A stretch of DNA of 64,000 nt from an uncultured Bacillota bacterium (GTDB taxonomy: Bacteria; Bacillota_I; Bacilli_A; RFN20; CAG-288). The notes beneath the pieces are model-generated. The model saw nothing but the letters and a program-made list of their open reading frames with translations, did not search any database and was not told where the DNA came from. Below are positions 1 to 64,000 of the stretch, piece after piece. The position numbers were made by a program, and so were the translations under genes. The DNA is taken from positions 1 to 64,000 of the forward strand of contig CASESG010000006.1 of assembly GCA_949290645.1 (NCBI GenBank), written 5' to 3'. Position 1 is the first letter of the stretch. Every line of letters starts with the position of its first letter.

Positions 1-131
1 TGGAAATTACTGTCCGTTTGCCTCAAAACCTCTGGAATGACGAATTCCTTCGTTGTTTTGGCTGGTCTTCCCGTTCAGTTTTCAAAGAGCGATCGTATCT
101 ACTCCTCTTCCGAGGTGCAGGGAAAAATATA

Positions 132-824
132 TCACGCACTCGATTGGTCGTCAACACCTTTTTGAAAATTTATCACATTTTGATTTTCCCTTCTGTAGGA
201 ATAATAGTTTTTCTTGCCGAAGATAATGCTATCAATGAAATAGACATGGCGTTTATGCAAGACTTCGGAAACGTTTCTTGTCACATTATCATCGGAAGCA
301 CTCGGCTTTTCTGAACCCGACGGGTGATTATGACAGAGAATAAAGCCAAACATATTCTCGGAAAACTGTGTTTCCCACAGATATTCCAGGGATACCGGCG
401 CATTGTCACAAGCTCCCAGGCCCAAGACATCTACGTGCAGAACAATGCCACTCTTGTCGACTTGGACTCCAAGGACACGCTCTGATTTCTCACCGAAAAA
501 GCAAGCGCGGTATATGTAATAGAAATCCTGAAGCGAAGTAATTTTATTAAAGCTCTTCAGCGGAAGGCGACGGATAATCTCGCCAATCGCCAAGATTCGA
601 TATATTTTCGCCTTGTTGATTCCAAAGGTCTTGATTTCTTCATAAGAGTGCGTCAAAAGAATGGGCAATTCTCCTTTCTCTCTCAGAAGACGAGAGGCCA
701 TTTCCAAGACATTCTCATGCACGGAACCAGTCTCAAGCAAGAGAGCCAGAAGCTCATACTCTTGGAGCGAGCCGATTCCGTACATGTCTGCCTTTTCCCG
801 TGGCATCAATATGCCATTCTTCAT
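132..824 (-). CDS. radC: RadC family JAB/MPN-domain protein
   Basis: A 230-residue RadC (UPF0758) protein. The N-terminus carries the family's short helical region with a PREK...YELLALLLETGS stretch. The C-terminal half is a JAMM-type metal-binding domain with the HNHPSG motif (His165, His167) and the downstream Asp178 that complete a zinc site. RadC was once linked to DNA repair; its biochemical role is still unsettled. A GTG at 830 would add two residues, but the ATG at 824 forms an ATGA overlap with the stop of the preceding small gene, so I choose 824 and infer translational coupling. It is the last gene of the tig-lon-engB-valS run. The 131 bases beyond it hold no gene I can support. Confidence 0.9.
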   Translation of the reverse strand: MKNGILMPREKADMYGIGSLQEYELLALLLETGSVHENVLEMASRLLREKGELPILLTHSYEEIKTFGINKAKIYRILAIGEIIRRLPLKSFNKITSLQDFYYIYRACFFGEKSERVLGVQVDKSGIVLHVDVLGLGACDNAPVSLEYLWETQFSENMFGFILCHNHPSGSEKPSASDDNVTRNVSEVLHKRHVYFIDSIIFGKKNYYSYRRENQNVINFQKGVDDQSSA

Positions 825-1003
825 TTCCACTGGAAAGTGAATCCTCCCGGGAACACCGCCTTGCCTTCGCCGCTGGTAAAAAACTTGAAAGCAATCACGG
901 CAATCAAGCCAATTGCAAGAAACGCCATCACGGTCGCAAGGGTAATCGCTTCACCACCCTTAACCTCCAAGCATTCCTGCTCCGTCAATCTTCGTCTTGC
1001 CAT
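821..1003 (-). CDS. small double-glycine-leader peptide with one hydrophobic segment
   Basis: A 60-residue peptide of unknown function. An in-frame ATG lies seven codons upstream, but an AGGAGG sits 8 bases before the ATG at 1003, which fixes the start. The N-terminus MARRR is followed by LTEQECLEVKGG, which fits the double-glycine leader pattern of class II bacteriocins and peptide pheromones (Leu -12, Glu -8, Val -4, Gly -2, Gly -1). Cleavage after GG would release about 43 residues: a hydrophobic stretch (about 19-42) and a short aromatic tail ending FTFQWK. No peptidase-containing ABC transporter or immunity gene is adjacent. The stop overlaps the radC start, and valS ends 47 bases upstream. 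It could be a bacteriocin-like or signalling peptide, or simply a small membrane protein whose GG is coincidental. Confidence 0.7.
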   Translation of the reverse strand: MARRRLTEQECLEVKGGEAITLATVMAFLAIGLIAVIAFKFFTSGEGKAVFPGGFTFQWK

Positions 1004-1050
1004 AGGAATATCCTCCTTCACCATTTATTGGAGGATATCGTAACCATTAT

Positions 1051-3624
1051 TTACTTCTGTTTTTCGTATTCCGCTAATTCAGCGAGATATTTGGCATATT
1101 TCTCTTTTTCAAGAGCGACCTTCTGCGGATTGGCCTTGGCCAAGAAGGCCGGGTTGTCAAGCATCCCGCGCGATCTCTTGATTTCAGCCTGAAGAGCAGC
1201 AATTCTCTTTTCAACGCGTTCCTTCGTCGCCGTGCTGTTCTCTTCTTGGATTCCCAAGGAGAACGAAGGAGTGACAATCGGATGCGTGATATCATCGACA
1301 GAAGTGATCACGTCCGCAAAGGCATAACGCTTCAAATAGGGAAGAACTTTTTCCAAAAGCTTTGGTTTCCCTTTATAAAGAAGGTTGACCTTAGAATTGG
1401 GGGCAAAACCATGCTTCGACTTGAAGTTTCGAATTTCACGGATGCTCAGATTGAGCGATTTTGCAAGTTCAATCGCCTTGTTATCCGTGGAGAGATTTGC
1501 CTCCGAGGGGAAGGATTCCTCATAGATAGAGACCTTGGAAGAGGGAAAATGGGAGTAGATTTCTTCGGAGATAAAGGGGCAGAACGGGAAAAGGGCAATC
1601 AGAATATCATTGAGAACAAAGGCAAGAACGTCTCTGGTCGTATCGGATTGACCGTTCTTGATGGCGACTTTCGCATATTCCAAATAGATGGAGCAGAACG
1701 AATCGTACACGAAAGAATAGATGTAATTCGCCGCCTGCCCAAGCTCGTATTTCTCCATGTTCGTGCGATACGCCGCAACGAACTTGTCGTGTTCAGACAA
1801 AATCCATTGATCCAGGAAGGATAGTTCGTCATTCTTCGGATGTTTCGGCCGATATCCGTCGTTCAAAAGACTCAGGACATACCGAGAGGCATTCCAAATC
1901 TTGTTCATGAAACCATGAGCATTTTCCAGTTTCGATTGCGCAAAAGTGATGTCCAACCCAGGAGTCGAACCCGTGGCAAGAGCATAGCGCAAGGAATCCG
2001 TTCCATATTCCTTGATGACTTCGAAAGGATCGATTCCGTTGCCGAGGGATTTGGACATCTTTCTTCCTTTTTCATCGCGAACCAGGCCATGGATAAATAC
2101 CTTCTTGAAAGGCATCGTCCCCGTGAAATGGACACCTTGGAAAGCCATGCGTTCCACCCAGAAGAAGATGATGTCATATGCCGTGACCATGACATCGAGA
2201 GGATAGAATCTTTGATAGAGAGGGTCTTTCGTATTCGGCCAGCCCAAGAACGCAAAGGGTGCCAGAGCCGAGGAAAACCACGTGTCCAAGACATCCGGAT
2301 CCTGCTCATAGGTTTCCGGGCTGAGCGGAACCTCGGAGCAGACGACTTCTCCCGTTTTCTTGTTCGTGTAAACCGGGATGCGATGTCCCCACCACAATTG
2401 CCGGGAGATGCACCAATCATCCGTGTTTTCGAGCCATTGCATGAAAATGTCTGAAAAACGGTTCGGGAAGAAAGTGGTCGCCGAAGAGGATTTCTGAATC
2501 TTCTCGACCTTGTCGGCAAGAGGTCGCATGCGAACAAACCACTGCTTGGAAAGCATCGGCTCGACGACGGCGCCGCTTCTTTCGGAATGCCCGACATCGT
2601 GCTGAATCTCTTCGATGCGAATCAAATTGCCGTCGCTTTTGATCTTCTCCACCAAAGCATCGCGGCACTCATACCGGTCCATACCGGCATAATCACCACA
2701 GTTTCCATTCATCGTCGCATCGTCGTTGAGAATCTTGACAAAGGAAAGGCCGTGCCTTTGCGCAATGCGGAAATCGTTGGGATCATGTGCCGGAGTGCAT
2801 TTCATCGCTCCTGTCCCGAATTCCTTGTCGACATAGCGGTCCGGAATCAAAGGAATGGGCTCTCCATTGGCTGGATTGATGACTTTCTTGCCTTCCAGGC
2901 CCAAATATCTCTCGTCTTCTGGATTGAAGCAGACAGCCTGGTCGCCAAACATCGTCTCAGGACGGGTCGTTGCAACCTCAAGATAGCGGGAATGGTCTTC
3001 AAGCCAATATTTGAAATAATAAAATTTGCCCGGATCATTGCGATAGATGACCTCGATGTCACTCAAAGCCGTCTTCAAAACCGGATCCCAGTTGATGATG
3101 CGCTCTCCGCGATAGATCAAACCATCGTCGTAAAGAGTCTTGAAGACATGAGCAACCGCCTTTTGCATACCCTCGTCCAAGGTGAATCGCTCCTTGGAAT
3201 AATCCATCGAAAGACCAAGGGCGCGCCATTGCTTGGAAATGTAATCGGCATGCTCTTCTTTCCACTTCCACGCTTCTTCAAGAAAAGCTTCCCGTCCCAT
3301 CTCGTACTTGTTCTTGCCTTCCGAGCGAAGCTTTTCTTCCACTTTGGCCTGGGTCGCAATGCCCGCATGATCCATGTCCGCCAGGAAAAGGACATCATAG
3401 CCACAAATCATCTTGTAGCGGGCCAAAATATCGATGATTGTCGTGTTTGTCGCATGTCCGATATGGAGAATGCCGGTGACATTCGGAGGAGGAACGATCA
3501 TGGAGAAAGTCGGTTTGTCCAGGTTTTCCGGCCTCATCGCCTCAAAATAGTGATGCGATTCCCAAAACTCTTCCTTTCCTTCCTCGCACAGGCGATGATC
3601 GTAATTCTTTTCCATGTCTTTCAT
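1051..3624 (-). CDS. valS: valine--tRNA ligase
   Basis: Class I aminoacyl-tRNA synthetase of 857 residues, close to the usual bacterial ValRS length of about 880. It charges tRNA-Val with valine in the cytoplasm. The nucleotide-binding signatures are HIGH at residues 54-57 and KMSKS near 522. A large CP1 editing insertion lies between them. The last 60 residues or so form the charged coiled-coil tail typical of ValRS. An AAAGGAG 9 bases before the ATG supports the start. It follows engB by 21 bases on the same strand, so it is probably in the tig-lon-engB operon. No T-box leader is visible upstream. Confidence 0.97.
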   Translation of the reverse strand: MKDMEKNYDHRLCEEGKEEFWESHHYFEAMRPENLDKPTFSMIVPPPNVTGILHIGHATNTTIIDILARYKMICGYDVLFLADMDHAGIATQAKVEEKLRSEGKNKYEMGREAFLEEAWKWKEEHADYISKQWRALGLSMDYSKERFTLDEGMQKAVAHVFKTLYDDGLIYRGERIINWDPVLKTALSDIEVIYRNDPGKFYYFKYWLEDHSRYLEVATTRPETMFGDQAVCFNPEDERYLGLEGKKVINPANGEPIPLIPDRYVDKEFGTGAMKCTPAHDPNDFRIAQRHGLSFVKILNDDATMNGNCGDYAGMDRYECRDALVEKIKSDGNLIRIEEIQHDVGHSERSGAVVEPMLSKQWFVRMRPLADKVEKIQKSSSATTFFPNRFSDIFMQWLENTDDWCISRQLWWGHRIPVYTNKKTGEVVCSEVPLSPETYEQDPDVLDTWFSSALAPFAFLGWPNTKDPLYQRFYPLDVMVTAYDIIFFWVERMAFQGVHFTGTMPFKKVFIHGLVRDEKGRKMSKSLGNGIDPFEVIKEYGTDSLRYALATGSTPGLDITFAQSKLENAHGFMNKIWNASRYVLSLLNDGYRPKHPKNDELSFLDQWILSEHDKFVAAYRTNMEKYELGQAANYIYSFVYDSFCSIYLEYAKVAIKNGQSDTTRDVLAFVLNDILIALFPFCPFISEEIYSHFPSSKVSIYEESFPSEANLSTDNKAIELAKSLNLSIREIRNFKSKHGFAPNSKVNLLYKGKPKLLEKVLPYLKRYAFADVITSVDDITHPIVTPSFSLGIQEENSTATKERVEKRIAALQAEIKRSRGMLDNPAFLAKANPQKVALEKEKYAKYLAELAEYEKQK

Positions 3625-3645
3625 CGATCGTTCTCCTTTGAAAAA

Positions 3646-4215
3646 CTAATTTTCAAGCGTCTTACGAATGTCTTCTCGCAGGATTTCGATGGCTTCGTCG
3701 CTGACAACATCCGACTCGAATAGCTCACCGCCAACCTCGCCTTTGCAGATGATCATCTGCCGATGCTCCGACATCTTGAGCTTGTCAGTCTTGGTGAACA
3801 CGATGGAGAAAGGAGTCCGGTGATGGAGCAAATCGTCGGCGAATTGACGGTCAGCCGGAAGAAGGCAGCGTCGAGAATCAACGAGGATGTAGACCTTCTT
3901 GAGAGACGGGTTGCCAAAAAGGAAATGCTTCATCAGAGGTTCGAAGTGCTTCGAATCAAAAGAAGCGAAGCCATAGCCCGGAGCATCGCAGAGATAAAAG
4001 GTATCATCGACGAGAACATAGTTCACCGCACGCGTCAAGCCGGGTGTCTTGCCCGTCCGCATCAGCGTCTTGTTGCGGCAAAGACGATTGATCAACGTGC
4101 TTTTCCCCACGTTGGAACGCCCGATCAGAGCGATGGTCGGGCGATCCTTCAGCAGGTCTTTGCCGTAATAAGCACTTTTGACAAACTCAGCCTTCTGGAA
4201 CAGAATTTGACTCAT
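3646..4215 (-). CDS. engB: ribosome biogenesis GTPase YsxC/EngB
   Basis: A 189-residue TRAFAC GTPase of the EngB (YihA/YsxC) family, which assists late assembly of the large ribosomal subunit. Motifs: G1 loop GRSNVGKS, the switch region around TPGLTRAVNY, G3 DAPGYG (many homologues have DLPGYG or DTPGYG) and G4 TKTDK. Length and motif spacing are normal. The start lies one base after the lon stop. Lon followed by ysxC is conserved in Bacillus, which supports both calls. Confidence 0.95.
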   Translation of the reverse strand: MSQILFQKAEFVKSAYYGKDLLKDRPTIALIGRSNVGKSTLINRLCRNKTLMRTGKTPGLTRAVNYVLVDDTFYLCDAPGYGFASFDSKHFEPLMKHFLFGNPSLKKVYILVDSRRCLLPADRQFADDLLHHRTPFSIVFTKTDKLKMSEHRQMIICKGEVGGELFESDVVSDEAIEILREDIRKTLEN

Positions 4216-4216
4216 T

Positions 4217-6628
4217 TCAATTTGCCTTCGTTTTCTTCGAAGCTTTCTTCGGTGAGGTGCGTTCGTGAATCTGCTTCTTTAAAGAGGCGATATCATCCAA
4301 GAAGACTTTCGGGAACAATTCCTGAATCTGCGAGACTTCAACGATGTTCAGGGAATCCGCAATCTCCTTGGGAAGTTCCTTGGCATCTTTGTGATTTTCC
4401 TTGGGGATGAAGACGGTCTTGAGATGCTCACGGCAGGCGGCATTGCACTTTTCGCGGAGACCGCCAATCGGCATCACATTGCCACGCAAATCTATCTCGC
4501 CCGTCATGGCAACATCGTTGCGGATACGGAGGTTGCAGATGGCCGAGAGGATGCAAAGAGCCGTCGCGACACCCGCAGAAGGGCCATCTTTCGGTGTAGC
4601 ACCTTCAGGGAAGTGAACATGTATGTCGTTGTTGGCGAAGAATTCCGGATGGATTCCGATGGAATCCCCGATGGAACGGATGAAGGACAATGCTGTCTCA
4701 CACGCCTCTTTCATGACATCGCCGAGGTTTCCAGTCAAGATCAGCTGTCCCTTGCCCGGGAAGGTGTTGGCTTCAATCTTAAGAACCTCGCCTCCCGCTT
4801 CCGTATAGGCCAAGCCATTAATGATGCCGACCTGGGATTCGGAAAGTTCTTTATCATGGGTGAAAATCTCGGCGCCAAGATACTTTTTGACCCTTTCGAC
4901 ATCGATGACGACATGCTCGTTGTGCTTTTCGTCATTCAGGTACTCGACCGCAAATTTTCGATCGATTGTCGAGATACGACGGCGGAATTCACGGACACCC
5001 GCTTCCCGGGTGTAATACTCGATGATGTAATCCAAGGCATCGTCCGTCCACGTCATCTGGCCAGGCTTGATACCGTTTTCTTTTTCTTCATCCGGAATGA
5101 GATATTCCTTAGCAATGTTGATCTTCTCGAACTTGGTATAGGTATTGAGCTCGATCATCTCCAGACGATCGAAAAGCGGAGCGGGAATCTTGGAGACATC
5201 ATTTGCGGTGCAGATGAACAGGACATGAGAAAGATCGAAGGGTTCATCGAGATAGTTGTCCATGAAGGTCTTGTTCTGCTCCGGGTCGAGGACTTCCAAC
5301 AGAGCCGAAGCGGGATCGCCATGGAAGCCACCCGTCGTAACTTTGTCGATTTCATCGAGAAGGAAGACCGGGTTGTTCACCTGAGCTTTCTTGATTTGGG
5401 AGATAATCTTTCCCGGCATGGCACCGACATAGGTCTTGCGGTGTCCGCGGATTTCGGCCTCATCCGAAATGCCACCCAAAGCCATCTTCACGAAATGGCG
5501 ACCCAATGCTTCCGCAATCGAAATAGCAAGAGAAGTTTTTCCGACACCAGGGGCACCATAAAAGCAGAGGATCGGAGCCTTCAAGGAGCGAGTCAGCTGC
5601 TTGACGGCCAGATACTCGAGAATGCGGTCCTTTTGTTTCGTCAAGCCATAGTGATTCTTGTCCAAGATGTGCTTGACCTGGACAAGGTTGTCATTGTCAA
5701 CCGTCTGACGATACCAGGGCAAAGAGACCAAGGTGTCCAGATATGCAGTGATGACCGTCGCCTCCTGGGAAGCCGCGGGCATCGTCTTCAAACGATTGTA
5801 TTCAGCCTCGACACGCTTGCGAATGTTCTCGGGATAATCGTCCGGACGATTTTTGATCGCATTGATGTATCTTTCTTCCGAATCCGTGCCGTCAAACTCC
5901 TTCAACTGATCCTTGACGATCTTCATCTTCTCGCGCAGAATATATTCCCTTTGATTGCGGTCGACCGCACGAGAGAGCTGCTCCTGCAATTCATAATTGA
6001 TGCTGGCATCCGCACTGGAATTGAGCATGTCCTTCGACAGCGTCTTAATCTGTCCCAGAGGATTGGGATCCTCCAGGATTTCTTGACAGACTCGATCGGG
6101 AGAATCCAAGAAGGCCGCAATGTGGTAGGGGATATATTCTGGAATCGATGCCTGTTTGCTGAAATCAGGGCAATCCGGGAAAAGCGGAAAACGAGTCCGG
6201 AATCTGTTGTAAAGATTGATGAAATCGGCTGTCGCCGCATAAATCTGCGCCGAGTCGATTCCGCTGATGCTCACGTTGCTATGTGTAGCGTAGACAATCT
6301 TCTTATCCTCGTCACGAACGAAATCGGACAAAGTCGCCCGTTTCTTTCCAAAGACCTGGACAAGGATACGGTCTGGAAGCTCTTTCAAGGAGACGATTCG
6401 GCAGATTGTGCCGACCGTCTCAACACCCGGAAGAACCATGTTGTCAAAGTCGTTATAGACGTGATCCTGATGCGCATAAGAAATGATCAATTCATCGCCA
6501 ATCTTCAATGAGCGAAATAAACGAACATCATATTCATTGGTTGCGAGAATATCCATCATGAGATCAGGTAAAGCGACGAAATTGCTATTGGGCATTACCG
6601 GTAACTTCAATGACATTTCCATTTCCAT
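4217..6628 (-). CDS. lon: ATP-dependent protease Lon
   Basis: An 803-residue soluble LonA protease degrading misfolded and regulatory proteins. It has the N-terminal LAN substrate-recognition domain (about 1-200), a helical linker, an AAA+ module with Walker A GAPGVGKTS, and a C-terminal peptidase domain. The catalytic dyad is present: Ser684 in the GPSAG motif and Lys727 in GLREK. The C-terminus has an extra Lys-rich tail. An AGGAGG 8 bases upstream supports the ATG at 6628. It lies 57 bases after tig and 1 base before engB. Bacillus has clpX and a second lon copy between tig and lonA; both are absent here. No CIRCE operator is seen. Confidence 0.97.
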   Translation of the reverse strand: MEMEMSLKLPVMPNSNFVALPDLMMDILATNEYDVRLFRSLKIGDELIISYAHQDHVYNDFDNMVLPGVETVGTICRIVSLKELPDRILVQVFGKKRATLSDFVRDEDKKIVYATHSNVSISGIDSAQIYAATADFINLYNRFRTRFPLFPDCPDFSKQASIPEYIPYHIAAFLDSPDRVCQEILEDPNPLGQIKTLSKDMLNSSADASINYELQEQLSRAVDRNQREYILREKMKIVKDQLKEFDGTDSEERYINAIKNRPDDYPENIRKRVEAEYNRLKTMPAASQEATVITAYLDTLVSLPWYRQTVDNDNLVQVKHILDKNHYGLTKQKDRILEYLAVKQLTRSLKAPILCFYGAPGVGKTSLAISIAEALGRHFVKMALGGISDEAEIRGHRKTYVGAMPGKIISQIKKAQVNNPVFLLDEIDKVTTGGFHGDPASALLEVLDPEQNKTFMDNYLDEPFDLSHVLFICTANDVSKIPAPLFDRLEMIELNTYTKFEKINIAKEYLIPDEEKENGIKPGQMTWTDDALDYIIEYYTREAGVREFRRRISTIDRKFAVEYLNDEKHNEHVVIDVERVKKYLGAEIFTHDKELSESQVGIINGLAYTEAGGEVLKIEANTFPGKGQLILTGNLGDVMKEACETALSFIRSIGDSIGIHPEFFANNDIHVHFPEGATPKDGPSAGVATALCILSAICNLRIRNDVAMTGEIDLRGNVMPIGGLREKCNAACREHLKTVFIPKENHKDAKELPKEIADSLNIVEVSQIQELFPKVFLDDIASLKKQIHERTSPKKASKKTKAN

Positions 6629-6685
6629 ACAAAAACCTCCTATTGAATTTCAGCACACAAGAAGGGTTTGTTCAAAACGAACGAT

Positions 6686-8146
6686 TTATTTCGTCTCAGT
6701 TTCAGACTTTTCCTCAACAGGCTTCGCTTCTCCCCCTTCATTCGAAGGAGCCTCACTCTCCGAACTCTTCTTGCTCTTTTCCTCTTTCTCCTTGTCCTCG
6801 ACCTTGAAGCCGTTCAATTCGAGAACGCGAGTTTGCACACGCTCATTGAGAATCGAAAGGAAGACTTGGTTCAAATAATTGTTGACCTGATTCTGAATCT
6901 GCTGATCCGAAAGCTTCTGCGAGCGGAGATAAGAAGTCAAACCGTTCATGAAGCTGTTGACTGGGGAACCAAGGCGCTTTTCAAGGTCGGCCTGCGTCGG
7001 GGAAGGAATCTTTTCGGCCGTCGCAATCGCATCATAGGTCAGGGAAGTCTTGATTTCGGAAAGGACGCCATCATGAAGGGCCTTCTCATAATCTTCTTCT
7101 TTCTGACCGACAAGCTTCAGATATTCCTCGAGCGTCAAGCCTTGCTCGGAAACGCGCTTAACATCGGAAGCCTTCCGAGAGGCGGCAAGCTCATTCACAT
7201 AGTTGTCGGCAATGACAAATTCGGAAGAATCGCGAATCTGGCCAAGGAAAGTGTTGACAAGGGAAGAAAGGAATCTCTTGTGATTCTCTTCCTTCAGGTT
7301 CGAACGAACCTTCTCCGTGAGATCGGCAAGATCTTTGCTGGCGAATTTTCCGGCAAGAGTCGTTGCGAATTCATCGTTGACCTCAGGAACCTGACTCACC
7401 TTGACGGTATTTAGAGTCACCTTGAAAAGAACCGGCTTGGACGTCAAAGGCTCCGGATAGTTGTCCGGCATGATGAGGCTGATATCGAACTTCTCGCCCG
7501 CCTTATGACCAATGACCTGTTCCTCGAAGCCAGGAACAAAGTGCTTGGAGCCAAGGACAAGATCGAACGACTTCGCCGATCCGCCCTCGAATTCCTTGCC
7601 ATCCATGAGTCCGACGAAATCGATATTCGCCGTATCTCCCATCTTCGCCGCCTCTTCCGTCGGGACAAGCTCAGCGTTGTCCTTGGCGAGATGCTGGATG
7701 AAGGCGTTGATATCATCCTCCGTCACATCCTTCTCCGTGATATCCGTCTTCAAGCCGTGATATTCACCAAGCTTGCTGCAAATCGGACGCAGAGTATAGG
7801 AAATCGTGAACTCCGCTTCCGTCGTCGTGAACTTGTCGATTGAGACAGAGGGACGGAAGGAGGCGAGAATCTTCGAATCCTTGATATAGGAGGAGAATTC
7901 ATCGTCTTTCATGAAAGCCGCATCGACACGTTGCAACAGATCATCGATTGTCGCCTGAGCGATGTCATTCGAGCGCAGGCGAAGTCTCGCCGTCTCAACA
8001 GGGGCCTTGCCCTTGCGGAAACCCGGCACCGTGACGTTTTCGCAAAGTTTGCGAACGCCCTTCTCGGTCGCCTTTCCGACTTCTTCGGCGCCAAAGCTGA
8101 CCTTGGCAATCAGATGTCCGTTTTCGTTCTTGAATGTGCGTTCCAT
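6686..8146 (-). CDS. tig: trigger factor
   Basis: Ribosome-associated chaperone and peptidyl-prolyl isomerase of 486 residues, longer than the usual 430 or so. The N-terminal ribosome-binding signature VPGFRKGKAP is present near residues 40-49. An FKBP-like PPIase domain follows (about 160-250), then the helical C-terminal chaperone arms. The last 35 residues or so are a Glu/Lys/Ser-rich tail that accounts for much of the extra length. An AAGGAG precedes the ATG, and a strong promoter lies at 8188-8216. It is the first gene of the run down to radC. Confidence 0.96.
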   Translation of the reverse strand: MERTFKNENGHLIAKVSFGAEEVGKATEKGVRKLCENVTVPGFRKGKAPVETARLRLRSNDIAQATIDDLLQRVDAAFMKDDEFSSYIKDSKILASFRPSVSIDKFTTTEAEFTISYTLRPICSKLGEYHGLKTDITEKDVTEDDINAFIQHLAKDNAELVPTEEAAKMGDTANIDFVGLMDGKEFEGGSAKSFDLVLGSKHFVPGFEEQVIGHKAGEKFDISLIMPDNYPEPLTSKPVLFKVTLNTVKVSQVPEVNDEFATTLAGKFASKDLADLTEKVRSNLKEENHKRFLSSLVNTFLGQIRDSSEFVIADNYVNELAASRKASDVKRVSEQGLTLEEYLKLVGQKEEDYEKALHDGVLSEIKTSLTYDAIATAEKIPSPTQADLEKRLGSPVNSFMNGLTSYLRSQKLSDQQIQNQVNNYLNQVFLSILNERVQTRVLELNGFKVEDKEKEEKSKKSSESEAPSNEGGEAKPVEEKSETETK

Positions 8147-8187
8147 GGAGGTACTCCTTAAATGGTCAAAATTGATACAGCCTAACT

Positions 8188-8216
8188 ATTATAGTTTTGC
8201 CCATTGGCCTTTTCAA
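8188..8216 (-). promoter_or_regulatory. sigma-A-type promoter for tig
   Basis: On the minus strand, TTGAAA (8211-8216), a 17-base spacer and TATAAT (8188-8193). It matches the consensus at 11 of 12 positions. It sits immediately before the tig leader and overlaps the end of the upstream small gene, so the tig operon can be transcribed independently of the glg genes. Confidence 0.8.
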
Positions 8217-8217
8217 G

Positions 8218-8598
8218 CTACTTAATATGGGCGCCGATGATTGAGAAAACAGCCCTCAAGGAGTGGAACAAGGAAGGGAAATCTTTGCCCTCGCTTGCGG
8301 CAAAACGAGTGAAGTCGCCCAGAGCGAGCTGGAGGTAGAAGGCATCCGCCATCGGCTCCGAGAGAGGGCTAGGGGGTTCTTCCAAAGTCATGGAGGGAGC
8401 GAAGTGGGACATCAGTCTGGCGTAGGCATCCAGCAGCTCGTCAAACGCTTTGTTGAAATCCTCCTCGCTCTCCATGTTCATCAGGATGGAAAGATGGCCA
8501 AGAGCGCGGTAGACATCCAGGCATTCTTGGTCGAAAGTGAAAGGCTGTTTTTTGGAATCTTCACGTATTCTTCGAATTCTTTCTGTCAAGTCAATCAT
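8218..8598 (-). CDS. small helical protein of unknown function, glg operon
   Basis: A 126-residue protein I do not recognise. It looks mostly helical, with no membrane segment, signal peptide or Cys motif. A Pro-rich break (EEPPSPLSEP) near residues 73-82 separates two helical parts. Its ATG follows the glgP stop by three bases, and it is the last gene of glgB-glgP, so co-transcription with glycogen metabolism is likely. Context is the only hint at function. Confidence 0.7.
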   Translation of the reverse strand: MIDLTERIRRIREDSKKQPFTFDQECLDVYRALGHLSILMNMESEEDFNKAFDELLDAYARLMSHFAPSMTLEEPPSPLSEPMADAFYLQLALGDFTRFAASEGKDFPSLFHSLRAVFSIIGAHIK

Positions 8599-8601
8599 AG
8601 A

Positions 8602-11034
8602 TCAATGAATTTTCTCCAATTTCCAAATATCACGATTGTATTCGCTGATCGTCCTGTCGGAACTGAACCATCCCGAATTGGCGATGTTGACGAGGCACAT
8701 CTTTCCCCACAAGTCCCGGTTCATGTAGAGGGATTCGATCTTCTTCGAAGCGCGGAGATAATCCGGGAAATCCGCCAGGTTCATGAACTCGTCTCCATGA
8801 TACATAATCTCGTCGTAAATCATGCGGAACTGCTCGAGATCCGGAGAGAAGGTGCCATCGACCAAGGAATCCATGACGGCCTTCACCTGTCCGTTGGAGT
8901 TGTAGACATCCCAGGGGTTGTAGGCATTGCGGAACTTAAGATCCTTCACCTCCTTTTCCTTCATGCCGAAGATGACCGCATTATCCGGGCCGACAAGCTG
9001 AGAGATCTCGACGTTGGCACCATCCAAAGTACCGAGAGTGATAGCCCCGTTCATCATGAACTTCATGTTGGAAGTTCCCGAAGCCTCCTTGCCCGCCAGG
9101 GAAATCTGCTCGGAGATATCACTGGCCGGGATGATGACCTCTGCTTTGCTGACTCCATAATTCTCGATGAAGACGACTTTGATGAGCTTGCTGATAGCGG
9201 GATCGGCATCGATCGTCTTGCTGACAGCGAGGATCAGTTCGATAATCTTCTTCGCATAGGCATAGCTCGGAGCCGCCTTAGCACCAAAAATATAGGTGTG
9301 CGGAAAGATAGAGAGGGTCGGATCCGCCTTCAGTTTCAAGTAGAGATGTATGATTCGGAAGATATTCAGAAGCTGTCTCTTGTAGGCATGAAGTCTCTTG
9401 ATCTGAACGTCAAAAATCGCATCCGGAGAAAGCTCCATACCGTTCTCGCGAGCGACCATGTCGATCAGATTCTTCTTGTTCTCCCTCTTGATCTCGTTGA
9501 GTCGTCGATAGATCGTAAGATTCTTCTCCGAGCCATCGGCATAGGGAAGAAGTTTGGAGAGCTCCTCCGGATGACGGATGAAGCCATCCCCAATCAAGGA
9601 CTGGATGTAATCCGACAGGTGCGGATTGGCAACGAGCAGGAACCGCCTATGGGAAATGCCGTTTGTCTTGTTGTTGAATTTGTTCGGATAGATGGCATAG
9701 AGATCCTTGAAGGTCTGCTCCTTGAGAATCTGCGTGTGAAGATTGGCGACACCATTAACGGAGAAGGCGACATGAATGGCCAGCTGGCACATATTCACGT
9801 TCCCGTCGCGGATGATGATGCAGTTGTTGATCTTGTCCTCAGGAATGTGAGCCTCGCGCATCGCCTGCAAAGACCTGCGGTTAATCTCCTCGATGATCAT
9901 GTACACGCGCGGTGCGATCGAGGCGATGTAGCGGCAGGGCCATTTTTCCAGGGCCTCGGGCATGACCGTGTGGTTCGTGAAGGCAAAACAACGCTTGACG
10001 ATGTCATAGGCTGCGTCCCACCCATAATCGTTCTCATCCATCAGGATGCGCAGCAATTCTGGAATCGCCATGATCGGGTGCGTGTCGTTAAGCTGGAAGA
10101 CATAGTGATCTGGAAGATGATCCAGCGTTCCGTAAATTTCTTTTTCGCGTTTGACGGAATACTGCATGCCCGCCGAAACAAGGAAATATTGCTGCCTCAA
10201 GCGCAGAAGCTTTCCTTCCTCAGTGGAATCGTCCGGATAAAGGCCGTGAGTGATGTCCCGGATGAATTTCAGATAGCCGTTGAAATTGGCCCAAGTCGGA
10301 AGCTCCTCATCCGAAGGCTCCGCATACCAAAGACGCAGGGTGTTGGTGACATGATTCTTGTATCCGATGACAGGGACATCATAGGGGACGGCGAGAACCG
10401 AATAGGCGTTGTTGGTTCTCCAATGAATGTTGCCGTTTTCATCACGAATGGTCTCCGGATTGCCATAGAAACGCACCGTGACCGCATCGTTTAATTTTCG
10501 GATTTCCCAAGGGAAACCATTGAGAAGCCAGGTATCTGGATACTCTTCCTGGCGACCGTTGCGGATCTTCTGCCGGAAGAATCCGTATTCATAGCGGATG
10601 CAGTTTCCGTGACCAGGAAAGCCCAGCGAGGCGATGGAGTCCATGAAACAAGCCGCCAGTCTTCCGAGACCTCCATTTCCGAGACCCGCATCGGGCTCTT
10701 CTTCCTTGACGTCATCGAAGTCGATTCCAAGTTCCTTCAGGACATCGCGGACATCGTTGAGGATTCCCAAATTGAAAAGGTTGGTGGAGAGTTCCCGTCC
10801 CATCAGGAATTCCATCGAGAAGTAGATCAATTGCTTCTTGCCCTGCTTTGCCGTCTGTTCCTTGCACGTCTTGCCGTCGATGTTCGCATAATCGCGAATC
10901 AGGGTTCCCAGGACATCATAGATCTCATTGTTGCTCAGCTTGTCCGGATCGCGACCGTATTTCTCGACACATCTCTGCTGGAAGTCGTTCTTAAAATAGG
11001 AACGAAATTCACTTCCCGGTTTGATTTCGACCAT
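8602..11034 (-). CDS. glgP: glycogen/starch alpha-glucan phosphorylase
   Basis: An 810-residue GT35 phosphorylase that releases glucose-1-phosphate from alpha-1,4-glucan ends using phosphate and pyridoxal phosphate. The PLP-binding region SGTSNMKFMMNGA is intact, with the Schiff-base lysine at about residue 658. The length is normal. It starts 14 bases after glgB, with AGAAAGGA as ribosome binding site. With glgB it provides glycogen breakdown and branching. ADP-glucose synthesis genes (glgC, glgA) are not in the window. Confidence 0.96.
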   Translation of the reverse strand: MVEIKPGSEFRSYFKNDFQQRCVEKYGRDPDKLSNNEIYDVLGTLIRDYANIDGKTCKEQTAKQGKKQLIYFSMEFLMGRELSTNLFNLGILNDVRDVLKELGIDFDDVKEEEPDAGLGNGGLGRLAACFMDSIASLGFPGHGNCIRYEYGFFRQKIRNGRQEEYPDTWLLNGFPWEIRKLNDAVTVRFYGNPETIRDENGNIHWRTNNAYSVLAVPYDVPVIGYKNHVTNTLRLWYAEPSDEELPTWANFNGYLKFIRDITHGLYPDDSTEEGKLLRLRQQYFLVSAGMQYSVKREKEIYGTLDHLPDHYVFQLNDTHPIMAIPELLRILMDENDYGWDAAYDIVKRCFAFTNHTVMPEALEKWPCRYIASIAPRVYMIIEEINRRSLQAMREAHIPEDKINNCIIIRDGNVNMCQLAIHVAFSVNGVANLHTQILKEQTFKDLYAIYPNKFNNKTNGISHRRFLLVANPHLSDYIQSLIGDGFIRHPEELSKLLPYADGSEKNLTIYRRLNEIKRENKKNLIDMVARENGMELSPDAIFDVQIKRLHAYKRQLLNIFRIIHLYLKLKADPTLSIFPHTYIFGAKAAPSYAYAKKIIELILAVSKTIDADPAISKLIKVVFIENYGVSKAEVIIPASDISEQISLAGKEASGTSNMKFMMNGAITLGTLDGANVEISQLVGPDNAVIFGMKEKEVKDLKFRNAYNPWDVYNSNGQVKAVMDSLVDGTFSPDLEQFRMIYDEIMYHGDEFMNLADFPDYLRASKKIESLYMNRDLWGKMCLVNIANSGWFSSDRTISEYNRDIWKLEKIH

Positions 11035-11048
11035 GTTCTTTTTCCTTT

Positions 11049-12950
11049 CTAAGCTTGATTGACATCAAGCGTTTCCTTTCCTTCCTTCGTCTCGTCCGTT
11101 TTCCCTTCCTTCATCTGGGCCTTGTCATACTTCAAGTAAATAGCGCCGAAAGAAGGAATCTTTAGGGTGATCTTGTGGTTCTGGTTGTGGATTCCCTTCC
11201 CGTGAGTGACGATCGGATCAGGATTGTACTGATTCCAGCCACCATAGATTCCCCGGTCGGTATTGAGAATTTCCACATACGTTCCTTCGTAAGGAACACC
11301 CAGTTCATAATCCCAATAGAAATTCGGAGTCATATTGAAGAGACAGACGATGCATTCCAGATCGCTTTCGCGTTTGAAGACATAGACGCTCTGATCGGCA
11401 TTGTCCGCCATGATCCAGCTGAAGTGAAGAGGATTGTACTCTTCGCAATAGAGGGCCTTGGTCGTTCGGTAGATGTGATTGAGGTCCTTAAAGAGCCGCT
11501 GCATCCCCTTGTGCTTCGGGAATTTGAGAATCTCATAGGCGACCGGCTGGAATTCCTTCCACTCGTCGAAGGTTCCGATTTCGTTTCCCATGAAATTCAA
11601 TTTTTTGCCAGGATGGGCAAACTGGTAGGCAAACAGATTGCGGCAATTGGCGAACTTGTCGTCGTAGGAGCCAAACATCTTGTTGAGAATCGAGCCCTTC
11701 ATGTGAACGACCTCGTCATGGCTGAGAGGAAGGATGAAGTTCTCGGAATAGAAATACGCCATCGAGAAGGTGATCTGGTTGTGGCAATACTTCCGATAGA
11801 TCGGATCCTTGGCATAATATTTCAAGGTATCGTTCATCCAGCCCAGATCCCACTTGTAATCGAAGCCCAGGCCTTCCTCGAAACCCCCTTTGGTGACATG
11901 ACCATAGGCCGAGGAATCCTCCGCAATCATCATGACATCGCCGTGGAGAGTGTGCATGTAGCCGTTGACACGCTTGACAAACTCCACCGCACCCGTGTTG
12001 ACGCCCTTGTCCGAATTGCCATCCCAATAGATGATGTTCGACACGGCATCGAAGCGGAAGCCATCGATGTGGAGCACTTCCGTGAAATAGAAGACCGAAC
12101 CCATCAAGAAGCTCCGCACCGGATCTTTGCCGAGGTCGAAGTTCTTTGTTCCCCATTGAGAGAACTCATGCTCGTTGCTGTATTCATAGACACAAGATCC
12201 ATCAAACTTCTCCAAGCCGAAGCCGTCTAGGGCAAAGTGGACAGGGACGAAGTCGAGGATGACACCGATGCCGTTCTTGTGAAGCTTCTCGACGAAGACG
12301 GCGAATTCATCGGGCGTTCCCCACCGGCGATCGACGGCATAATAGCCTAACGATTGATAACCCCAGGAGGCATCGTTGGGATAGGCGAGAATCGGAAGCG
12401 CCTCGACATGGGTGTAACCCATCTCTTTCAGATAAGGAATCAAGACATCGGCAAGCTCGGAGTAGTTGTATTGACTGCCATCGGGTTTCCGTTGAAACGT
12501 TCCCATGTGGAATTCGAAGATGGAAACCGGCTTGTCGAAGCAACGATCCCTCTTGGCCAAAAAATCGGCATCATCGATTCGGATTCTCTCATAGTCGAAG
12601 AGAATCGAGTAACCGTCGGGAGTGGTCTGATCCATGAAAGCGAAAGGATCGTGCTTGTCTTTCCAGTAGCCATCGCAACCAAGAAGGTGGAACTTGTAGC
12701 GCTGCCCATCCTTGGCGTCGGCGACGAAAATCTCGAACAAGCCGCGCTCGTCGACTTTCTGCATCCGCCCTTTCCCTGGGTCCCATTCATTGAAATCGCC
12801 TATTACCGAAACGTCCCGTGCCATCGGAGCATAGACGCGAAAGAGAAAGCCCGTGCGTCCGTTGAAGACTGTCTTATGTGCCCCAAAATAGCGGTAGGCC
12901 TGCGGAAGATGTCCTTGAAGATATTGATCGAAAAAAGTACGATCAGGCAT
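11049..12950 (-). CDS. glgB: 1,4-alpha-glucan branching enzyme
   Basis: A 633-residue GH13 branching enzyme that makes alpha-1,6 branch points in glycogen. An N-terminal CBM48-like beta domain (about 30-120) precedes the catalytic barrel. The GH13 residues are present: nucleophile Asp301 in GFRFDAV, acid/base Glu344 in IAEDSS and Asp412 in LSHDEVV. A longer open frame reaches 13022, but GGAGG lies 8 bases before the ATG at 12950, giving a protein that begins MPDRTFF. A promoter with an extended -10 lies just upstream. First gene of glgB-glgP-small protein. Confidence 0.95.
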   Translation of the reverse strand: MPDRTFFDQYLQGHLPQAYRYFGAHKTVFNGRTGFLFRVYAPMARDVSVIGDFNEWDPGKGRMQKVDERGLFEIFVADAKDGQRYKFHLLGCDGYWKDKHDPFAFMDQTTPDGYSILFDYERIRIDDADFLAKRDRCFDKPVSIFEFHMGTFQRKPDGSQYNYSELADVLIPYLKEMGYTHVEALPILAYPNDASWGYQSLGYYAVDRRWGTPDEFAVFVEKLHKNGIGVILDFVPVHFALDGFGLEKFDGSCVYEYSNEHEFSQWGTKNFDLGKDPVRSFLMGSVFYFTEVLHIDGFRFDAVSNIIYWDGNSDKGVNTGAVEFVKRVNGYMHTLHGDVMMIAEDSSAYGHVTKGGFEEGLGFDYKWDLGWMNDTLKYYAKDPIYRKYCHNQITFSMAYFYSENFILPLSHDEVVHMKGSILNKMFGSYDDKFANCRNLFAYQFAHPGKKLNFMGNEIGTFDEWKEFQPVAYEILKFPKHKGMQRLFKDLNHIYRTTKALYCEEYNPLHFSWIMADNADQSVYVFKRESDLECIVCLFNMTPNFYWDYELGVPYEGTYVEILNTDRGIYGGWNQYNPDPIVTHGKGIHNQNHKITLKIPSFGAIYLKYDKAQMKEGKTDETKEGKETLDVNQA

Positions 12951-12978
12951 GTTCATCGCCTCCGTTAAGTATGTTTGA

Positions 12979-12987
12979 ATTATACCA
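12979..12987 (-). promoter_or_regulatory. extended -10 promoter for glgB
   Basis: Minus strand TGGTATAAT (12987 down to 12979), a consensus TATAAT preceded by the TGn extension. I see no good -35 at the right distance, as is common for extended -10 promoters. It lies 28 bases before the chosen glgB start and back-to-back with the ackA promoter. Confidence 0.65.
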
Positions 12988-13024
12988 TAATCCAAGGAAA
13001 GAAATGAGACGTTAATTTCCATGG

Positions 13025-13053
13025 TTTACCTTATGGACAAAATGAACTAGAAT
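13025..13053 (+). promoter_or_regulatory. promoter for ackA
   Basis: TTTACC (13025-13030), a 17-base spacer and TAGAAT (13048-13053). Transcription would start near 13060, about 20 bases before the ackA ATG and just ahead of its AAGGAG. Confidence 0.65.
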
Positions 13054-13079
13054 AATGTCAGTTTTTTAAGGAGATCAAC

Positions 13080-14336
13080 ATGGCGTCCAGTTACAAGATT
13101 ATGTGTGTCAATGCGGGTTCTTCCTCCCTCAAATTCAAGCTGTATGACATGAAGGACAAGGCTCTTCAGGAAAAGAAGCTTCGGAATAAGGCACAACATC
13201 TGACTGTTCTCTGCTCCGGCATCGTCGAACGTATCGGCCATGAGGATGCAATCTTCACCATCAAAAAGCCCGGTGGTTTCAAGAAGACCGACATCCTTCC
13301 CGTCCAGGATCACGAATATGCGGTTCACCTTGTCATGAACGGCATGAAGGAACACGGTATCATCGAATCCATCGACGAGATCACGGCGGTCGGGCACCGC
13401 ATCGTCCAAGGCGGGAAGTACTTCAACGATTCGGCCCTGTTCACGGACGATACCGAAGAGAAAATCCGCTCCTTGATTCCCCTTGCCCCGCTCCACAATC
13501 CGGCCCACATCACCTGCTTCGAAGCCTTCCGCAAGGTCCTACCTCCCACCGTCGGCCAGGTTGCCGTCTTCGACACCGCCTTCCACCAGACAATGAAGCC
13601 CAAGGAGTTCCTCTATCCTCTTCCCTTTGAATATTATGAAAAATACTCCGTCCGCCGCTATGGTGCCCACGGCACCAGCCACAAGTACCTCTCGACCATC
13701 GCCCGCGAGGAATACCTGACCGGGAACGAGCACACCAACATAATCACGCTCCACATCGGCTCTGGCGCTTCGGTCTGCGCCGTCAAGGACGGCGAGTGCG
13801 TCGCGACCTCGATGGGTCTCACCCCCTTGGCCGGCGTCATGATGGGAACCCGCACTGGCGACATCGACCCTTCCATCATGCCCTACCTGATGACCTGCAC
13901 CGGCCTTTCCGCCGAGCAGATCTATGACATCTACAACCATCAGTCCGGCCTTCTTGGAATCTCGGGCATCTCCAACGATACCCGCGACGTCGAACAGGCT
14001 TATGAGCGCGGAGACATCCGCTCGACCCTTGCCGTCGAGATGTATTGCCAGAAAATTGCCGATTACATCTGCATGTACCACGGAAAACTCGGCCACGTTG
14101 ACATGATCGTTTGCTCGGCCGGCGTCTTCGAGAACGCCCCGCTCTACCGCGAGGATTCCTTCGCCAACTGCTCTGAAGCCCTCGGCATCAAGATTGACTA
14201 CGAAAAGAACCAGGAGATGATTCTCGGCAAGGAAGGATTCATCTCGACCAAGGACAGCCGCATTCCCGTCATCGTCATTCCGACCGACGAAGAGCTGATG
14301 ATCGCCCTGGATACGGCACGCATCCTCGGCCTTTAG
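13080..14336 (+). CDS. ackA: acetate kinase
   Basis: A 418-residue ASKHA-fold kinase that forms acetate and ATP from acetyl phosphate, the energy-yielding last step of acetate fermentation; it can also run in reverse. The phosphate-binding NAGSSSLKF motif begins at Asn11, and GHRIVQGG and FDTAFHQTM are typical acetate kinase signatures. The length is slightly above the usual 400. AAGGAG precedes the ATG. Phosphotransacetylase is not in the window. It is followed after 45 bases by two lipoprotein genes. Confidence 0.97.
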   Translation: MASSYKIMCVNAGSSSLKFKLYDMKDKALQEKKLRNKAQHLTVLCSGIVERIGHEDAIFTIKKPGGFKKTDILPVQDHEYAVHLVMNGMKEHGIIESIDEITAVGHRIVQGGKYFNDSALFTDDTEEKIRSLIPLAPLHNPAHITCFEAFRKVLPPTVGQVAVFDTAFHQTMKPKEFLYPLPFEYYEKYSVRRYGAHGTSHKYLSTIAREEYLTGNEHTNIITLHIGSGASVCAVKDGECVATSMGLTPLAGVMMGTRTGDIDPSIMPYLMTCTGLSAEQIYDIYNHQSGLLGISGISNDTRDVEQAYERGDIRSTLAVEMYCQKIADYICMYHGKLGHVDMIVCSAGVFENAPLYREDSFANCSEALGIKIDYEKNQEMILGKEGFISTKDSRIPVIVIPTDEELMIALDTARILGL

Positions 14337-14381
14337 TGAAAAAATCTTGCTTTCTTCGACAATGATAAGGAAGGAGGTTCT

Positions 14382-15494
14382 ATGAAAAAACGAATCTGTT
14401 TTTCTGTGCTCTTCCCTTTTCTTGCCAGCAGCTGTTCGACATCCTTTGCCGAGTCCATCAACGGACACATCCTCGCCTTTTCCAATTCCTCTTTGTACTC
14501 CTATGTCGAGATCCAATCCGCCAAGGAACTCGATTCGATCGCCCGGTATGACGATGCCTTGATCATCGTGTCGAGAGAGGGATGCTCCGCCTGTCAGAAG
14601 ACCTTCCGCGAGCTCGTCCCCTATATCGAGGAAAGGCATTATCTCATCTATACCGTCGACTCGACCTACTACTGGGAAAGCTATTCCTCTCCGGACAACT
14701 CCGTTGGCGAATTTGTCAATCTCTATCCAAAGATCGCCGGGACGCCGACCTTCCTCTTCTACCGCGACGGACGTCTCGTCGAAGCCCACAGCGGAAGCTA
14801 TCCCGAAGGAACCCTGGCCAAGGAGTTGGACAGCATCTTCCTGGACTATGGCCTGAATATCGTCAACGATTTCCTCCCGACCGGAAGAGGAAGTTTCGTC
14901 TCTGACAAGGCCGAAAAGATCGACTCGCTCGGATATGGAACAAACACGCTGGAGAATCTCCTCTCCAGAGACGAGAAGGTCTCCGTCCTCTACTCTTGGA
15001 GAAGGTGTCAGGATTGTCACGAATACAAGGAAGAGATCCTCTATCCCTACCTTCAATCTAGAGACAACGACACTCCCCTCTACGTCTACGAGCTCGACGG
15101 ATATTACCAGCTCAAGCGCTCCGACAATCCGGACTGGTCGAAAGAAGGACTGATGATGTTCAGCCAATTCTCCGCCCAATTCAAGCTTGATCTCTATCCT
15201 GTCAAGGACAGCGAAGGGAACACAGCCGGCGTCGTCCCGACCCTCATCACCTATTTTCCCGGCGGGAAGGCCGACCTCTCCGTCTACCGAAACGACCTCA
15301 ATCCCAGAATCAATGAGGACAAGACGCTTTCCTATTCCCAGTCTTTCTACCCGGAAATCCTCGAGCTGAAAAGCAAGACAATCGTCCAAGACGACGATTC
15401 CTCGACCTATGCAAAGGCCCTAGAGGAACTCAAGAAACAGGCCGGAGAAATCGAGCGCCAGCATTGTCAAGACTATCTCAAGGAATATCTATGA
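14382..15494 (+). CDS. lipoprotein with two thioredoxin-like CxxC domains
   Basis: A 370-residue predicted lipoprotein with a 17-residue signal ending at Cys18 (FLASSC). Two thioredoxin-like modules follow. The first has Cys68-Ser-Ala-Cys71 and a GTPT cis-proline loop near 120-123. The second has Cys209-Gln-Asp-Cys212 and a VPT loop further on. It is probably surface-anchored and acts in disulfide reduction or exchange; the substrate is unknown. A strong AAGGAGG precedes the ATG. It overlaps the next lipoprotein gene by an ATGA, so the two are co-translated. Confidence 0.8.
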   Translation: MKKRICFSVLFPFLASSCSTSFAESINGHILAFSNSSLYSYVEIQSAKELDSIARYDDALIIVSREGCSACQKTFRELVPYIEERHYLIYTVDSTYYWESYSSPDNSVGEFVNLYPKIAGTPTFLFYRDGRLVEAHSGSYPEGTLAKELDSIFLDYGLNIVNDFLPTGRGSFVSDKAEKIDSLGYGTNTLENLLSRDEKVSVLYSWRRCQDCHEYKEEILYPYLQSRDNDTPLYVYELDGYYQLKRSDNPDWSKEGLMMFSQFSAQFKLDLYPVKDSEGNTAGVVPTLITYFPGGKADLSVYRNDLNPRINEDKTLSYSQSFYPEILELKSKTIVQDDDSSTYAKALEELKKQAGEIERQHCQDYLKEYL

Positions 15495-16252
15495 AGAAAC
15501 TCCTCTTCCTGTTTCCCATTCTCCTCTCTCCTTCCTGCGCTCCCAAGAATGAGAAAATCCTCGCTTTTTCCTATCGCGGAGCGATGGTCCGGACCGACGA
15601 AGGGAATCGAACGCAATGCCTCAACGTCTCCCAGGCTTTGCCGGAACTCTTGAAAGCAAAGACATCCTTTCCCCTTTTTGTCTATGCCCCGGGATGCGGA
15701 ACCTGCGACCTTTCCACCCGGGAGATGGACAAATACCTTGAGAGGACAGGAGCTTTGTTTCCCTATGCCACCTCCGGTTATTTCGAAGAGGCGACAGGCA
15801 AAAGAATTGATGAAAACACGATTGTCATCTTTCAGGAAGGAGAAGAAGTCACTCGACATTCCATGGGTTCCGAAAAGAACTTGGATGACTTTTTGGAACA
15901 GTGGATTGAGGTTTCCGAAGTCGAAGTCCTGAACTCTTGCCAATATTCGACAGCCCCAAGTTATTTCTACCCGAACTACATCTTCTCGGACGAGGAAAGG
16001 ACCTTTGATCCGCTCGAGTCTTTCCTCGGTGACGGAAAAAGCAGGATTCTCATCCTTCCGAAGGACATGACCCAAATCATGACAGCGCTGGAATCCCTTG
16101 ATCGATTTGACGTCGATGGTTTGCTTTTTGTCGACCAATCCGAAAAGGAGAGCTATGAAGAAAGATATGATTGGAATCTCTCCGACTGGGAATCGGCTTT
16201 CTATCTCTTCAATTGTGAGAGCAGAACGGGAGAAAACATCTCTCTTCCCTGA
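15491..16252 (+). CDS. thioredoxin-like lipoprotein
   Basis: A 253-residue predicted lipoprotein with lipobox LLSPSC (Cys16) and one thioredoxin-like CxxC (Cys69-Gly-Thr-Cys72) after a beta strand, but no clear cis-Pro loop. An in-frame ATG at 15464 lies inside the upstream gene; the ATG at 15491 starts a proper signal peptide and overlaps the upstream stop as ATGA, so I use it. It shares the KILAF...Y opening with its neighbour, suggesting the two arose by duplication. It converges on the DHH gene with the two stop codons directly abutting. Confidence 0.75.
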   Translation: MKKLLFLFPILLSPSCAPKNEKILAFSYRGAMVRTDEGNRTQCLNVSQALPELLKAKTSFPLFVYAPGCGTCDLSTREMDKYLERTGALFPYATSGYFEEATGKRIDENTIVIFQEGEEVTRHSMGSEKNLDDFLEQWIEVSEVEVLNSCQYSTAPSYFYPNYIFSDEERTFDPLESFLGDGKSRILILPKDMTQIMTALESLDRFDVDGLLFVDQSEKESYEERYDWNLSDWESAFYLFNCESRTGENISLP

Positions 16253-17242
16253 TCAGAGTTTGTCGACCTCCGAAAGAAGCTTCGGAAGGTCGTCAAGCGA
16301 GGCGAGGTGACAGCCGGCCGAATAGTCATGGCCGCCACCTCCGAAAGCTTGAACGGCCGGATAGAGAATCGTCGAGGAAGAGCGCAGGGAAACACGGTAA
16401 TTTCGATGAATCGTGTCATATGTGACCGAGACCACCGCCTTCACCCCAACCATGTCTCGGAAGACATTGATATGCAGATTTCCTTCTTCCGTCGTCATCG
16501 ACAGTTCCTGCATGGTCTTTTCGTCCAGGATGTAGTAGCAGGTTCCTTTCTCCGTGACCTTGTAATGGGAGAGACAATAATTCAGGATGGCTAGCTTTCT
16601 TCGGTCGGTCCGATACATCTTGCGATAAATGTCTTCCTTGTCGATACCCATGTCGAGAAGGTCGGCGGCGATGCGCAAAGTCGCCCCATCACAGTCCTGA
16701 TATTGGAAACGACCCGTGTCTCCGACGATGCCGCAATAGAGAGAGGAAGAGGCCGTGACGGAAAGAGAGGTCTTCTTGAAGAAAGTTCCGCGGGAGAGAA
16801 GGAAGAGGGCGATGATCTCACTTGCGGCCGGACGGTCGGGATAGATGATTCGGATGTTTCCGAAATCCTCTTCCGGAGCGGGTATGTTGTGATGGTCGAT
16901 CTTGATGACTTCCTTCGCCCGCAAAATCTGATTAGCGGCAATTCTTTTCTGGTTGGCGACATCGACGACGATGGCCAGGTGTTCTTTCGAAAAGAAATCG
17001 TCTAGCCCTTCCTCGGGATAGGGGAAAAGGTCGGGCATCAGGTTCTCGCTTCGATCGCCGACATAATGGACTTCCTTCTCGGGATAGTTCTCCTTGATCC
17101 ATTGGACAAGACCCATCTGGGCCCCGAGCGCATCGAAATCCGGGGAGGCGTGACGATAGACGACAATCCTCGAATACTCCTTGATCTTCTTTTCGAGCAG
17201 GAGGAACTCCTTGCTCATCTTGCGATAATCAATCCCAGCCAT
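16253..17242 (-). CDS. DHH/DHHA1 phosphoesterase (NrnA-like)
   Basis: A 329-residue protein of the DHH superfamily. The N-terminal DHH domain has HASPDFDALG (metal-binding His and Asp residues) and KIDHH. The C-terminal DHHA1 domain carries the glycine-rich GGGGHDYSAG. This architecture matches NrnA-type enzymes, which hydrolyse oligoribonucleotides, pAp or cyclic dinucleotide products. There is no N-terminal membrane or PAS region, so it is not GdpP. GGGAGG lies 6-7 bases upstream of the ATG. The exact substrate cannot be read from sequence. Confidence 0.88.
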   Translation of the reverse strand: MAGIDYRKMSKEFLLLEKKIKEYSRIVVYRHASPDFDALGAQMGLVQWIKENYPEKEVHYVGDRSENLMPDLFPYPEEGLDDFFSKEHLAIVVDVANQKRIAANQILRAKEVIKIDHHNIPAPEEDFGNIRIIYPDRPAASEIIALFLLSRGTFFKKTSLSVTASSSLYCGIVGDTGRFQYQDCDGATLRIAADLLDMGIDKEDIYRKMYRTDRRKLAILNYCLSHYKVTEKGTCYYILDEKTMQELSMTTEEGNLHINVFRDMVGVKAVVSVTYDTIHRNYRVSLRSSSTILYPAVQAFGGGGHDYSAGCHLASLDDLPKLLSEVDKL

Positions 17243-17279
17243 GGAAACCTCCCTATCTCTCTTGCCTCAAGAGCAATGC

Positions 17280-17308
17280 TTGCAAGTCTAAGCCAAATGC
17301 GATAAACT
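17280..17308 (+). promoter_or_regulatory. promoter for tRNA-Arg
   Basis: TTGCAA (17280-17285), a 17-base spacer and TAAACT (17303-17308). The predicted start lies about 10 bases before the mature 5' end of the tRNA. The match is moderate. Confidence 0.5.
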
Positions 17309-17325
17309 ATTTTTCGCTGATTTCT

Positions 17326-17403
17326 GGCCCTGTAGCTCAGTTGGAATAGAGCAACAGCCTTCTAAGTTGTGGGCCGAAGGTTCAAGTCCTTCCAGGGTCA
17401 CCA
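17326..17403 (+). tRNA. tRNA-Arg(TCT)
   Basis: A complete cloverleaf. The 7-bp acceptor stem pairs GGCCCTG with CAGGGTC (one G-T pair). There is a D arm, a 5-bp anticodon stem with loop CTTCTAA giving anticodon TCT at 17361-17363, and a T arm GAAGG-TTCAAGT-CCTTC. The 3' CCA is encoded (17401-17403). It reads AGA/AGG codons. Its last 22 bases overlap the end of the convergent CBS-protein gene. Confidence 0.95.
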
Positions 17404-18185
17404 ATTCTGCCGTCCGCCCAGGTTTGCCTGGGTTTTTCTTTTTCCGACAGCGGGACATACATGTCCGCAAGCTGATACTTGGCAAGGTCGGTCATCGTGA
17501 TGACGCCAAGCAGTTTCTCGGATTTCTTCCCGTTCTCCGTCACCAAAAGGAGACCGACGCTCTTGTCATGGGCCTTCTTCTTGAGGATGAGCTGGAAGGC
17601 CGAAAGAACGTTCATCCGCCGGCTGACGAAGAAGTAGGATTCGTTTCGATGGTTGGAAAGAAGGATATTATCCTGAATATCATACATAGAATCCGTCTCT
17701 TCAAAAGCCGTCTTTCTTCCTTGAAGCAGACAATCAAAAATCGTCGACCTCGAGAAGATGCCGCAGACGACCTGATGCGAATCCAGAATCGGCAGGTGCG
17801 TGATTCCCTTCTCTTCCATGAGAGAAATGGCTTGGAAGATCGGTGTCGAGAGCTTTCCGACATCGATGTCCTTCGTGCAGACATCATAGCAGGAAAAGGG
17901 GGATTCAATCGCCTTGCAAAGAGCCAGGAATTTCGAAAGGAACGCATCGGTCGGAGCACAGATTTCGTTTTCATGAGAGAGGATGTTTCTCAGATCCGAT
18001 GCCGTTTTCAAAAAATCATAATTATCTCGCTGGGCGATGATCGGATGAAGGCGATTATAGTATGTCTGGTTGAGCGCACGAGAGAAAGAGACATAGTCGT
18101 CCTTAAGACGACTGATGTGAACCAATTCTTTCTCCAGCTTTTTGAACGCAACTAAGAAGGCGTTCGTGCGTTCGTCCGATGTCAT
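17382..18185 (-). CDS. HEPN-like domain fused to a CBS pair
   Basis: A 267-residue protein. Residues 1-98 are all helical and contain DLRNILSHENE, whose Arg66-x4-His71 fits the HEPN ribonuclease motif; without a profile search I treat this as a resemblance. Residues about 103-245 form two CBS motifs (a Bateman module), which usually bind adenosyl nucleotides. No membrane segment. Its ATG overlaps the mrp stop as ATGA. The last residues run through the tRNA-Arg terminator and into the tRNA gene on the other strand, so the C-terminal tail may be dispensable. Possible role: nucleotide-sensing regulator of the Mrp/hydrogenase operon (inference). Confidence 0.75.
   Translation of the reverse strand: MTSDERTNAFLVAFKKLEKELVHISRLKDDYVSFSRALNQTYYNRLHPIIAQRDNYDFLKTASDLRNILSHENEICAPTDAFLSKFLALCKAIESPFSCYDVCTKDIDVGKLSTPIFQAISLMEEKGITHLPILDSHQVVCGIFSRSTIFDCLLQGRKTAFEETDSMYDIQDNILLSNHRNESYFFVSRRMNVLSAFQLILKKKAHDKSVGLLLVTENGKKSEKLLGVITMTDLAKYQLADMYVPLSEKEKPRQTWADGRIGDPGRT
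17417..17443 (+). terminator. intrinsic terminator of tRNA-Arg
   Basis: Stem CCCAGG (17417-17422) and CCTGGG (17427-17432) with loop TTTG, followed by TTTTTCTTTTT (17433-17443). It lies wholly inside the 3' coding end of the opposing CBS-domain gene. In that gene's own direction the hairpin is not followed by a T run. Confidence 0.85.
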
Positions 18186-18997
18186 TTCAGATTCTCGCTG
18201 TCCTCCGCGACGGAAACGATGCTTTCCGCAGTGCGATTCAAGTACAGACCATGGAAATCCTCAATCGTTCCTTCGTCCATGGCCTTGGAAATTCCGGCAT
18301 CGAAAGGAACTTCCTCCAGGACCGGGATTCCGTGCCTCTTCGTAATCGACAGATCCGGTTTTCCGTAGATATCGATTCTCTTTCCACAATCCGGGCACTG
18401 GACATAGGCCATGTTTTCGATCAGGGAGAGCAGGGGGATGGAGAGCATCTCCGCCATCTTGGCCGATTTCTCCACGATCATGTCGACAAGTCCTTGAGGC
18501 GTCGCTACCAGGACGGCGCTGGAGAGGCGAATCTTCTGGAAGATCGTCAGCGTCACGTCCGCCGTCCCCGGAGGCATGTCGATGAGGAGATAGTCGCAAT
18601 CCCAGACGACCTCCGTATAGAACTGCTCGATCAGGGTCGAGAGCATGGGGCCACGCCAGACGATCGGATCGTCCGGATGGGAGAGGAGGAGGTTCGAAGA
18701 CATGACCTGAATGCCACCCTTCGAGGTGATCGGATAGAAGAATTGGCCAGCACCGAGAACCGGGCCTTTCACACCAAAGGCTCTCGGGATGGAAGGGCCC
18801 GTGATATCCGCATCCAGGATGCCGACCTTCTTTCCCATTCGAGAAAGAAGAACGGCGAGATAGGAAGTCGTAAAGGACTTGCCGACGCCTCCTTTTCCAG
18901 AAAGGACCGCCACGACATGTCCGATATGAGACTTCTCGCAAGGCTCCGTCTTGGGAAGATAGGGAGCTTTCGTCGAATCCACTTTCGTCTCAGGCAT
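18182..18997 (-). CDS. mrp: Mrp/NBP35-family P-loop ATPase
   Basis: A 271-residue MinD-like ATPase of the Mrp/ApbC family, proposed iron-sulfur cluster carriers. The deviant Walker A SGKGGVGKS lies at residues 33-41, LLIDMPPGTADV is the Walker B/switch region, and the cluster-binding Cys201-x-x-Cys204 (CPDC) is conserved. The N-terminal DUF59 domain of long Mrp proteins is absent. The frame is open to 19129, but AGGAGG sits 7 bases before the ATG at 18997. It overlaps the hydrogenase-like gene by 8 bases, which suggests a role in supplying that Fe-S protein. Confidence 0.93.
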   Translation of the reverse strand: MPETKVDSTKAPYLPKTEPCEKSHIGHVVAVLSGKGGVGKSFTTSYLAVLLSRMGKKVGILDADITGPSIPRAFGVKGPVLGAGQFFYPITSKGGIQVMSSNLLLSHPDDPIVWRGPMLSTLIEQFYTEVVWDCDYLLIDMPPGTADVTLTIFQKIRLSSAVLVATPQGLVDMIVEKSAKMAEMLSIPLLSLIENMAYVQCPDCGKRIDIYGKPDLSITKRHGIPVLEEVPFDAGISKAMDEGTIEDFHGLYLNRTAESIVSVAEDSENLK

Positions 18998-20138
18998 TGG
19001 AATACCTCCTGTGCAGAGCTTCCTCGGCCTTCTCGGAACCCGGCTTTCCATCATAGATGGCATCATAGACCCTCTGGACGGATGGATTGAGGGCCGAGAC
19101 ACGAATCTTCTGGCCTTGATCGATGTCATTCAGATGCGAAGTACGGCGCTTGCGTACCTCAAGCGGGGAAATTCCCTCCGCTGGAAGATGCATCGGCTGA
19201 CCGGCACCCATGATGCAACCACCCGGGCAAGCCATGACTTCGACAAACTGATACGGACATTTGTCTTCCTTGGCAAGGTTGGCCAAAAGCCTTGCTCCCG
19301 CCATGCCACAGTGGCAAGCCTTGAGCTGTTGTCCGCAAAGCTCGAACTGGCATTCCAGGATATCGGGAGAAAGGGCGCTCGGTGCGAATACGACGTCGCT
19401 GGCATCCACTGTCTGACGGTCGTAATAGATCGCCGTGCGGATGATGGCCTCAAGGACACCGCCCGAACGTCCGAAGATCGTTCCGCCGCCCGTCGATTCC
19501 CCAAGGGGATTGTCAAATTCCGAATCCGGAAGAGAAGCAAAATCAATGCCTCTTTCCTGAAGCAGATTGCCGAGGTCTTTGGTCGTCCAGCAGTAGTCCA
19601 CGTCGAAATGTCCGTTGGTCTTGTTGTAGGGCAAGGCATTCTCGTTCTTCTTCAGGATGCAAGGGACGACCGCGACGACGACGACATTCTGAGGATCGAT
19701 GCCCAGCTTCGCTGCGAAGAAAGTCTTGGCGACCGAACCCAGACACCCGATCGGCGACTTGACCGTAGAGATCAAGCCTTTCGAGAAAAAGTCGTGATAG
19801 GTGCGATCGGCAAAGCTCAGCCAGCCGATACAACAGGAGTTGAACTGAGGGTAAGGACCGCCGCGCTTGACACGGTCGAGAAACTCCTTCGCCTCTTCCC
19901 AGATGGTGATATCCGCTCCGAAATCGGTGTCGAAGACATATCGGAAGCCGAGCAGTCTCAGGGCCGAAACCATCTTCCCCGTGACCGTTTCTCCGATTTC
20001 GCCACCGAACATCTCTCCCAAAGAGACACGGACGGAAGGAGCCGTCTGGACGACGACGACCTTTCCGTCGTCCTTGAGCAAGTCCTCGACTTGCGATACT
20101 TCAATTTTCTTCATGGGCCTAGCCGCTTGATTTTCCAC
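18990..20138 (-). CDS. [FeFe]-hydrogenase-like H-cluster protein
   Basis: A 382-residue protein covering the H-cluster domain and the small-subunit-like C-terminus (NPSVQRVY...GSEKAEEALHRRY). Motif L1 reads NSCCIGW (usual TSCCPxW) with Cys102/Cys103. L2 reads VPCILKK with Cys160. L3 is ACPGGCIMGAGQP with Cys304/Cys308. All four cluster ligands and the proton-relay Cys are therefore present. The N-terminal ferredoxin-like domains of Clostridium-type enzymes are missing, so electrons must come from a partner. It may be a small H2-evolving or a sensory hydrogenase. The start is GTG at 20138 (AAAGG 10 bases upstream); an ATG eight codons later is possible. Maturases HydEFG are not in the window. 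Confidence 0.85.
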   Translation of the reverse strand: MENQAARPMKKIEVSQVEDLLKDDGKVVVVQTAPSVRVSLGEMFGGEIGETVTGKMVSALRLLGFRYVFDTDFGADITIWEEAKEFLDRVKRGGPYPQFNSCCIGWLSFADRTYHDFFSKGLISTVKSPIGCLGSVAKTFFAAKLGIDPQNVVVVAVVPCILKKNENALPYNKTNGHFDVDYCWTTKDLGNLLQERGIDFASLPDSEFDNPLGESTGGGTIFGRSGGVLEAIIRTAIYYDRQTVDASDVVFAPSALSPDILECQFELCGQQLKACHCGMAGARLLANLAKEDKCPYQFVEVMACPGGCIMGAGQPMHLPAEGISPLEVRKRRTSHLNDIDQGQKIRVSALNPSVQRVYDAIYDGKPGSEKAEEALHRRYSNA

Positions 20139-20174
20139 TTTGTTAGGGCCTTTCTTATGTATATATTCTTTTCA

Positions 20175-20203
20175 ATTATAATCATCCGTCCACAAGAAGA
20201 CAA
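20175..20203 (-). promoter_or_regulatory. promoter for the hydrogenase-mrp-CBS operon
   Basis: Minus strand TTGTCT (20198-20203), a 17-base spacer and TATAAT (20175-20180), in the 74-base gap between this operon and the IMPACT-family gene. The 5' leader would be about 30 bases. Confidence 0.75.
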
Positions 20204-20212
20204 ACGAACCGA

Positions 20213-20578
20213 TCAGAGTTTCAGAATCGGCACGGCGAGATCGAAATAGACGCTGTCCAAATGGCTTGCCCCAAGCTTCGTCCCGCCGAAATAACGGACG
20301 AGAAAGACCGCCCGATTCTCGATTTTCTTCCGCTCCATCAGCTGGGAGAGACGATGCATGGAAGAGACCGGTTCCCGGTCCTCGGAAAAGGTCGTGGACA
20401 TCACCCCATAACGATTGGCAAAGCGCCCGCAACGCAGGAAATGCCTTGCCTTAGGGTTCTCTTCCTGGAGTTTGTCCAGGATCTGCTTGAAGTCTTCCTC
20501 CCCGTCCAGGGAATAGACATAGACAAGAAAGCGGGACTTCTTCTCGCAATAGGTCGATCGATGAAGACAGGTGAACAT
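20213..20578 (-). CDS. short IMPACT (YigZ/UPF0029) family protein
   Basis: A 121-residue protein matching the N-terminal domain of the YigZ/IMPACT family: KKSRFLVYV at the start, SEDREPVSS in the middle (usual S-DDGEPxGT) and VRYFGGTKLG near the end. Usual YigZ proteins are about 200 residues with a second ferredoxin-like domain, which is absent here. The family's role is unclear (links to translation regulation). The ATG follows the pseudouridine synthase stop directly (TGAATG), with AAGGAAGG upstream. Confidence 0.82.
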   Translation of the reverse strand: MFTCLHRSTYCEKKSRFLVYVYSLDGEEDFKQILDKLQEENPKARHFLRCGRFANRYGVMSTTFSEDREPVSSMHRLSQLMERKKIENRAVFLVRYFGGTKLGASHLDSVYFDLAVPILKL

Positions 20579-21292
20579 TCAGCCTTCCTTGCCTCTCAGC
20601 CGGGAGGGGCCTTTCTTCGGGGAAGAAAGGACAATCGGCTTTCCGTCATCCGGACCAAGCCAGAGCGGAGGAAGGAAGAAAGAGGATTCCCGCAATCCGC
20701 AATCCTCCGGAAAGGAGAGGGCATAGCAATTGAGATACATTCTCTTGGCCTTGTCCTTGGCATAGCGCTCATCGCCGACAAGAGTCCAGCCGTTTTCCAG
20801 ACAGCTCAGTCGAATCTGGTTCTTCCGTCCCGTCAGGATCTGGATCTTCATGGCCGTCCCGAGATTCAGGTGAGCCCGACTTTCGAAGAGAGTGATGGCT
20901 TGCTTCCCGTTCTTGTTCTTGAAGACACGAAAGGAATTCTTGTTCTCAATCAAGGTCATCTCCGTTTGAAATTGCTGATGCAAGGGCAAGGATTCCCGAA
21001 TCACGCCCTCGTAGAGACGAAGTACTCTTCTCTCCTCAAGGGCCTTCTGCAAACGCTCCTTCAGGGAATGATTCTTGGCGAAGATCAACAAGCCGCTCGT
21101 CTCGAAATCCAGCCGGTGCACGATGAAAGGACGTTCTCTCTTCTGAAGGAGATATTCATAGACCTGGTGATAGAGATTCCGAGCAAAGGTCTTGGGGTCG
21201 TTCGTCTTGATCGTCAGAAGCTTTTCCCTCTTGACGACCACAAGACATTCCTTGTCCTCATAGACAATCGGAAATTCGGTCTTGCGAGGCAT
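20579..21292 (-). CDS. RluA-family pseudouridine synthase
   Basis: A 237-residue RNA pseudouridine synthase. The catalytic signature VHRLDFETSGLLIFAK contains the essential Asp, and GRKNQIRL is the second family motif. There is no N-terminal S4 RNA-binding domain, so it is shorter than RluD. Target (23S rRNA or tRNA) unknown. It lies 8 bases after the giant gene and abuts the IMPACT-family gene; no strong Shine-Dalgarno is visible. Confidence 0.88.
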   Translation of the reverse strand: MPRKTEFPIVYEDKECLVVVKREKLLTIKTNDPKTFARNLYHQVYEYLLQKRERPFIVHRLDFETSGLLIFAKNHSLKERLQKALEERRVLRLYEGVIRESLPLHQQFQTEMTLIENKNSFRVFKNKNGKQAITLFESRAHLNLGTAMKIQILTGRKNQIRLSCLENGWTLVGDERYAKDKAKRMYLNCYALSFPEDCGLRESSFFLPPLWLGPDDGKPIVLSSPKKGPSRLRGKEG

Positions 21293-21300
21293 AAAGGACT

Positions 21301-24300
21301 TCAGGCGAGGATGCTCTCATAGGTGGAAGTCTCATAGGAGAAATCCTTCATGAGAGAAGACATCATGACCAGACTTCCGTCGTCCTCCTTGACGACAAAC
21401 AGGGAAAGAAGAGTCACGACTCCATCATTGGAGACGATTTGAGCGTTGAACGAATCGGCATACGCTTCGGAATTGGCGAAAGAGCGATAGATTTCCGAAC
21501 TGTCTTCCTTGTCGATGCTGAAGCTGTGGAGCAGATCGGCCATCGTCTGCTTCTCAAGAGGCATCGCCGAGTCATCCTGAGTGATCAGAACCATTTGGAT
21601 GATGCCGTCTAAGGCACGGCCTTCGACCGGATTGACCAGAGGATATTGCAGCCCTTGGTCATAGCCGATCGTTAGATCGCCATAGAGCAGTTCGTCATCG
21701 ATCTCAAGCGGCAAGCCGCCAGGGATCTGTTCCCAAATGCTGTTCTCGCAAAAGACGACCTTGATCAGACCGGCGACAAGTTCCGAGGCCAAGAGGCTGC
21801 GCTTCATATCGCCTTCATAGGTGTAGAAGCAATTATCGGTAAGCTCCTCGAAGGAGAAAACCTGTGCGATGCTGGCGAGATCGCCATTGAGAGCGACGTC
21901 CAGGTTCTGCAAGATCAAGCTCAGAACCTTCTGCACAGCCGAGATGTCAGCCAATGTTCGCTTCTCGTCCATCTGTCCTTCCTCATTCAACAGCTCCGGA
22001 TTGTGGAAGAAGAGACGTTCCAGACGAGCAGATTTCGGGCTCATGCCAGCGACGACACGGTCGAGGAAGAGCGTGGCGACCGTGGCGGGAGAGACTTGAT
22101 CCGGTGCCGTATGGGCGACCAGGTTGTAGATCAAGTTCGACCGGACGTCGCGGAAGAGATCCATGCAACCCAGCTCATAGAGGATGGAGAGATCGATGCC
22201 ATTTACGGAAAAGTCCGCATCGCGGAAGCCGTGGATCATGTATTGACTCACGCCGAAGAGCAATCGGATGCCATGTTCGATCTCGTTGTCCCAATAGAGG
22301 AAATCTTCCTCGTTTGTCATCGCATGGGCAAAGTAGTCGATCCTGCCCTTGTCGCTGGGATCAGAGGGATTGACGAAGAGCGAGGCGAGGTTGTCCTCAA
22401 GGTCAGGATCGTCGATGTTGTTCTGGAAGGTATAGATCGGAATCCGGTGGAAAAGCTTGGAGCGATTGAGGATTTTCATGAGCTCGATGGCCCTCTCCTC
22501 GTTGTCCGGATTCTGGAAGATCGTGTTGAAAGGAGTGTCGGCCGTGATTCCAAGATCCTTGGCCTTTTCGAGGAACTGGGAGAGAGTCTCCATCTCCGTC
22601 GGCCAGGAAGTGATGGAAGAGAGAAGCCCGTCATAATAGGAATCATATTTCGTCTCGTCCGGCGCCAAGGTCACCTGTTCGATCAGAGGCGCGTTGTTGA
22701 GGTTATTGTTGGAGAAGACGGCCTTCAGAAGCTCGCTGATCGGCGAACGGAACGTTCCTTGGGCCGGCGTGGTCAGAAGGTGCGACTGTCCCATCTCGGA
22801 GAGCAACTTCTGGAATTCCGTCAAGGAATCGTCATCCATCATGACGATGTTTTCGAGCATGTTCATCAGAGGAGTCGTTCCCGTCTCGTCCGCGGTGGAG
22901 AGTCGGATGAGGTGGTCGAAGAGTACCATCTCAGCCTGCACCTCATCCGCATTCAGGTTCAAGAGCACCGAGGAATCCAAGGAGGAGAGGGCATCGCGAT
23001 AGTCCTCCTCGATCTCGAGGTTGGACATCGCATTGTCGACGGCGATCGAGAGGATGGCCTTGACCATCTGGCTGCTCCTTGTCTCCGCCGTGAAGGACGT
23101 CAGGAACCCTTCCGGAATCTTACCGCCACTGAGGCTGCCGATGCCGACTTCCTTGAGGCGCTGGAGGAAGTCCGCAAGGCCGCGGATCTCGCCTTCCTTG
23201 GTGATCGAATAATTACGATCCTCGATCAAGACTTCTTCCGTCGAACGGGAATAACCCGTGCAATAGAGCAAGGAATAGTTGAAGTTCGGGATGTCGGCCT
23301 TGTCCATCAGGCCTTGGCTCTTCAAGAGAGCGGTCAGATATTCCGAGAAATTGCGGTCTCTCTGTTCGTTGACGAAACTTTCCTCGCCCGTGACAAGAGG
23401 CGCTCCGAAGGAGTTGGCAAGGAAGTTGGTGCGGTAGAGAGTCGTCAGAAGCGCGTTGATGACGTTGGGATCGAGCGTATCGAAGAAATCGTCACCCTTC
23501 AGATCGATCTTCTTGATCAGGGTGAGAAGGGTCACGATGTCGTCGCAGTCTTCCTTCCAAAGCTCCGTCCGCATCTCATTGATGGTCTTGTGGATTCCGA
23601 GATCTTCCAGGAAGGTTTGCATCGACTTGTTGATGACAGAAAGGATCGAAGGCTCAAGAATCTTGCTGTCGAAGCCCGTCTTGATCATCTGACTCAGGGA
23701 GTCCGGATCCTGAATGTCGGCATTCTCCATGTCCAGAAGGAAGTCCACGTTCTGCTGGGCGGAGCGGATGAGAGAGACGAGATTGTCGATCTCACCCGAA
23801 CCTTCGGCACTGCTCCAGACGATGTCGCTGATCGTCTCCTCCGAAGGTACGACAAAGCCGATGTCCTGGAACATCTGCTTGGAGAGGACATTCTTGAGCA
23901 CGACATAGACGTTGAAGTTTCTTCCCTTGGCGGAAGTGGGCTGAATGCCGCTGGATTGCGCCGGGTTGAAGAAATCGGAAGAGGCGACGATTTCCAAAAG
24001 CTTGCCGATGGTGTTGGCATCGATCCTCGTCAGCTGCTCCTTGGTCGAAAGCGTGTCGTCCGTCACGATCTTGTACAAGTCGTAAAGCTCCGGCATGATC
24101 TCCACCAACTTCTTGAAATTGGTTGTGAAATCCTTAGCGTCGAAGTTGAAGTCATAGGGTGTCAAGCCATAGAGATAGTCCTCGATCTCCACCCCCGTAT
24201 CGAAGAGGAAGGTGCGGATCAGGGTCGGATAGAGGGCGTTGAAGACACGGGAGGCCTCCCCGACGTCCAAGATGTCGACAAAGGTCTCCGAGACCAGAGG

Positions 24301-26262
24301 ATCGGTGAAGTCGATTCCGTCAAGCCCATCCTCGATGTGGATGGGGCTGTCTTCGGCAAAGAGAATCTCCGCCATGTCGAAGAGGAGGGAGAATTCCTTC
24401 TTCAAGCCCGCCTTTCCGAGGTTTTCGAACTGCTTGAAATCCACCTCGGCAAGATAAGGGCGAAGGGCCGAAACGGAATTCAAGGAAGAATAAAGAATAT
24501 CCGGAAGGGAAAGGACATCGAAGAGATCCATATCCAGAAGGCCCTGATCCATGATCGAGGTCGCACCGTCCGTTCCCAGAAGGGTCTTGCGCAGGGATTG
24601 CTGGGTTTTCTCCGACTTCATCTTGTCGACGATCTGATCTCCCAATTTGGAGAAATCCGTCTTGGCCGAAAGGGAGATTCCAAGGTCGCGGCAGAGGGAG
24701 AGAGTCGACTTGCCAAGCAGAGCCAGGTCATGGCCCCAATCGACATCCGCATAGGCCTCGACATCGGTCGGGAAGACATCATAGCCCGACGAATAGAGAG
24801 TCCAAGAGAGCGAGGAGAGGACGATGGGAAGATTCTTCTGGAAGACTTCGAGGTCGCCCAAAGCCTCCAGGGCTTTCGTATAGGCCTTCAGGTTCTCGTT
24901 GTATTCGCTGTCGCTCCATTCGTTGACCGGAATCGAGAAGTTCTCCGGAGTCAGCTTCGTCCCATCCTCCGAGAACATCGTCGAGACCAAGCCCGTCTGA
25001 TACAGGCTTTCATAGGCCGAATCAATCGTGGAGAGCTCGTCCGTCCAGTCGATGTTCGAGAAGTCGAGGTCGCTTATGGGAAGGGCGGAAGAAAGAGAGT
25101 GGATTCCGATGTCGATGAGAGGCGGAATCAAGGAAGTGATGACCGGATTGTCCAAAACGCCCTCGATCATCGTATGCACCATGGCGCTGTCCAGAAGACG
25201 GCCATAGTTGACCGTGATGTTGAAAGAACCGCTGCCGAAGGTGATCGAGTCACTTTCCAGAAGCGGCTTTGCGATATCCAGGGAAGAGGCGAGAATCTGG
25301 TTGAAGGAAACCTCCTGACCACCGATCGTGACCTTCGAAGTTCGGTTCATCAGCCTCGTGTCGAAACCGCCGACACCCATCAGCTGATAGAAGGCCGAAT
25401 TGTCGATGACATCGATATAGCTGGCAATATCTTCCGCTTGGTCGGGGAAGAGCTGCTCCAGGATGATCTGAAGCGTGTCCCGATGCTGAACCGCCGTGCG
25501 GGCCAAAGCCGTGAAGGGAGCGAAGAGCGACATCGCCAGGACAAACTCCGCACAAGCGCCCAAAGCTGCGCCCGGAAGGCGGAGCAACGGCCAGCGCTTC
25601 TTGGTGCTGACTTCCGTCTTCTCGAAGCCCTTCTCATCCGAAAAGTCTTCGGAATAGGCCATTCCAGGCTCCATGTCCGGGTCGATCTCCTCGACCAGGT
25701 CATCTCCTTTCTCGTCGTCATCCTCTTCGAAATAGATGCCGTCGGTGAGGGCTCTTTCCTCTTTCTTCCGATTCTTGCGAGCCTTTCTCTGCTTGGCCGT
25801 CTCGACCGGAAGGAACCAGCGGAAGATGCCGTTGTAGATGATAGCCGTGAAGAGACTGATGAAAATCTGGGTCAGGAGGACAAGGACAAAGAAGAGAACA
25901 TAGGAAAGCAAGGAGGTCGCCAGGGCGATCGCCGTCTCATAGATGGAGATTCCGTTCATCGGGGAGATCAAGCCCGTCGCCGTGATGATGTTGGCTAGAG
26001 TTTCCTGAATCGTCGTCACCGCGATCGTCTGTTCCCCCATGGCAAAGGAGAGATTGAAATTGGAAAGATCGATGTTTCCGACCGCATTGGCAATCGAGGG
26101 TGTCACGAAGACAAAGGCCACAAGCAAGACCGCAAGCAGGATGGTCTTGACCGTGGTTTTGTAGAGGCCTTTGATGAATCCGGCCAGTGCACCCAGAAGC
26201 GCAAAGAAGATCAAAAGACAGAGCAGAACGATCATCACGATGGCAACAGTTTCAGGGCTCAT
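21301..26262 (-). CDS. giant membrane-anchored helical protein with CvpA-like N-terminus
   Basis: A 1653-residue protein, the largest in the window. Hydrophobic segments lie at about 5-29, 38-58, 112-143 and 229-256. The first part (GALAGFIKGLYKT followed by a second TM) resembles CvpA-type proteins, though I cannot run a profile. Between the third and fourth segments is a basic then acidic cytoplasmic-looking linker (about 155-225). Residues 260-1653 carry no further strong TM and no motif I recognise; they look helical, Asp/Ser/Leu-rich and possibly repetitive. GAGGAG lies 9 bases before the ATG. It is first in an operon with the RluA-type gene and diverges from the CPBP protease gene. Function unknown; perhaps an envelope protein. 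Confidence 0.85.
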   Translation of the reverse strand: MSPETVAIVMIVLLCLLIFFALLGALAGFIKGLYKTTVKTILLAVLLVAFVFVTPSIANAVGNIDLSNFNLSFAMGEQTIAVTTIQETLANIITATGLISPMNGISIYETAIALATSLLSYVLFFVLVLLTQIFISLFTAIIYNGIFRWFLPVETAKQRKARKNRKKEERALTDGIYFEEDDDEKGDDLVEEIDPDMEPGMAYSEDFSDEKGFEKTEVSTKKRWPLLRLPGAALGACAEFVLAMSLFAPFTALARTAVQHRDTLQIILEQLFPDQAEDIASYIDVIDNSAFYQLMGVGGFDTRLMNRTSKVTIGGQEVSFNQILASSLDIAKPLLESDSITFGSGSFNITVNYGRLLDSAMVHTMIEGVLDNPVITSLIPPLIDIGIHSLSSALPISDLDFSNIDWTDELSTIDSAYESLYQTGLVSTMFSEDGTKLTPENFSIPVNEWSDSEYNENLKAYTKALEALGDLEVFQKNLPIVLSSLSWTLYSSGYDVFPTDVEAYADVDWGHDLALLGKSTLSLCRDLGISLSAKTDFSKLGDQIVDKMKSEKTQQSLRKTLLGTDGATSIMDQGLLDMDLFDVLSLPDILYSSLNSVSALRPYLAEVDFKQFENLGKAGLKKEFSLLFDMAEILFAEDSPIHIEDGLDGIDFTDPLVSETFVDILDVGEASRVFNALYPTLIRTFLFDTGVEIEDYLYGLTPYDFNFDAKDFTTNFKKLVEIMPELYDLYKIVTDDTLSTKEQLTRIDANTIGKLLEIVASSDFFNPAQSSGIQPTSAKGRNFNVYVVLKNVLSKQMFQDIGFVVPSEETISDIVWSSAEGSGEIDNLVSLIRSAQQNVDFLLDMENADIQDPDSLSQMIKTGFDSKILEPSILSVINKSMQTFLEDLGIHKTINEMRTELWKEDCDDIVTLLTLIKKIDLKGDDFFDTLDPNVINALLTTLYRTNFLANSFGAPLVTGEESFVNEQRDRNFSEYLTALLKSQGLMDKADIPNFNYSLLYCTGYSRSTEEVLIEDRNYSITKEGEIRGLADFLQRLKEVGIGSLSGGKIPEGFLTSFTAETRSSQMVKAILSIAVDNAMSNLEIEEDYRDALSSLDSSVLLNLNADEVQAEMVLFDHLIRLSTADETGTTPLMNMLENIVMMDDDSLTEFQKLLSEMGQSHLLTTPAQGTFRSPISELLKAVFSNNNLNNAPLIEQVTLAPDETKYDSYYDGLLSSITSWPTEMETLSQFLEKAKDLGITADTPFNTIFQNPDNEERAIELMKILNRSKLFHRIPIYTFQNNIDDPDLEDNLASLFVNPSDPSDKGRIDYFAHAMTNEEDFLYWDNEIEHGIRLLFGVSQYMIHGFRDADFSVNGIDLSILYELGCMDLFRDVRSNLIYNLVAHTAPDQVSPATVATLFLDRVVAGMSPKSARLERLFFHNPELLNEEGQMDEKRTLADISAVQKVLSLILQNLDVALNGDLASIAQVFSFEELTDNCFYTYEGDMKRSLLASELVAGLIKVVFCENSIWEQIPGGLPLEIDDELLYGDLTIGYDQGLQYPLVNPVEGRALDGIIQMVLITQDDSAMPLEKQTMADLLHSFSIDKEDSSEIYRSFANSEAYADSFNAQIVSNDGVVTLLSLFVVKEDDGSLVMMSSLMKDFSYETSTYESILA

Positions 26263-26288
26263 AGGAAGAATCTCCTCAATTCATGCCA

Positions 26289-26307
26289 TTGATTATATAA
26301 TAATCAA
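26289..26307. promoter_or_regulatory. divergent promoter in a 19-bp inverted repeat
   Basis: TTGATTAT and ATAATCAA form a perfect inverted repeat around ATA. A TATAAT can be read on each strand: plus 26296-26301 toward the CPBP gene and minus 26292-26297 toward the giant gene. Both would give leaders of 20-30 bases ending in good ribosome binding sites. -35 matches are weak on both sides. The symmetry could be an operator or simply overlapping AT-rich -10 boxes. Confidence 0.55.
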
Positions 26308-26336
26308 CCCGTAAAATAAACCCGTTGGGAGGCATT

Positions 26337-27125
26337 ATGGAAATCCTTGAGAAAAACGAAAAGACAAAACGGGTCTTCTATCCCCAAAGCATCCTCAATC
26401 AGGAACTGCCCCTGTGGCTGAAGTGGACTCTCTTCGCCGTCGGCTTTGCCGGTCTGCAGCTTCTCTCCCTCGTCTTCAGCGTCTTCTTTCTCAACTCCAC
26501 CCTGGACATGAACCTCATCAATTCCATCCTGATGTTCTCGGTCTATCTTGTCGCCGCCGTCATCGTCGTCCTTCTTGTTTTTTTTCTGCGGAAGCAAACG
26601 TTTTTGAAGTGCCTGAAGGAATTCACGCAGCTGAAGACCTATGGCTTCGCTCTGGCTGTGTTCGGGGCGATGGTCGTCCTCAACTACATCATCAACCTGC
26701 TGTATCTCCCTATTCCCTTCTATGGAGATAACAACAACCAAGAATCGGTCGTCGCAACGACAATGGCTGCGCCCGCTTTGATGTTTTTCCCACTTGCCAT
26801 CTTTGCTCCGTTACTCGAAGAATTGACCTATCGTGCCGGCTTGATGGACGCCATCGGCAGCAAGAACAGGACCCTCGGCATCCTCTGCTCCGCCCTGATC
26901 TTCGGCCTCATCCACTTCGATTGGACGACCATCCTCGGAGTTGCGGCCCAGCTTGAGGGATACACCAAGGAGATGGCCATCAACGAATTGCTCAACCTGC
27001 CAAGCTACATCCTTTCCGGTGCCCTCCTGGGCTTCGCCTACGCCAAGACCGGGAGGATTTCCACTTCGATCGTCGGGCATTCCCTCAACAACCTTCTCTC
27101 CTTCGTCTCCGTCTTCCTAGCCTGA
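26337..27125 (+). CDS. CPBP-family intramembrane metalloprotease (CAAX/Abi type)
   Basis: A 262-residue multi-pass membrane protein. The CPBP signature is complete: EELTYR (the EExxxR motif), FGLIHFDW (FxxxH) and a final HSLNN. It has about eight hydrophobic helices. The family cleaves substrates within the membrane; in bacteria, roles range from bacteriocin self-immunity to protein maturation. A GGGAGG lies 5 bases before the ATG; the frame extends to a TTG at 26325. The TraX-like gene follows 6 bases downstream. Confidence 0.9.
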   Translation: MEILEKNEKTKRVFYPQSILNQELPLWLKWTLFAVGFAGLQLLSLVFSVFFLNSTLDMNLINSILMFSVYLVAAVIVVLLVFFLRKQTFLKCLKEFTQLKTYGFALAVFGAMVVLNYIINLLYLPIPFYGDNNNQESVVATTMAAPALMFFPLAIFAPLLEELTYRAGLMDAIGSKNRTLGILCSALIFGLIHFDWTTILGVAAQLEGYTKEMAINELLNLPSYILSGALLGFAYAKTGRISTSIVGHSLNNLLSFVSVFLA

Positions 27126-27131
27126 GACACG

Positions 27132-27995
27132 ATGATGAAGAAACGTCTGGAAATCCTCAACTCCCTCACACTCAAGATCATCGCCTGCCTGTTGATGACA
27201 CTCGACCACGTCGCCCTCTTTTTCGTCAATCCGGTCACGAGCTACGATCTTTATTACGGACTGAGGGCCACCGGAAAGATCTCCTTTCCCATCTTCGTCT
27301 TCCTGGCTTTCTATGGAGCCTACAAGACGAAGGACATCCGGAAATACCTGCTCCGTCTTCTCATCCCCGGCGTCCTGATCGACCTCTGCGGATACATCCT
27401 CTCCTGGAGCCTTGGAATCCCCATCGCCGAGAATCCCATCATCGGAAACGCCTTCATCGACCTCTTCCTCGGCGTCCTCCTTGTCTCTCTGCTCAAGAAG
27501 AAGAACTACTATTCCTTCCTGGCGGTCCTTCCTTTGCTCTACAGCTTCTTCTCGACCTTACCCATCAACAATGAATACGGAACGCTCTTCAAGACCGACT
27601 GGGGCTTCTTCGGAACCTGTCTCTTCCTCGCCTTCTTCCTCGCCAAGGAGATCGTCCATCTCTTCATCCGGCAGAAAGCGGCGCAAGACGGAATCCTTCT
27701 GGAAACCTATGAGGAGGAGAACGGATTCTTTCTCGAGAAGATCGCCCTATCGGTCGCCTTGCTCTTCGTCGACCTCGTCTTCTATCTCATCTATCGCTTG
27801 GACAACACCTCCTTCGTCCTCCCCAACGAGTTCGTCCCCATTGGAACCTATGTCGCCCTGGCCTTTCCTTTCTTTCTTCTCTCCTCCCAAAGGAAAGGAT
27901 ACGGATCGAAGATCCTCCAGTATTCCTTCTATGTCTATTATCCTCTCCATCTTCTCGTCCTCTTCCTCATCAGCACCGCCCTGTCCCTGCTTTGA
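27132..27995 (+). CDS. TraX-like membrane protein
   Basis: A 287-residue integral membrane protein with about eight hydrophobic segments. The start LTLKIIACLLMTLDHVALFF is the TraX/acyltransferase-3-like hallmark (LKxIAxxxMxxDH). TraX acetylates F pilin; chromosomal homologues probably acylate cell-surface molecules. It begins ATGATG, so 27135 is an alternative start, and no clear Shine-Dalgarno is present, suggesting coupling to the CPBP gene. Confidence 0.83.
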   Translation: MMKKRLEILNSLTLKIIACLLMTLDHVALFFVNPVTSYDLYYGLRATGKISFPIFVFLAFYGAYKTKDIRKYLLRLLIPGVLIDLCGYILSWSLGIPIAENPIIGNAFIDLFLGVLLVSLLKKKNYYSFLAVLPLLYSFFSTLPINNEYGTLFKTDWGFFGTCLFLAFFLAKEIVHLFIRQKAAQDGILLETYEEENGFFLEKIALSVALLFVDLVFYLIYRLDNTSFVLPNEFVPIGTYVALAFPFFLLSSQRKGYGSKILQYSFYVYYPLHLLVLFLISTALSLL

Positions 27996-28004
27996 GCATC
28001 TTTG

Positions 28005-28034
28005 TTGCCAAGGCTTTCCCGCTTGCGCTAATCT
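28005..28034 (+). promoter_or_regulatory. possible promoter for trxA
   Basis: TTGCCA (28005-28010), an 18-base spacer and TAATCT (28029-28034), between the TraX-like gene and the thioredoxin gene. Good -35, poor -10. Confidence 0.35.
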
Positions 28035-28057
28035 AGATCAAAACGGAGGACAAAAGC

Positions 28058-28402
28058 ATGATCCAACATTTGCAGAACGTAGATGAGTACGAAAAGTACG
28101 TCCAACAAGGAAACGTCGTCGTCGACTTCTTCGCCACCTGGTGCGGACCATGCCGGATGATGGCTCGCGTCCTGGAGGAAATCGAGGAGGAATATAAGAG
28201 CATCGTCTTCCTCAAGGTCGATGTCGACAAGTTCCCCCAGATCGCCCAGCGCTTCGGCGTGATGTCGATTCCCACCTTCCTCGCCTACAAGGACGGAAAG
28301 AGAATCAACTTCTCCATCAACGGAGAAAGAATGGAAGAGCTTGTCGGCGGTCTCCAGGAAGAAGGTTTCAAGCAGGTTCTCAACGACACCTTCGGGCTCT
28401 GA
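28058..28402 (+). CDS. trxA: thioredoxin
   Basis: A 114-residue cytoplasmic thioredoxin with the active site ATWCGPCRMM (Cys29 and Cys32) and a SIPT cis-proline loop. Length and fold elements are canonical. It reduces protein disulfides and would be recharged by thioredoxin reductase (not in the window). GGAGG precedes the ATG. Confidence 0.95.
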   Translation: MIQHLQNVDEYEKYVQQGNVVVDFFATWCGPCRMMARVLEEIEEEYKSIVFLKVDVDKFPQIAQRFGVMSIPTFLAYKDGKRINFSINGERMEELVGGLQEEGFKQVLNDTFGL

Positions 28403-28478
28403 TAGCGTTTTCAACCCTTCGGAATTCCGCTCTTCCCCTTTCTTTGATACACTAACCGCTGAGGTACTTTTACAATGA

Positions 28479-29141
28479 GTGATTCAAAAGAAAGGACAGC
28501 TCAAGAAACTGGCCGGCGAGTTCCGCAAGTTCATCGCCAAAGGCAACGTCCTTGACATGGCAGTCGGCGTCATCATGGGCTCGGCCTTCAACGCCATCGT
28601 CACGGCCTTCACTTCCATCCTTCTCTCCATCTGCACCTGGGGCGTCCCTGGCGGACTCTCCGGATTGGTGACGGTCCTTCCCGCCGCCAATGATGCTCAG
28701 CGCGTCCCGCAGGACATCCTCGTCGGCGGAGAGACACTGCTCCAGTCCTATTCGGCAAGCGAGTGGGCGACTCTCTCCCAGTCCTCGGACTTCACCACGA
28801 CCATCGCCAATATGTACACGAAGCACGGCGCTTCCTATTACTACAACGGTGCCGCCATCATCGATTGGGGAGCCTTCATCAACGCCGTCATCTCCTTCCT
28901 GATCATCGCCCTGACGCTCTTTGTCATCGTCAAGGTCTTCGCTTCCCTCAAGGCTCGACGTCACACCATCGAAGAGCAGATCCTCATCGCCAAGGCCAAG
29001 AAGGAAGGAACCTACGCGGAAGGGAAGAAGGAAGAAGCTCCCGCTCCGGCTCCCAAGGCGGATGACATCGTCCTTTTGGAAGAAATCCGCGACGAGATTC
29101 GCAAGCTCAACGCTCCCAAGGCCAACGATCCGCAGAACTAA
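28479..29141 (+). CDS. mscL: large-conductance mechanosensitive channel MscL
   Basis: A 220-residue channel that opens under membrane tension and protects against hypo-osmotic shock. TM1 carries the family sequence KGNVLDMAVGVIMGSAF, TM2 lies about 128-150, and the C-terminal bundle ends DIVLLEEIRDEIRKL. It is far longer than the usual 130-150 residues because the extracellular loop between the TMs is about 75 residues. The start is GTG at 28479. The only Shine-Dalgarno (GAGG) is better spaced for an out-of-frame ATG at 28475 that encodes 26 codons. A terminator follows. Confidence 0.92.
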   Translation: MIQKKGQLKKLAGEFRKFIAKGNVLDMAVGVIMGSAFNAIVTAFTSILLSICTWGVPGGLSGLVTVLPAANDAQRVPQDILVGGETLLQSYSASEWATLSQSSDFTTTIANMYTKHGASYYYNGAAIIDWGAFINAVISFLIIALTLFVIVKVFASLKARRHTIEEQILIAKAKKEGTYAEGKKEEAPAPAPKADDIVLLEEIRDEIRKLNAPKANDPQN

Positions 29142-29160
29142 ACGAAGTTTCCGACATTCG

Positions 29161-29187
29161 AAAAGCCGGCCCGAAAGCCGGCTTTTT
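29161..29187. terminator. bidirectional terminator between mscL and guaB
   Basis: GCCGGC (29165-29170) and GCCGGC (29177-29182) with loop CCGAAA, flanked by AAAA (29161-29164) and TTTTT (29183-29187). It serves the convergent mscL (strong T run) and guaB genes. Confidence 0.88.
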
Positions 29188-29205
29188 GCTTATTCGATTT
29201 TCCTT

Positions 29206-30336
29206 TTAGGCGGAATAGTTCGGGCTCTTCTTCGTGATTTGAATCTCGTGCGGATGGCTCTCCGCCAAGGAAGCGGAAGTGATCTCGATGAACTCGGCCT
29301 CCTTCTGAAGCTCCGCAATCGTCTTCACGCCCAGATAGCCCATGCCCGAGCGGAGGCCGCCCATCAGTTCGAAGACGAGATCGGCGACACTCCCCGTAAG
29401 AGGAATCATGCCCTCGACCCCCTCCGGAACGAGCTTCCTCTGGTGGCTTTGGAAGTAGCGGTCGGAAGAGCCGTGCTTCTGCTCCATCGCTCCCAAGGAG
29501 CCCATGCCCCTGTAACTCTTGTACTTCTTTCCATCAACCTCGATCACCTCACCCGGTGCCTCAAGGCAAGAGGCAAAAAGCGAGCCCAGCATCACCGTGT
29601 CCGCTCCAGCTGCCAGAGCCTTCGTGATGTCTCCGGAATAACGGATTCCGCCATCGGCGATGATCGGGCAAGAATACTCCACTGACGCCTTTGCGCAATC
29701 CAGAATGGCCGTCAGCTGCGGAACGCCCATGCCGGAGACGATACGGGTGGTGCAGATCGATCCCGGCCCCATTCCGACCTTGACCGCATCGGCACCCTTC
29801 TCCATCAGGTCTCGAGCCCCTAAATAGGTCGCGACATTGCCGACGATCACCTCCGCACTCGGGAAGGAAGACTTGATCTTCTCCAAGGCCTGAAGGACAT
29901 TCCTGGAATGGCCATGCGCCGAGTCCAGGACGAGAACATTCGCTCCGCTATTTAGAAGCGCTTCCGCTCTGTCCAAAAGATCTTCCGTGATGCCAATTCC
30001 GGCTCCGCAAAGAAGTTTGCCATCTTTGTCCAAGGAAGCTTTCTCTTTCTCCTCTGCGGTGAGATCGACTTCTTTGACCTTCCTCACTTCCTTCGTCTGC
30101 TCTTCGATGGAGAGGTTCTTGTGAAGGATTCCGATTCCTCCCTCCTTGGCCAGTGCGATACCCATTTCGCTTTCCGTGACCGTGTCCATCGCCGCGGACA
30201 AGAGAGGAGTCTTCAAAGCAATCTTCTTTGTCAATCTCGTCGACAGGTCGACTTGGGAGGGGATGATTTCCGAATATCGAGGGAGAAGCAGGACATCGTC
30301 GAACGTATAGCCGCGCCTTGTGATCTTTTCTTTCAT
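29206..30336 (-). CDS. guaB: IMP dehydrogenase lacking the CBS module
   Basis: Converts IMP to XMP with NAD+, the first committed step of GMP synthesis. At 376 residues it lacks the usual Bateman (two-CBS) insertion of about 120 residues. Strand segments up to residue 87 are followed by a short linker (about 88-107) and then the rest of the barrel. The catalytic Cys195 sits in [13 protein letters not shown], and the flap region SSDRYFQ is present. It has a GAGG ribosome binding site and its own promoter. Loss of CBS domains removes nucleotide regulation but not catalysis in known CBS-less enzymes. Confidence 0.93.
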
Positions 30337-30358
30337 GGTGCACCTCGTTTTCCTCTCT

Positions 30359-30388
30359 ATTATCGCAAAGCGGGAAAGAAGTTGCCAA
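30359..30388 (-). promoter_or_regulatory. promoter for guaB
   Basis: Minus strand TTGGCA (30383-30388), an 18-base spacer and GATAAT (30359-30364). The transcript would start about 15 bases before the guaB ATG. No purine riboswitch fits in so short a leader. Confidence 0.7.
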
Positions 30389-30411
30389 AAAGATTTCCTC
30401 CTCTCTTTTCA

Positions 30412-30440
30412 TTGATTGTCCCTCCCACTTCGTCTAGAAT
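30412..30440 (+). promoter_or_regulatory. promoter for the membrane protein-lemA operon
   Basis: TTGATT (30412-30417), a 17-base spacer and TAGAAT (30435-30440), 23 bases before the ATG at 30464 and just upstream of its GGGAGG. Confidence 0.7.
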
Positions 30441-30463
30441 TGCGTAGTGCAGGGAGGTTCACT

Positions 30464-32311
30464 ATGGACATCAGGGACATGGAACTCGATCCGTACGACT
30501 ATTATGAGAAATATCTCAAATCTCAGCTCAAGGAAAACGCCACCGCCTTTTTCGACGACCTGGTGAAGAAGACAAACACCGACGTAGGCAAATGCCGACA
30601 GGACAGCAAGAAGTACGAAAAGGCCAAGGAAAATGACCGGAAAAACGAGCAATCGCTCGGCCGCTGGCGGTTCTTGCAGGGTTTCTTGATTTTTTTTGCC
30701 GTCCTCGGGTTCCTCGTCTTCGCCCTCTCCCTCTCCATGATCATCACAAAGGGTGCCGAAACCGGATCCATCATCGCCCTTGTCTTATCGATCGTCGTCG
30801 CCCTTATTTCCCTCCTTGTCATCTTCCTGGTCACAAGGAAAAAGATCTTGGAGCGCAAGAAACTGGACGAAAAGTACGACCAGGAAGTCGACAAGTGGAA
30901 GTATCAGTGCCTGAGGAATCTCTATCCCATCAACCAAGAGATGGCAGAGGATGACTTCCGCACCATCGTAAGGAAGACCACCCAGGCATTCGTGCTCGAC
31001 GACCGGCTCAGCCCCGAGAAGCTCGACCTGATGGTCAAGGCCTATCAATACGACCCGAAAATCGGGGAGAAGGAATCCCTGCTCTCCTGCCAGTCCGGAA
31101 ACATCGACTCCAACCCCTTCCTCCGCCTGCGCGTCTTCCGCAACGACATCCGCAACAAGACCTACAGCGGAAGCTTGACGATCTCGTGGACCGAAAGGGT
31201 CGGCTCGGGCAAGGATGCCCACTACGTGACAAGGACACAGACTCTTGTCGCCACCTCGGTCCATCCCGCTCCCTTCTATTCGACCTATACCGCCGTCGTC
31301 TACGGAAACCAGGCCGCTCCCGACCTCTGCTTCGACCGCCGTCCTTCGGGCCTTGCAAGAGACCACGATGAGAAGGACGTCGAGAGATTCGTCAAGGATG
31401 CCGAGAAGGAGATGAAGGAGAGGGCGGAGAAGGAAGTCGCAAGAGGCGGTTCCTTCCAGCCCCTTGCCAACACGACCTTCGAGGCGTTCTTTGGGGCTTA
31501 CAACCGCGACAACGAAGTCCAGTATCGACTCCTCTTCACTCCCCTCGCCCAGCAGAACATGACCGAGCTCCTTCTGGCCAAGGAGCCCTATGGCGATGAC
31601 TTCACCTTCCGCAAGATCAACAAGATGAACATCGTCTCCTCCCTCCACGGCCCTTCGATCCCAGACTATTCCCCCGACATGTTCCTCGGAGAGACCGACC
31701 TCGATGTCCTCAAGAACAAATACGTCTCGACCATCGAGTCCATCTTCCAGTCCCTCTACTTCGAGCTCGCCCCGATCCTGGCCATCCCTCTCTACCAGCA
31801 GACCGATGCCGGGAAGTACACCATCGAGAAGACCGGACGTCACGTCAGCGACTACGATGCCGAGTGCTTCGCCAATGCGATGGATCCTTCCGCCTTCGCC
31901 CATCCCGATTCCTCGACGCCCCAGATTCTCCACGTCCAGTACCGGGAAAGCCAGGGCGAAAGCGACCTCTTTGCCGTCTCCTCCTCCTCTTTCCGGGGTG
32001 AAAGCCGAGTCGACTATGTCTCGATGATGGGCGGAGACGGCTGTGTCCATTCCGTCCCTGTCCCCTGGATCGAATACTTCCCCCTGACCAGGACGAGCGA
32101 GCTTCTCGTCCGCAAGAGCGACGTCGACCGCAGCGACTATCGGAAGCTGATGGCCGAGAAGGAAGACTTCTTCCAGGAGAAACAGGCCTATCGGGAGAAG
32201 CTGCTGAGCAAAAAATATTTCGGCATCCAGCTCGAAGACGGGTATAATTATGGACAGCAGGACGAAGAGGAGCTTTCCGCCTTCCTCTCCTCCGCTCACG
32301 GAAAGGAGTGA
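30464..32311 (+). CDS. two-TM membrane protein paired with LemA
   Basis: A 615-residue protein I cannot assign to a named family. Residues 1-68 are charged and cytoplasmic-looking. Two TM helices lie at about 70-95 and 101-124, followed by a basic stretch and a soluble domain of about 480 residues containing several beta-rich sections and Tyr/Asp-rich motifs. The arrangement recalls DUF3137-type membrane proteins often found beside lemA. GGGAGG lies 6 bases before the ATG at 30464; the frame extends to 30416 without a better site. lemA follows 5 bases later, implying a joint role at the membrane. Confidence 0.78.
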   Translation: MDIRDMELDPYDYYEKYLKSQLKENATAFFDDLVKKTNTDVGKCRQDSKKYEKAKENDRKNEQSLGRWRFLQGFLIFFAVLGFLVFALSLSMIITKGAETGSIIALVLSIVVALISLLVIFLVTRKKILERKKLDEKYDQEVDKWKYQCLRNLYPINQEMAEDDFRTIVRKTTQAFVLDDRLSPEKLDLMVKAYQYDPKIGEKESLLSCQSGNIDSNPFLRLRVFRNDIRNKTYSGSLTISWTERVGSGKDAHYVTRTQTLVATSVHPAPFYSTYTAVVYGNQAAPDLCFDRRPSGLARDHDEKDVERFVKDAEKEMKERAEKEVARGGSFQPLANTTFEAFFGAYNRDNEVQYRLLFTPLAQQNMTELLLAKEPYGDDFTFRKINKMNIVSSLHGPSIPDYSPDMFLGETDLDVLKNKYVSTIESIFQSLYFELAPILAIPLYQQTDAGKYTIEKTGRHVSDYDAECFANAMDPSAFAHPDSSTPQILHVQYRESQGESDLFAVSSSSFRGESRVDYVSMMGGDGCVHSVPVPWIEYFPLTRTSELLVRKSDVDRSDYRKLMAEKEDFFQEKQAYREKLLSKKYFGIQLEDGYNYGQQDEEELSAFLSSAHGKE

Positions 32312-32316
32312 AAGTC

Positions 32317-32988
32317 ATGGCAAACGAATTGGACGAAATGTCGGGCCCGATCAGCGAAGAAGGAAGAGATGTCAACGTCATCCAGAAGCAGATCCCGGTC
32401 AAGGTCGGCTTCGGGTCCAAGCTCTTCGAGGTGATCCTCTGGGTCCTGGCCATCATCCCGGGACTGGTCTTCCTCTTCATGAAGATCAAAGCTCGCACCT
32501 ACCTCCAGCAATTGCAGCAGAAGATCCAGCACGATGCCTCGCAGATCGACAACTATCTCGAGCAGCGCGTCGTCATCCTTCAGAACGCAGCCAAGCTTCT
32601 CGACAAGGCCATCGACCTCGACAAGGACACCTTGACGAAGATCGCCGCCTACCGTTCCAAGGCCGGAAGCCCCAACGCCGATGCCAGCCGAAACGAGGCC
32701 AGCCAGAACATCGACCGCCTCTTCGGCCAGATCAACGTCGCCTTCGAGCAGTATCCCAACCTCGAGGCCCACAACGAGATCCAGAAGTGCCTCGAGCAGA
32801 ACAGCTACCTGCAGAAGGAGATCACGGCGGCCCGGGAGCTTTACAACGACACGGTCTATCAGTGGAACGCCGCCATCCAGGAATGGCCGACCAAGAGGAT
32901 CGTCGCAGCCAAGCTCGGCTACACGACCCGCATCCCCTTCACGACCAGCCAGGAGATCAAGGAAAAGGCTCGCGGAACCTTCTTCTGA
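32317..32988 (+). CDS. lemA: LemA family protein
   Basis: A 223-residue protein with one TM helix at about 36-57 and a long helical bundle. The C-terminal part ELYNDTVYQWNAAIQEWP matches the LemA YN...FN...P signature. LemA proteins are membrane-anchored and of unknown function (named from a Listeria epitope). AAGGAG lies 8 bases before the ATG at 32317, overlapping the end of the upstream gene. A terminator follows. Confidence 0.88.
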   Translation: MANELDEMSGPISEEGRDVNVIQKQIPVKVGFGSKLFEVILWVLAIIPGLVFLFMKIKARTYLQQLQQKIQHDASQIDNYLEQRVVILQNAAKLLDKAIDLDKDTLTKIAAYRSKAGSPNADASRNEASQNIDRLFGQINVAFEQYPNLEAHNEIQKCLEQNSYLQKEITAARELYNDTVYQWNAAIQEWPTKRIVAAKLGYTTRIPFTTSQEIKEKARGTFF

Positions 32989-33015
32989 GATTCCGACCAA
33001 GATCGATGATCCGAC

Positions 33016-33038
33016 AGGCGGTCTTCAAGGCCGCCTTT
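33016..33038 (+). terminator. terminator after lemA
   Basis: Inverted repeat GGCGGTC / GGCCGCC (one G-T pair) with a TTCAA loop, then TTTTC. It closes the lemA operon. Confidence 0.75.
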
Positions 33039-33040
33039 TC

Positions 33041-33410
33041 TCATGCCGGAATATCGCTCGCATCGATTGGATGCCCTTCCGAAGAGAGGAAGGAAACCTT
33101 GTAATAGCCATCTCCCGTCATTCTCGGGCCGGAGAGGACTTCAAGTCCTTCCTCCTTGGCTTTCTTGGCCACATGATCCTCCTCCCGGCTAGCGAGTCCG
33201 ATGGAGAGATGATAGCCCGAATGGGCCGAACAGGAGGACGATGAGAGAAGCTCCACTCTCGTCTTTCCTTCCAAGTCCAAAAAGACCGTCTCCAGACCGG
33301 CCTTCTCGTCGTGTATCGCCCCTTGACTTCCGCAAAGAAGAAACGGACGAAGAATTCCTCCATCCTCCTTAGGCCTACGACTTCCCGTCCGACGTGGGAA
33401 CGATAGGGCA
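33041..33410 (-). pseudogene. decayed VOC (glyoxalase-like) protein
   Basis: The 3' part (33041 to about 33310) reads as a VOC-family C-terminus: LETVFLDLEGKTRVELL, then HLSIGL and PRMTGDGYY, all typical of glyoxalase-like proteins. No start codon with a ribosome binding site exists in this frame. The matching N-terminal piece (VGLRRMEEFFVRFF) lies in another frame just upstream, with the break near the TTCTTCTTT stretch at about 33330. At least one frameshift therefore separates the halves. No metal-binding assignment is possible. Confidence 0.7.
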
Positions 33411-33687
33411 TCTTCGTTATTCTTTCCTTTCCTACCCCCCCCTCAGGACAAAAGAAGGCAAAACGGAGAAAAGGGAGCAAGAGGCTCTCATTTGTAAGCG
33501 ATTTCAAGATATTGGGAAAAGCAGAGGCAATCCGAATGGTTTTAAAAATAATGCGACAACGATCAAGAAATTCGGCTTTCAATGGCAATCTTTTTCTTCC
33601 CATCCTGCGATAAGAAACGGCGATTTTGATAAACGCTTTCCAGAACGAAAATAAAATTGGGAGGAAACCGAATAGGAGGTTGCCACG

Positions 33688-36448
33688 ATGAAAAAGAGCG
33701 TATTTGGACTTTTGGTTCTCGTCGGACTCCTGCTGGATGTCAGACCCCCCTGCTTCATCCATAAATAGTTCGGCCCAAGCCAGCGACACGCCCTTGAAAG
33801 CCGACGGTAGCGAGTCGACATCGTCCGTCAATTCCACGATCGGCGATGACGATTCCAGCACGACAAGCCACGGAGATGTCCCGCCAGTCGTCACGACGGA
33901 AGGGAAGATCCTCGAGCAGCTGAGGGCTTCGGCTCTTGTCTGGAAAGGCACGCACACAAGTGTCAGGGAGCAGATCTTCGGCGGAAATGGGCCGACGACG
34001 GACGAAGTTGCTATGAAGGGGCTCGTCTCTGCCGACCGCTTCTATCAGGATGCCGAAGAACTCGGAACGAAGGATTTCTACGCCGCTTCGGAAACTGGAA
34101 AGGTCTCGACCTTGGCTCTCGACCCCTTGGCCAACAAGCTCGTCTACACTTCGGTCTCGGCAAACGCCCTGACCGAGGATTATCCCAATCCCTTCCATGC
34201 CTTGGAAGAGGATGTCCTTGTCACGAACGACTCCTTCTCTCTCGGCTTGACCGCCGAGGAAATCGCTGCAATCCTCAATGAGCTTAGCCCTGCCGATGCC
34301 AAGACGGCCACCTTGACCGGAAAGATCGATGGAGATGGGAAGATCCTCTCCCTCTCCCTGGAAGGAAGGGCCGAGTCGTCGATCACAAGAAGCGAGCACA
34401 CGCTTGAAATCAACTTGACAACCGAAGAAGAGGCCGCGATTCCTTCCCCGTTGCCCTGCGTCCGGAAGATCCAGCCTCGGACACGCTCGGCGACTTCTTT
34501 GACATGATGGCCAAGGGAAACTACACGGTCAAGACCGACGCAACCTATTCCGCTCCCGAATACGGATTGAGCGAAAGCGATTCTCTGACGACCCGTTATA
34601 CCGAGAAAGGGATCCTTCAGGAAAGCTCCGAAGGCTATGACATCGGCTATGTCGATGTCGGAGAAGGCCAGATAGCCATGGCCAATTCCACAAGCGACGG
34701 AAAGCTGGAAGGGACTCGCCACTCTGGAAAAAGGCGCCATCGCCGACCTGCGAGCCACCCTTCACGATGTCGCCCTACATGTTCGATGCCGAGGAAGACG
34801 GAAAGACCTTCAAGCTCGCCACAGGAATGGGTCTTGAAGAGATTGCCCTGAGCCTTGCCAACCCGGACCTCATCTTCATCGGCAGCAATCCCGTCGATTC
34901 AGGGACGTTGTCCTTCACCCTCGACGGAGACAAAGCCTCCTTCCACGCCGAGATGACCACGGTCGAACATGGAATGACGATTGTATACGCCTTCGATGTC
35001 GAGATCACCGAGATCGGAACGACCGAGCTCGGCTATGACTTGGCCAATGACTACATTCCTTTCAAGGAAGCGGAGAGCTGGGCCGATGTCGATGGCGCGG
35101 AGGAGTTGGTCGAACAGTACGGATATGGTTCCCTTCCGTTCTTCACTGTCTCCGGTGGCCAATGGGCTGCCTTCACGGAAGCTCAAGGCGGACCCTGCCT
35201 GCAATTCATCGCTCCCAGCGCAGACGCACTGTAGGAAATTCTTGACAAATTTGTCTCCGCCATTAAGGAAGACGGATGGTCTTTGACCGAAAGCGTTGAT
35301 AAGTTTGCCGACTTCTCCAAGACGAGAGAAGACGGATATCAGATGGCCATCGAGTTGGTGTTTGGCGTCACGCAAGATGGAAGCTATGTTCTGCAGATTG
35401 TTCTCTCCGAGCCGACCGCCCCCAAGGCCGAGCAGACCGGCTGGATCGATGTCGAGGGACTGGAAGATTACCTGAACGGTCTTGGCTATCCGGGTGCGGA
35501 CATCCTTCCCTGGTTCCTTCCCGAAGGGGACGAATGGGTGTTGGATGAATCCTACGGAAGCTTTGATCTCTACATCGCCGATGCCGACACAACGACGACC
35601 TTTGACAGCGTCATCGCCGAGCTCGAGAAGGGAGACTGGACGGTCACGGCAAAAGGAGATGTCGACACCGGATATGGATTCTCCATCACCGTCTGCAACT
35701 ATGGAATATGTCGATGCCTCCGGAACGACCTACAGCCTGCAGATTCAGGACTACGTCACCTTGGGCATGGGAATGTACTACATCTTCTTCGAAGCCCCCC
35801 GTCGGCCCGAAGGAAGACAACGCCTTGATGACCTGGCTTGCGGACAACTTCTCGACCAGCGTCAACTGCACGATCGATTACTCCCTTGCCTATTGGCATG
35901 CTCCCGTCGACCAGTCCACGGGTAAACCTCTCTCCGATCCCGTGGAGTGAGAACTCCTGGTCGAAGGAACCACTACATCACAGAAGAAGCCTACTACGAC
36001 CCCCAATCTGGAAGATACGCTTCTCATCACGAACGATTCCGAGACAAGCTGCACGGCCTACCAAACCGGAAAAGAAGCGCAATCCTTCGACCGCAACTAC
36101 GTGACGATGTTCTATTCCCCCATGGATCTGGTTGATTGCACCATCAACCAGCAGGAAGACGGAACCTTCCTCTCCACCGACCCCGCTGCCATCTCCGCCG
36201 CAAGCGGCATGGCCATTTACCGGGTCCGTGAGGAAACTCCTACGGAAGTCCGCTTCGACCTTGACGAGGAAGAGAACACCCTGACTATCACCTTCTTCAC
36301 CGACGAAGGATACTACCACACCGATGCTTCTCAACCCGAACTCGAATACGGTTACTACCTCCGCACCGTCACCATCCGGAATGTCGGAACGACCGAGATC
36401 GACGTCGATTCCATCATCTCCGCGATGACCGGAGCGGCAGCTGAGTAA
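33688..36448 (+). pseudogene. long lipoprotein gene broken by many frameshifts
   Basis: An AGGAGG leads into MKKSVFGLLVLVGLLL, a signal peptide. The frame then breaks at the expected lipobox (33730-33755, beside a run of six C) and the body resumes in another frame. Reading through all three frames gives a continuous protein-like sequence of about 900 residues, rich in Asp, Glu, Thr and Gly. Breaks lie near 34450, 34710, 34765, 35700, 35805, 35940 and 36005, with an in-frame TAG at 35232-35234. Motifs such as EIGTTEL / NVGTTEI and ALEEDVLVTNDS / NLEDTLLITNDS recur, suggesting internal duplication or two fused paralogues. Individual fragments are open for 80-260 codons but lack start signals. 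Family unknown. Confidence 0.75.
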
Positions 36449-36462
36449 TTTCTTCCGAAGAC

Positions 36463-36495
36463 AAAAAGGGATCGCCCCATCCGGCGATCCTTTTT
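36463..36495. terminator. bidirectional terminator
   Basis: GGATCGCC (36469-36476) and GGCGATCC (36483-36490) with loop CCATCC, flanked by AAAAA and TTTTT. It lies between the decayed lipoprotein gene and the convergent methyltransferase gene. Confidence 0.9.
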
Positions 36496-36512
36496 CGATG
36501 CGAAAAGATTTC

Positions 36513-37847
36513 TCAGCGATGAGTCAGCTTGCAGACGGTCTCGACGTGCAAGGTGTTGGGGAACATGTCCACCGGGACGACTTCCTCAAGACTGTAATCC
36601 GAAAGCAGACAAGAAAGATCCCTGGCCAAGGTCACCGGATCGCAAGAGACATAGACGATCCTCTTCGGAGCGAGGGAAAGAACGGAAGAGAGAAACTCCT
36701 TCGTCGCTCCTTTCCGGGGAGGATCAAGGACGATGATGTCGAACTTCTCCTTCGTCCTGCCGAGATATTCCGTGCAATCCCCGACGAGGAATCTTGCGTT
36801 TTCCACCTTGTTGATCCTGGCGTTTTGCCTTGCGTCCTTGACGGCATCCGGGACGATCTCGACACCGACAACTTCCTTTGCCTGCTCTGCCAAGGAGAGG
36901 CCGATCGTTCCGGTTCCGCAATAGGCGTCGAGGACCTTGTCCTCTTTCGTCGGAGCGGCAAAGTCCCTGGCCAAGCCATAGAGCGTCTCGATCTGCTTGC
37001 TGTTTGTCTGGTAGAAGGACTTCGTCGAGACCAGGAAGGTCTTCTCGAAGATCGTGTCCCGGAAATGGGGATAGCCCAGGATCAGGACATCCTTGTCTCC
37101 GAGGATGACATTCGTCGCCCGCGGATTGACGTTGAAGACCACGCCCTGGACTTCCTTCACTTCCGCCATCAAGAGGCGAGCGAAATCCTTCCTTCCGGGA
37201 AGTCTCTCGTCTTTCACGATCAAGGTCACCAAGGCTTCGCTCTCCGTGCGATTTGTCTTGATGAGCAGATGGCGAAGGATGCCCGTCTTCCTGTCCTCGT
37301 CATAGACCGGCCAGGAGAACTGGCGGATCAGCTTGAGCACGACACGGGAGATCTTCACCGAGAGCCGACTCTCCGCCGGACAATCCAAGGCCGGAACCAG
37401 GTCATGGCTGTTTTCCTTGTAGAATCCGATCTCCACCTTTCCCTTGACGACTCTGATCGGCTTCTGGACCTTGTTTCGATAGCGAACGGGTTCTGTCATC
37501 CCCCGTGTCGGGGAGACCGGAAAGTCGATTTTGGCGAACTTGTGGAGCAGGTTCTGAACCTTTTCTTTCTTATAGAGGAGTTGCTTCTCGTAGGAAAGGT
37601 GCATGATCTGGCATCCTCCACAGAGGGGATAATTCGGACAGGAAGGTTTCACGCGGTCCGGACTTTCCCTTCTTCTCTTCCGAAGTCGGACTTCCTGGAC
37701 CTTGCCGTGGGAAAAGACGGTCTCGAGTTCCGCCTCTTCCTTCGGAAGAAGATCCTTGACGAAATAAGTCTTTCCCTCGAGATGGACAATTCCCCTTCCG
37801 AAGTCGTCCAGGGCCTCGCAGGTCGCAACAAAGCGGCGCGAGGTCAT
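36513..37847 (-). CDS. 23S rRNA (uracil-C5)-methyltransferase, RumA/RlmCD type
   Basis: A 444-residue SAM-dependent RNA m5U methyltransferase. A TRAM domain (about 1-55) precedes the [4Fe-4S] cysteine motif CPNYPLCGGC. The Rossmann domain carries DAYCGTGTIGL (SAM site), DPPRKG and the catalytic Cys in VSCDP. Similar to Bacillus RlmCD, which methylates two 23S rRNA positions; the target here is not certain. GGGAGG lies 7 bases before the ATG at 37847, which overlaps the DUF5677 stop as ATGA. Last gene of a four-gene operon. Confidence 0.92.
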   Translation of the reverse strand: MTSRRFVATCEALDDFGRGIVHLEGKTYFVKDLLPKEEAELETVFSHGKVQEVRLRKRRRESPDRVKPSCPNYPLCGGCQIMHLSYEKQLLYKKEKVQNLLHKFAKIDFPVSPTRGMTEPVRYRNKVQKPIRVVKGKVEIGFYKENSHDLVPALDCPAESRLSVKISRVVLKLIRQFSWPVYDEDRKTGILRHLLIKTNRTESEALVTLIVKDERLPGRKDFARLLMAEVKEVQGVVFNVNPRATNVILGDKDVLILGYPHFRDTIFEKTFLVSTKSFYQTNSKQIETLYGLARDFAAPTKEDKVLDAYCGTGTIGLSLAEQAKEVVGVEIVPDAVKDARQNARINKVENARFLVGDCTEYLGRTKEKFDIIVLDPPRKGATKEFLSSVLSLAPKRIVYVSCDPVTLARDLSCLLSDYSLEEVVPVDMFPNTLHVETVCKLTHR

Positions 37848-38932
37848 TCCTCTTCCTCCCAATCAGCCTTATCCACAAGGGCCTCGCCAAGCAGGTGGAC
37901 ATCCTCTCCCAGCTCCTTGGCCCTTTCGAATTGATCGGGGTGGAAGGTGAAATGGACTTTCATGTATTGAGAATAGAGAGCGGCGATGCGCTCCATCGTC
38001 TCATAGGTCATCGCCAAAGAGATGTCGCGACAGAAATCCGCATTCGCATAGAAGAAGGCGGAGGAGGAATGGGCGATCTCGCTCGCCCCTTCATAGATGG
38101 AAGAATACTTCGTCAATCCTGCGAGCTTCTCCACGCCATCCCGGAAGTTGAGCTTGAAGAGGACATCGCTCGGATCAAATAGCGGGGAGGAATAGAGCCA
38201 TCCGTATTCGATGAACTTCTTCATGTCCTTGCTCTTGAGACCATGATTCCGCATCTTCTCCTTGATCTCGAAGAAGGTCTTGTCCAGCTCCTCCTTGGTG
38301 AAGGCCTGCTGATTCCGATAGGCATTGTTATAGGCGATATGATCGAGATAGGCCTGCCGGACATCCTGTCCCCCTTCGACCAGGAGCTTGACGATGCACT
38401 CGGATTCATGAAGGGTCCGCCACGAGACAAAGGCATCGGAATAAAGGCCCAAGACCAGGACCTGGCAGAACCCAGCCGCCTTGCGGAAGATGGTCTCGAA
38501 GATGTCGTTGAGAAGAGAGACCTTCGGATTGACATGGGCAAGGGGGCGATTGATTCTCTCCAAATAACGGACCAGGGCACGCAAGATCATGATCTCCGGA
38601 TCGAAGTAGTGCAGCTCCTGGCTCGGAACGGAAAGAAGGAGGGTCGAGTCGTAATCTGTGAAGATATCATAGAGACGGAGGACACGTCTGAGCATCTGCT
38701 CATGCGTCTCTTCTCTCTTGAGACGATAGTCGAACAAGGCGGAGCAGAAGCAGCACTCCAAAAGGGTGATTCCGCGAGCCAGAAGCTCGTCTGCCGTCAT
38801 CTCGGCCTCGTTTTCCGTGCCGATGGTCTGCTGGTAGGCATCGGTGATGAGGGAGATGACCGGCTTCTGAAGCTCCTTGGGCAGCACACCCCGGATACGG
38901 GACAAGAGAACGTTTCGAATCGATGGATTCAT
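37844..38932 (-). CDS. DUF5677-like protein
   Basis: A 362-residue, largely helical soluble protein. The segment around residues 170-210 (SWRTLHESECIVKLL, then YLDHIAYNNAYRN) matches DUF5677 as I remember it. The family has no established function. Start and stop both overlap neighbours as ATGA, so it is translationally coupled to the flavoprotein before and the rRNA methyltransferase after. No signal peptide or membrane helix. Confidence 0.75.
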   Translation of the reverse strand: MNPSIRNVLLSRIRGVLPKELQKPVISLITDAYQQTIGTENEAEMTADELLARGITLLECCFCSALFDYRLKREETHEQMLRRVLRLYDIFTDYDSTLLLSVPSQELHYFDPEIMILRALVRYLERINRPLAHVNPKVSLLNDIFETIFRKAAGFCQVLVLGLYSDAFVSWRTLHESECIVKLLVEGGQDVRQAYLDHIAYNNAYRNQQAFTKEELDKTFFEIKEKMRNHGLKSKDMKKFIEYGWLYSSPLFDPSDVLFKLNFRDGVEKLAGLTKYSSIYEGASEIAHSSSAFFYANADFCRDISLAMTYETMERIAALYSQYMKVHFTFHPDQFERAKELGEDVHLLGEALVDKADWEEEE

Positions 38933-40071
38933 GAGAGACCTCCAAGACTGTCCGCGACGACGAAGGCTTCGATGAGGGACGTTCCGATATTATAACCGCC
39001 GCAGGGAAGATTCACATCCAGGCATTCGCCGATGGCAAAGAAGGCTCTGTCTTCCAAAAGGGAGAAATCCCAGTCGAAGGAAGAGAGGTCCAACCCGCCG
39101 TAGCTCACCTGCGAATTCTCGAAGGACGCGCAAGAAGCCACACTGAAGGAGAGAGGTTCGAACAGCTTCTTCCTGCACTCCTTAAGATACCGAAGAAGGA
39201 AGAGAGGAAGGCTATCCATTCCGCTTCCAAGACCGGAACAACCATCGTGCTCGGAATAGTCCACTGCCAGAGAAAAAGGGCCTTTCTCTCCGTGAGAGAC
39301 CATCTCGTCATAGATTCGGGAGAGCTGGAACACCGCAATGCCCGAAAGGGCATCCCTGCGGAAGAGGACTTCGCCTTCTTCCATGGCGACCACTTTCTTT
39401 CCGCACAGCAAGGAGACCTTCCCTCTCAGCCTCTGCCCCACGAGATAGGAAGGAATCTTCTCCGCGACAAGAAGTGGGCAGAGTGAGGGAAGGAAAGGAC
39501 GATAGGGAAGACCAAGGGAAGAGAAGAGTCTCGGCTCGAAGTCTTTCCGGTCGTAGCTTCTTCCTCCGACGCAAAAGACGAGTCTCGAATATTTCAAAGG
39601 ATCTTTCTCATCCCGAAGATAGATCGAATGGCTCTTTCGATCGATTCTTTCGACAAAGTCCGTCTTGTTCTCGACAAGGCTGTTCTCCAGAGCCTTCAGG
39701 ATCGGATTTCTCACGCATTCCGCACGATTGAAATAGGGGTAATACAATTTCCCTTCCTTGAAATAACGAATGCCCAACTTGTCTTTCAGAAATGAGAGCG
39801 TCTCTATCGGATATTTTCTCCCTTCATGAAAGAAATGATTTTTCAATGGTTCGATAAAAGATGGTAAATTATCCTCAAAGAGAAGATCCTCGTTGAAGAA
39901 GTTGCACCGCCCGTTGCCGCTGACGGAAATCCTTCTTCCCAAGGGAGAGGGATGCGTGTCGCTTTCGATGAGAAGGACTTTCCTTTTCTTTCCCAAAAGA
40001 CCGGCGAGAAAAGAGCCACAGACCCCTCCGCCGACGATGACGACATCAAAGGATCTGGATGTTTCTTTCAT
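38929..40071 (-). CDS. HI0933-like FAD-dependent oxidoreductase
   Basis: A 380-residue flavoprotein of the HI0933/YhiN family. The N-terminal dinucleotide-binding motif VVIVGGGVCGSFLA, the family marker RISVSGNGRCNFFN and the C-terminal FAIGECLDVNLPCGGYN (FAD-binding) are all present. Substrate unknown. The frame is open to 40125, but the ATG at 40071 starts 8 residues before the first beta strand and overlaps the nitroreductase gene by 26 bases. It stops in an ATGA overlap with the next gene. Confidence 0.9.
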   Translation of the reverse strand: MKETSRSFDVVIVGGGVCGSFLAGLLGKKRKVLLIESDTHPSPLGRRISVSGNGRCNFFNEDLLFEDNLPSFIEPLKNHFFHEGRKYPIETLSFLKDKLGIRYFKEGKLYYPYFNRAECVRNPILKALENSLVENKTDFVERIDRKSHSIYLRDEKDPLKYSRLVFCVGGRSYDRKDFEPRLFSSLGLPYRPFLPSLCPLLVAEKIPSYLVGQRLRGKVSLLCGKKVVAMEEGEVLFRRDALSGIAVFQLSRIYDEMVSHGEKGPFSLAVDYSEHDGCSGLGSGMDSLPLFLLRYLKECRKKLFEPLSFSVASCASFENSQVSYGGLDLSSFDWDFSLLEDRAFFAIGECLDVNLPCGGYNIGTSLIEAFVVADSLGGLS

Positions 40072-40543
40072 TGCGCTTCTTCGGCTGGGGGACTTCCTTG
40101 GCCTTTCCGACGACAAGAGTCTCAAGGACCGTCATCTCCTCGGGAAGGGAGAGGATATCCATCAGTTCGTTCTTCCTGTCGTTTAGTCGGGAGACGACGC
40201 AGTGGATCCAACAGCTTCCAAGGCCGAGCTCCGTCGCCTGAAGCATCATGTTCTCCATGGCAGCGGAGGCGTTCTGAGTGCTCAGATGGTCTTCCTCCCT
40301 TTCCATGACCAGAATGAGGGCCGGTGCGTCATAGAACTCCTTCCCGCCACCGAGCAATTCCTTGACCTTCGAAAGAACAACGGGATTGAGGATTCCGACG
40401 AAGAACAGGTTCTGGGCATTCCGTCCCGTCGGTGCCCAGTTTCCGGCTTCCAGAAGGCATTGCATCTCCTCTTCGGTGACCTTGTCCTCAAAGTAGCTTC
40501 TCACGCTTCTTCTTTCCATGATGGCATCTCGAACCGATTTCAT
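40046..40543 (-). CDS. nitroreductase-family protein
   Basis: A 165-residue FMN-binding fold. MERRSVRSYFEDKVT with the RRSxR motif, NWAPTGRNAQ and LGLGSCWIH are family signatures. Short nitroreductases of this size reduce quinones, nitro compounds or flavins with NAD(P)H; the true substrate is unknown. GGAG lies 14 bases before the ATG at 40543, a loose spacing; a second ATG eight codons in (MERRSV) is possible. First gene of the operon that ends with the rRNA methyltransferase. Confidence 0.88.
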   Translation of the reverse strand: MKSVRDAIMERRSVRSYFEDKVTEEEMQCLLEAGNWAPTGRNAQNLFFVGILNPVVLSKVKELLGGGKEFYDAPALILVMEREEDHLSTQNASAAMENMMLQATELGLGSCWIHCVVSRLNDRKNELMDILSLPEEMTVLETLVVGKAKEVPQPKKRNERNIQIL

Positions 40544-40703
40544 GTCTTTTGTCTTTTCTCCTTTCCCTTCTTGAAAGGATCAAGTCTTTCTTGCCTTTTT
40601 TCCTTTCATGAAAGAATGCGCTTTCTTCTTATCCAAGCCCAAAATCGAACATCGAGCGACAGGCTTTCACGGCTTTGGATCGCAAGAAGAAGAATTCTTT
40701 TCC

Positions 40704-40709
40704 ATTATA
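40704..40709 (-). promoter_or_regulatory. -10 element for the nitroreductase operon
   Basis: Minus strand TATAAT, with a partial -35 CTGCCA 18 bases upstream (40728-40733). The leader to the nitroreductase ATG would be about 150 bases and carries short inverted repeats (for example CTTTCATGAAAG near 40600) but no gene or riboswitch I recognise. The 290-base gap between this operon and the ABC genes holds only this and the divergent promoter. Confidence 0.5.
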
Positions 40710-40779
40710 CCCGAATTCTCCTCTTTTTGGCAGGTGAGTCCAAGGCAATCCACAGGGGAGAAAAACATCGTCTTGGATA

Positions 40780-40808
40780 TGGACAGGAATGACAAAGCAG
40801 TCTAAAAT
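40780..40808 (+). promoter_or_regulatory. promoter for the ABC-2 operon
   Basis: TGGACA (40780-40785), a 17-base spacer and TAAAAT (40803-40808): 10 of 12 consensus positions. Transcription would start near 40815. Confidence 0.75.
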
Positions 40809-40835
40809 CTCCCTAGAAAGAAAAGCTTGAACGAC

Positions 40836-41753
40836 ATGCACGAACATCCCGTTGAAATCGAGACACTGACCAAGGATTACGGACAGGGAAGAGGGATTTT
40901 CGATGTGAGCTTTTCTCTGAAAAGAGGCGAATGCTTCGGCTTTCTCGGACCAAACGGAGCCGGAAAGAGCACGACCATCCGCCATCTGATGGGTTTCTGC
41001 CGTCCCGATTCCGGGAAAGCCCTTCTGGAAAGGACCGAAGCCTTCCACCATCCCGAAGTCTTGGAAAACGTCGGCTATCTCCCTGGCGAGGTCTCTCTCC
41101 CTCCTTCTCTGACCGGAAGGGAATTCCTCATCGAGCAGAAGATGCTCAGACGAGTGAAGGACACCGCCCGCCTGGCCTTTCTCATCAAGGAGCTAGGAGT
41201 GGACTTCCGCTCCAAGATCAAGAACCTCTCCCTCGGCATGAAGAGGAAGCTTGCCATCTGCGCCGCCTTCATCTCCGACCCGGAAATCCTGATCCTGGAC
41301 GAACCGACCTCCGGCCTTGATCCTGCGATGCAAGACTTCTTCCTCGACCTCGTCCTGAAGGAGAAGGAAAGAGGAAGGACTATCCTTCTCTCCAGCCACA
41401 TCTTCTCCGAGGTCGAGCATTGCTCCGACCGCATCGGAATCATCAAGGACGGAAAGATCATGACAATCCTCACAAGGGAGGAAGTCCTCCACGGCGGAAG
41501 AAAGAAATACCTTCTCTCCTTTGAGACCGAAGAAGAGTCCCAAAGAGCGAAGAATATCCTTCAGGGAAAAGGCTATCTCCCGACAACCGATTTTAAAAAC
41601 GCCCTTCTCTACGTCCTTCCCGACGACAAGAGGACGGATTTCCTCCCTCTCGTCCTCTTTCTCCATCCGCAAGACCTGAGAATCGAAAAGGAAAGCCTCA
41701 AGGAGCTCTTCCTTTCCTATTACAAGGAAGACCAGGAGTATCAGACTTTATGA
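40836..41753 (+). CDS. ABC transporter ATP-binding protein
   Basis: A 305-residue ABC ATPase with Walker A GPNGAGKST, signature LSLGMKRKL, Walker B ILILDEPTSGLD and switch His in LLSSHIF. The C-terminal 90 residues form the extra domain common in ABC-2 drug/bacteriocin-type ATPases. A TTG at 40827 with a weak GAAAG upstream is an alternative start adding three residues. It overlaps the next ATPase gene by ATGA. With the second ATPase and the large permease it forms one export system. Confidence 0.92.
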   Translation: MHEHPVEIETLTKDYGQGRGIFDVSFSLKRGECFGFLGPNGAGKSTTIRHLMGFCRPDSGKALLERTEAFHHPEVLENVGYLPGEVSLPPSLTGREFLIEQKMLRRVKDTARLAFLIKELGVDFRSKIKNLSLGMKRKLAICAAFISDPEILILDEPTSGLDPAMQDFFLDLVLKEKERGRTILLSSHIFSEVEHCSDRIGIIKDGKIMTILTREEVLHGGRKKYLLSFETEEESQRAKNILQGKGYLPTTDFKNALLYVLPDDKRTDFLPLVLFLHPQDLRIEKESLKELFLSYYKEDQEYQTL

Positions 41754-42658
41754 CGGAAAAGGAAAACTTGGCCATCCACATCCAAGACCTCGTCAAGGAC
41801 TTTGGAAACAACCGAGGTCTCTTCGGCGTTTGCCTCGACGTGAAGAAAGGCCAATTCGTCGGCATCATGGGCGAGAACGGTGCCGGGAAATCGACCCTGC
41901 TTCGCATCCTGATGGATTTCGTCCGCAAGGATTCCGGAACGACAGAGGTCCTCTCCCACGACTGCCGTAAGGCAAGCCTCCAGGTGAAGGAACTGGTCGC
42001 CTATGTCCCAGGGGAAATCAATTTCCCAGACCTCCCCAGCGGCAAGGACTTCCTTCGGGAACAGATGCTCCTATACGGGCTCAAGGATACCGAAAAGGCC
42101 GACCGACTCATCGAGGAGCTCCAGCTGGACATCCGCGCCCTCCCCAAGAGGATGAGCAAGGGCATGAAGCAGAAGCTGGCTCTGGTCAACGCCTTGATGA
42201 TCGACGTCCCGATCCTGTTATTGGACGAGCCGACAACCGGCCTCGATCCCCTGATGCGAGAGCGCTTCCGCCAGCTGCTTTCCAAGGAGAACAAAGAAGG
42301 AAAGACCATCCTCATGACATCGAACACCTTCGAAGACTTGGATGGGATTGCCGATTCCGTCTATCTCTTGTCCCAAGGAAGGATTCTCGATTGCTATCAT
42401 TCCGATTCCCAGATTTTGAAAAATTACCGTTTCTATTGCGTCGGCTTTGATGACAAGGAGAGCCAGAAGAGATATGTCGACATTCACAAGGAGAACATCC
42501 GCTCCCTGGACGAGAACCGAAGAGAATGTCTTGTCCAGGTTCCCAAGGCCGAGCTCTTCTCTTTTCTTTCCGAGCTCGAGAGTCCGACCATCCACTATTA
42601 CTATGAGGAAGAGTCGTTGATGGAAGTGTATTTCAGAAATCGGAGGAATCGAGGATGA
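41750..42658 (+). CDS. ABC transporter ATP-binding protein (second copy)
   Basis: A 302-residue paralogue of the preceding ATPase: Walker A GENGAGKST, signature MSKGMKQKL, Walker B ILLLDEPTTGLD. The switch position reads MTSNTF, so the usual His is replaced by Asn; this site may hydrolyse ATP poorly. Two unequal ATPases serving one permease suggest an asymmetric heterodimer. Overlaps both neighbours as ATGA. Confidence 0.92.
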   Translation: MTEKENLAIHIQDLVKDFGNNRGLFGVCLDVKKGQFVGIMGENGAGKSTLLRILMDFVRKDSGTTEVLSHDCRKASLQVKELVAYVPGEINFPDLPSGKDFLREQMLLYGLKDTEKADRLIEELQLDIRALPKRMSKGMKQKLALVNALMIDVPILLLDEPTTGLDPLMRERFRQLLSKENKEGKTILMTSNTFEDLDGIADSVYLLSQGRILDCYHSDSQILKNYRFYCVGFDDKESQKRYVDIHKENIRSLDENRRECLVQVPKAELFSFLSELESPTIHYYYEEESLMEVYFRNRRNRG

Positions 42659-44997
42659 CAACGAAAAAGACAAAGAACAAGAAGAGTCCGCTCTTGTCCC
42701 TGGCCATCGTCCGGGAGAGCGTTCGTTCCAACTGGATTTCCTTCCTGGTGACGGCCATCGGAAACGTCCTCATCGCCATCGTCGTCATCCTGATCCTTTC
42801 CACCCTCGGTCTCAACACGCTCCAGGATTCCCTCTCCCAACTCTTTTCCAACGCCGACATGCTGAGCCTTGTCGGACAGGGAAGCTTCTCCTATTACCTG
42901 GCCTATTCCAACGCCGTCGAGCTGGACAAGGGCTCGGGTCCCTTCGTCACGGATTTCAAGGATGAGTTCACCACCCTTGTCCCCGTCGGTTTCCAGACCC
43001 AGGAGACTCTGGAAGAGAGCCCATTGCTCCAGGGCCTTGTGAAGACGATGTTCTTCAATCCCTATTACGAAAACTACCAGAATGCGGAAGGAACGGACGA
43101 GGAGAAGCATCAGGAAGCGAAATCCCTCGCCATGAACGAGGACCTGCTCAACACCATCAAGTCTTTGATTCCCGACCTTGCTTTCCTCTCTAACGAAAGC
43201 ATCGAGGCCTTCCTCTCCTGTGTCCTTGATTCCTATCATGAAGAGATGCTTCAGAATCCGGAATCCTTCCCCGATGATGCCGACGTCCCTTCCATCATCG
43301 AAGGAGGGATGAATCTTTCCATCCGTTCGATTCTGTCTCGCTTCGGAGCCTCGGAAGAGAAGATCTCCGCCTTCCTCGTGGAGTTTGAGAAGGCGCGGAC
43401 GATCGATAAGGAGAGCGGCACCATCACCGACGAGCAGCTCTTGAATCTCTATTACCAAGGCATCTCCAGCATCGCGCCCAAGGGGATGGAAAAGGAGCTT
43501 GTCGACTTTGCCAAGGCTCTGATCGCCAGCAAGGAGAGCAATCCCGATGCCTACGAGAACAACACCGTCCTGGAGGGACAGGAATTCGGCTATCGGGACG
43601 AGGCCCTCTTTGCGGCTATCGAAGACTTGCTCTCCTCGATGATGGGACAGTTCGCCTACTTATCCAAGCTTCCCGACTTCACGGTCTACTACCTGACAGA
43701 CGACCTCGGAAGGCCGATAGCACGAGAGGAGGGAAAGGAAGTCGTCCTCACCTCCTATGATCCCGAAAGGATGATTCCCGTTGCCGACGGCATGTATGTC
43801 TCCGCCAACATCCTCCAGAAGCAGCACAAATACGAGCTGACCGGAACGGATTACACAGAAGAGGAGATCCAAACGGCCAAGGAGGAAAGCCAGGAGGAGA
43901 TCCGCCAGTTGATCGGCGATGTCGACTCCTTCCTAAGAGACATGGTCCGTCAGGAAAACGCCGGCAAAGACCCCGGCTATTACACCCCTGCGGAGAGCGG
44001 AGCGATGGGCGAGGTTCACGGGGAGAAGCTCGTCCCCGTGATTCTGGATGTCCTGAAGAGACAAGCCCAGGAACAGATCCTCGAGGCTTTCGACGTCTCC
44101 TCCCTCGACGAGATCGGCAAGGACAAGCAAGGAGTCTCGGGCACGCAGCTTTTGGAATTCGTCCAGAACCAGTGCGTCGGAGCCATCTACTCCTATGAGA
44201 CCTATCTCGGGGACAACACGACCGTCGGTGCCTCCGCGATTGAGGCGATGATGTCCTCGATGGTCAAGGCCAGCCAATCGATCCTGGACAATCTTCCTGC
44301 CTCCGTCGAGAAGAGCTTCCTCGAGCTCAGCGAGATGAACATGTACGGAATCTTCATCGGCATCATGTTCTTCGGCCTGGCCGGCCTGCTCCTTCCGATG
44401 GTCTTCACCATCCTCACCGCTAACGAGCTAGTGGCCCAGAAGGTCGAAAACGGTTCCATGGCCTTCACTCTCTCCGCCCCCGTCCGCAGAAGGACCGTCC
44501 TCTTCTCGAAAGCCTTCAGCTTGCTTCTGGCGATGGTCTTGATGTCCCTCCTTCTCCTCTGCGGCTCTCTTGTCGCACGGACCATCGGCATCGCCGTGGG
44601 TGGGGAAGACTTCCAAAGTGCCCTCCCCATCGGGATGCTATTACGCTTCGTGCTTGGAAACTTCCTCTGCATGTTCAGCATCTCCGGCATCTGCTTCCTC
44701 TCCTCCTCTTGCTTCTCCAAGACGAAATATGCCCTCGGAATCGGAGGCGGAATCACGATCTTCTTCCTCGTCTGCGCAATCTTGGGCCTCTTTGGCGGAC
44801 CGGCGATGCCCTCGACCATCCGCATCGAGGCGATGGACTTCTTCAACTACCTGACCATCCTCTCCTTCTACGATGCCTCTTCGGCCATGGCAAACTCGCC
44901 CGTGTTCTACTACAAGCTGATCGCGCTCCTGGGCATCGGAATCCTCACCTATCTCTCCTCCTTCCTCGTCTTCGAGAAGAAGGACCTCCCTCTCTAA
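42655..44997 (+). CDS. ABC-2 type permease with a large extracellular domain
   Basis: A 780-residue permease. The first TM helix lies at about 28-52. A soluble, probably extracellular region of about 500 residues follows, then a cluster of about six TM helices in the last 230 residues (starting MYGIFIGIMFFGLAG). The large domain is Glu/Ser/Asp-rich with no recognised motif. A long extracytoplasmic insert after TM1 is typical of ABC-2 exporters such as YhgE/Pip and some bacteriocin or lipid exporters. Substrate unknown. Its stop overlaps that of the convergent SDR gene. Confidence 0.85.
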   Translation: MTTKKTKNKKSPLLSLAIVRESVRSNWISFLVTAIGNVLIAIVVILILSTLGLNTLQDSLSQLFSNADMLSLVGQGSFSYYLAYSNAVELDKGSGPFVTDFKDEFTTLVPVGFQTQETLEESPLLQGLVKTMFFNPYYENYQNAEGTDEEKHQEAKSLAMNEDLLNTIKSLIPDLAFLSNESIEAFLSCVLDSYHEEMLQNPESFPDDADVPSIIEGGMNLSIRSILSRFGASEEKISAFLVEFEKARTIDKESGTITDEQLLNLYYQGISSIAPKGMEKELVDFAKALIASKESNPDAYENNTVLEGQEFGYRDEALFAAIEDLLSSMMGQFAYLSKLPDFTVYYLTDDLGRPIAREEGKEVVLTSYDPERMIPVADGMYVSANILQKQHKYELTGTDYTEEEIQTAKEESQEEIRQLIGDVDSFLRDMVRQENAGKDPGYYTPAESGAMGEVHGEKLVPVILDVLKRQAQEQILEAFDVSSLDEIGKDKQGVSGTQLLEFVQNQCVGAIYSYETYLGDNTTVGASAIEAMMSSMVKASQSILDNLPASVEKSFLELSEMNMYGIFIGIMFFGLAGLLLPMVFTILTANELVAQKVENGSMAFTLSAPVRRRTVLFSKAFSLLLAMVLMSLLLLCGSLVARTIGIAVGGEDFQSALPIGMLLRFVLGNFLCMFSISGICFLSSSCFSKTKYALGIGGGITIFFLVCAILGLFGGPAMPSTIRIEAMDFFNYLTILSFYDASSAMANSPVFYYKLIALLGIGILTYLSSFLVFEKKDLPL

Positions 44998-45899
44998 TTC
45001 GACACGATCCTTTCCTTCTCTTTTGCGATCAACCTTTCCATGTCCTCTTTTTCCCTGCTCTCAAGAAGGGATTTCCTCAGGGAGATCACCTTCGGATAGC
45101 CCCAGGAATGGAAAAGACCCCTGGGAGCGACAAGCTCCTTTTCCCCATCCCCCGCGAAAGCCCCAAGAAGCAAGGACAAGGAAGCCTTCCACGGCTTCAT
45201 GAAGATCACTTTCATGAGCGGGACAAGAAAGGTCTCGAAAGCCTTTCCGAAACCACCCTTTTCGCTCTGGAAGAGAGAGGTCGCGCTCACTCCCGGATGG
45301 GCAAGGACAAAAGAGCGCACGGGATATCTCCTCTTCAGGGCAAGGACATAGAGGGCAAGAAGGCGTTTGTCCCTTCCGTAGCGGATGGTCTTGGCGCAGT
45401 GGAGAGACATCGGATCCTTGAAATCCACTTTCGAATAATACATCGAGACGCTTCCGGTGTGGATGATCCTCGTCTCGGGATGATTCATCAGAAGTTCCTC
45501 GTCGATCCAGAGGATTGACAGGAAATCCGTCTGATAGGTCCTCTCATAGCCGTCCTTGGTCCTTTCCAAAGGACGATGGTACGTCCCGGCCACATGGAAG
45601 AAGAAGTCGATCCTCTCCGGCAGTCTCTTGAGGAAAGAGAAGACCTCCTCTTTCACGGAGAGATCCAGGGGAAAAGCGAAAAGATTCGAAGAGAACTTCG
45701 AGAGTTCCTCCAGAAGCTTCTTTGCCTTGCTTTCGTTTCGATAGGTGAAATAGACCCTGGCCCCAAGGAAAAGTAGGTTCAAGATCAAGTTGCGCGCCAA
45801 AGAGCCCGTGCCGCCAGTGACGACACAGACCTTCCCCACAAGGGAAGGAAGTTTTGAAAGATATTTTTCCCTTTTCCGAAGGACGGTATTTCTTCGCAT
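44994..45899 (-). CDS. short-chain dehydrogenase/reductase
   Basis: A 301-residue Rossmann-fold oxidoreductase with VVTGGTGSLARNL as the nucleotide-binding loop and the catalytic YGRDK (YxxxK), preceded by a TGSVS serine. Resembles retinol-dehydrogenase/WWOX-like SDRs. Substrate unknown. The first ATG (45899) abuts the T run of the rpsO terminator and has no Shine-Dalgarno, so the true start or promoter is unclear; a GTG just before the GKVCVVTGG strand is an alternative. Confidence 0.83.
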   Translation of the reverse strand: MRRNTVLRKREKYLSKLPSLVGKVCVVTGGTGSLARNLILNLLFLGARVYFTYRNESKAKKLLEELSKFSSNLFAFPLDLSVKEEVFSFLKRLPERIDFFFHVAGTYHRPLERTKDGYERTYQTDFLSILWIDEELLMNHPETRIIHTGSVSMYYSKVDFKDPMSLHCAKTIRYGRDKRLLALYVLALKRRYPVRSFVLAHPGVSATSLFQSEKGGFGKAFETFLVPLMKVIFMKPWKASLSLLLGAFAGDGEKELVAPRGLFHSWGYPKVISLRKSLLESREKEDMERLIAKEKERIVSN

Positions 45900-45925
45900 A
45901 AAGAAAGACGGCCCCGAAGGCCGTC
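45900..45925 (-). terminator. terminator of rpsO
   Basis: Plus-strand GACGGCC (45907-45913) and GGCCGTC (45919-45925) around CCGAA, with TTTCTTT following on the minus strand (45906-45900). It lies directly after the rpsO stop. Confidence 0.85.
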
Positions 45926-45930
45926 CCTGT

Positions 45931-46197
45931 TTACTTGCTCTTGATGGAACGATAGACTTCTTCGTACTTCTCAGGATTCGTTCTCTTGAGATAGGCAAGG
46001 AGCTTCTTGCGGCGAGCGATGATGATGTCCATGCCGCGCTTGCTGGAATAGTCGTGGATGTTGTTGGTCATGTGGACCGTCAGCTTCTTGATCTTCGCGG
46101 TCAGAAGGGCAATCTGGACTTCCGCAGAACCCGTGTCCTTCTCGTCGCGACGACTGGCAGTGATGGCTGCCGTCTTCTCTTCTTTCGTGAGTGCCAT
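45931..46197 (-). CDS. rpsO: 30S ribosomal protein S15
   Basis: An 88-residue S15, the canonical length. DTGSAEVQIALLT, HDYSSKRGM and RRKKLLAYLKR are the family signature regions. It binds 16S rRNA early in 30S assembly. The frame is open far upstream, but MALTKEE is the conserved S15 start. The leader from the TATAAT at 46279 is about 75 bases and includes a CACC...GGTG hairpin; S15 often represses its own translation through such leaders (inference). Confidence 0.97.
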   Translation of the reverse strand: MALTKEEKTAAITASRRDEKDTGSAEVQIALLTAKIKKLTVHMTNNIHDYSSKRGMDIIIARRKKLLAYLKRTNPEKYEEVYRSIKSK

Positions 46198-46278
46198 TGT
46201 CTTGAACTCTCTTTCTGCGCGTTCACCGAGACGAGGTGCTTTGACACAAGCCACGACCCAGTCGACGTGCGAATATGA

Positions 46279-46284
46279 ATTATA
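46279..46284 (-). promoter_or_regulatory. -10 element for rpsO
   Basis: Minus strand TATAAT preceded by GGG, with no convincing -35. Upstream sequence to the ttcA stop (46417) contains small inverted repeats (CCAG-ACT-CTGG) but nothing I can name. Confidence 0.55.
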
Positions 46285-46416
46285 CCCAATCTTCTCCGGA
46301 AATGGAAGTCTCTTTTTCAAATTTGACGATCCGAAGGAGCTCCCACCCAGAGTCTGGTGTTCCCAGGAAGACGAATTCCGGTCTCCACCCCGCTTCTCAT
46401 TTTCAATGCGCGACAA

Positions 46417-47559
46417 TCAGATTTTCAGCGCCTTCGTCAATTCCTTTTCTAGAATTCCGGCTCGTTCCCGATAGCCCATCCGGAGGAAGACGTCCTTGTT
46501 CTTGCTTCCGACATAGACGACTTTCCGCGGGACATGGCGCATGGAGAGGTTCTTCTCGAAGATGTCAAGCAGGGCGACGCCCTTCTCCGTTTTCGTCTCC
46601 AAGAGCTCGATTTCCACGGAGAAATCCGCCTTCGCCTTGGCCTTGAGATAACCGACCGGATTCTCTTCCTCAAGCAAGAGATAATAGAAGGATCCATCCT
46701 CCCTGAAATCGTCCTCCGAGCGTAGAGCATGGGCAAGAGAGGCGACATCCCTCATGTCCTTCATCGTGGAACAGCGCCGGACGAAGAGACCATCGGAAGG
46801 AGTGGAACCCAAGCGCTGGAAGAAAAGCTGGAAGGACTGATCATTTGTCAGCATCGCCGCAAAGTTGCTGTGGGCGTCGGGAATGGTCTCATAGAGGTGG
46901 TTGAGCATTTCCTTCATGAATTCCCTCTGGGTCTTCTTGTCGTTTCCGCAGAGGTTTTTCGCCACCGGCAGCTGGAAGGCTTTCCGATAGCGCTCGATAT
47001 CCTTCTCCGTCGCATAGATTAAGGGACGGATGAACTCGATTCTGGCATCCTCGAGATACATCTTGGGCTCGAAGGTCGCAACTCGACCTCCATAGGCCAT
47101 GTTGAGGAAGAGCGTCTCGATCGCATCATCCATGTGGTGGGCAAAGGCGACCTTCTGAAATCCCAAACGTTTCGCCGTCTTGTTGACGATGGCTTTTCTC
47201 ATGCGGGAGCAGATCGAGCATGGAAGAAGCCCGTTCTTGGGATTTCGGTGGTCCTTCAGGATATCGTAGACTTCCTTCTCCTCTACCAATAAATATTCGA
47301 CTCCCAAGGAGTGGACGAATTCCTCGACCGGTCGGAAATCGACATACGGAAAGCCAAAATCGAGGTGGACAGCGGTGATGGAGAAGTTCTTTCCACGGAA
47401 GAGGCGATAGGTCGAAAGAAGGTCGAGAAGAACGACAGAATCCTTTCCACCAGAAAGGCCGACAAGGATCTTGTCTCCCTGTCGGATCAGACCGAAGTCA
47501 TAGTCGGCCCGTCTCAGAGCGGCGAGCATCTTCTTCCGAATCGTGCTGTTGCTGTCCAT
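46417..47559 (-). CDS. ttcA: TtcA-type tRNA 2-thiolation enzyme with extra C-terminal domain
   Basis: A 380-residue PP-loop ATPase. Residues 1-245 match TtcA/TtuA: SGGKDS at 36-41, PCSICSRMRK with Cys114 and Cys117, HHMDDAIETLFLNM, and Cys204. Those three Cys correspond to the [4Fe-4S] ligands of E. coli TtcA, which makes 2-thiocytidine at tRNA position 32. TilS is less likely because of the cluster cysteines. Residues about 255-380 are additional and resemble a GNAT-like fold ending FLRMGYRERAGILEKEL. The start is ATG at 47559; only nine bases separate it from a TATAAT, and there is no Shine-Dalgarno, so the mRNA looks leaderless. Confidence 0.85.
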   Translation of the reverse strand: MDSNSTIRKKMLAALRRADYDFGLIRQGDKILVGLSGGKDSVVLLDLLSTYRLFRGKNFSITAVHLDFGFPYVDFRPVEEFVHSLGVEYLLVEEKEVYDILKDHRNPKNGLLPCSICSRMRKAIVNKTAKRLGFQKVAFAHHMDDAIETLFLNMAYGGRVATFEPKMYLEDARIEFIRPLIYATEKDIERYRKAFQLPVAKNLCGNDKKTQREFMKEMLNHLYETIPDAHSNFAAMLTNDQSFQLFFQRLGSTPSDGLFVRRCSTMKDMRDVASLAHALRSEDDFREDGSFYYLLLEEENPVGYLKAKAKADFSVEIELLETKTEKGVALLDIFEKNLSMRHVPRKVVYVGSKNKDVFLRMGYRERAGILEKELTKALKI

Positions 47560-47568
47560 GGCAGATGG

Positions 47569-47578
47569 ATTATACAAT
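47569..47578. promoter_or_regulatory. overlapping divergent -10 boxes for ttcA and truB
   Basis: Minus TATAAT (47569-47574) points to ttcA, 9 bases from its ATG. Plus TACAAT (47573-47578) points to truB, 6 bases from its GTG. The two boxes share two bases. -35 elements are poor (TTGCTG at 47549-47554 for truB). Confidence 0.5.
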
Positions 47579-47584
47579 ATTTCC

Positions 47585-48460
47585 GTGAAAGAAACGGAAA
47601 ACAACGCACAAGGATTTCTTCTCGTCGACAAGAAAGAGGGTTGGACCTCGACGGATGTCGATCGGCAGGCGAAGAAGATTTTTCATCAGCGAAGAGTGGG
47701 TCATCTGGGAACCCTCGATCCCTTTGCGACCGGCCTTTTGATCCTCGCCATCGGGGAGATGACGAAGTTTCTCCCTCTCCTTGACGACCGTTGGAAAGTC
47801 TATCGAGCAAAGCTCGTTCTGGGAACAAGCACGGCGACCGGAGACAGCAGCGGAGACATCCTTGCGGAGAAGGAAGTCCCTCCTCTGACCAAGGAGGAAA
47901 TCGATCTCGCTCTCAAAAGCTTGCTTGGAAAATCCATGCAAGTTCCTCCAATGTATTCCGCCAAAAGAATCAACGGAGAAAGAGCCTACGACTTAGCAAG
48001 ACAAGGAAAGGATGTTCATTTGTCTCCCCAAGAGATTGAGGTGTCGGAAATCTTCTTAATCGACTATGACGAAGACAGAAAGGCCATCACCTTCCAAGCC
48101 ACGGTCTCCAAAGGAACCTATCTTCGCACTCTCGGAATGGACATCGCCCACCGGCTCAAGACCGAAGGGCATCTTGCTCAACTGAGGCGCTTGCAAGTAG
48201 GTCCCTACTTGGTGAAGGATGCCATCGACATCCTTGAGGCCAATAGGGAGAATCTCCTTCCGCTGACCAAAGTCCTTGAGGGTTGCAGGGCACTCCCTCT
48301 CTCCGACGAAAACCTTGCCCGAGCGAAAAACGGTTCCACCCTTTTCCTATCCCCGCAATCGACTTTCCTCCTGGTCGAAGATCAAGATAGACAACCAATC
48401 GCCCTTTACCAGAGAAAGGGGAAGGTTTATCATTGCGTCCGAGGCTTTCGACATGATTGA
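47585..48460 (+). CDS. truB: tRNA pseudouridine-55 synthase
   Basis: A 291-residue TruB that converts U55 of the tRNA T loop to pseudouridine. The catalytic motif GHLGTLDPFATGLL contains the essential Asp, and GFLLVDKKEGWTS is the usual start region. The start is uncertain: GTG at 47585 places GFLLVDK at the normal distance, while an ATG at 47558 adds nine residues but would lie across the ttcA promoter. Overlaps ribF by 8 bases, as truB-ribF do in many Firmicutes. Confidence 0.94.
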   Translation: MKETENNAQGFLLVDKKEGWTSTDVDRQAKKIFHQRRVGHLGTLDPFATGLLILAIGEMTKFLPLLDDRWKVYRAKLVLGTSTATGDSSGDILAEKEVPPLTKEEIDLALKSLLGKSMQVPPMYSAKRINGERAYDLARQGKDVHLSPQEIEVSEIFLIDYDEDRKAITFQATVSKGTYLRTLGMDIAHRLKTEGHLAQLRRLQVGPYLVKDAIDILEANRENLLPLTKVLEGCRALPLSDENLARAKNGSTLFLSPQSTFLLVEDQDRQPIALYQRKGKVYHCVRGFRHD

Positions 48461-49307
48461 TCCATCCGCTCTTTGTGGAAGAGACGTCGCCATCGGTTTC
48501 TTCGACGGCGTCCACATCGGCCATCGACGACTTCTGGAAAAGGCGAATGACCCCAAGCTTTGCCTGACTTTTTCCTTGGATCTTGCAAAGCGGAAGAAGT
48601 GCCAGCTCATCGATACGCCCAAGGAAAAGGAGATGCTCCTGAACAGACTCGGCTTTCCCGTTCTCTCCTTGGACTTCTCCCTCATCCGCTCCTGGAGCAA
48701 GGACGAGTTCCTCCATTGGCTGAGGGAAAGAAAGCCGAGAAGGATCCTTGTCGGCGAGGACTTCCGTTTCGGAAAAGGAAGAGAGGGAAATGCCAGAGAC
48801 CTTCTTTCCCTTTCGGATGAGATCGAAGTCACGATTGTTCCTCTCTTCGCTACTGTCGATGGGATCAAGGTCTCATCCACCCGCATCCGCACTCTCTTGA
48901 CGAAAGGCTTGTTGGACGAGGCGAATTCCCTCCTCGGCTATCCCTACTTCATGTTGGGAGAAGTCATTCACGGCAGAGGAAACGGGCACAAGATCGGTTT
49001 CCCGACCGCGAACATCAAGACCACGTCCGCGAAAGTGGCTCTCCCCACCGGAGTCTACAGGACCAGCACCATAATCGACGGGAAAGTCTTTCCTTCGATG
49101 ACCAACGTCGGAAAGCATCCGACGATCGATCCGACCAAGAGGAGATCTGTCGAGACGAACATCCTCGATTTCGACAGCGACTTATATGGAAAGACGATCG
49201 AAGTCCGTTTCCACGGCTTTCTCCGTCCCCAGATCAAGTTCTCTTCTCTCGATGAGCTGAAGAAACAGCTTTTCCGGGATCGGAAAGAAAGCACCCGCCT
49301 ATACTGA
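48453..49307 (+). CDS. ribF: bifunctional riboflavin kinase/FAD synthetase
   Basis: A 284-residue RibF making FMN and FAD from riboflavin. The adenylyltransferase part begins AIGFFDGVHIGHRRLL; the C-terminal kinase domain carries GRGNGHKIGFPTANI. VSSTRIR, the family's loop motif, is intact. The frame extends upstream within truB, but the ATG at 48453 matches the normal N-terminus and gives an 8-base overlap with truB. Confidence 0.95.
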   Translation: MIDPSALCGRDVAIGFFDGVHIGHRRLLEKANDPKLCLTFSLDLAKRKKCQLIDTPKEKEMLLNRLGFPVLSLDFSLIRSWSKDEFLHWLRERKPRRILVGEDFRFGKGREGNARDLLSLSDEIEVTIVPLFATVDGIKVSSTRIRTLLTKGLLDEANSLLGYPYFMLGEVIHGRGNGHKIGFPTANIKTTSAKVALPTGVYRTSTIIDGKVFPSMTNVGKHPTIDPTKRRSVETNILDFDSDLYGKTIEVRFHGFLRPQIKFSSLDELKKQLFRDRKESTRLY

Positions 49308-49327
49308 AAAAGGCGCCGCAGCGCCTT
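49307..49327. terminator. terminator between ribF and rbfA
   Basis: AAGGCGC (49310-49316) and GCGCCTT (49321-49327) around CGCA. The minus strand has a TTTTT run right after the hairpin, so it mainly ends the nusA-rbfA operon; it overlaps the rbfA stop codon. On the plus strand it follows ribF with a weaker TTATTT. Confidence 0.8.
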
Positions 49328-49781
49328 ATTTCGAATCGGTCTTCGTCTTTCGGACGGCTTTCGCCGTCTTTTTCTTCGCCGTCTTTTTTTCGGCTTTCTT
49401 GCCTTCCTTCTCTTCCTTCTCGAGGTCCTTGAGGGTCTTGGGCTTGGAGGCGAGGGCCTTGGCGATGACCTCATCCATGTGCCGTGCCTTCTCGTAGACC
49501 TCGTCCTTGAGGAAAGTCAGCTCCGGGGTCTTGTAGATCGAGAGCTTCTGGGAGAGCAGGGAGCGGATTCTCTTGGCGTTCTTGTTGAGGAAGCCGACCA
49601 AGGCATCCGTGGCCTCCGGGCGAAGGTGCGTAACGTAGATCTTGCAGTAGGAATAGTCCTTCGACATCCGCACCTCGTTGATCGAGCTGTATTCGCAGAG
49701 AGGGCTCTTGAGCTCGTAGAGGACGATCTCGGAGACATTCCTCTGAATCAGTTCCTGTATCCTTCCCTTCTTGTCAGCCAT
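49326..49781 (-). CDS. rbfA: ribosome-binding factor A
   Basis: A 151-residue KH-fold protein needed for 16S rRNA 5' end maturation. Residues 1-110 cover the domain (IQRNVSEIVLYELKSP, SKDYSYCKIYVTHL). The last 35 residues or so are a Lys/Glu-rich tail. The start is ATG at 49781, overlapping the infB stop by 8 bases; the frame is open further upstream within infB. Last gene of the operon. Confidence 0.93.
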   Translation of the reverse strand: MADKKGRIQELIQRNVSEIVLYELKSPLCEYSSINEVRMSKDYSYCKIYVTHLRPEATDALVGFLNKNAKRIRSLLSQKLSIYKTPELTFLKDEVYEKARHMDEVIAKALASKPKTLKDLEKEEKEGKKAEKKTAKKKTAKAVRKTKTDSK

Positions 49782-51594
49782 TCTTCTTGACCTCCTGGCC
49801 ATAGGCTTCCAGGACATCCCCGACTTCGCAATTGAACTTGTCGTCGATCGTCGCACCGCACTCGAAGCCCTGGAGGACTTCCTTGGCATCGTCCTTGAAG
49901 CGCTTGAGGCTGGTGAGCTTGGTATCGAGGACCATCTCGTTCTTGCGGTAGAGACGGACGTGGCAGTTGCTCTTGAGCTTTCCTTCCGTCACGTAGAGGC
50001 CGAGGATCTGGCCGACGCGGCTGGCCTTGAAGAGACTTCGCACTTCGGCCTTGCCGTAGACGACTTCCTCATAGACTGGGCCGAGCTTTCCGCGCAAGGC
50101 TGCCTCGATGTCCTCCGTCAGGTGGTAGATGATGTTGTACTCGCGGATCTCGACCTTCTTGTCCTTGGCTTCTTCCTTGACCGCGGCAGAGACCTTGACG
50201 GAGAAAGCGATGACGACCGCATGGGAAGCATGGGCAAGGACGATATCGCCCTGGTTGACATCGCCCGAGGCGCAGTGGATGATCTGAAGCTTCGTCCCCG
50301 GGACGTCGATCTTCTCCAGGGAGGACTTGATGGCCTCGCACGAACCTTGCGTGTCTGCCTTGACGATCAGGTGGATGATGGGCATCTCGCCGCTTGCGAC
50401 CGTCGAAGCGATGTCGGCAAGGCTGGCTCCCTTCTCCGTCTTTCCGATCGAAGCCTGAGCCTTTCTCGCCGCCGCATCGCGCGCTTCCTTCTCGCTGGGG
50501 AAGGCCATGAAACGGTCCCCCGCGATCGGAACGCCGGAAAGTCCGGTGACGACAACCGGAGTCGACGGGCAGGCATCCTTGAGGGCATGGTCGTATTCGT
50601 TGACCATCTTGCGGACTTTGCAATAATACTCGCCGACCGCCAGATAATCCCCGACATGAAGGGTGCCGTTTTGAACCAGAAGGGTCGCCTTGCTTCCTTC
50701 CTTCTTGTCCAGACGCGCCTCGATGACCGAGCCGACCGCCGGGCCTTCGTTGTGGGCCCGAAGCTCGAGAAGTTCGGCCAGCTCGAGGATTCCTTCCAGA
50801 AGCTTGTCGACCCCGATGTTCTTCTTGGCCGAGATCTCGAACATCATCGTGTCACCGCCCCACTCCTCGCAGAGCAAGCCGTGGTTGGAGAGTTCGCTCT
50901 TGACCTTCTCGACGTTGACACCCGGCTTGTCGATCTTGTTGATGGCGACGATGATTGGAACCTTGGCCGCCCGAGCATGGTCGATGGCCTCGATCGTCTG
51001 AGGCTTGACGCCATCGTCTGCCGCGACGACCAGGACGACGATGTCGGTGACGGAAGCGCCGCGCGCACGCATCGCCGTGAAGGCTTCATGCCCCGGAGTG
51101 TCGATGAAGGTGATCTTCCTTCCGTTGATGGTCTTCTGATAGGCGCCGATCTCCTGGGTGATGCCACCATGCTCTCCCGCCGCGATCGCCGAATGGCGAA
51201 TCGTGTCGATCAAGGTCGTCTTGCCGTGGTCGACATGGCCCATGATGGTGACGACCGGTGGTCTTTCGTCCGTATCCTTCTGCTTGTCGAAGATGCTCGC
51301 CTTGGTGAAATCGTCGGGAAGGGAACCCTCTTCCTTGCGGAAGTCCAGATCGTGCTCGAGGCAGACCTCAGCGATCAGTTCGTCGGAGAGGACCGTGTTG
51401 AGGGAGATCAGCTTGCCCTGCATCAAAAAGCCCTTGATGACTTCCGCCGCCGGCACTCCGATGCGTTTGCAGAGCTGATCCAGCGTGATGGGGCCCGAAT
51501 AGACAAAGACGCCGTTCTCGACTTCGGAATGGTTCTTCTTGGCAAAGCCAGGCCGCGCTGCGCTTCTGTCCTTTCGATGTTTCTTGTCGCTCAT
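49774..51594 (-). CDS. infB: translation initiation factor IF-2
   Basis: A 606-residue GTPase that places initiator tRNA on the 30S subunit. G1 GHVDHGKT, G3 DTPGHE and G4 NKID are present, followed by domains II, III and the C-terminal tRNA-binding domain. The N-terminal region is short (about 110 residues before the G domain), as in compact IF-2 forms. AAGGAGG lies 7 bases before the ATG. Overlaps ylxQ by 4 bases. Confidence 0.97.
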
Positions 51595-51899
51595 CTTTGT
51601 TCCTCCTTACGATACATATCCAAAATCGCCTTGGCCAGGCCATCGTTCGTGATCCCGATGGCATGGGCCTTCTTCATCTTCAGCTTTGAGAAGTCGATCG
51701 AATCGACCGCGATCGTCTCGACTTCCTTCTTCCTTCTTAGGAGCCTCTCCTTGTGCTTCTCGCTCAACTCGGGAAGCAAGAGCAGAAGATGAACATTTCC
51801 CTTGTCGAGCTCATCGAGAAGTTGCTCCCCGACCTTGAGGGCCTTCGACCGACGGGCCAGTCCCAAGTAGCCGCACAATCTTCTCTGGTCGATGCTCAT
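51591..51899 (-). CDS. ylxQ: L7Ae-family RNA-binding protein YlxQ
   Basis: A 102-residue L7Ae/L30e-fold protein. GYLGLARRSKALKVGEQLL and the hydrophobic VHLLLLLPELSEK strand match YlxQ, a K-turn binding protein encoded between ylxR and infB in Firmicutes. Overlaps both neighbours by 4 bases (ATGA). Confidence 0.88.
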   Translation of the reverse strand: MSIDQRRLCGYLGLARRSKALKVGEQLLDELDKGNVHLLLLLPELSEKHKERLLRRKKEVETIAVDSIDFSKLKMKKAHAIGITNDGLAKAILDMYRKEEQR

Positions 51900-52144
51900 A
51901 GCTCTTCCTCCATCTTCCGGAAGAGTCGTTCATAGTCCGTGCTCTTGGAGAAACGGAGCAGAGGATTCTTCTTCCTCATCTTCTCCAGGACTTCCTTCTT
52001 CCTGAGGACGTAATAGCCCCGACCCTTCCTCTCTTTGGAAAGGTCAAGCTCGAATCTCCCGTCAACGAGGACGAGGCGGAAGAATTGATCTCTGGATGCT
52101 CTCTCCCTCGTCAGGAGATCCATCCGCGTCGGCTGAAAGGTCAT
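51896..52144 (-). CDS. ylxR: YlxR family protein (RnpM-like)
   Basis: An 82-residue YlxR homologue, recognised by position and by the strand-turn KERKGRGYYVLRKKEVLEK (usual GRGAYVC). The N-terminal CxxCR motif of most YlxR proteins is missing: the region reads RMDLLTRERASRDQFFRLV with no Cys in the protein. YlxR of Bacillus has been reported to modulate RNase P. Starts in a TGATG overlap with the nusA stop. Confidence 0.82.
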   Translation of the reverse strand: MTFQPTRMDLLTRERASRDQFFRLVLVDGRFELDLSKERKGRGYYVLRKKEVLEKMRKKNPLLRFSKSTDYERLFRKMEEEL

Positions 52145-54021
52145 CAGTTCCTCTTCCGATCGTCGTCATCGTAGTAGTCGTACTGCTCGTCGAGATCCTC
52201 GTCGTAGGTCTCGTAATCCGACTGGGAGCCATACTGATCCTGCTCTTCCAGGGCCTTGAGCTCCTCCTCGGTATAGATCGGCATGGCCGTCGCCGTCGAA
52301 GCCTTGCTGGGCTCCTCGACATGGCTGTCCTTCTCGTTCTTGTTGCGGTCGAAACGCTTGCGATAGGAGCGGGTCTCGCTGGGTCCCTTCTTCTGGCTGA
52401 GAGCTTCCTCCAGCTCCTCGAGCGAGATCTTCGGCTTGTTGCGGATCTCGACGTGCTCGATCGGCTTCTCCTTGATCTCGGAAGTGGTCGACGGCGAAGA
52501 ACTCGGCTCCTGGACAACAGGAGCAGTCTTCTCCTCTTCCGTCTTCTCTTCGACCGGAGCGGTCGTTTCCGCAGCAACTTCCTTTGTCTCGACCGGAGTT
52601 TCCATCGTTTCCTTCTCTTCGGAAACCATCTCGGGCTCAGTCTTTTCTTCCGTCGTCTCTTCAACCTTTTCCGTCACAGGAGCGACCGTTTCCGGATGGC
52701 GGGCTTTTTCCCAAGCGGCGGCCTGCTGTTCGATGTCCGCCAAGGAAGAATACTTGAGCCCTTCCGTGATGGCCTGATCGGCCTGATAGACGGAGATGGT
52801 GCAGTTGGTGATCTGGCTGGCCAGACGGACGTTGACGCCCGCCGTACCGATGGCAACGCCCTGGTTGCCGTTCTGGACGACCGCAACGATGTGCGGGAAT
52901 TCATAGTCTGCGCTCTTCTCGAGCTCCTTGATGTCGACATTGGGATCGAAGAAATCCTCGGGGCAGGAAAGGCCGATGACCTGGGCCGGCTTCATCGCCT
53001 CGACGATCTGCAGGGCCTTGTTGTGATGATACTGAAGGACATCGATCTTCTCGCCGCGAATCTCGTTGATGACGCTGCGGATGCGGTTGGACTCGATGCC
53101 GAGGCAGGTTCCGATCGGATCGACGTTGGGGTTGTTGCTCTCGACGAAGACCTTCGTCCTCCTTCCGGCTTCGCGGGCGATCTTGCGGATGGCGATCTCG
53201 CCGGTGGTGAGCTCTGGAATCGCCCGCTCCATGAGACGGCGGACGAAGCGCTCGTCGGTGCGGGAGATGACAAGGCTCGGCGGATTGCTCTTCTCGGAGA
53301 CGTCGCTGAGATAGACGAGGACCCGGTCACCCGTCGCAAAGCGGTCCTGAGGCAGGACACCCTGACGGCGGAGGAAACCTTCGGCCTTGCCGAAGTTGAT
53401 CTCATAGGAATTGCCGATGGCATCGAAGCGGACGACCGTTCCCTCGATCAGCTGTCCGATGCGGTCGGAATAAACGTTGAGTATGGCGGTGCGCGAGGCG
53501 TCCTTGAGGTGGGACTGGAAGAGTTGCTTGACGCGGCGAACATAGGACTTGTCGAGCTTGGTCACGTCGAAGGGAATCTCGACCGTGTCTCCGATCTGGG
53601 GATTCTCCTTGTATTCCATGGCATCCTCGGGAGAGATCTGGTAGGCATCGTCGATGATCTCATCCTCTTCGGTGACGGTCTTGATGTCATAGATCTTGAA
53701 GGAAGAATGCGTCGGAGCCTTCTCGTCCTCGACGAAATCGATTCGGCACTGGATCAAGGACTTGGCCGGATCGGGATTGTCCCGGTCGCGGAAAAGTCCC
53801 GGATAGGACCATTCCAGGTAGGCCTGCTCCATGCTCTTGATCAGGATGTCCTTGACCATGTCCGTCCGGACAAGGCTCTCCTTCTCGATGTCGACCGTGG
53901 CGCGAAGGAACTCGTTCCCGTCGATCACGCCCGTGACTTTCTTGGGCTCCTCGAGATACTTTGGCTTCCTTCCCCTGCGGCGAACGACCTTCGTCTCTTC
54001 TTCCTTGACTTCTTCGCTCAT
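52144..54021 (-). CDS. nusA: transcription termination/antitermination factor NusA
   Basis: A 625-residue NusA, against 350-500 usually. The N-terminal RNA polymerase-binding domain (about 30-170) is followed by S1 (about 200-270) and two KH domains (about 275-425; GTCLGIESNRIRSVINEIRGEKID and AIGTAGVNVRLA are the KH cores). The last 200 residues are low-complexity, Glu/Thr/Pro-rich, ending in a Tyr/Asp-rich acidic stretch before RKRN. NusA promotes pausing and intrinsic termination; see the attenuator upstream of rimP. It lies 19 bases after rimP. Confidence 0.96.
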   Translation of the reverse strand: MSEEVKEEETKVVRRRGRKPKYLEEPKKVTGVIDGNEFLRATVDIEKESLVRTDMVKDILIKSMEQAYLEWSYPGLFRDRDNPDPAKSLIQCRIDFVEDEKAPTHSSFKIYDIKTVTEEDEIIDDAYQISPEDAMEYKENPQIGDTVEIPFDVTKLDKSYVRRVKQLFQSHLKDASRTAILNVYSDRIGQLIEGTVVRFDAIGNSYEINFGKAEGFLRRQGVLPQDRFATGDRVLVYLSDVSEKSNPPSLVISRTDERFVRRLMERAIPELTTGEIAIRKIAREAGRRTKVFVESNNPNVDPIGTCLGIESNRIRSVINEIRGEKIDVLQYHHNKALQIVEAMKPAQVIGLSCPEDFFDPNVDIKELEKSADYEFPHIVAVVQNGNQGVAIGTAGVNVRLASQITNCTISVYQADQAITEGLKYSSLADIEQQAAAWEKARHPETVAPVTEKVEETTEEKTEPEMVSEEKETMETPVETKEVAAETTAPVEEKTEEEKTAPVVQEPSSSPSTTSEIKEKPIEHVEIRNKPKISLEELEEALSQKKGPSETRSYRKRFDRNKNEKDSHVEEPSKASTATAMPIYTEEELKALEEQDQYGSQSDYETYDEDLDEQYDYYDDDDRKRN

Positions 54022-54040
54022 CTTTCGATTCCTCCTGAGC

Positions 54041-54499
54041 TTATGCTTTGTATCCCATCTTGATCAGCTCGACATCCTTCTCTTCCAAGACAACCTTCTT
54101 CGGACGTCCCTTGACAAAATAGACAAACGTCGCCTTTCCATCTTCCAAAGACTCGAGGCGCATGGTCTTCTTCTCCTTGCCCTTCTCCGTGACGTCGAGA
54201 TAGCGGGAGAGAAGCTTCGGCAGATCCGCGAAGGGAATCTCCTTTTCCCCGCCCCCGGAAGAGATGTCCAGGATGTAGCTCTGCTCAAGTCCCTCGACCC
54301 CGTCGATCCTCGGGGAAAGGCTCTCCGTCAGCTTGCTGATCTCGTCCATCGTGATCTGATAGTCGTGATCGACCAGGATCTCCAAGGTCGGGCCGTTGAG
54401 GGAGTCGACGAAAAAGCGGACGGAGATGAGCTCCAAGCCGAGCTTGTCGCACTCTTCCTTCGCCAATTTTCGCACCACGTCCAGAGTCTGTTGATCCAT
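54041..54499 (-). CDS. rimP: ribosome maturation factor RimP
   Basis: A 152-residue RimP needed for 30S maturation. The N-terminal domain has GLELISVRFF, the ITMDEISKLTESLSP segment and YILDISSGG (usual YxLEVSSPG); a small beta-rich C-terminal domain follows. GGAGGTG lies 5-6 bases before the ATG at 54499. First gene of the rimP-nusA-ylxR-ylxQ-infB-rbfA operon. Confidence 0.94.
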   Translation of the reverse strand: MDQQTLDVVRKLAKEECDKLGLELISVRFFVDSLNGPTLEILVDHDYQITMDEISKLTESLSPRIDGVEGLEQSYILDISSGGGEKEIPFADLPKLLSRYLDVTEKGKEKKTMRLESLEDGKATFVYFVKGRPKKVVLEEKDVELIKMGYKA

Positions 54500-54513
54500 T
54501 GTCCACCTCCGGT

Positions 54514-54543
54514 AAAAAGAAAGAGTGAGCCATTGGCCCACTC
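54514..54543 (-). terminator. leader terminator (attenuator) of the nusA operon
   Basis: Minus-strand stem GAGTGGGCC / GGCTCACTC (one G-T pair) with loop AAT (54523-54543), followed by TTTCTTTTT (54522-54514). It lies between the operon promoter and the rimP ribosome binding site, so transcripts ending here never reach rimP. Bacillus subtilis uses a NusA-stimulated leader terminator ahead of ylxS (rimP)-nusA to autoregulate NusA; this looks like the same device. Confidence 0.8.
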
Positions 54544-54593
54544 TCAACCGTATACGATTAAGAAGGCGTCTCAAGTTTCCTCAAGACAAGAAA

Positions 54594-54622
54594 AGTATAA
54601 GTAGAAAGAGAAATCCTGTCAA
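54594..54622 (-). promoter_or_regulatory. strong promoter of the nusA operon
   Basis: Minus strand TTGACA (54617-54622), a 17-base spacer and TATACT (54594-54599): 11 of 12 consensus positions. The start would lie near 54587, giving a leader of about 88 bases. Confidence 0.88.
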
Positions 54623-54649
54623 GTGTGGCAATTGGCGCAAGGCCATGAC

Positions 54650-54655
54650 TATAAT
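54650..54655 (+). promoter_or_regulatory. -10 element of the ABC exporter operon
   Basis: TATAAT followed by 8 bases and the ATG at 54664, leaving almost no 5' leader. A weak TGGCAA lies 18 bases upstream. It is back-to-back with the nusA-operon promoter. Confidence 0.55.
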
Positions 54656-54663
54656 GAATCGCT

Positions 54664-56493
54664 ATGAAAGAAAAAGTGTTCTCGGCGATCAAGAAGAACG
54701 GATGGACCTACATCGTCGGCCCGGCGTTCAAGATGATCGAAGCCGTCTTCGACCTGTTGATTCCGCTCGTGATGAAGGCCGTCCTCGACCTCTCCTTCAC
54801 CAGCGACCTTTCGAAAGTCGATTCCGTCTCGAAAGGGTTCGGTCATTTCCTCGACCTCTTCGGGACGTGGGTTTCGGGTAACAAGCCTCTCAACTATGCC
54901 CTGGTCGGAGGGACTCTGATTCTTTTGATGGGCATCGTCGGCCTTGTCACGACGATGATCTGCCAGTACATCGCCGCCCTCTCCGCGACAAGGACGGGAA
55001 CCGACCTCCGGGACATGCTCTATCGGAAGATCCTCTCGCTCGGAAAGGGAGAGAGGGAAAAGTTCGGGGAAGGAAAGGCCATGACCATCCTCAACTCCGA
55101 TTCCTTCCAAGTCCAGCAAGGAGTCCTCTTCTTCATCCGCTTGGGCGTGCGCGCCCCCTTCATCATCCTGGGAAGCCTCATCCTCTCCCTGATTCTCAAC
55201 TGGCAGATTGGACTGGTGTTCTTGGCCATCATCCCAGTCATCCTCCTGATTGTCTTCGTCGTGATGCGAAAGGCCTCGAAGCAATACCTGGTCATCCAGG
55301 GAAGGCTCGACTCCCTTTCGACCTCCACTTCCGACAGCCTGGAAGGGGCTCGGGTCATCCGCGCCTTCTTCACCATGGACGAGGAAAAGAAACGCTTCGA
55401 AGACAAGACCAAGACCTACCAGGACGAGAGCATCCGGGTCAGCAAGATCAACGCCCTCATCAACCCCCTGACCTTCGCCATCGTCTCCATGGCCACGATC
55501 CTGGTCGTCTTCATAGGCAGCTTCGACATGGCAGAGGGCATCAAGATGATGGGCCAGGACGTCCTCCCCTCGACGATCATCACCCTGGTCAGCTACCTCA
55601 GCCAGATCTTCCAGACCCTGATCCTGCTGACCAACCTCGTGACGATTTTCACCAAGACCATCGTCTCCTGGAAGAGATGCGACTCCCTTCTCGCTGTAAA
55701 ACCGAAGATCGTCGAGAAGGAAAACGCCATCACCAAGACCATCAAGAAGGGAGAGACCATCTTCGAGCTCGACAACGTCACCTTCTGCTACGAGGAAGGC
55801 GGAAACGCCGCCCTCAAGGACATCTCCTTCCACCTCAGGAAAGGAGAGACACTGGGCATCATCGGCGGAACAGGATCGGGAAAGACGACCCTGATTCGAC
55901 TGGTCGAGCGCCTGATCGACCCCAGCCAGGGAAAGGTCCTCTACAAGGGCGTCGACCTCAAGGATTACAAGATCTCCGCACTGAGAAAGGAAATCGCCTT
56001 CGTTCCACAGAAGTCCGTCCTCTTCAAGGGAACCATCCGTTCCAACATGGAGATGGCAAAGGAAGACGTCACCGACGAGGAGATCTGGAAATGCCTCAGA
56101 GTCAGCTGTGCGGAGGATTTCGTCCGCACCGAACCGTCTCAGCTTCTCCACGAAGTCGAGGAAGGGGGAAAGAACTTCTCCGGCGGACAGAGGCAGCGAC
56201 TGGCCATAGCACGGACCTTCCTCCGCAAGCCCGAAGTCCTGATCCTGGACGACTCCACCTCCGCTCTCGACCTTCTGACCGACAAAAAAGTCCGCGACAA
56301 CCTTAAGGACTTCCTTCCCGACGCCACCAAGATTCTCATCTCCCAGCGCGTCTCCACGATCAAGGACAGCGACTTGATCCTCGTCCTTGAGGGCGGAAAG
56401 GTGCTCTCGATGGGAAAGCACGAGGAACTCTTAAAGACATCCCAGGTCTATCGCGAGACCTACGATTCGCAGATGCAGAAGGAGGGACTCTGA
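54664..56493 (+). CDS. ABC exporter half-transporter with degenerate ATPase site
   Basis: A 609-residue TMD-NBD half-transporter with six TM helices in residues 15-330. The NBD has Walker A GGTGSGKTT and signature FSGGQRQR. Walker B reads LILDDSTSALD, with Asp in place of the catalytic Glu, and the H-loop reads ISQRVS, with Gln for His. That pattern is typical of the non-canonical partner in heterodimers such as LmrC or BmrC. It pairs with the next gene (TGATG overlap). No Shine-Dalgarno; the ATG is nearly at the predicted transcript start. Probable multidrug or lipid exporter. Confidence 0.92.
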   Translation: MKEKVFSAIKKNGWTYIVGPAFKMIEAVFDLLIPLVMKAVLDLSFTSDLSKVDSVSKGFGHFLDLFGTWVSGNKPLNYALVGGTLILLMGIVGLVTTMICQYIAALSATRTGTDLRDMLYRKILSLGKGEREKFGEGKAMTILNSDSFQVQQGVLFFIRLGVRAPFIILGSLILSLILNWQIGLVFLAIIPVILLIVFVVMRKASKQYLVIQGRLDSLSTSTSDSLEGARVIRAFFTMDEEKKRFEDKTKTYQDESIRVSKINALINPLTFAIVSMATILVVFIGSFDMAEGIKMMGQDVLPSTIITLVSYLSQIFQTLILLTNLVTIFTKTIVSWKRCDSLLAVKPKIVEKENAITKTIKKGETIFELDNVTFCYEEGGNAALKDISFHLRKGETLGIIGGTGSGKTTLIRLVERLIDPSQGKVLYKGVDLKDYKISALRKEIAFVPQKSVLFKGTIRSNMEMAKEDVTDEEIWKCLRVSCAEDFVRTEPSQLLHEVEEGGKNFSGGQRQRLAIARTFLRKPEVLILDDSTSALDLLTDKKVRDNLKDFLPDATKILISQRVSTIKDSDLILVLEGGKVLSMGKHEELLKTSQVYRETYDSQMQKEGL

Positions 56494-58244
56494 TGCAAGG
56501 CAAAGAACTTCTCATGAAATATCTCGGGAAGCAGAAGGGAAGGATCGTCCTCTCCTTCCTCTCCGTCCTGGTCTTCCTTCTGGCCCAGCTCTCCCAACCC
56601 CTTCTTGTCGGCTCCTCCCTGGATGCGATCGGACGAGTCGAGCTGGGTGTCTTCACACTCGACATCCAGACGCAGAAACTTGTCTTCTTCCTGGTCACCG
56701 CCCTCGTCCTCTCGATCCTGGGCGTGATCTTCGACTTCCTCTTCGAATACAGCATCGGCATCTTCACCCAGAACATCGTCAAGGAGATCCGGGACGACGT
56801 CTTCGACAAGCTTCTGAAAGTCCCGATCCGCACCATCGACTCGAGGAAGCACGGCGATCTGCTCCAGCTCGAGATCCAGGACGTCGAGAACATCGCCACC
56901 GGTCTCGCCTCCGTCTTCAAGCAGCTTGTCCAGGGCGTGCTCTCGGTCCTGATCACGATCGTCTTGATGTTCACCGTCAACTGGATTCTGGCCATCGCCG
57001 TCATCGTCCTCTCCCCGCTCTCCCTCTTCGTCAGCCGCTTCATCGCGACCTTCTCCCATCGCCACTTCAAGAGCCAGTCCGCCCTGATGAGCGACCTCAA
57101 CGCCCTCTCCCTGGAAGCCATCGGCAACCTCGAGACCGTCCAGTCCCTGGAATACGAATCCCGCTCTCTCAGGGAATTCCAGAGCCGGGACGAGAAGCTC
57201 CGCAAGGAAGGAAAGGTCGCCCAGTTCGCCGCCTCCTGGACCAATCCCTCCACCCGCTTTGTCAACAACACCATCTATGCCATCGTCGGCATCGCCGGCA
57301 TCGTCATGATCCTCTACACCGCCTCTGTCCCCCTTCTGGCCATGACGATGGGCAAGCTCACCTCCTTCCTCAGCTACACCAACGAATACACCAAGCCCTT
57401 CAACGAGATCTCCTCGGTCGTCGCCGAGTTCGAGACGGCCAAGTTCTCCTTCCACCGCATCGAGACCTTCCTTAAGAGCGAAGACGACGTCGACGAAGGG
57501 ACAAAGCAACTCGAAGGCAAAGTGGAAGAGATTTCCTTCGACCACCTGACCTTCTCCTATGAGGAAGGGCAGCACCTGATTGAGGACTTCAGCCAGAAGA
57601 TCAAGAGAGGACAGAAAGTCGCCATCGTCGGCCCGACCGGAGCCGGCAAGACCACCCTCATCAACGTCCTGATGCGCTTCTACGATCCCGTCTCCGGCTC
57701 GATCCTCTTCAACGGCATCGACAGCCGAAACATCCCCAAGAGGGAGCTGAGAAGAAACTTCGGCATGGTCCTCCAGGACACCTGGATCTTCACTGGCACC
57801 ATCCGGGAAAACGTCCGCTACGCCCGGCCCGAGAGCACGGACGAGGAAGTCGAAAAAGCCTGTCAGGAAGCCCATGCCGACAGCTTCATCCGCACCCTTC
57901 CCTACGGCTATGACACAAAGGTCACAAGCAAGGGCGGACTCAGCGAAGGAGAGAGGCAGCTGTTGACCATCGCCCGCGTCATGCTCAGCAAGCCCGACAT
58001 CGTCATCCTGGACGAGGCGACCTCCAACGTCGACACCCGCACCGAGAAGCTCATCACCGAAGGCTTCGACAAGATCCTCAATGGCAAGACCTCGATCGTG
58101 ATCGCCCACCGCCTCTCCACCATCCAGAAAGCCGACCTCATCCTCGTCCTCAAGGACGGAAACGTCATCGAGAAGGGAAACCACGACCAACTCATCCATA
58201 GGCACGGCTTCTACTACGACCTCTACGCGAGCCAGTTCAAATAA
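56493..58244 (+). CDS. ABC exporter half-transporter with canonical ATPase site
   Basis: A 583-residue half-transporter with six TM helices in residues 15-310. Walker A GPTGAGKTT, signature LSEGERQLL, Walker B VILDEATSNVD and H-loop IAHRLST are all canonical, complementing the degenerate partner upstream. It resembles the LmrD/BmrD side of heterodimeric exporters. It starts within the stop codon of its partner (TGATG) and is followed by a terminator. Confidence 0.93.
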   Translation: MQGKELLMKYLGKQKGRIVLSFLSVLVFLLAQLSQPLLVGSSLDAIGRVELGVFTLDIQTQKLVFFLVTALVLSILGVIFDFLFEYSIGIFTQNIVKEIRDDVFDKLLKVPIRTIDSRKHGDLLQLEIQDVENIATGLASVFKQLVQGVLSVLITIVLMFTVNWILAIAVIVLSPLSLFVSRFIATFSHRHFKSQSALMSDLNALSLEAIGNLETVQSLEYESRSLREFQSRDEKLRKEGKVAQFAASWTNPSTRFVNNTIYAIVGIAGIVMILYTASVPLLAMTMGKLTSFLSYTNEYTKPFNEISSVVAEFETAKFSFHRIETFLKSEDDVDEGTKQLEGKVEEISFDHLTFSYEEGQHLIEDFSQKIKRGQKVAIVGPTGAGKTTLINVLMRFYDPVSGSILFNGIDSRNIPKRELRRNFGMVLQDTWIFTGTIRENVRYARPESTDEEVEKACQEAHADSFIRTLPYGYDTKVTSKGGLSEGERQLLTIARVMLSKPDIVILDEATSNVDTRTEKLITEGFDKILNGKTSIVIAHRLSTIQKADLILVLKDGNVIEKGNHDQLIHRHGFYYDLYASQFK

Positions 58245-58266
58245 AGGTCCGAACGCAAAAGAAAGA

Positions 58267-58291
58267 GGCTGCGACAACTCCGCAGCCTTTT
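58267..58291. terminator. terminator between the ABC exporter and ruvX
   Basis: GGCTGCG (58267-58273) and CGCAGCC (58281-58287) with loop ACAACTC, then TTTT. On the minus strand the hairpin is followed by a CTCTTTCTTTT stretch, so it may act in both directions. Confidence 0.8.
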
Positions 58292-58292
58292 C

Positions 58293-58721
58293 TCATAGCT
58301 GACCGATCTTTCGAAGGTAGCGCTCCAGGATCACCGAAGCGGCCTTGCTGTCGATCGACTTTCTCTGCTTGCGCGTGTTCTTGCCAAGGCTCACCATGAC
58401 AGCAGATGCCTCCGAAGTCGAATAGCGCTCGTCCTGCTTGTCGATTGCGATGCCCGGAAAGCGTTCCTGAAGCTTGGGGATAAAGGAGAGGACGACCTCG
58501 CTCATCGGACAGGGATCGCCCGAGGGATAGGAGGGATAGCCGATGACGATCCGCTCCACCTTCTCCTTGGAGACGACTTCCTTGAGCAAATCCAAAGCCT
58601 CGTCATAGTCCTCCATCCGGAAGCGGATGTTGGTCAAGGGAGTGACGAGAAAGCCACTTCTCGAGATCGCGACGCCCAGGCTTCCCCTTCCGAGGTCGAG
58701 GGCGAGGATGTTCTTGATCAC
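58293..58721 (-). CDS. ruvX: RuvX/YqgF family RNase H-fold protein
   Basis: A 142-residue protein of the putative Holliday junction resolvase/pre-16S rRNA nuclease family. Signatures: ILALDLGRGSLGVAISRSG (catalytic Asp), DERYSTSEA and IDSKAASVILERYL (second acidic site). In Bacillus and E. coli YqgF takes part in 16S rRNA 5' processing. It starts at GTG in a GTGA overlap with the alaS stop; alaS-ruvX is a common pairing in Firmicutes. Confidence 0.92.
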   Translation of the reverse strand: MIKNILALDLGRGSLGVAISRSGFLVTPLTNIRFRMEDYDEALDLLKEVVSKEKVERIVIGYPSYPSGDPCPMSEVVLSFIPKLQERFPGIAIDKQDERYSTSEASAVMVSLGKNTRKQRKSIDSKAASVILERYLRKIGQL

Positions 58722-61318
58722 GAAAGCATTTCCCCGATCTTCTTGCGGACTTCTTCCAGGTCGACGCCGTTCTTTCCGCCGCCGAAAGCGACATCGTCCC
58801 GGCCGCCTCCCGAGCCACCGACAAGACGGCTGAGCTCTTTCATCAAAAGGCCAGCCTTCAGATTCAGGTCCTTGCCCCTTCCGGCGACCAAATCGGCCTT
58901 TCCGGAATTCCCTTCGTTGACCAGGAAGAGGACAAGGCCCGGATGTTGATCGATGAGCTTGTGGGCCAGGGAGTCGAGCTGCTCGTGGGTCAGGCCGTGC
59001 GTCTTCTCGACCAGGACCTCATGCCCCGAGAGCGGAAGGATGTTCTTCTTCATGTCGGAAAGCATGCTGTTGGTGATCTTCTCGCGGAGACTGTTGATGA
59101 GCTTCTTCTTCTCCTCGTCGTCGGCAAGAAGAGCCTCAAGCTTGCTTCTAAGGCCCTTGACCGACATCAATTTCAAAAGGCTGGCCAGGTCGAAGAGTTG
59201 TCTCTCCCGATCCTTGAGATAGTTGTAGGCCTTTTCGCCCGTATAGGCCGTGATGCGGCGGATTCCCGAGGCAATCGCCCCTTCGCTGACGATGACAAAG
59301 AGACCGATCTCCGAAGTCGAGCGGACATGCGTTCCTCCGCAGAACTCCTTGGAGTCGCCCATCGAGACGACACGAACCTTGTCGCCGTACTTCTCATTGA
59401 AGAGATGCATGGCATTGGTCTTGAGGGCCTCATCCTTGTCGAGGACGGAAGTCGAGACCGAAAGTCCGGCGAAGATCTCGTCGTTGACTCTCTTCTCGAC
59501 CTGATCGAGGACGTCCTTCTCGACCTTCGATTCATAGGCGAAGTCGAAGCGAAGGCTCTCGTCGTCATAATAGGCGCCTTCTTGATGGATGTCCTTGCTG
59601 ACGAGCTCCTGGAGGGCCTTCTGCAAGAGATGGGTCGCCGAATGGTTGTTCTCGATTTTTCTTCTTCGCTCCCAATCGACCTTTTGGAGCAGGACGTCTC
59701 CACCCTTGACCGTCCCAAAAAGGACCTTTACGTGGAGCAGGTGGGCGCCGTTAGGGCACTTGCCGACCGAGAGGACTTCCGCCTCGAAGTCCTTTCCGAG
59801 AAGCTTTCCCGTATCGCTGACCTGTCCGCCGCTCTCGGCATAGAAGTCCGTCTTTTCCAGGACGATGTCTCCTTCGTCATCGAGGCTTTCGACCCTCTTC
59901 CCGTCCTGGAAGAGACCGATGACCGAAGACTCGAAATCCTTCTCCTCATAGGTGAAGGTGCTTTCCTTGTGGAAGTCGAGAAGATCCTTGCTCTGCGTGC
60001 CGAAGGACTCTCTCGTCCCACGGCTTTGCCTTGCCAGTTCCTTGGAGTCGGAAAGGAGCTGATCATACCCCTTTTCGTCGACCTCAAGGCCGGCGTCATG
60101 GGCGATTTCCTTCGTCAGCTCGAAGGGGAAGCCATAGGTGTCCATGAGCTTGAAGGCATCCTTGGCGGAGAGGACCTTGCCCGACTTCTCGATCATGTCG
60201 GAGAGGATCTTCTCGCCGGTATGAAGAGTCGCAGAGAACTTCTTCTCCTCGCTCTCGATCATCTTGCAGGTCTTCTCCTCGTGCTCGAGAAGGTAAGGAT
60301 AGAAATGGGACATGTTCTTGTCGACCAGAGGGACAAGATTGGCCAGAGTCCCGGTCTCCAGACCGATCTTCTGGGCATAGCGAGAGGCTCTTCGCAAGAG
60401 TCTCTTGAGGACATAGCCCCGGCCGTCGTTGGAGAAGATGGCACCGTCGGCCAAGGCGAAGGTGATGGAACGGATGTGGTCGGCGATGACGCGATAGGCC
60501 AACTTGTTCTCCGAATAGGGAACCTTGGCCTTCTTCTCCAGAGCCTCGATGTAGGGAAGGAAGAGGTCCGTCTCGAAGTTCGTCTCCGCACCCTGAAGGA
60601 TGCAGGCGAAACGCTCCAGTCCTGCGCCGGTATCGATGTTCTTCTGCGGAAGAAGCTTGTAGTCCTTCCTCGGCGTTCCCGGAACGGCGTTGAACTGGGA
60701 GAAGACGATGTTCCAGAGCTCGATGTAGCGGTCGTTGTCCAGATCGTCGGAGAGAAGCTTCAGGCCGAGATGCTCGGGATCGTACTTCTCGCCCCGATCG
60801 AAATTGATTTCCGTGTCCGGACCACAGGGGCCTTCCCCGATCTCCCAGAAGTTGCCCTTGCAAGGAACCAGATGGTCCTTGTCCATTCCGGCCTTAATCC
60901 AGGTCTCGTAGGTGTCCAGGTCGTCCGGATAGTAGGTGACATAGAGTTTCTCCTTGGGAAGGCCGAAGTACTTCTCCGAGGTCAGAAGCTCGAAAGCCCA
61001 GGGGATGACATCGTGCCGGAAGTAGTCTCCGATCGAGAAGTTCCCCATCATCTCGAAGAAGGTGTGGTGACGGGCCGTGTGCCCGACGTTCTCGATGTCG
61101 TTGGTGCGGATGCACTTCTGGGCATTGGTGATGCGTCTGTGCTTCGGGGTCAGGGTTCCGTCGAAGTACTTCTTCAAAGCCGCGACGCCGGCATTGATCC
61201 AGAGCAGGGTTGGGTCATTTTGCGGAATCAGGGAGGCAGAGGGTTCGACGTAATGGCCGTGCTCCTTGAAGAATTCCAGCCAGGTGTCACGAATCTCGTC
61301 CGATGTCATTTTGCGCAT
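58718..61318 (-). CDS. alaS: alanine--tRNA ligase
   Basis: An 866-residue class II synthetase. The catalytic core includes TNAQKCIRTNDIENVG and HHTFFEMMGNFS; the editing domain has NHSATHLL and CGGTHV (zinc ligands); the C-terminal DHHA1/C-Ala domain has GGSGGGRDDVAFGGG. The length is normal. AAGGAG lies 6-7 bases before the ATG at 61318. A TATAAT lies upstream; there is no T-box. Confidence 0.97.
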   Translation of the reverse strand: MRKMTSDEIRDTWLEFFKEHGHYVEPSASLIPQNDPTLLWINAGVAALKKYFDGTLTPKHRRITNAQKCIRTNDIENVGHTARHHTFFEMMGNFSIGDYFRHDVIPWAFELLTSEKYFGLPKEKLYVTYYPDDLDTYETWIKAGMDKDHLVPCKGNFWEIGEGPCGPDTEINFDRGEKYDPEHLGLKLLSDDLDNDRYIELWNIVFSQFNAVPGTPRKDYKLLPQKNIDTGAGLERFACILQGAETNFETDLFLPYIEALEKKAKVPYSENKLAYRVIADHIRSITFALADGAIFSNDGRGYVLKRLLRRASRYAQKIGLETGTLANLVPLVDKNMSHFYPYLLEHEEKTCKMIESEEKKFSATLHTGEKILSDMIEKSGKVLSAKDAFKLMDTYGFPFELTKEIAHDAGLEVDEKGYDQLLSDSKELARQSRGTRESFGTQSKDLLDFHKESTFTYEEKDFESSVIGLFQDGKRVESLDDEGDIVLEKTDFYAESGGQVSDTGKLLGKDFEAEVLSVGKCPNGAHLLHVKVLFGTVKGGDVLLQKVDWERRRKIENNHSATHLLQKALQELVSKDIHQEGAYYDDESLRFDFAYESKVEKDVLDQVEKRVNDEIFAGLSVSTSVLDKDEALKTNAMHLFNEKYGDKVRVVSMGDSKEFCGGTHVRSTSEIGLFVIVSEGAIASGIRRITAYTGEKAYNYLKDRERQLFDLASLLKLMSVKGLRSKLEALLADDEEKKKLINSLREKITNSMLSDMKKNILPLSGHEVLVEKTHGLTHEQLDSLAHKLIDQHPGLVLFLVNEGNSGKADLVAGRGKDLNLKAGLLMKELSRLVGGSGGGRDDVAFGGGKNGVDLEEVRKKIGEMLS

Positions 61319-61351
61319 GGGAAATCTCCTTCGTGGAAAAACAGCGAATCA

Positions 61352-61357
61352 ATTATA
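61352..61357 (-). promoter_or_regulatory. -10 element for alaS
   Basis: Minus strand TATAAT in the 72-base gap between the lipoprotein gene and alaS; the -35 is not clear. It would give a leader of about 30 bases. Confidence 0.5.
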
Positions 61358-61390
61358 CTCTTTTCAAAGAAAAGAGAAGAGGGAAAACGA

Positions 61391-62608
61391 TCAAGCGATG
61401 GTGACGACAGCGTTTGTGCCGTCCATGTCCGTGACGATCTCGACCTCCAGGGAATCGGTGTCCTCGAAGTGATACTCGCCGCTGACCGGATTGGTGTAGG
61501 GGAGGTCATCGGCGATGACGAAACGGGAGTTCTCCGCATTGAGTTCGGTCTCGCCCTTGGCAAAGGAGATCGTCGCCCCTTCGGCGAAAGCGGTGAGGTC
61601 GATCGTCGTGGTGTAGCAAAGTTTCTCCTCGCCCGTCATCAGCTGGTATCCGATGGTCCGGTCGTTTTCGACCGTCCCCGTCTGCTGCCCTGCCGTGCTG
61701 CTGATCAAATAGGTCGGAGCCTCAATCTTGGCGATCGCCTTTTCAAGATCCGGAAGAGGAAGCTCTCCCTGATAGCTTGTCTTCTCGCCATAGGTGAAAT
61801 CGGAGGTGGTGGAACTCGACTTGACGACGGCAGAGACCTTCTTGAGGTCGCTGTCCATGAAATACTGTGTCGTGTTCTCCGACTCGATCTGGACCAGACG
61901 ATAGGTCTCGTCCTTCTGGAAGCGATAGGTGATCTGGTTCTTGGTGCCGTAGGGGAGGTTCTTCTCGGAATCGTTGGGGTAGATGGGATTGGAGCCGGTC
62001 TTGGTGCTGGCCACAAGAGAGGTCAGGACGACATCCTGGCCGTCCATCGTGACATCGAAATGGTCGATTTGTGTCAAGGAATCCCCCAGGGAGGTAAAGA
62101 TGGTCTCGACATAGGAGTCGAAAAGCTCCTCCTTGGTCAGCTCCGAAGAGCCTTCCCCAGTGCCATCGAGGCTATCAAAGCGAGCGACATTCGCACCCTC
62201 CTTGATCTCGTTGTGCGATCCGAGGTAGTTCATTCCCGCCATGCTGTCGGAAAGGGCCGCCGTGAGAGTGCTCGAATCCGCCTTGGTCACAAAGCGCTGC
62301 ACGTTGGTGCCGGTCTCGTTCTCGCCTTTCATCGTCTGGAGAATCGCATCCGAATAGAACTCGGCGGTGCTGGAAGCGGACGTTCGGTCGTAGGAGACAA
62401 AGGGGCGCATGTTCTTGGGATAGATGGCGCTCATGTCCTCGAGATTGGACACCTCGACTTTCATCTTCGTGACTTCCTTGAGGTTAGCCTCGGCCTGGCT
62501 CAGGACCTTCTCGATCAGGTAGTCGTTGTCGACCACCGTGCTTGTCGTCGTGCAGGAAGGAAGAAGCAGGGAAAGCATTCCCAGCGGCAAAAGAATTTTC
62601 TTGTTCAT
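61391..62608 (-). CDS. predicted lipoprotein of unknown function
   Basis: A 405-residue lipoprotein with lipobox LLPSC (Cys19). The mature part is Asp/Ser/Thr-rich with alternating beta strands, similar in style to the decayed lipoprotein at 33688-36448 but without an obvious shared motif. No catalytic signature is recognised. AAGGAG lies 8 bases before the ATG, and a TAAAAT about 30 bases further upstream is a weak promoter candidate. It precedes alaS on the same strand. Confidence 0.8.
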   Translation of the reverse strand: MNKKILLPLGMLSLLLPSCTTTSTVVDNDYLIEKVLSQAEANLKEVTKMKVEVSNLEDMSAIYPKNMRPFVSYDRTSASSTAEFYSDAILQTMKGENETGTNVQRFVTKADSSTLTAALSDSMAGMNYLGSHNEIKEGANVARFDSLDGTGEGSSELTKEELFDSYVETIFTSLGDSLTQIDHFDVTMDGQDVVLTSLVASTKTGSNPIYPNDSEKNLPYGTKNQITYRFQKDETYRLVQIESENTTQYFMDSDLKKVSAVVKSSSTTSDFTYGEKTSYQGELPLPDLEKAIAKIEAPTYLISSTAGQQTGTVENDRTIGYQLMTGEEKLCYTTTIDLTAFAEGATISFAKGETELNAENSRFVIADDLPYTNPVSGEYHFEDTDSLEVEIVTDMDGTNAVVTIA

Positions 62609-62672
62609 CTTGTCTCTCCTTTTTGATATTTGTCCTAGATGATATTTTAGCAGAAAAAAGATATAGGGGAAA

Positions 62673-63340
62673 CTACTCCACCGACTTCAAGGACTCGCTC
62701 ATCGAGATGCGGCGGATCCTCAGATCCAGAAGAGAGAGACCAGAAGGGTCACGTCCAAGGAGAGAAGAAGGGCGAAGAGATAGGTCTCGAGATTGACATG
62801 GAAGATATGGTTGAGCAGGTTCGTCCGGTTGACGGAAAGGACGAGGACCGTCAAGGGATAGCCAAAGATCAGGCCGAAGAGGGAACCCAGAAGGGAATCG
62901 GCGAGGATCTCGTAGGTCAGCATCCACGAGATCTCGAAGAACGGGAAGCCACGGACTTTCATCGTGCGATGTCCCTTTTTCGCTTGGAGAGATTGAGGGC
63001 GACGAGGTTATCGATGACGACCACTCAGAGCAGGATGACGAAGACCTGAACGACGAAAGTCATCGTCGAGATGGAGGAGAGGACGCTGTCGACCTGGTTC
63101 ATCCCGTCGTCATAGGTGACGACGGAGAGAAAACGGCTGTCCTCGAGATAGGAGGAGAAATTGTCGGACAAAGAGACACCATCCTTCCGCGCCACGTGAT
63201 AGGTCGTCGGGGAAAGGTCGATCTCCGGAAAATCGTCAAACCGGAAGTGGATTCCTTGAGGAAAGGGTCGATACGAAGATCTCCGTCACCACCCACGAGT
63301 AGCGAGCCGTCCCGGAGGAGAAGGAGACCTCATCCCCCCA
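62673..63340 (-). pseudogene. remnant of an FtsX-type ABC permease
   Basis: The C-terminal half of an FtsX/MacB-like permease can be read across frames: an extracellular piece (TYHVARKDGVSLSDNFSS and on to SSISTMTFVVQVFVILL), an in-frame TGA near 63025, then NLVALNLSKRKRDIAR, a frameshift near 62960, KVRGFPFFEI with two more hydrophobic helices, another frameshift near 62720, and the end RRISMSESLKSVE. The N-terminal TM and much of the extracellular domain are missing. Confidence 0.75.
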
Positions 63341-63770
63341 ACGGAAAGGGAGAGCTGGCTGGGGAAGGAATTTGTCCTGTCCTTGAGCCCGACTTCGGTC
63401 AAGACCTCCTCGGGATCGAGAGGGAGGTGACGATGCTGGCGACGATTGCTACATTTTCATAAGCGGTCAGATTTTCCATCAGATTGTAGAACTGAAAGAA
63501 GAAGCCGATTTCGTTCCTTTGGAACAATTCCATCTTTTTGAACGTGAAATGGCAGACTTTCTCCCTATCGAAGAGATGTCTTTCCGAAGTCGCCATGTCC
63601 ACTCCTCCCAAGAGGTTGAGGAGCGCGGTTTTGCTCGCTCCCTGGGGCCCCAGGATGACACCGAAAGAGCCCTTCTGCAACGAGAAGGAGACATCCCGGG
63701 CATGGACGAGGGCCTCTTTCACGCCATAGTCCTTCTTGCGGTTCTGACAGACGATCTAGTTCTCTTTCAT
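63341..63770 (-). pseudogene. remnant of a MacB/LolD-like ABC ATPase
   Basis: Starts with an ATG at 63770 in an ATGA overlap with the flavodoxin-like gene, but codon 5 is TAG. The reading resumes YGVKEALVHARDVSFSLQKG. Walker A is altered (GPQGASKTALLN instead of GPSGSGKSTLLN). IGFFFQFYNLMENLTAYENV is a typical Q-loop region. A frameshift near 63410 leads to DPEEVLTEVGLKDRTNSFPSQLS, and the sequence then jumps straight into permease sequence: the signature motif, Walker B and the permease N-terminus are deleted. Confidence 0.78.
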
Positions 63771-64000
63771 CGGATGAAATTCGTGTGGATGGATTCCTCC
63801 TTCTTGGGGAGTCCCTCCTTCTCCTTCCGCTCCCTGATGCACTTCATCATGAAGGCCATGTTCCGCGCCAGTTGGCGGATCGTTATCAATCCTTCTTCGT
63901 CTTTGAGCGCCTCTTCCCTCGTGTTTCCGTGGATGGAGTTCCAATAGCGGGAGGAGACGATTGGCATCTCGGAGATGGTGAAATACTTGTTGAGCTCGTC
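63767..64000 (-). CDS. flavodoxin-like NAD(P)H-dependent reductase (3' part)
   Basis: The C-terminal 77 residues of a gene that runs off the window. EMPIVSSRYWNSIHGNT, DEEGLITIRQLARNMAFM and TNFIR at the end match flavodoxin-fold NAD(P)H-dependent oxidoreductases (iron-sulfur flavoprotein/FMN reductase type). It was evidently the upstream partner of the decayed ABC transporter (ATGA overlap) and itself shows no break within the window. Confidence 0.75.
   Translation of the reverse strand, partial: DELNKYFTISEMPIVSSRYWNSIHGNTREEALKDEEGLITIRQLARNMAFMMKCIRERKEKEGLPKKEESIHTNFIR

What the first reader, a model, noticed from the sequence alone, without database searches (positions are those of the whole stretch)
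821..1003. Double-glycine-leader peptide coupled to radC
A 60-residue frame with a strong ribosome binding site carries LTEQECLEVKGG, which fits the class II bacteriocin/pheromone leader pattern position by position, followed by a 43-residue hydrophobic core with an aromatic tail. It sits in a housekeeping operon and is coupled to radC, with no nearby ABC peptidase or immunity gene. It could be an orphan bacteriocin, a signalling peptide, or an undescribed small membrane protein class.
Basis: partly seen in the sequence, partly recalled or inferred. Interest (0 to 1): 0.72.

Follow-up and report, generated by a model that had tools for sequence, protein, structure and literature searches.

The report
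Housekeeping double-glycine peptide and its protease
A tiny protein that looks like a bacteriocin precursor is in fact carried by almost every genome of this bacterial order and, in diverged forms, by Erysipelotrichales-like bacteria and mycoplasma-type relatives, together with a dedicated cutting enzyme that has lost its pump, so it is probably a resident membrane protein matured by a recycled bacteriocin-processing system.

Summary
In detail: a real 60-residue gene with a double-glycine (GG) leader lies between valS and radC, with a strong ribosome binding site and an ATGA overlap with radC. It is not an orphan. All 55 genomes of its order sampled carry it, and its core is better conserved than its leader. 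The genome's only C39 peptidase is its likely partner: a C39 plus transmembrane protein, without an ATPase, encoded at the ybeY–era–recO–glyS locus; C39 is found in 54 of the 55. Erysipelotrichales-like and Mycoplasmatales-like genomes have the full peptidase-ABC transporter in that same slot and a homologous peptide at the valS/radC/rplU locus. The ATPase has been lost or degraded at least twice. One family keeps only a small C39 protein, and other members of that family lost C39 and encode the peptide without a leader. These reductions argue that ATP-driven export is dispensable and that the mature product is a resident small membrane protein (helix plus beta-hairpin), not a bacteriocin or pheromone. 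The pair offers candidate substrates for mycoplasma C39 transporters described as having none. Cleavage, topology and function are inferred, not shown.

The parts
953..1003 (-). leader of the precursor, residues 1-17 (MARRRLTEQECLEVKGG), predicted C39 cleavage after Gly17
   Evidence: in 29 order homologues -1 is G in 28 and -2 is G in 25; AF2 leader helix 8-13
824..952 (-). mature core, residues 18-60: membrane helix then PGG beta-hairpin ending in FxFxW
   Evidence: invariant T21 G47 P52 G53 G54 F57
821..823 (-). stop codon TGA overlapping the radC ATG (824-822) as ATGA
1011..1018 (-). Shine-Dalgarno sequence AAGGAGGA of the peptide gene
132..824 (-). radC, translationally coupled neighbour; conserved neighbour rather than a proven functional partner
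1051..3624 (-). valS, conserved upstream neighbour

Best explanation
The gene encodes the precursor of a conserved housekeeping membrane microprotein. The GG leader keeps the hydrophobic peptide cytosolic and presents it to a dedicated C39 peptidase encoded at the ybeY-era locus (G000:C3:165624-166874, 417 aa, C39 plus six long helices, no ATPase). The peptidase cuts after GG. The freed 43-mer, with a short weakly acidic or neutral N-terminus, one membrane helix and a net-positive tail, then inserts N-out/C-in and works in the producing cell through its C-terminal beta-hairpin (PGGFxFxW). Shown by sequence: the gene, its conservation, conserved leader and site, the partner and its invariant catalytic residues, co-occurrence, synteny across orders, ATPase loss, and leaderless forms in genomes without C39. 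Inferred: that this C39 cuts this peptide, the topology, and any role. The helix-plus-hairpin shape is a predicted model only.
For: Peptide in 55/55 same-order genomes and 56/59 relatives, at valS-pep-radC wherever I read the context. The own genome's only C39 hit is the C39-TM protein; C39 in 54/55 of the same order genomes. Q9, C15, H88 and P105 are invariant, and D104 nearly so, while the rest is mostly 15-30% identical to the window genome's protein. AF2 pLDDT 88.5; best PDB matches are PCAT1 (E 7.6e-12), then a GG-protease/leader complex (6mpz). The same slot (C39-[..]-ybeY-era-recO) holds a full C39-ABC in family f20 and Mycoplasmatales-like f11, f22, f29, f36. Homologous GG peptides lie next to radC in f20, f25, f32, f33, f35, f36, and upstream of rplU or beside lspA-ileS in f11/f22. 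ATPase degenerate in f11 genera g40, g115, g186, g168. In f25, 7 inspected genomes have a C39 domain alone before ybeY, all with leaders; 17 encode the core without leader and none of these has such a gene confirmed (C39 domain hits 9/13 vs 1/17, Fisher p=4e-4, not corrected for ancestry). Core pN 0.06 vs pS 0.89; leader 0.36 vs 0.76. Tail averages 2.6 K/R and 1.1 D/E.
Against: No cleavage or topology data. Many lineages keep an intact ATPase, so export may still matter there. The stand-alone C39s of f25 lack the N-terminal Gln, and in their genomes the -1 residue is often K, R, S, M or L, so cleavage there is doubtful. G369 and genus g272 have leader and peptide without a detected C39. Mycoplasma-type peptides are very divergent (first found at E about 0.003); their assignment leans on position and on a profile that included two of them.
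Confidence: 0.62

Rival explanations
1. Exported housekeeping peptide: the C39 protein (alone, or with an ATPase supplied in trans) still releases the mature peptide to the outside, where it acts on the cell's own surface or membrane.
For: Intact ATPases in f20, f22, f29 and f11-g86; the transmembrane domain is retained in the window's order; tail is net cationic.
Against: ATPase deleted in the whole order, independently degenerate in four f11 genera, no transmembrane part at all in some f25 genomes, leaderless versions elsewhere in f25.
Confidence: 0.2
2. Class II bacteriocin: antimicrobial peptide with a lost or distant transporter.
For: Leader fits the pattern; some homologues match TIGR03949 or PF10439 weakly, one above the NCBIfam cut-off.
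Against: Present in every sampled genome of the order, syntenic across orders, core more conserved than leader, no immunity gene adjacent, kept in reduced mycoplasma-like genomes.
Confidence: 0.06
3. Peptide pheromone (ComC/Blp type) sensed by a membrane kinase.
For: GG leader and C39 processing are how such pheromones are made (established knowledge of ComC/ComA and BlpC/BlpA).
Against: Pheromone cores diverge between species whereas this core is nearly constant across an order; the core is a membrane helix; mycoplasma-type genomes generally lack two-component systems (general knowledge, not tested here).
Confidence: 0.06
4. The C39 protein serves other substrates, and this peptide is a small membrane protein whose GG is incidental.
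For: A number of homologues, mostly in family f5, keep VG, SG or PG before the core; G369 has no detected C39.
Against: -1 Gly kept in 28/29, co-occurrence of the two genes, presence or absence together in Mycoplasmatales-like families, and leader loss where C39 is lost.
Confidence: 0.06

Closest known systems
Peptidase-containing ABC transporters (PCAT1, ComA, LctT/NukT type) with GG-leader substrates
   Same: C39 catalytic residues, PCAT1-like transmembrane fold, leader pattern LSxxELxxIxGG
   Different: No nucleotide-binding domain in the window's order; substrate encoded far away; substrate is conserved and housekeeping-like rather than diversifying
NF045998, Mbov_0121 family C39-ABC transporters of mycoplasmas (syn3A 0401 is a C39 transporter of this general kind by annotation)
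   Same: Best NCBIfam match of the window genome's C39 protein; same ybeY-era neighbourhood in the Mycoplasmatales-like genomes read here
   Different: Window genome's protein scores 48 bits against a cut-off of 500 and lacks the ATPase; membership of syn3A 0401 in NF045998 was not tested
Class II bacteriocins (PF10439, TIGR03949 lactobin A/cerein 7B)
   Same: GG leader, short hydrophobic core; some homologues score weakly and one just above a cut-off
   Different: Core family-specific (helix plus PGG hairpin), conserved, no immunity or export cluster
Stand-alone C39 leader peptidases (LahT150, FapD, FilB)
   Same: C39 acting without its own ATPase
   Different: Those act on RiPP precursors, amyloid or pili; here a reduced transporter is paired with a conserved microprotein (comparison from memory apart from the NCBIfam hits to FapD and FilB)

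Membership tests
GG-leader peptide precursors | Leader of about 15-25 residues with hydrophobic/acidic spacing ending in G-G/A/S | tested here: met
GG-leader peptide precursors | Removal of the leader by a C39 peptidase | not testable with these tools
   Only co-occurrence and correlated loss
Class II bacteriocin | Match to a bacteriocin family above its cut-off | tested here: not met
   Window peptide: none in Pfam or NCBIfam; one f20 homologue exceeds TIGR03949
Class II bacteriocin | Adjacent immunity and transport genes | tested here: not met
   valS and radC flank it; relatives the same
Class II bacteriocin | Antimicrobial activity | not testable with these tools
   none
PCAT (peptidase-containing ABC transporter), for the partner | C39 domain with Q, C, H, D | tested here: met
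PCAT (peptidase-containing ABC transporter), for the partner | ABC exporter transmembrane domain | tested here: met
   By fold only: AF2 and Foldseek to PCAT1; Pfam ABC_membrane does not match the order's proteins
PCAT (peptidase-containing ABC transporter), for the partner | Nucleotide-binding domain | tested here: not met
   No ABC_tran, 417 aa
NF045998 Mbov_0121 family, for the partner | Score over 500 bits | tested here: not met
   48 bits
Peptide pheromone | Cognate sensor kinase or regulator | not tested
   none

The most novel reading that the evidence does not exclude
An ancient, vertically inherited pathway in Erysipelotrichales- and Mollicutes-type bacteria and their uncultured sister orders uses bacteriocin-type GG-leader cleavage not to export a peptide but to time or orient insertion of a resident membrane microprotein, and shows every step of reduction from full peptidase transporter to leaderless gene. 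It would also supply the missing substrates of the orphan mycoplasma C39 transporters.
Probability: 0.5. Interest if true: 0.9.

Novelty: new variant of a known kind. Interest (0 to 1): 0.78.

Why it matters
C39 transporters persist in reduced mycoplasma genomes, including the minimal cell JCVI-syn3A (gene 0401), and the literature states that no double-glycine substrate is known there, so that 0401 was instead modelled as a lipoate importer (PMC6609329). This work offers concrete candidates at fixed positions, and a testable reason for the peptidase's retention. It would also show that a GG leader and C39 enzyme can serve housekeeping membrane-protein maturation, so automatic 'bacteriocin' labels on such genes are unsafe.

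Tried and rejected
Bacteriocin and pheromone readings (see rivals). Pilin-like maturation (G|E followed by a hydrophobic helix) was considered and dropped: no Glu5, and a C39 enzyme co-occurs; prepilin peptidase genes were not searched for. RadC-linked function (competence, DNA repair) was dropped as unsupported: the peptide is also found away from radC (upstream of rplU or beside lspA in mycoplasma-like genomes). The single-sequence scan of genome contigs found only one relative. Solved structures gave only chance transmembrane matches. Paper searches found no report of the pair; the library is partial.

Full report
WHAT IS THERE. The minus-strand ORF 821-1003 is real: a strong Shine-Dalgarno sequence, an ATG at 1003, 60 codons, and a stop that overlaps the radC start as ATGA. 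Upstream is valS, downstream radC. A strict leader pattern written after the fact hits once in the 64 kb and 0.05 times in simulated sequence.

IT IS CONSERVED. A single-sequence search of 59 related genomes found it in 56, across eight families of the order. A profile of 29 homologues found it in all 55 same-order genomes of a 395-genome draw of the class. Wherever I read the context in the order it lies between valS and radC (for example L014 and L119), with rplU following more or less closely. The core (EAITLTxVMAxLAIGxVAVIxYKLFxSxxGKxxLPGGFxFxW) is more constant than the leader. In the leader the last Gly is kept in 28 of 29, while in family f5 the Gly before it is often V, S or P. Between the window genome and its closest relative the core shows about 27 synonymous and 6 amino-acid changes (pN 0.06, pS 0.89) against 0.36 and 0.76 in the leader.

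IT HAS A PARTNER. The genome has exactly one C39 peptidase hit. It is a 417-residue protein: C39 domain plus transmembrane helices, no ATPase. It lies between dnaI and ybeY-era. Homologues of about 380-450 aa sit in the same place in the order's genomes that I read, after dnaI, yqfD, dnaJ or other genes and before ybeY-(cdd)-era-recO-glyS-dnaG-rpoD (in G041 this downstream block was not seen). A C39 domain is found in 54 of the same 55 genomes. Identity to the window genome's protein is mostly 15-30%, yet Gln9, Cys15, His88 and Pro105 are invariant and Asp104 nearly so. The AlphaFold model (pLDDT 88.5) is a C39 fold followed by six long helices; its nearest solved structures are PCAT1 and then a GG-protease bound to its leader. 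A few genomes (G046, G050, G054, G387) have an additional 720-730 aa C39-ABC in a RiPP-like cluster, a separate system.

THE SAME PAIR ELSEWHERE. In the order of G347 (TGA read as Trp, genomes of 0.4-2.1 Mb, so Mycoplasmatales-like) C39-ABC-type proteins lie before ybeY-era in families f11, f22, f29, f36. Homologous or similarly built GG peptides lie next to radC (f32, f33, f35, f36), directly upstream of rplU (f11, part of f22) or beside lspA-ileS (f22). I read this as one ancestral slot valS-pep-radC-...-rplU after gene loss. In families f37 and f32-g217 neither partner was found. The caution is that the mycoplasma-type peptides are divergent: the first two were found at E of about 0.003, and the profile that found the rest contained them.

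REDUCTION SERIES. Four states of the C39 protein occur in the same slot. (a) Complete transporter: f20, f22, f29, f11-g86. (b) ATPase region present but without recognisable Walker A and signature motifs: f11 genera g40, g115, g186, g168. (c) ATPase deleted: the window's order. (d) C39 domain alone, 115-127 aa, directly before ybeY-dgkA-(cdd)-era in the seven f25 genomes inspected, after phoH in several. In f25 a fifth state exists: 17 of 30 peptide genes start directly at the core (MTTSSILMFVAIAAGIAAIYKLLTSGRGRVSIPGIEMTWGK and similar), with no leader, and none of those genomes has a confirmed small C39 gene. Counting C39 domain hits, 9 of 13 leader-bearing and 1 of 17 leaderless genomes have one (Fisher p = 4e-4; relatedness not corrected). 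This is what one expects if the leader exists for C39 and the mature core is the working part, and it is hard to square with a need for ATP-driven export.

MECHANISM. Most likely: synthesis as a cytosolic precursor; docking of the amphipathic leader in the C39 groove; cleavage after GG; insertion of the 43-mer. The mature N-terminus is short and neutral or weakly acidic (mean net charge -1 over the first six residues) and the tail after the helix averages 2.6 K/R and 1.1 D/E, so by the positive-inside rule I expect N-out/C-in. AlphaFold gives one helix (16-43) and a hairpin (47-51, 55-59). The transmembrane part of the C39 protein would hold the enzyme at the membrane or hand over the product. 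What the product binds is unknown.

AGAINST. There is no biochemical evidence. The f25 stand-alone C39s lack the Gln of the active site and coexist with -1 residues other than Gly; they may bind rather than cut. G369 and genus g272 have precursors without a detected C39. Intact ATPases in many lineages leave room for export there.

KNOWN OR NEW. The window peptide matches no Pfam or NCBIfam model; several relatives score weakly with bacteriocin leader models and one f20 homologue passes the TIGR03949 cut-off. The metabolic reconstruction of JCVI-syn3A says that no double-glycine peptide is known for C39 protein 0401 and proposes a lipoate importer; it also lists 0401 among genes that could be removed per its reconstruction and transposon data (PMC6609329). 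I found no paper describing this pair in the partial library searched. I could not examine M. mycoides or syn3A by name, so the candidate substrate there is a prediction from family f11.

Noticed in passing
L180-L186 (family f17 genomes, e.g. G078, G283, G377): Another small-genome family has a complete C39-ABC of about 690 aa followed by a conserved tandem pair of GG peptides, often near rpsU-yqeY or yqfD-ybeY; the two peptide types recur across genera and look housekeeping too.
   Followed up: partly
L231:4172-4549, L232:2391-2768, L235:2907-3359, L239:4175-4615: A 125-150 aa one-helix protein follows the C39-ABC in mycoplasma-type and f17 genomes but is missing beside the ATPase-less C39 protein of the window's order; possible accessory protein of export.
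   Followed up: no
L287, L288, L294, L296, L302, L305, L306: Stand-alone C39 proteins lack the N-terminal active-site Gln, and their genomes' peptides often have K, R, S, M or L at -1.
   Followed up: partly
L107:8350-8763, L111:7434-7847, L115:7456-7815: A membrane-anchored, SPOR-like small protein sits between the GG peptide and radC-mreC-mreD in f25 and some f20 genomes.
   Followed up: no
L193-L195 (G046, G050, G387): Separate RiPP-like cluster with two large proteins of about 725 aa, one of them a C39-ABC, and a 465-aa neighbour.
   Followed up: no
L162-L164 (G476, G480, G482): Tandem pairs of GG-leader peptides near the gene for inorganic pyrophosphatase in a mycoplasma-type genus.
   Followed up: partly
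L072:278-8538 (G056): Three tandem proteins of about 880 aa, two of them clearly similar with a lipoprotein-like N-terminus, next to the C39 gene.
   Followed up: no
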